NCBI GenBank assembly: GCA_030595925.1
Contig: JAUVLC010000072.1
Location: 1 to 12,388 of the forward strand
Origin: Clostridia bacterium
Lineage (GTDB): Bacteria; CBDUZB01; JAGLHV01
Direction: 5' to 3'
DNA length: 12,388 nucleotides
The notes beneath the pieces were generated by a model. The model made no database searches. It saw only the letters and a list, made by a program, of their open reading frames with translations, and was not told the origin of the DNA. The position numbers and the translations under genes were made by a program. This document shows positions 1 to 12,388 of the stretch, one piece after another; the first letter of the stretch is position 1, and every line of letters begins with the position of its first letter.

Positions 1-95
1 GACAAAGACAAAGACAAAGACAAAGACAAAGACAAAGACAAAGACAAAGACAAAGACAAAGACAAAGACAAAGACAAAGACAAAGACAAAGACAG
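1..95. repeat. (GACAAA)n hexanucleotide tandem tract, truncated by window edge
   Basis: Fifteen perfect head-to-tail copies of the hexamer GACAAA occupy positions 1-90, followed by a partial GACAG. The window starts inside the tract, so its true length is unknown. It runs into GGCACAAAGTTACAAG (95-110), a variant of the octamer/GTTAAAA module seen near 8623 and 12153, and then into degenerate GATAAA/GACAAA units up to about 150. Perfect copies of this number usually indicate recent slippage expansion. No coding function is apparent. Confidence 0.95.
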
Positions 96-357
96 GCACA
101 AAGTTACAAGATAAAGACAAAAATAAGAACAAAGACAAAAAACAGCCAAATATAGTCAAAAGATGTTGAATGATAAATTTGTTTGTAGTCGCTCAATTTA
201 TTGAGAAAAAATGTTTAAGATTTGAAAGTTGGGAGTTGAAAGTTGAAAGTTGAAAGTTGGGAGTTGGGAGTTGGAAAAGATAGTCCATAGATAAAGACAA
301 AGAATAAAGACAGTTAATTGGTTAAAAATGGAATGAAAGATTGCAATTGGGGAGATT
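96..357. repeat. Repeat-rich intergenic region upstream of the HEXXH gene
   Basis: This stretch has no credible gene. It holds degenerate GACAAA/GATAAA hexamers (about 111-150), seven tandem heptamers of the form GRRAGTT (224-272), one AGTCCAT unit (282-288), and the 14-mer AATTGGTTAAAAAT (316-329), which recurs exactly upstream of recN at 10315-10328. A GGGGAG at 349-354 is the only ribosome-binding candidate for the following gene. I see no convincing promoter. Confidence 0.8.
224..272. repeat. GRRAGTT heptanucleotide tandem repeat, 7 copies
   Basis: Seven consecutive 7-bp units read GAAAGTT, GGGAGTT, GAAAGTT (three times) and GGGAGTT (twice). Variation is confined to unit positions 2-3 (AA or GG). 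This is one of three different 7-bp-period families in the window. Confidence 0.9.
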
Positions 358-921
358 ATGCTTAGGATGAAATTAGGGATAATAACTGCTTGTTTATTGT
401 TTTGCTGTAGTGGTTCTTTTAGCTGGGCAGCACAAAAATGGAAAAAAATGGAAAGTGAATATTGTGAAATATATTTTTTAAACTATAGTGAACTAAAAAA
501 AATAAACTCTAAAATCAATGTATTCTCTATTTCTTTGAATTTCAAGAAAAAGATTATAAAGCCTAAAATAAAAACTAAAAGCGTTAGTGAAAAAGTAAAG
601 CGAAAGTTTGATATTATTTTCAAGAAGGCAGAAGAGATTTTAAATATGTATCCCGGGGGGATAAAAGTAAAAATAAGGATTTATTTAAACCAAAAACAGC
701 TGAATGGGGTATACCGTAAAATGTTTAAAAGAGAAAACAAAGCCCTCTCTTTTTATGTTTATAAAACCAATACTATTTATATCAGTGTTCAACATATTTC
801 AGAAGGGGTATTAGCCCATGAAATGGGGCATTGTATTATTGACCACTATTTTGTGATTCTCCCACCCCGTAAGGTACAGGAAATATTAGCTATTTATGTT
901 GATACTCATTTAAAAGATTAA
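358..921 (+). CDS. Secreted HEXXH-motif putative metalloprotease
   Basis: 187 residues. An N-terminal hydrophobic segment (about residues 5-20, ending near SWAA at 22-25) looks like a cleavable signal peptide, so the product is probably exported. The C-terminal part carries HEMGH at 154-158 (zinc-binding HEXXH). Seventeen residues further on, E175 lies in QEILAIYVD, which resembles the third-ligand helix of gluzincin peptidases such as the peptidase-MA type. The middle is Lys-rich and unremarkable. The start is ambiguous: ATG 358 follows GGGGAG by only about 3 nt, and ATG 367 (residue 4) is an alternative. It stands alone, converging on the HEAT gene with a 46-bp gap. I do not recognise the family. 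A zinc peptidase is inferred from the motif, and substrates are unknown. Confidence 0.7.
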   Translation: MLRMKLGIITACLLFCCSGSFSWAAQKWKKMESEYCEIYFLNYSELKKINSKINVFSISLNFKKKIIKPKIKTKSVSEKVKRKFDIIFKKAEEILNMYPGGIKVKIRIYLNQKQLNGVYRKMFKRENKALSFYVYKTNTIYISVQHISEGVLAHEMGHCIIDHYFVILPPRKVQEILAIYVDTHLKD

Positions 922-967
922 AGGAATAAAAGTGAGATTGATTATATTGGGTTATTTATGATTTATA

Positions 968-3208
968 TCATGAAAGAGCTTTCTTTTCCAATACGTCTAA
1001 TGATTCGTTAGCAATTTGTTGAACTAATTTGCTCTTATCTTTTTTTGTTGTTTCCAACAGAACTTTTTTTGTTTTATCCCCGGGAAAATTTCTTAATGAC
1101 CAGGCTATTCGCAGACGGAGACGTTCATCTGTTCCTTTGCCCAATCCAAGAAATTTCTTTCTTTTTTTAAGTAATTTTATTAAAAAAGGAAGAGTTTTTT
1201 CGCTTCCGATTTTTCCTAAAGCAATACAAATTTCTTCCTGAAAGGGGATATTGTCTGATTTTTTTAATAACTGGATTAATTTGTCAACAGCTTCAATACT
1301 TTTTGTTTTCCCCAACCCTTTTATTGCTTCTTGCTGTACGGACAAATCATTGTCGTTAAGAAATTTCATCAAAATATTGTTTGTTTGGACGTTGTTTGTT
1401 TTAGCAATAAGATGGATGATATCATTTTTTATTAAAGTGTCAGGAAAAGTGGTAAATTTTTCTAATTGTTCAAGAAAAGGATCTATTTTAAATTCGTCAA
1501 GTATTTCTATTATTTTTTTCAAAGATGAAGAGGATAAACCAAAGTTTAATTCATTAAGTAAAAGATTTGTTCCTTCATTTCCGATACTTTTTAATGCCTT
1601 AGCCAAGTTTTTCCGTATACGTAAATCTTCTATTTCCCGGATATATTCTATAATAAACTTTGTGCACGAATTCCCTAAATTAAAAATTATTTGTAAAGAA
1701 TTTTCATGCTTTTGAGGAGATACGGACTTAAGATCATTTAAAAGAATTTCTTTTGATTCGTAAGCTATTTTTTCTAAGGAAATATTAATGACTCTGGTTT
1801 TTTCTTCTTCTTGCGAAGAAAACAGGGCTTTTTTAAATGTTTTAATTATTAACAGTAAACTATCAGTATCTTTTTTCAGCAGGAAATCGTTTGCTCTTTT
1901 GATTAAAAATTTAGTAATTTGTTTATATGCTTCAGTGCTTGTTTCTTTTTCTAAACATTCGAACATTTTCTTCTGCAAAATAGTTAATAGTTTTTCATTG
2001 TCAATAGAGGGAAGATGTTCACAAATTTTAGCAATTAATTGTACCGCACTTAACCGGATCATAGGAGAGGAGTGTTCCATATTTTCCAGTACTTTTTTGG
2101 TTAAATCCCGGGCATAATCATTTAAATTTAATTGGGAAAGTTGTTTAATCATCAACGGTATTTCCTGGTAAATAGGATTTTCTAATAAAGAAGCGCTTTC
2201 TTTTTCTAATAATTCGTCAGTTTTGAAAAGAAGTTCTTTTTTTTCGTCTTTGATTTCTTTTACCCCTTCAGGAATTTTATCTATTAATTCATTTTTCAAT
2301 AATTGTTCAAAAACTTTGAAAGATACTTTTTTACTGGTTGGGGAGGTTAAGACTTTAGAAATAAATGTTTTTAAACTGTTGAGCTGGTCAATACTTTTAA
2401 AATCAGGGTTATCTTGTTTGCTTAAATCCTTATACCAGCAACTAATTTCGCTAAATATTTCGGTTATTTTTTCTTGTGAAAGGGTGGAAAGAAGTTTGTC
2501 TTTTAAGCCGGACTGTTCAATTTTTTGTGGTAATTGTCTTTCAAAAATCTCCTTTAAGACCATGGGATTTAAATCAGCTAATTTTGTCGCTAAGTGCTTT
2601 TGTACATTATCTTTTACATTTTGTTCGGGAATTTGATCCATCATCCCGTAAGCTTGTGAAAGAGTTTTTAGGACACTTTCTATTTCTTCCCCTTTTTTTA
2701 TATGGTTTAATGAGTTGGAGACTTTTTGAATAATAATTTCCCCTTTTACTATAGGTACGTATACCGTTTGGTCTAAGGTTATATGGGAATTTTCTTTTTC
2801 ATTGAATAATTCAATAAGTTCGTTTTTGTGTTCTTTTTTAGAAACAAGATGTTCTATTAATAGTAGTAATTCTTGTTGTTCTAATCCTGGTTTAAAGGTA
2901 ATACTTTGTATGTTATGTTCGGCTAAGATTTTCCAGAAACTATCAAGAGCTGCTTTGGATAATTCTGCTGATAAAGGTAATTCTTTACCCTGAAAAAGTA
3001 ATTTCTCATTTGCCTGGGAAATATTTAGTTCCGGACAAGTGTGTAAACCGCTTTTAAGAAGGAGAAGGAGACTGTTTATGGAACTATCCAGCATATTACT
3101 ACCAACTGGGTAAATCTTAAAATTAGCAACAGTCATTCGGAAGGTTTTAAGTATTTCTGCACCCAGGTGTTGAATTTCCCCATTGTTAATTGTTTTTTCG
3201 TTTGGCAT
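968..3208 (-). CDS. HEAT-repeat domain protein with conserved N-terminal domain
   Basis: 746 residues, with no signal peptide or membrane segment, so probably cytoplasmic. Residues about 14-165 form a separate alpha/beta-looking domain (KTFRMTVANFKIYPVGSNML, then a NEKLLFQGKEL strand pair). I associate this type with HEAT proteins of uncultivated bacteria, and its function is unknown. The rest is helical. Recognisable HEAT/PBS-lyase-like units lie near 383-420, 500-560, 617-650 (VQQEAIKGLGKTKSIEAVDKLIQLLKK), 655-685 (EEICIALGKIGSEKTLPFLIKLLKK) and 695-740. HEAT arrays are protein-interaction scaffolds, and the partner here is not evident. The ATG at 3208 is preceded by a strong Shine-Dalgarno (GGGGAGGGA on the minus strand, 3224-3216). 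It is transcribed divergently from the DUF72 gene and is the only minus-strand gene in the window. Confidence 0.88.
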   Translation of the reverse strand: MPNEKTINNGEIQHLGAEILKTFRMTVANFKIYPVGSNMLDSSINSLLLLLKSGLHTCPELNISQANEKLLFQGKELPLSAELSKAALDSFWKILAEHNIQSITFKPGLEQQELLLLIEHLVSKKEHKNELIELFNEKENSHITLDQTVYVPIVKGEIIIQKVSNSLNHIKKGEEIESVLKTLSQAYGMMDQIPEQNVKDNVQKHLATKLADLNPMVLKEIFERQLPQKIEQSGLKDKLLSTLSQEKITEIFSEISCWYKDLSKQDNPDFKSIDQLNSLKTFISKVLTSPTSKKVSFKVFEQLLKNELIDKIPEGVKEIKDEKKELLFKTDELLEKESASLLENPIYQEIPLMIKQLSQLNLNDYARDLTKKVLENMEHSSPMIRLSAVQLIAKICEHLPSIDNEKLLTILQKKMFECLEKETSTEAYKQITKFLIKRANDFLLKKDTDSLLLIIKTFKKALFSSQEEEKTRVINISLEKIAYESKEILLNDLKSVSPQKHENSLQIIFNLGNSCTKFIIEYIREIEDLRIRKNLAKALKSIGNEGTNLLLNELNFGLSSSSLKKIIEILDEFKIDPFLEQLEKFTTFPDTLIKNDIIHLIAKTNNVQTNNILMKFLNDNDLSVQQEAIKGLGKTKSIEAVDKLIQLLKKSDNIPFQEEICIALGKIGSEKTLPFLIKLLKKRKKFLGLGKGTDERLRLRIAWSLRNFPGDKTKKVLLETTKKDKSKLVQQIANESLDVLEKKALS

Positions 3209-3297
3209 ACTTACTCCCTCCCCTTTTTAAAAACTATTTTATTCTAAAATATAAGCAACCGGAAATCAAATCTTAAATTTTTAAAAAACCCAAAAAT

Positions 3298-3327
3298 ATT
3301 TTAACATAAATTTAATTAAGAGGTCAA
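3298..3327 (-). promoter_or_regulatory. Putative sigma-70 promoter for the HEAT-repeat gene
   Basis: On the minus strand, TTGACC (3327-3322) is followed after 18 bp by TAAAAT (3303-3298). This predicts transcription from about 3291 and a leader of roughly 80 nt. The match is good but the region is AT-rich, so chance matches are possible. Confidence 0.5.
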
Positions 3328-3361
3328 CAAGTTTTTAAATAATAGTTTGATTATTTTTTAT

Positions 3362-3390
3362 TTGCAAACAATAGGTATTTATGGTAAATT
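3362..3390 (+). promoter_or_regulatory. Weak candidate promoter for the DUF72-acylphosphatase operon
   Basis: TTGCAA (3362-3367) and TAAATT (3385-3390) are separated by 17 bp and lie about 46 bp upstream of the DUF72 start codon. Both hexamers deviate from consensus. The call rests mainly on position and spacing. Confidence 0.3.
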
Positions 3391-3436
3391 TACAAAAAAA
3401 GTAATTATCGGGGAAATCATCTAAAAGGAATTAATA

Positions 3437-4207
3437 ATGCAGGAAAAGATTTTTATCGGGACAAGTGGCTATAGCTATTCCCATTGGGGAAAGGGTGTTT
3501 TTTATCCGGAAGGCCTTTCCCGGAAGAAGTGGTTTGAATATTATACGAAATTTTTTAATACGGTAGAAATAAATGCGTCTTTTTATAGATTATTTAAAAG
3601 AGAAATATTTGAAAAATGGCACAGGCAGACGCCTAAAGATTTTATTTTTGCCATTAAAGGTAACCGATTTATTACCCATATTAAAAAAATTCAGAATTGT
3701 AAGGACTCTTTAAAGTTGTTTTTTGAAAGCGTTTTTGGCCTGAAAGAGAAACTGAAAATTGTTTTGTGGCAGCTTCCACCGGGATTAGTTTTTAATGAAA
3801 AAAAATTGAGAGATTTTTGTGAAATGCTTGCCAGGTGTAGTATTGGCCACGGTGATGTCCGGCAGGTTTTTGAATTTCGTCATCAGAGCTGGTTTTCCCG
3901 GAAAGTTTACCAAATATTAAAAGAGCATAAATTTTCTTTGTGTATTGCTCATTCCGGTCGTTGGCCTTATCAGGAAAAAATAACCAGTGATTTAATATAT
4001 TTACGCTTTCATGGAGGGGGAGAGTTATACAATTCTAATTATTCGATTAGTGAGTTAGAAAGAATTGCTTTTAAGATAAAGAAGTGGGTAAAACAGGGAA
4101 AAAATGTACATGCCTATTTTAATAACGATACGCATGGTTTTGCTGTAAAAAATAGTTTCAAATTGAAAGAGTTTATTATAAATTCCAGCAAAAAAAAGTT
4201 TACTTAA
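3437..4207 (+). CDS. DUF72 (YecE-like) family protein
   Basis: 256 residues, the normal length of the family. The N-terminus IGTSGYSYSHWGKGVFYPEGL (about 7-27), followed by WFEYYTKFFNTVEINASFYR (32-51), is the diagnostic start of DUF72 proteins. IFAIKGNRFITH (about 69-80), VFEFRHQSW (about 144-152), YLRFHGGGELYNSNYS (about 191-206) and AYFNNDTHGFAVKNS (about 226-240) match later conserved blocks. The family folds as a TIM barrel. Its biochemical role is not established, so no gene name is given. AAAAGGA at 3423-3429 supports the ATG. The acylphosphatase gene follows after 16 bp, so the two are probably cotranscribed. Confidence 0.93.
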   Translation: MQEKIFIGTSGYSYSHWGKGVFYPEGLSRKKWFEYYTKFFNTVEINASFYRLFKREIFEKWHRQTPKDFIFAIKGNRFITHIKKIQNCKDSLKLFFESVFGLKEKLKIVLWQLPPGLVFNEKKLRDFCEMLARCSIGHGDVRQVFEFRHQSWFSRKVYQILKEHKFSLCIAHSGRWPYQEKITSDLIYLRFHGGGELYNSNYSISELERIAFKIKKWVKQGKNVHAYFNNDTHGFAVKNSFKLKEFIINSSKKKFT

Positions 4208-4223
4208 AAGGAGAAGTAATTTA

Positions 4224-4505
4224 ATGAAAGAAAATATTGTATTTTGCCGGATGCTTTTTAAAGGAAGGGTGCAGGGGGTTGGTTTTCGTTTTACTACTCA
4301 GCGTATAGCTGAAGTGAATAATCTTTGTGGTTTTGTGCGAAATTTACTCAGCGGAGAGGTAGAGGTAGAAGTGGAGGGAGAACGAAATGATATTAAAAAT
4401 TTTTTAGAAGAACTTCGCCAACGGATGAAATTTTATATCACTGATTTAGAGGTTTCCCGGGGAAAATATCAGGGGAAATTTAGTAAATTTGAGATTACAA
4501 TTTAA
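4224..4505 (+). CDS. acyP: Acylphosphatase
   Basis: 93 residues, a complete small acylphosphatase that would hydrolyse carboxyl-phosphate bonds of acyl phosphates in the cytoplasm. The phosphate-binding signature GRVQGVGFR is at 14-22, with catalytic Arg22. CGFVRNL at 35-41 supplies the second catalytic residue, Asn40, and SGEVEVEVEG follows as in the family. AAAAGGAG at 4206-4213 is the ribosome-binding site. The gene is 16 bp behind the DUF72 gene and 50 bp ahead of the ECF sigma gene, with no terminator between. Read-through into the sigma operon is therefore possible. Confidence 0.95.
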   Translation: MKENIVFCRMLFKGRVQGVGFRFTTQRIAEVNNLCGFVRNLLSGEVEVEVEGERNDIKNFLEELRQRMKFYITDLEVSRGKYQGKFSKFEITI

Positions 4506-4555
4506 AATATACAATATTTTGGGTATTTTTGCGTTATATATAATAGAAGGTATTT

Positions 4556-5146
4556 ATGAAACATTTATCTGATGGACAATTAATCGAAAAGTATAAAGCA
4601 GGGGATTTAAATGCACTTAACTCGTTAATTAAGCGGTATTCAGGAACTTTGTTTACTTACATTTATCAGATGCTTGGGGATAAAATTCTGTCGGAAGATG
4701 TTTTTGGGGAAGTTTTTTTAAAAATGATAAAAAATATTAATCGCTATAGGAATGAAGGCAAGTTTAAAAGCTGGTTGTATAAAATAGCCAGGCATCAGGT
4801 GATAGATATTTTAAGAAAGGAAAGGAAAATGAAAGTAGTTTCTTTGGATAAAGAAATTAATCCCGGCAGTGAAAACCCGTTAACCCTGGAAAATAAACTT
4901 TCCTGTCATACGCCTTTACCTGAAAATATACTTCAAAATAAAAATATTCAGGAAGATTTAGAAGAAGCAATATCTTCTCTGTCTTTCCAGCAGAGAGAAA
5001 TTTTTCTTTTGCGCGAATATTCAAATCTTTCATTTAAGGAAATTGCTTCAATGTTAAAATGCCCGCTTAATACTGTGCTGGGACGAATGCATTATGCATT
5101 GAAGAAATTAAGGGCTAAATTATCCGCAAAATATGGAGGCAATTAA
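4556..5146 (+). CDS. ECF-type RNA polymerase sigma factor
   Basis: 196 residues. Sigma region 2 spans about 20-92 (LIKRYSGTLFTYIYQML, then EDVFGEVFLKM, then FKSWLYKIARHQVIDILRKER). Region 4 spans about 133-190 with a helix-turn-helix (LSFKEIASMLKCPLNTVLGRMHYALKKLR). No region 1.1 or 3 is present, as expected for the extracytoplasmic-function class. An unusual roughly 40-residue Asn/Pro-rich linker (about 93-132) joins the two domains. The Shine-Dalgarno AGAAGG (4545-4550) sits 5 nt before ATG. The stop codon (TAA) is immediately followed by the ATG of the anti-sigma gene, so the pair is translationally coupled. It directs transcription of an unknown envelope or stress regulon, probably including its own operon. 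Confidence 0.93.
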   Translation: MKHLSDGQLIEKYKAGDLNALNSLIKRYSGTLFTYIYQMLGDKILSEDVFGEVFLKMIKNINRYRNEGKFKSWLYKIARHQVIDILRKERKMKVVSLDKEINPGSENPLTLENKLSCHTPLPENILQNKNIQEDLEEAISSLSFQQREIFLLREYSNLSFKEIASMLKCPLNTVLGRMHYALKKLRAKLSAKYGGN

Positions 5147-5671
5147 ATGAATTGCAATATTTTCAAAGAAAAAGGTATTCTCTATTTATACGGGGAATTA
5201 AATGAACGGGAGATGCAAATATTCAGGCAGCATATAGAATCTTGTCCTTATTGCAAAGAAGAAATAGCAGGGTTGAAGGAGACAATAAGTGTTTTTAGAG
5301 AAAAAAATATGGATAGGCCAGGTGAACACATTTTTGAATCTATTGCCCATGCGGGTAAAGAAAAGAAAAGCTTTTTTAATGGCAACGTTTTATCTTTTAA
5401 CCGCCGGTCTCCGGTTTTTACTTTTTGTTCAATAGCTGTACTGTTGATGATTGGGTTTTTATTCTTTTATGGGAAAGATTTAGGTTTTTTAAGAAAGGAG
5501 GTGTTCTGGCAACTGGAAGATGAAATTGAGGCGGTTAGGATAGAAGTGGATGGATATGTGGATGTTTTTGATGAAGAAATAAATGCTTATTCTGCATCTT
5601 TTTTTAATACAGAAATGGAAGAGATTGAAACAAAAATAAATGAATTATGGATTGAGATGGATGAGGTTTGA
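5147..5671 (+). CDS. Zinc-finger (zf-HC2) transmembrane anti-sigma factor
   Basis: 174 residues. The N-terminal anti-sigma zinc finger has the HX3CX2C arrangement at H29-C33-C36 (RQHIESCPYCKEE). A linker leads to one membrane span at about 91-108 (FTFCSIAVLLMIGFLFFYG). The remaining 65 residues should lie outside the cytoplasmic membrane and are strikingly acidic: about 20 Asp/Glu against 5 Lys/Arg, with amphipathic helical character. It would hold the upstream sigma factor inactive until an external signal arrives. Its start abuts the sigma stop codon without any gap. Confidence 0.9.
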   Translation: MNCNIFKEKGILYLYGELNEREMQIFRQHIESCPYCKEEIAGLKETISVFREKNMDRPGEHIFESIAHAGKEKKSFFNGNVLSFNRRSPVFTFCSIAVLLMIGFLFFYGKDLGFLRKEVFWQLEDEIEAVRIEVDGYVDVFDEEINAYSASFFNTEMEEIETKINELWIEMDEV

Positions 5672-5701
5672 AAAATATTTTTAAAAAGGAGGTAATATAA
5701 A

Positions 5702-6295
5702 ATGAGAAAGAAATCTTTGATTGTAACAGCAGTATTAATTTTTACCCTGAGTTTTATTTCCTTGGTGAAGACAGGGGTTATGGCTAAACCGAGAGGGGAT
5801 CATCATCCGGTAGCAAAAGCTATTTTGGAGGAAGGAGAAAGGCAGTTCATAGAGTATTTGAAGGAAAACAATCCTGAAAAGTTTGAAGAAATGAAAGATT
5901 TGAAAACAGAAAGACCTGATTTGTACTCAAAGATAGTTCGCAATGGAATAAGGGAAATGCGTATTCTGAGAAGGCTTAAGAAGAACGATCCTGCAGGGTA
6001 TGAAACAAGAAAGAAAATGTTACGGCTTAAAGATAAAAATTGGCGATTGGGAAAGGAATATAGAGAGTGTAAATCGGCTGGAAGAAAAGAAGAAATTAAA
6101 AAAGAGATTAGAGAATGTTTGGATAAGCTTTTTGATTTAAAGCAGGAAGAAAATGAATCTAAAATAGCTGATGTTGAAAAGAAATTAAAAAAACTAAGAA
6201 AGCGGGGTGAAACTCGAAAGAGAAACAAGAAAAAAATAATTAATCAAAGGTTTAACCAGATGGTTGGTGATGCAGAAGACCTTGGTTGGGATTAA
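5702..6295 (+). CDS. Exported basic coiled-coil protein, third gene of the sigma operon
   Basis: 197 residues. A signal peptide (1-28, cleavage likely after VMA) precedes a wholly helical mature protein dominated by Lys, Arg and Glu. Residues about 90-180 (RRLKKNDPAGYETRKKML to KKLRKRGETRKRNKKK) look like extended coiled coil with a strong positive charge near the C-terminus. I find no LTXXQ motif, so it is not an obvious CpxP/Spy protein. The position behind an ECF sigma/anti-sigma pair and the helical periplasmic nature resemble periplasmic sensor or chaperone subunits. A perfect AAGGAGGT (5686-5693), 8 nt before ATG, predicts very efficient translation, probably more than its two upstream partners. 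The function as sensor is inference. Confidence 0.8.
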   Translation: MRKKSLIVTAVLIFTLSFISLVKTGVMAKPRGDHHPVAKAILEEGERQFIEYLKENNPEKFEEMKDLKTERPDLYSKIVRNGIREMRILRRLKKNDPAGYETRKKMLRLKDKNWRLGKEYRECKSAGRKEEIKKEIRECLDKLFDLKQEENESKIADVEKKLKKLRKRGETRKRNKKKIINQRFNQMVGDAEDLGWD

Positions 6296-6317
6296 GACCG
6301 TTTTGAATGGATTAAAT

Positions 6318-6360
6318 TATGAAGGGCAGGACATTAAAGATGCCCTTCATAGTTGATTTT
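6318..6360 (+). terminator. Intrinsic-type terminator after the sigma operon
   Basis: A perfect 11-bp inverted repeat (TATGAAGGGCA at 6318-6328 and TGCCCTTCATA at 6341-6351, 12-nt loop) starts 22 nt after the stop codon. It is followed by a T-rich but interrupted tail (GTTGATTTTATTGTTT). The imperfect T-run leaves some doubt about efficiency. Confidence 0.72.
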
Positions 6361-6380
6361 ATTGTTTATTTTTGTATAAT
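6353..6380 (+). promoter_or_regulatory. Putative sigma-70 promoter for the lipoprotein-cdd operon
   Basis: TTGATT (6353-6358) and a perfect TATAAT (6375-6380) are separated by 16 bp. The -35 box lies immediately after the terminator stem of the preceding operon. Transcription would begin near 6387, giving a leader of about 100 nt. Confidence 0.6.
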
Positions 6381-6430
6381 TAATAAGTATAAAAACTTTT
6401 ATAAAGGTTGTGTCAAAAGATAGATGAAAA

Positions 6431-6471
6431 AAATACCTTCTTTTGAAAAAGGGGGATAAAAGGTGGTATTT
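6431..6471 (+). promoter_or_regulatory. Possible hairpin in the lipoprotein mRNA leader
   Basis: AAATACC (6431-6437) pairs with GGTATTT (6465-6471), and CTTTT (6440-6444) can stack inside with AAAAG (6458-6462). The structure ends 7 nt before the GGGAGG ribosome-binding site (6478-6483). It could influence translation, but could also be a chance AT-rich fold. Confidence 0.3.
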
Positions 6472-6489
6472 ATAAAAGGGAGGATTTTT

Positions 6490-6729
6490 ATGAAAAAAAA
6501 TATTAAATTAAAAAGACTTTTTGGTTTTTGGGGCATTGCAATCTGTCTGGCAGGATTTATAAGTGGGTGTACTTATTATATTAAGGAACCGCCTCCTCCG
6601 GTAAGAGTCGAAGTAAGGCCTGCCCGGCCTTATTCCAGAGCGGTGTGGATACCGGGACGTTGGAAATGGAGAGGTCGCCGGCGCAGGGGAAGATATATCT
6701 GGATTCCGGGGCACTGGAGAAGAAGATAA
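6490..6729 (+). CDS. Small WXXGXW-repeat lipoprotein
   Basis: 79 residues from ATG 6490, chosen because GGGAGG at 6478-6483 is well placed. A GTG nine codons upstream (6463) lacks such a site. A basic N-terminus and hydrophobic core lead to a lipobox ISGC with Cys27, so a membrane-anchored lipoprotein is predicted. After a Pro-rich spacer (EPPPPVRVEVRPARP) come two WXXGXW units, WIPGRW (53-58) and WIPGHW (71-76), separated by an Arg/Gly-rich stretch. This is the WXXGXW repeat family of small surface proteins of unknown role. The stop codon overlaps the ribosome-binding site of the cytidine deaminase gene, so the two are cotranscribed. Its G+C-rich Arg/Pro codons contrast with the AT-rich neighbours. 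Confidence 0.85.
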   Translation: MKKNIKLKRLFGFWGIAICLAGFISGCTYYIKEPPPPVRVEVRPARPYSRAVWIPGRWKWRGRRRRGRYIWIPGHWRRR

Positions 6730-6743
6730 AGGTGGGTAATAAA

Positions 6744-7145
6744 ATGAAAATAAATATAAAAAAAACGCAGATAGATGAATTAATCAAACAGGCAAAGCAG
6801 ACTCAAAGAAACGCTTATTGTCCCTATTCTAAGTTTCCGGTTGGGGCAGCAGTATTGACCGGTAAGGGTAAAATTTATCAAGGGTGTAATGTGGAAAATG
6901 GTTCTTACGGATTGAGTATCTGTGCCGAAAGGGCCGCCATTTTTAATGCTATAGCTAGTGGTGAGACAGGGATAATAGCTCTTTGTGTAGTTGCTGATGG
7001 TTCCAAATGGATAAGCCCTTGCGGTGCTTGCCGTCAGGTAATTTATGAGTTTGGAAAAAATGTTTTAGTAATTATGGTTAGAAGGGATGGAAAGATTAAA
7101 CGGAAACAAATTTCTTGTCTCTTGCCGGATGCATTTTCTTTATAA
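6744..7145 (+). CDS. cdd: Cytidine deaminase
   Basis: 133 residues, the length of the small tetrameric class. It deaminates cytidine and deoxycytidine to uridine and deoxyuridine in pyrimidine salvage. Visible motifs are AYCPYSKFPVGAA (24-36), GCNVENGSYGLSICAERAA (47-65; zinc ligand Cys60 and catalytic Glu62) and SPCGACRQ (91-98; zinc ligands Cys93 and Cys96), ending with LLPDAF (126-131). I start at ATG 6744, just after AAAGGTGGG (6728-6736). An upstream in-frame ATG at 6645 would add 33 residues overlapping the lipoprotein gene and matching nothing in the family. Confidence 0.96.
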   Translation: MKINIKKTQIDELIKQAKQTQRNAYCPYSKFPVGAAVLTGKGKIYQGCNVENGSYGLSICAERAAIFNAIASGETGIIALCVVADGSKWISPCGACRQVIYEFGKNVLVIMVRRDGKIKRKQISCLLPDAFSL

Positions 7146-7155
7146 GTTTGTAAAA

Positions 7156-7200
7156 AAAGGGTCGCTTATAAAACAATTTTTCATAAGTGACCCTTTCTTT
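7156..7200 (+). terminator. Strong intrinsic terminator after cdd
   Basis: A 14-bp stem is formed by AAAGGGTCGCTTAT (7156-7169) and ATAAGTGACCCTTT (7183-7196), with a single G-T wobble. It has a 13-nt loop and is followed by CTTTAATTT. It begins 10 nt after the cdd stop codon. Confidence 0.85.
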
Positions 7201-7230
7201 AATTTATTAAAATGATGTTATTTGAGATGT

Positions 7231-7246
7231 AAAAGTGTCCACTTTT
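7231..7246. promoter_or_regulatory. Perfect palindromic element upstream of the Lys-rich gene promoter
   Basis: AAAAGTGTCCACTTTT is an inverted repeat of AAAAGTG around a central TC. It lies 31 bp upstream of the -35 box at 7277. It could be an operator or activator site, or a remnant of another structure. No function can be read from sequence. Confidence 0.4.
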
Positions 7247-7276
7247 AATTTGCAAATGATAAGTTCATTAAAATGT

Positions 7277-7305
7277 TTGACATTTTTAAGTGATTCGGAT
7301 ATAAT
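7277..7305 (+). promoter_or_regulatory. Consensus sigma-70 promoter for the Lys-rich protein gene
   Basis: TTGACA (7277-7282), exactly 17 bp, then TATAAT (7300-7305): both hexamers and the spacing are perfect consensus. Transcription should start near 7312, with a leader of about 46 nt ending in the strong AAAGGAGG ribosome-binding site at 7342-7349. Confidence 0.9.
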
Positions 7306-7357
7306 AAAACTGCGTTGTTAAATTAAGGATAAAGGGGTAGGAAAGGAGGAAAGAGTA

Positions 7358-7870
7358 ATGGCTAAAAAAGGAAAAGAAGAAGATAAAAAAGTGGTGGGAA
7401 GGAAAAAAGTAAAAAAAACAAAAAAAGAAGTTAAAAAAGATATAAGTAAAGGGACAAAATTAAGAGAAACGATAAAAGGAGATATAAAAAAGCAATTGAA
7501 AAGTGTTGAGAAAAAATTAAAAGACCCAAAAACAAAAGAGGAATTTAAAAAAATTGTAGAAAAAACAGAAAAAGGGTTAAAAACTTTTGGAGCTAAAATT
7601 TTAGAATTAGCTGAAGTAGTAAAAGAAGATACTGTTTATGGTGCGAAAATAGGAAGTTTAAAATTGAAAGTGATGGATCTTGAATCAAAAAGAATGAAAA
7701 AGCTAAGAGCTCTGGGAGAAACGGTATATAAACTGGTGCAGGAAAAGAAATTGGATTATCCAGAGGTAAATGATTTGTATAAACAAATTTTAGTGATAGA
7801 AGAAGATATTTGCAAGTATCAAGCAGAAATAAAAGTAACAGGGAAAAAATTTAAAAAAGTAAATTTTTAA
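7358..7870 (+). CDS. Lysine-rich histone-H1-like protein with C-terminal coiled coil
   Basis: 170 residues, 47 of them Lys. The first 75 or so residues are a Lys/Glu/Thr-rich, low-complexity tail (KKVVGRKKVKKTKKEVKK) like histone-H1-type bacterial proteins. Residues about 95-160 form a more ordered helical hairpin (YGAKIGSLKLKVMDLESKRMKKLRALGETVYKLVQ, then DYPEVNDLYKQILVIEEDICKYQAEI). There is no signal peptide or membrane segment. A perfect consensus promoter and strong ribosome-binding site suggest abundant expression. This fits a nucleoid-associated or RNA-binding protein, but DNA binding is only inferred from composition. It is flanked by a terminator upstream and a tRNA gene downstream. 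Confidence 0.8.
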   Translation: MAKKGKEEDKKVVGRKKVKKTKKEVKKDISKGTKLRETIKGDIKKQLKSVEKKLKDPKTKEEFKKIVEKTEKGLKTFGAKILELAEVVKEDTVYGAKIGSLKLKVMDLESKRMKKLRALGETVYKLVQEKKLDYPEVNDLYKQILVIEEDICKYQAEIKVTGKKFKKVNF

Positions 7871-7906
7871 ATCTTTTTATTTTTTTAAAAATATAGAATA
7901 TATTTT

Positions 7907-7982
7907 GGGGGCGTAGTTCAGCTGGGAGAACGCATCCTCGGCAGGGATGAGGTCACCGGTTCGAGCCCGGTCGCCTCCACCA
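7907..7982 (+). tRNA. tRNA-Ala (anticodon GGC)
   Basis: 76 nt with encoded CCA. The acceptor GGGGGCG (7907-7913) pairs with CGCCTCC (7972-7978), including the G3-U70 wobble that is the alanine identity determinant. The D stem is GTTC/GAAC, the anticodon stem CATCC (7933-7937)/GGATG (7945-7949), and the T stem ACCGG/CCGGT with loop TTCGAGC. The discriminator is A and the tail CCA. The anticodon loop TCGGCAG gives anticodon GGC (7940-7942). It puts C, not the near-universal U, at position 33 (7939). The yjbQ-like gene follows 24 bp later. Confidence 0.95.
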
Positions 7983-8006
7983 CAAATATAATACGGATAA
8001 AAATTA

Positions 8007-8429
8007 ATGAAGGTTATTACGAAAGAGTTATCTTATCGTACAAAGGGAAATACAGATATAATTGAACTTAGTGCTGATTTGGAAAGGTTATTGAGTAAGC
8101 AAGAGATAGAGTCCGGATTGGTTACCGTTTTTGTCGTTGGTTCTACTGCAGGGATAACTACTATTGAATATGAAAGTGGGTTAGTGGAAGATTTTCAAAA
8201 GATGTTTGAACGGTTGATACCTCAAAACACAAGATATGCGCATAATGACAGATGGCATGATGGTAATGGGTATGCTCATGTACGTGCTTCCTTGTTAGGT
8301 TCTTCTTGTCTAATTCCTTTAGTTGATCACAAACTTTGTTTGGGTACCTGGCAACAGGTGATTTTGGTTGATTTTGATAATCGGCCGCGGGAGAGAAAAA
8401 TAATTGTTCAGATAATGGGAGAAGAATAG
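8007..8429 (+). CDS. YjbQ family (UPF0047) protein, secondary thiamine-phosphate synthase-like
   Basis: 140 residues, full family length. Conserved blocks are VFVVGSTAGITTIEYE (41-56), HNDRWHDGNGYAHVRASLLGSS (79-100), LCLGTWQQVILVDFDNRPRERK (110-131) and the C-terminal VQIMGE. The family is annotated as secondary thiamine-phosphate synthase because members can give weak TMP-forming activity. Its true physiological role is uncertain. His and Asp residues in the central block (H79, D81, H84, H91) would bind metal. The ribosome-binding site is weak (CGGA near 7994). The gene lies just downstream of the tRNA and may share its transcript. Confidence 0.92.
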   Translation: MKVITKELSYRTKGNTDIIELSADLERLLSKQEIESGLVTVFVVGSTAGITTIEYESGLVEDFQKMFERLIPQNTRYAHNDRWHDGNGYAHVRASLLGSSCLIPLVDHKLCLGTWQQVILVDFDNRPRERKIIVQIMGEE

Positions 8430-8736
8430 ATAACAGAATAAAGACAGTCCATAGTCCACAGTCGATAGTCCATAGATTAAAAAAAGAAAAGAAAGTCCAT
8501 AGTCGATAGTCCATAGATAACAGATAAAGATAAAGACGAAAGACAGACACAAAGACAGAAACTACAGTTATAAGTTATTAGTGACGAGTTATAAGTTAAC
8601 TACAAAAAAACAAAGACACAGAGGCACAAAGTTAAAAGATAAAGATAAAGAATAAATACTAAATTTTAAATTTGAAAGATTAAATCCGCCTTAAAAACTG
8701 GCGGACAGGCAAATTAAAATGTTTTTGAGTTTATAG
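8430..8736. repeat. Intergenic repeat mosaic between yjbQ-like gene and rsmD
   Basis: There is no gene here. In order it holds four AGTCSAY heptamers (8446-8473) and three more (8494-8514). Then come GATAAA/GACGAA/GACAAA hexamers (about 8523-8557) and five GTTATNA-type heptamers (8567-8601). After ACTACAAAAAAACAAAGA come two octamers (8615-8630), GTTAAAAG (8631-8638), more GATAAAs, and a GC-rich hairpin (TCCGCC 8685-8690, GGCGGA 8700-8705). ATG-proximal sequence has only a weak GAG (8727-8729) as ribosome-binding site for rsmD. Confidence 0.9.
8685..8705. other. GC-rich hairpin ahead of rsmD
   Basis: TCCGCC and GGCGGA form a 6-bp stem around the 9-nt loop TTAAAAACT. The stem stands out in AT-rich surroundings and is followed by ACAGGCAAATTAAAA. 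No clean T-run follows on the plus strand, so it is a poor terminator. A dispersed hairpin repeat is equally possible. Confidence 0.45.
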
Positions 8737-9303
8737 ATGGATATACGCATAATAGGTGGTATCGTAAAAGGGAGAAAGTTGAAGTCCCCGCTGAGTTTTT
8801 CTACAAGGCCTCTTTTGGGAAGAGTAAAAAAATCATTATTTGATATAATTTCCCCTTATATAAAAGATTCTTATTTTTTAGATCTTTATGGCGGGGTAGG
8901 AAGTGTTGGTATTGAAGCTCTTTCCAGAGGTGCAAGAGAAGCGGTTTTTGTAGAAAGCGATTCAGATTGCATAGGATTGATTAATGAAAATTTGAGTAAG
9001 TGTGGATTAAAGGATAAAGCAGAAGTTTATCAGGGAAATGTATTAGGGGGATTAGCTTATCTTTTATCGGAAAAAAAATTTGATTTGATTTTTGTAGGTC
9101 CGCCTTATAACTTAAATCTTTTAGAAAAAACTATAAAAATTATTGATGAAAGTAAAATTCTTAAAGAAAAAGGGTTAGTGATAGGACAACATCATTTTAA
9201 AGAAGTAATACCTCAAAAAATAGAAAATCTGGGAATATTTCGCCAGAAAAAATACGGAGATATGAGATTAAGTTTTTATCGAAGAGGAGGCATTCTTGAA
9301 TGA
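8737..9303 (+). CDS. rsmD: RsmD-like 16S rRNA (guanine-N2) methyltransferase
   Basis: 188 residues, normal RsmD length. RsmD methylates G966 of 16S rRNA using S-adenosylmethionine. The N-terminal RIIGGIVKGRKL (4-15) and RPLLGRVKKSLFDI (24-37) correspond to RIIGG..RGRKL and RPT..RVRE.LF. The SAM-binding motif I is FLDLYGGVGSVGIEALSRGA (48-67), and the acidic FVESD (71-75) binds the ribose. Motif IV, normally DPPY, reads GPPY at 121-124 because codon 121 is GGT. Other signature positions are also altered (RPT to RPL). It overlaps nadK by 4 bp (ATGA), indicating an operon. Identity of the family is secure. Full activity is less so, given the altered motif IV. Confidence 0.88.
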   Translation: MDIRIIGGIVKGRKLKSPLSFSTRPLLGRVKKSLFDIISPYIKDSYFLDLYGGVGSVGIEALSRGAREAVFVESDSDCIGLINENLSKCGLKDKAEVYQGNVLGGLAYLLSEKKFDLIFVGPPYNLNLLEKTIKIIDESKILKEKGLVIGQHHFKEVIPQKIENLGIFRQKKYGDMRLSFYRRGGILE

Positions 9304-10136
9304 AACGAATAATGGTGATGACCAATCCTCAAAAAAAAGAAGTTAAAAAGATTCTTCCCTTGATGGTAAATTGGCTGGAAAATAAAAAAATAAAGATTTC
9401 AGTAAATCTTCGCGATAAAGAAAACTTAAAAAAAACAGACTTGGTGATTGTTTTAGGTGGAGATGGCACAATATTGAAGGTAGCAAGATGGGTGGTGCCT
9501 TTTGGCATTCCAATCCTGGGCATTAATTTAGGACAATTTGGTTTTTTGTCTCAGGTGCGGGTTAAGGATTTATATTCTGCATTGACGAGAGTTTTAAAAA
9601 AAGACTATTACATAGAAAAAAGGATTCTTCTTTCTGCTAAGGTGGTAAAGTCAATATCATTGAAAGAAAAGAAAGATGTTAAACTTTCTTTTTTGTCTTT
9701 AAATGATATTGTTGTTAAAAATGCAGTTTCTGCACGAGTAATTAATTTGAATGTGAAGTTGGGAGAGAAACAAATTACTGAGTGGGTGGGAGATGGATTA
9801 ATTGTTGCTACCCCTACGGGTTCAACTGCTTATTCATTAGCAGCCTTTGGCCCTATTGTTTATCCAACCCTGCCGGTAATGATTGTTACTCCTATTTGTC
9901 CGCATCTTTTGTCTTTTCGTTCATTAGTATTGGCAGACAGTGAGGTAATTTCTATTCAGGTAAAGTCTAAAAGTAATGTAATGCTTTCTATAGATGGACA
10001 GGAAGAGGTTAATTTAGGATATAATGATATTATTCAAATAAAACAAGCAAAGCAAAAGCTTAAACTCGTTTCTTTGTCTTCTAATGTAGATTATTTTCAG
10101 ATCTTGAATAAAAAACTTAAATGGGGAAAAAGGTAG
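9300..10136 (+). CDS. nadK: NAD kinase
   Basis: 278 residues. It phosphorylates NAD to NADP in the cytoplasm. The family signature GGDGT is at 53-57, followed by GINLGQFGFL (74-83). The second block is SLNDIVV (133-139, Asp where many members have Glu). It is followed by WVGDGLIVATPTGSTAYSL (162-180) and TPICPHLLSFRSLVL (197-211), then SIDGQ (230-234), and the C-terminus YFQILNKKLKWG. The usual AGGP after the TPTGSTAYSLS block is AFGP here (182-185). GAGGAGG (9284-9290) within the end of rsmD is the ribosome-binding site, and the start codon overlaps the rsmD stop. RecN follows after a repeat-filled gap, an arrangement (nadK then recN) common in bacteria. Confidence 0.96.
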   Translation: MKRIMVMTNPQKKEVKKILPLMVNWLENKKIKISVNLRDKENLKKTDLVIVLGGDGTILKVARWVVPFGIPILGINLGQFGFLSQVRVKDLYSALTRVLKKDYYIEKRILLSAKVVKSISLKEKKDVKLSFLSLNDIVVKNAVSARVINLNVKLGEKQITEWVGDGLIVATPTGSTAYSLAAFGPIVYPTLPVMIVTPICPHLLSFRSLVLADSEVISIQVKSKSNVMLSIDGQEEVNLGYNDIIQIKQAKQKLKLVSLSSNVDYFQILNKKLKWGKR

Positions 10137-10347
10137 AGACGGTTAAACGACAAAGGACAGTCCACAGTCGATAGTCTATAGATTAAAAAAGAAACGAAAG
10201 TCCATAGTCGACAGTCCATAGTCCATAGATTACAGATAAAGACAAAGATAAAGACGAAAGAGGAAAAACAGGCACAAAGGCATCAAGGCACAAAGTAAAA
10301 GGAAAAGACGGTTGAATTGGTTAAAAATCGAAAAACGGAGTTAAAAG
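10137..10347. repeat. Intergenic repeat mosaic between nadK and recN
   Basis: No gene is present. It holds three AGTCSAY heptamers (10159-10179) and four more (10199-10226). Then come GATAAA/GACAAA/GACGAA hexamers (about 10233-10260) and three octamers GGCACAAA, GGCATCAA, GGCACAAA (10271-10294). It ends with the 14-mer AATTGGTTAAAAAT (10315-10328), also found at 316-329. CGGAG at 10336-10340 serves as the recN ribosome-binding site. The GTTATNA heptamer block of the other mosaics is missing here. Confidence 0.9.
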
Positions 10348-12018
10348 ATGTTATTGGATTTGACGATAAAAAATTTTGCTATTATTTCTGATTTGCACCT
10401 TTCTTTTGATAGGGGATTGAATATTCTTACCGGAGAAACAGGTGTGGGTAAATCAATTATTATTGATGCTCTAAATTTAATTTTAGGTGGACGGGCTTCT
10501 TCGGATTTAATTAGAAAAGGAAGCCAAACCTGTGAAGTGAGTGCAATTTTTAATATTAAAGACAATAAAGAGTTAAGAGATTTATTAGTGGGTGTAATTG
10601 GCTCTGATTTTGATGAAAAAGAAGTTCTCCTGCGTAGACAGTTGACCAGGGAAGGAAGAAACCGTTGTTTTGTTAATGCCAATCTTACCAGTTTATCTAT
10701 TTTACAGTTAATAGGAGAGAGACTTATAGATGTTCACGGACAGCATGAGCATCAGACTTTATTAAAGAGACAGGAACAGTTAAATGTTTTAGATAGCTTT
10801 GCTAATCTTTTTTCTTTACGGGAAAAAGTTTCAATGTTATATAAGCAATATAAACATCAAAAAGAAGAAAGGGATAAACTTTCATCATCTGAGGAAGAAA
10901 GAAAACGCAAAATTGATTTTTATCAATTTGAGATTGAAGAAATTAATCAGGCTAAACTTGTTTTAGGTGAAGAGGAAGAATTAGAAAAAGAATATCGTTT
11001 GTTATCTAACGCACAAGAATTGTCTATGCTTTATTCGGGTGTTTATGAAAAATTGCATGAAAAAGAAGAATCTGTTCTTGATTTACTTAAATCTGTTCAA
11101 AAGAATTTAAAAGAAATTACTCAAATCAATTCTGAAGTAGAAGATGTTTTGGAAAACATAAATAATGTTTTTTTTGAATTGGAAGAAATAGGAGAGAATG
11201 TTTGTGACTTTAAAGAAAAAGTTAAATTTGATTCTCCCCGATTGGAAGAAATTGTAGAGAGAAAAGATTTAGTTATTAAATTGAAAAGAAAATATGGGAA
11301 TAGTATTAAAAACATATTGGAATATAAAGAAAAAATAGAAAAAGAACTAAATCAGTTACTTTCCTATGAAGAAAACAAAGAAGAAGTTGAAAAAAAAATA
11401 GAAAAAACTAAACAGGAAGTACTTGAGTTAACTAATAATTTATCCCGGCAGAGGCAGGAATCAGCGAAAATTTTTGAAAAAAGAGTGAAGAGTCAACTAC
11501 GTACATTATCTATGGATAAAGTAAGATTTATTATAGATTGTAAAAAAGATGAGTTAAGTTTTAGTGGTGTAGACCGGATAGAGTTTTTAATTTCGCCTAA
11601 TGTCGGAGAGGATTTAAAACCGATTAGGTTAATTGCTTCCGGAGGGGAATTATCCCGGATTATGCTTGCTTTAAAAACTGTTTTGGCTAAAGCGGATGCT
11701 ATTCCCTGTCTTATATTTGATGAAATTGATGCGGGTATTAGCGGGGGGGTGGCAAAAACCATAGGGCAAAAATTAATTGAACTGGCTGATATTCACCAGA
11801 TAATTTGTATTACGCACTTGCCTCAGATAGCAAGCTTTGCTTCCGTTCATTTTTTTGTAACCAAACAAGTGCAAAAAGGTAGAACTGAGACAGTGGTTAA
11901 AAAATTAGCAAAGCAGGAAATAATTAATGAGATTGCCCGGATGCTGGAAGGAGATAATGTCAGTACTCTTACTTTAAAACATGCAGAGGAAATGGTTAAA
12001 CAGGCAAAACATAGATAA
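10348..12018 (+). CDS. recN: DNA repair protein RecN
   Basis: 556 residues, matching the family's usual length of about 550. RecN is an SMC-like ATPase that acts at double-strand breaks in recombinational repair. The N-terminus LDLTIKNFAIISDLHLSF leads to Walker A GETGVGKS (29-36). RRQLTREGRNRCFVN and LIDVHGQHEHQTLL are the conserved RecN blocks before the coiled coil, which spans about 160-385. The ABC signature ASGGELSRI (430-438), Walker B CLIFDEIDAGISGG (454-467) and ICITHLPQIAS (about 489-499) complete the split ATPase head. CGGAG lies 7 nt before ATG. No SOS-type operator could be recognised in the repeat-filled upstream region. Confidence 0.97.
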   Translation: MLLDLTIKNFAIISDLHLSFDRGLNILTGETGVGKSIIIDALNLILGGRASSDLIRKGSQTCEVSAIFNIKDNKELRDLLVGVIGSDFDEKEVLLRRQLTREGRNRCFVNANLTSLSILQLIGERLIDVHGQHEHQTLLKRQEQLNVLDSFANLFSLREKVSMLYKQYKHQKEERDKLSSSEEERKRKIDFYQFEIEEINQAKLVLGEEEELEKEYRLLSNAQELSMLYSGVYEKLHEKEESVLDLLKSVQKNLKEITQINSEVEDVLENINNVFFELEEIGENVCDFKEKVKFDSPRLEEIVERKDLVIKLKRKYGNSIKNILEYKEKIEKELNQLLSYEENKEEVEKKIEKTKQEVLELTNNLSRQRQESAKIFEKRVKSQLRTLSMDKVRFIIDCKKDELSFSGVDRIEFLISPNVGEDLKPIRLIASGGELSRIMLALKTVLAKADAIPCLIFDEIDAGISGGVAKTIGQKLIELADIHQIICITHLPQIASFASVHFFVTKQVQKGRTETVVKKLAKQEIINEIARMLEGDNVSTLTLKHAEEMVKQAKHR

Positions 12019-12167
12019 AAAGCAAACAGAAGTCCATAGTCCACAGTCCATAGATTACAGATAACAGACAGTTATAAGTTATTAGTTATGAGTTATAAGT
12101 TAACTACAAAAAAACAAAGATAAAGACAAGCACAAAGGCATCAAGGCACAGAGGCACAAAGTTAAAA
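12019..12167. repeat. Intergenic repeat mosaic downstream of recN, interrupted by the intron
   Basis: Contents in order: three AGTCSAY heptamers (12031-12051), five GTTATNA-type heptamers (12071-12105), ACTACAAAAAAACAAAGA, hexamers, and four octamers AGCACAAA, GGCATCAA, GGCACAGA, GGCACAAA (12129-12160). GTTAAAA (12161-12167) follows, after which the sequence switches abruptly to the intron. Positions 12070-12120 match 8566-8616 with only two differences. Confidence 0.9.
12153..12167 (+). other. IBS2 and IBS1 exon sites of the group II intron
   Basis: GGCACAA (12153-12159) and TTAAAA (12162-12167) directly precede the GTGCG intron start. They are exact reverse complements of TTGTGCC (12352-12358) and TTTTAA (12383-12388) inside the intron. 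The order and distance from the junction match intron-binding sites 2 and 1. Both lie in host repeat units. Confidence 0.8.
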
Positions 12168-12388
12168 GTGCGCCAAGCAAAGCGTAGATATTCTTACTGG
12201 TGAGGTAAAGGTAAGCCAAGTCCGGATTGGGTAAAGGTTAGCCGCCGGCCCAACACTGAATTTCACGTTTAGTGAGGTAACGAACTAAACGAAGCTGAAA
12301 GGAAGGAGACATCGGGACGTAACGTAAGTGAATGGATAGAGCCCCGAAACATTGTGCCAAATTCCAGAAGAGCCGAGATGGTTTTTAA
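12168..12388 (+). mobile_element. Group II intron, 5' part of domain I (continues past the window)
   Basis: Sequence character changes at 12168 from simple repeats to a complex, purine-rich structured RNA beginning GTGCG, the group II 5' consensus. Internal structure includes CCAA/TTGG and an 8-bp helix CGTTTAGT (12266-12273)/ACTAAACG (12284-12291). The helix is extended by TTTCA/TGAAA across a bulge. TCGGG/CCCGA forms another helix (about 12312-12346). EBS2 (TTGTGCC, 12352-12358) and EBS1 (TTTTAA, 12383-12388) complement the upstream exon perfectly. Use of both EBS2 and EBS1 points to a IIA or IIB-like ribozyme and away from IIC. Domains II-VI and any reverse transcriptase/maturase ORF would lie beyond the window. 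No ORF is present in this part. Confidence 0.85.
12352..12388 (+). other. EBS2 and EBS1 of the group II intron
   Basis: TTGTGCC (12352-12358) pairs over 7 bp with GGCACAA at 12153-12159. TTTTAA (12383-12388) pairs over 6 bp with TTAAAA at 12162-12167. The two are 24 nt apart, suiting the Id subdomain. EBS1 may extend one more pair outside the window if the next base is C (pairing with G12161). Confidence 0.75.

Follow-up and report, generated by a model that had tools for sequence, protein, structure and literature searches.

The window, a stretch of 12,388 nucleotides that constitutes contig C114 of a fragmented metagenome assembly (genome G000; 2.6 Mb in 193 contigs), ends inside a group II intron, of which it contains the 5’ part and which sits in a repeated intergenic sequence, GGCACAAAGTTAAAA. 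We propose, with a probability of roughly 85%, that this intron is a copy of a mobile lineage encoding a reverse transcriptase (RT), that its EBS1 and EBS2 have diverged to recognise GGCACAAAGTTAAAA, and that it spreads by retrohoming into empty copies of this repeat. The sequences support this proposal at five points, namely the identity of the intron, the pairing of the EBSs with the repeat in a fixed register, an address with two filled and 23 empty sites, the covariation of EBSs and exons among related copies, and the exact boundaries of a sister copy. The novelty lies in the target, since dispersed non-coding modules of a host repeat are used by two intron families.

The intron (positions 12168-12388, plus strand) begins with GTGCGCC at 12168, immediately 3’ of GGCACAAAGTTAAAA (12153-12167), and continues into domain I until the contig end cuts off the rest. 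The Rfam model RF02005 (group-II-D1D4-6) aligns to 12217-12388 (57.7 bits; E 2.7e-14; gathering threshold 49), and this match is 3’-truncated at the contig end, inside the intron. Both the 5’ end (GTGYG) and the domain I structure are as for a mobile bacterial group II intron. The first-pass annotation had placed an intron start at 12168 behind the repeat, and the position of GTGCGCC together with the RF02005 score bears this out. Upstream lies a co-oriented ORF of 556 aa (10348-12018, plus strand), which we take from its sequence to be RecN-like, and the intron is in the spacer behind it, where an intergenic repeat mosaic (12019-12167, plus strand) holds the target 15-mer. On the same strand, IBS2 (GGCACAA, 12153-12159; exon positions -15 to -9, within the repeat) pairs at 7/7 positions with EBS2 (TTGTGCC, 12352-12358). 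IBS1 (TTAAAA, 12162-12167; exon positions -6 to -1) pairs at 6/6 positions with EBS1 (TTTTAA, 12383-12388), which lies in a GT-N6 loop and makes up the last bases of the window. The G at -7 (12161) would pair too if the next intron base, beyond the contig end, is C as in the sister copy on contig C5.

The 15-mer GGCACAAAGTTAAAA has 25 exact copies in the 2.6-Mb genome, two of them occupied (in the window and on contig C32) and 23 empty. Twenty-two of the 25 lie outside every ORF of at least 100 aa, and the empty copies continue mostly as GAYAAA or AATAAA. When up to two mismatches were allowed, 71 sites were found, compared with 20 for a reversed control pattern. The multi-copy intergenic address that had been proposed from the window alone is thus found throughout the genome. 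Within the window, the genome repeat search gave an empty exact copy at 8623-8637 and an empty near-copy with one mismatch, GGCACAAAGTTACAA, at 95-109, both on the plus strand. A tRNA-Ala gene with anticodon GGC (ARAGORN) is at 7907-7982 of the plus strand, where Rfam also gives a partial tmRNA with a score below gathering. The congeneric genomes G001 and G002 have seven and two exact GGCACAAAGTTAAAA sites, respectively, and no intact copy of the window intron was found in either of them. Since these genomes hold exact sites without an intact intron, the intron inserted after the repeat had arisen.

Pairing was scored in a fixed register, EBS2 against exon positions -9 to -15 and EBS1 against -1 to -6, with G-U pairs allowed. 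In this register the window copy and the C32 copy each pair with their own exon at 7/7 (EBS2) and 6/6 (EBS1) positions, so that the complementarity of TTGTGCC and TTTTAA to GGCACAA and TTAAAA, in this order, stands as first noted with 13/13 pairs. A register scan along both strands of the window (24,736 positions) had its mode at 5-6 of 13, and 13/13 with G-U allowed was reached three times: at the real site, at the empty copy at 8623, and at one chance match that contains a G-U pair.

Sister copies of the intron 5’ end with 93-95% identity are present on contigs C5, C113, C43 and C59, and contig C144 carries a diverged complete intron with a 504-aa RT (TIGR04416, 376.5 bits). The first-pass annotation had suggested that further copies be sought and that each might be preceded by the same repeat; the C32 copy indeed has the identical 15-nt 5’ exon, but the copies on C5, C113, C43, C59 and C144 sit elsewhere. 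The exons of these five are unrelated to the repeat, which had been thought to speak against repeat targeting if the exons also failed to pair; where the EBSs are assembled, however, they match their own exons. The EBS2 position reads ACGTGAC in C5, ATGTGAC in C113 and TTTATGA in C144, and most of these bases pair with the exon of the same copy (5/7, 6/7 and 6/7, respectively). The EBS1 loop reads ATTTAA in C5 and TCATTT in C144, each pairing 6/6, and is outside the assembled part of C113. When the EBSs of other copies were placed on these exons as a swap control, only 1-5 of 7 (EBS2) and 1-5 of 6 (EBS1) positions paired. Because no EBS source scores higher on a foreign exon than on the one it belongs to, EBS and exon have changed together between sister copies. 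Thus, the altered EBSs of the sister copies reflect EBS divergence and not a failed prediction, and since these copies sit elsewhere, the predicted repeat-homing is a property of two sublineages and not of the whole family. The end of IBS2 at -9, a linker at -8 and an IBS1 that extends to -1 form a common register in five EBS types, as in RmInt1.

Contigs C114, C32, C113, C43 and C59 end inside the intron and C5 ends at the RT start, as expected from short-read assembly collapsing a recent repeat. The 5’ exon on C43 and the 3’ exon on C177 belong to one gene: joined between GGCAAT and AAAGAA, they give an uninterrupted frame, which by eye we take to be endonuclease/exonuclease/phosphatase-like. 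The frame is restored only at the exact predicted boundary, and a shift of 1-2 nt breaks it; therefore the splice sites of the lineage are GTGYGCC...CTACTCGAC, with exact host-restoring boundaries coming from this sister copy only. The N-terminus of the RT is found in C5, and RT C-termini adjoin domains V and VI (D5/D6) in C62 and C20. Domain V/VI is present on the sister contigs C62, C20, C177 and C144, and the window copy ends before it. The 3’ exon on C20 is within the mosaic, and this 3’ end may be a candidate partner of one of the two repeat-inserted copies. In the MAG, a PF00078 search matched C144 and a retron-type RT and nothing else, with no contig holding an RT body of the window sublineage, and the C144 RT as query in the MAG gave only C144 itself, the N-terminus in C5 and the same retron-type RT. 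The window intron had no match in plasmids, a viral scan gave only two RTs with 37% identity, and phage matches reached at most 42%. The retron-type RT (G000:C135:29970-30548; L020:2731-3702) scores 295.6 bits with NCBIfam retron_St85_RT, above the cut-off. It adjoins an ATPase-like ORF and a 309-aa ORF, by eye presumably a nucleoside deoxyribosyltransferase-type effector, in what is a candidate retron defence locus.

Short 5’ relics, about 44-47 nt long, were found in C49 (14144-14190, 47 nt), G002:C378 (2227-2273) and G001:C157 (2426-2499). These remnants keep the exact 5’ junction and have lost the rest; incomplete reverse transcription is expected to lose the intron 5’ end, not to keep it. 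The remnants in C49 and G002:C378 share a AAACTAAA-type stretch behind the match. The non-mosaic sites in C59 (GGGAAGTTGCTTAAAG), C49 (GGGGCGTTGCTTAAAG), C5, C113, C43 and G002:C378 are alike (GGGRMRTT..), which suggests that the non-mosaic sites of the lineage form a further shared target class.

A second family of group II introns in G000, family A, is ORF-deleted and occupies a different module of the mosaic, ATTGGTTGAATTGGT, with matching EBS1 and EBS2. Its 5’ ends are on C91, C92 and C93, its 3’ ends on C78, C79, C92 and C105, and a relic is in the congener G001 (C157). By eye, only a short remnant of the RT frame precedes domain V in C78, C79 and C105. With EBS values taken from the C92 copy only, EBS2 (AACCAAT) pairs at 6/7 and EBS1 (ACCAAT, in the GT-N6 loop) at 6/6 positions with ATTNGTT..ATTGGT at all three sites with enough exon. 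The 3’ exons of family A continue the same ATTGGT-type module, and empty versions of the module occur in all three congeneric genomes. The use of another module of the same repeat by a second family indicates that repetitive ‘junk’ DNA provides sites at which introns can land mostly without harm. The C92 copy is without the D5 segment between two AGGAAAC repeats, from either a deletion or a misassembly.

The C32 copy is near-identical to the window intron, with one base different over 221 nt as judged by eye. Among 276 site pairs, the two occupied sites rank 11th in the similarity of their upstream flanks, and for each of them some empty site is as similar as, or more similar than, the other occupied site. 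Since the occupied sites resemble each other no more than empty sites do, the window and C32 copies are likely to be two independent insertions. It seems quite improbable that the intron inserted once into one repeat and was then duplicated together with it by recombination between mosaic modules, which would make the repeat targeting a single accident. The near-identity of the two introns over 221 nt would fit such a duplication, as would a 51-nt block that both sites have upstream, but this block is also present at empty sites and the 24-nt stretch between it and the target differs between the window and C32. Likewise, the pair is only 11th in flank similarity, the neighbour genes differ (recN in C114 and an ORF in C32 that by eye we take to be FolD-like), and family A too shows several insertions in the mosaic.

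It is also unlikely that the 5’ end in the window is an immobile relic and that the repeats are merely where decay happened. Relic 5’ fragments do exist in C49, G002:C378 and G001:C157, and the window sublineage is without a complete assembled RT. Nevertheless, two near-identical copies break off at one and the same base, which assembly collapse of a recent repeat would produce, the domain I pairing is intact, and the sister contigs hold RT termini as well as good D5/D6. Hardly credible is the idea that the lineage lands in AT-rich intergenic DNA generally, with the pairing to the repeat a coincidence. The varied sites of the other lineage copies and the frequency of TTTTAA by itself in AT-rich DNA could be read in this way; however, the 13/13 match in the fixed register occurs at two separate sites, in C5, C113, C144 and family A the EBSs have changed in step with the exons, and the swap control largely refutes a relaxed specificity.

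Retrohoming into the repeat, an established mechanism, would explain all of the observations. In a lineage whose RNA and protein are akin to those of RmInt1-type introns, divergence of EBS1 and EBS2 would have enabled the intron RNA to recognise the GGCACAAAGTTAAAA module of a dispersed host mosaic. The spliced intron RNP would then find its target by EBS/IBS pairing and reverse-splice into unoccupied copies of the repeat, the intron-encoded RT would copy the inserted intron, and the inserted intron would stay splicing-competent because its exon pairs with the intron. On this account the lineage is presumably still mobile, the window copy would have been served by the RT, and the two insertions would be independent of each other. 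Intergenic repeats may be favoured as plentiful and harmless sites, and the suggestion of the first-pass annotation that many neutral sites serve as a survival strategy is consistent with the intergenic position of the sites and the many empty targets. Against the retrohoming proposal stand the facts that the window copy is cut short, that no contig holds the RT body of its sublineage or an established 3’ junction at GGCACAAAGTTAAAA, that the sublineage has only two occupied sites and that other copies are in non-repeat sites, one of them in a gene. If it is correct, this genome would show, in natural replicates, how a group II intron avoids target exhaustion, by a change of its EBSs and then by use of a host repeat at dozens of neutral places, and with 23 empty and two filled sites in one genome the dynamics of colonisation become countable.

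EBS divergence followed by homing to new classes of sites has been shown for TeI3/TeI4 of Thermosynechococcus elongatus (PMC2882425). As here, T. elongatus has several families per genome with diverged EBS1/2/3 and retrohoming at matching sites, many of them intergenic (Mohr et al. 2010, PMC2882425), and its ORF-less families are actively mobile, with F4 in a conserved site of the IS200 element ISEL1 (PMC2882425). While the shared targets in T. elongatus are other introns or IS, those described here are two modules of a non-coding, non-mobile-looking host repeat mosaic, used by two families. RmInt1 of Sinorhizobium meliloti resembles the present lineage in its RT without an endonuclease domain, in a comparable exon register (IBS2 -13 to -9, linker -8, IBS1 -7 to -1; PMC3123198) and in having its target within a repeated element, ISRm2011-2 (PMC4496777). 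However, that element is a transposase-bearing IS and not a simple-repeat intergenic mosaic, and the RT relationship is distant; about 40% identity is shared between the C144 RT and the RT of a Sinorhizobium plasmid intron that belongs to the same Rfam D1 family. Group IIC introns share intergenic insertion with the window intron but aim at terminator hairpins or attC (PMC4424553), whereas here a 7-nt EBS2 and a 6-nt EBS1 pair with the repeat. A group IIC assignment was rejected because the 5’ exon consists of the AT-rich repeat GGCACAAAGTTAAAA and because inverted repeats, searched for in 11000-12388, include no hairpin that ends at the insertion site. In the open-access literature we found no report of group II introns that target host intergenic repeats.

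Relatives of the C144 RT were gathered across phyla and 14 resolved 5’ exons were read. Unexpectedly, an ATG is at -4 to -2 in 12 of the 14, with a Shine-Dalgarno (SD)-like motif upstream in 11 of these 12. The introns follow directly after the ATG (SD...ATGA or ATGG before the junction) of unrelated genes in L141, L142, L144, L146, L147, L149, L152, L154, G040 (C122, C105 and C2) and G000:C144. For the six relatives with both ends resolved, the joined exons are continuous ORFs from that ATG, which Pfam assigns to thioesterase, DsbC, GH31 N-terminal domain, IS110 transposase and HEAT-repeat, with one ORF having no assignment. The EBS1 of these relatives, TCATTN, matches (A)ATGA. They belong to the same D1 family as the window lineage and have EBS1 in the same GT-N6 loop, but in the window lineage this EBS1 has changed. 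Because the window lineage nests among such introns in the D1 tree (12-row fork 94/96, with weak support near the outgroups), it has probably been re-aimed from start-codon homing. A search in the phylum of G040 gave nothing in the two genomes covered.

The specificities of bacterial group II introns given in a review are homing sites, terminators and attC only (PMC4424553), and no report of start-codon-targeting group II introns was found in the open-access literature. Insertion after start codons is possibly a further target specificity of bacterial group II introns, and if so it could link the splicing of the intron with the translation of the gene that hosts it. The odds seem even for a broader scenario, in which a branch of a widespread start-codon-homing lineage (SD...ATGA) re-aimed its EBSs at modules of the mosaic, an ORF-deleted family did likewise with another module, and the mosaic would supply renewable harmless homing sites, perhaps shared in trans via one RT. 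In one of the start-codon relatives, L154 from a Nitrospirae MAG, matches to the D1 models RF02005 and RF01999 and two domain V matches lie in a single 4-kb contig, which suggests a nested twintron.
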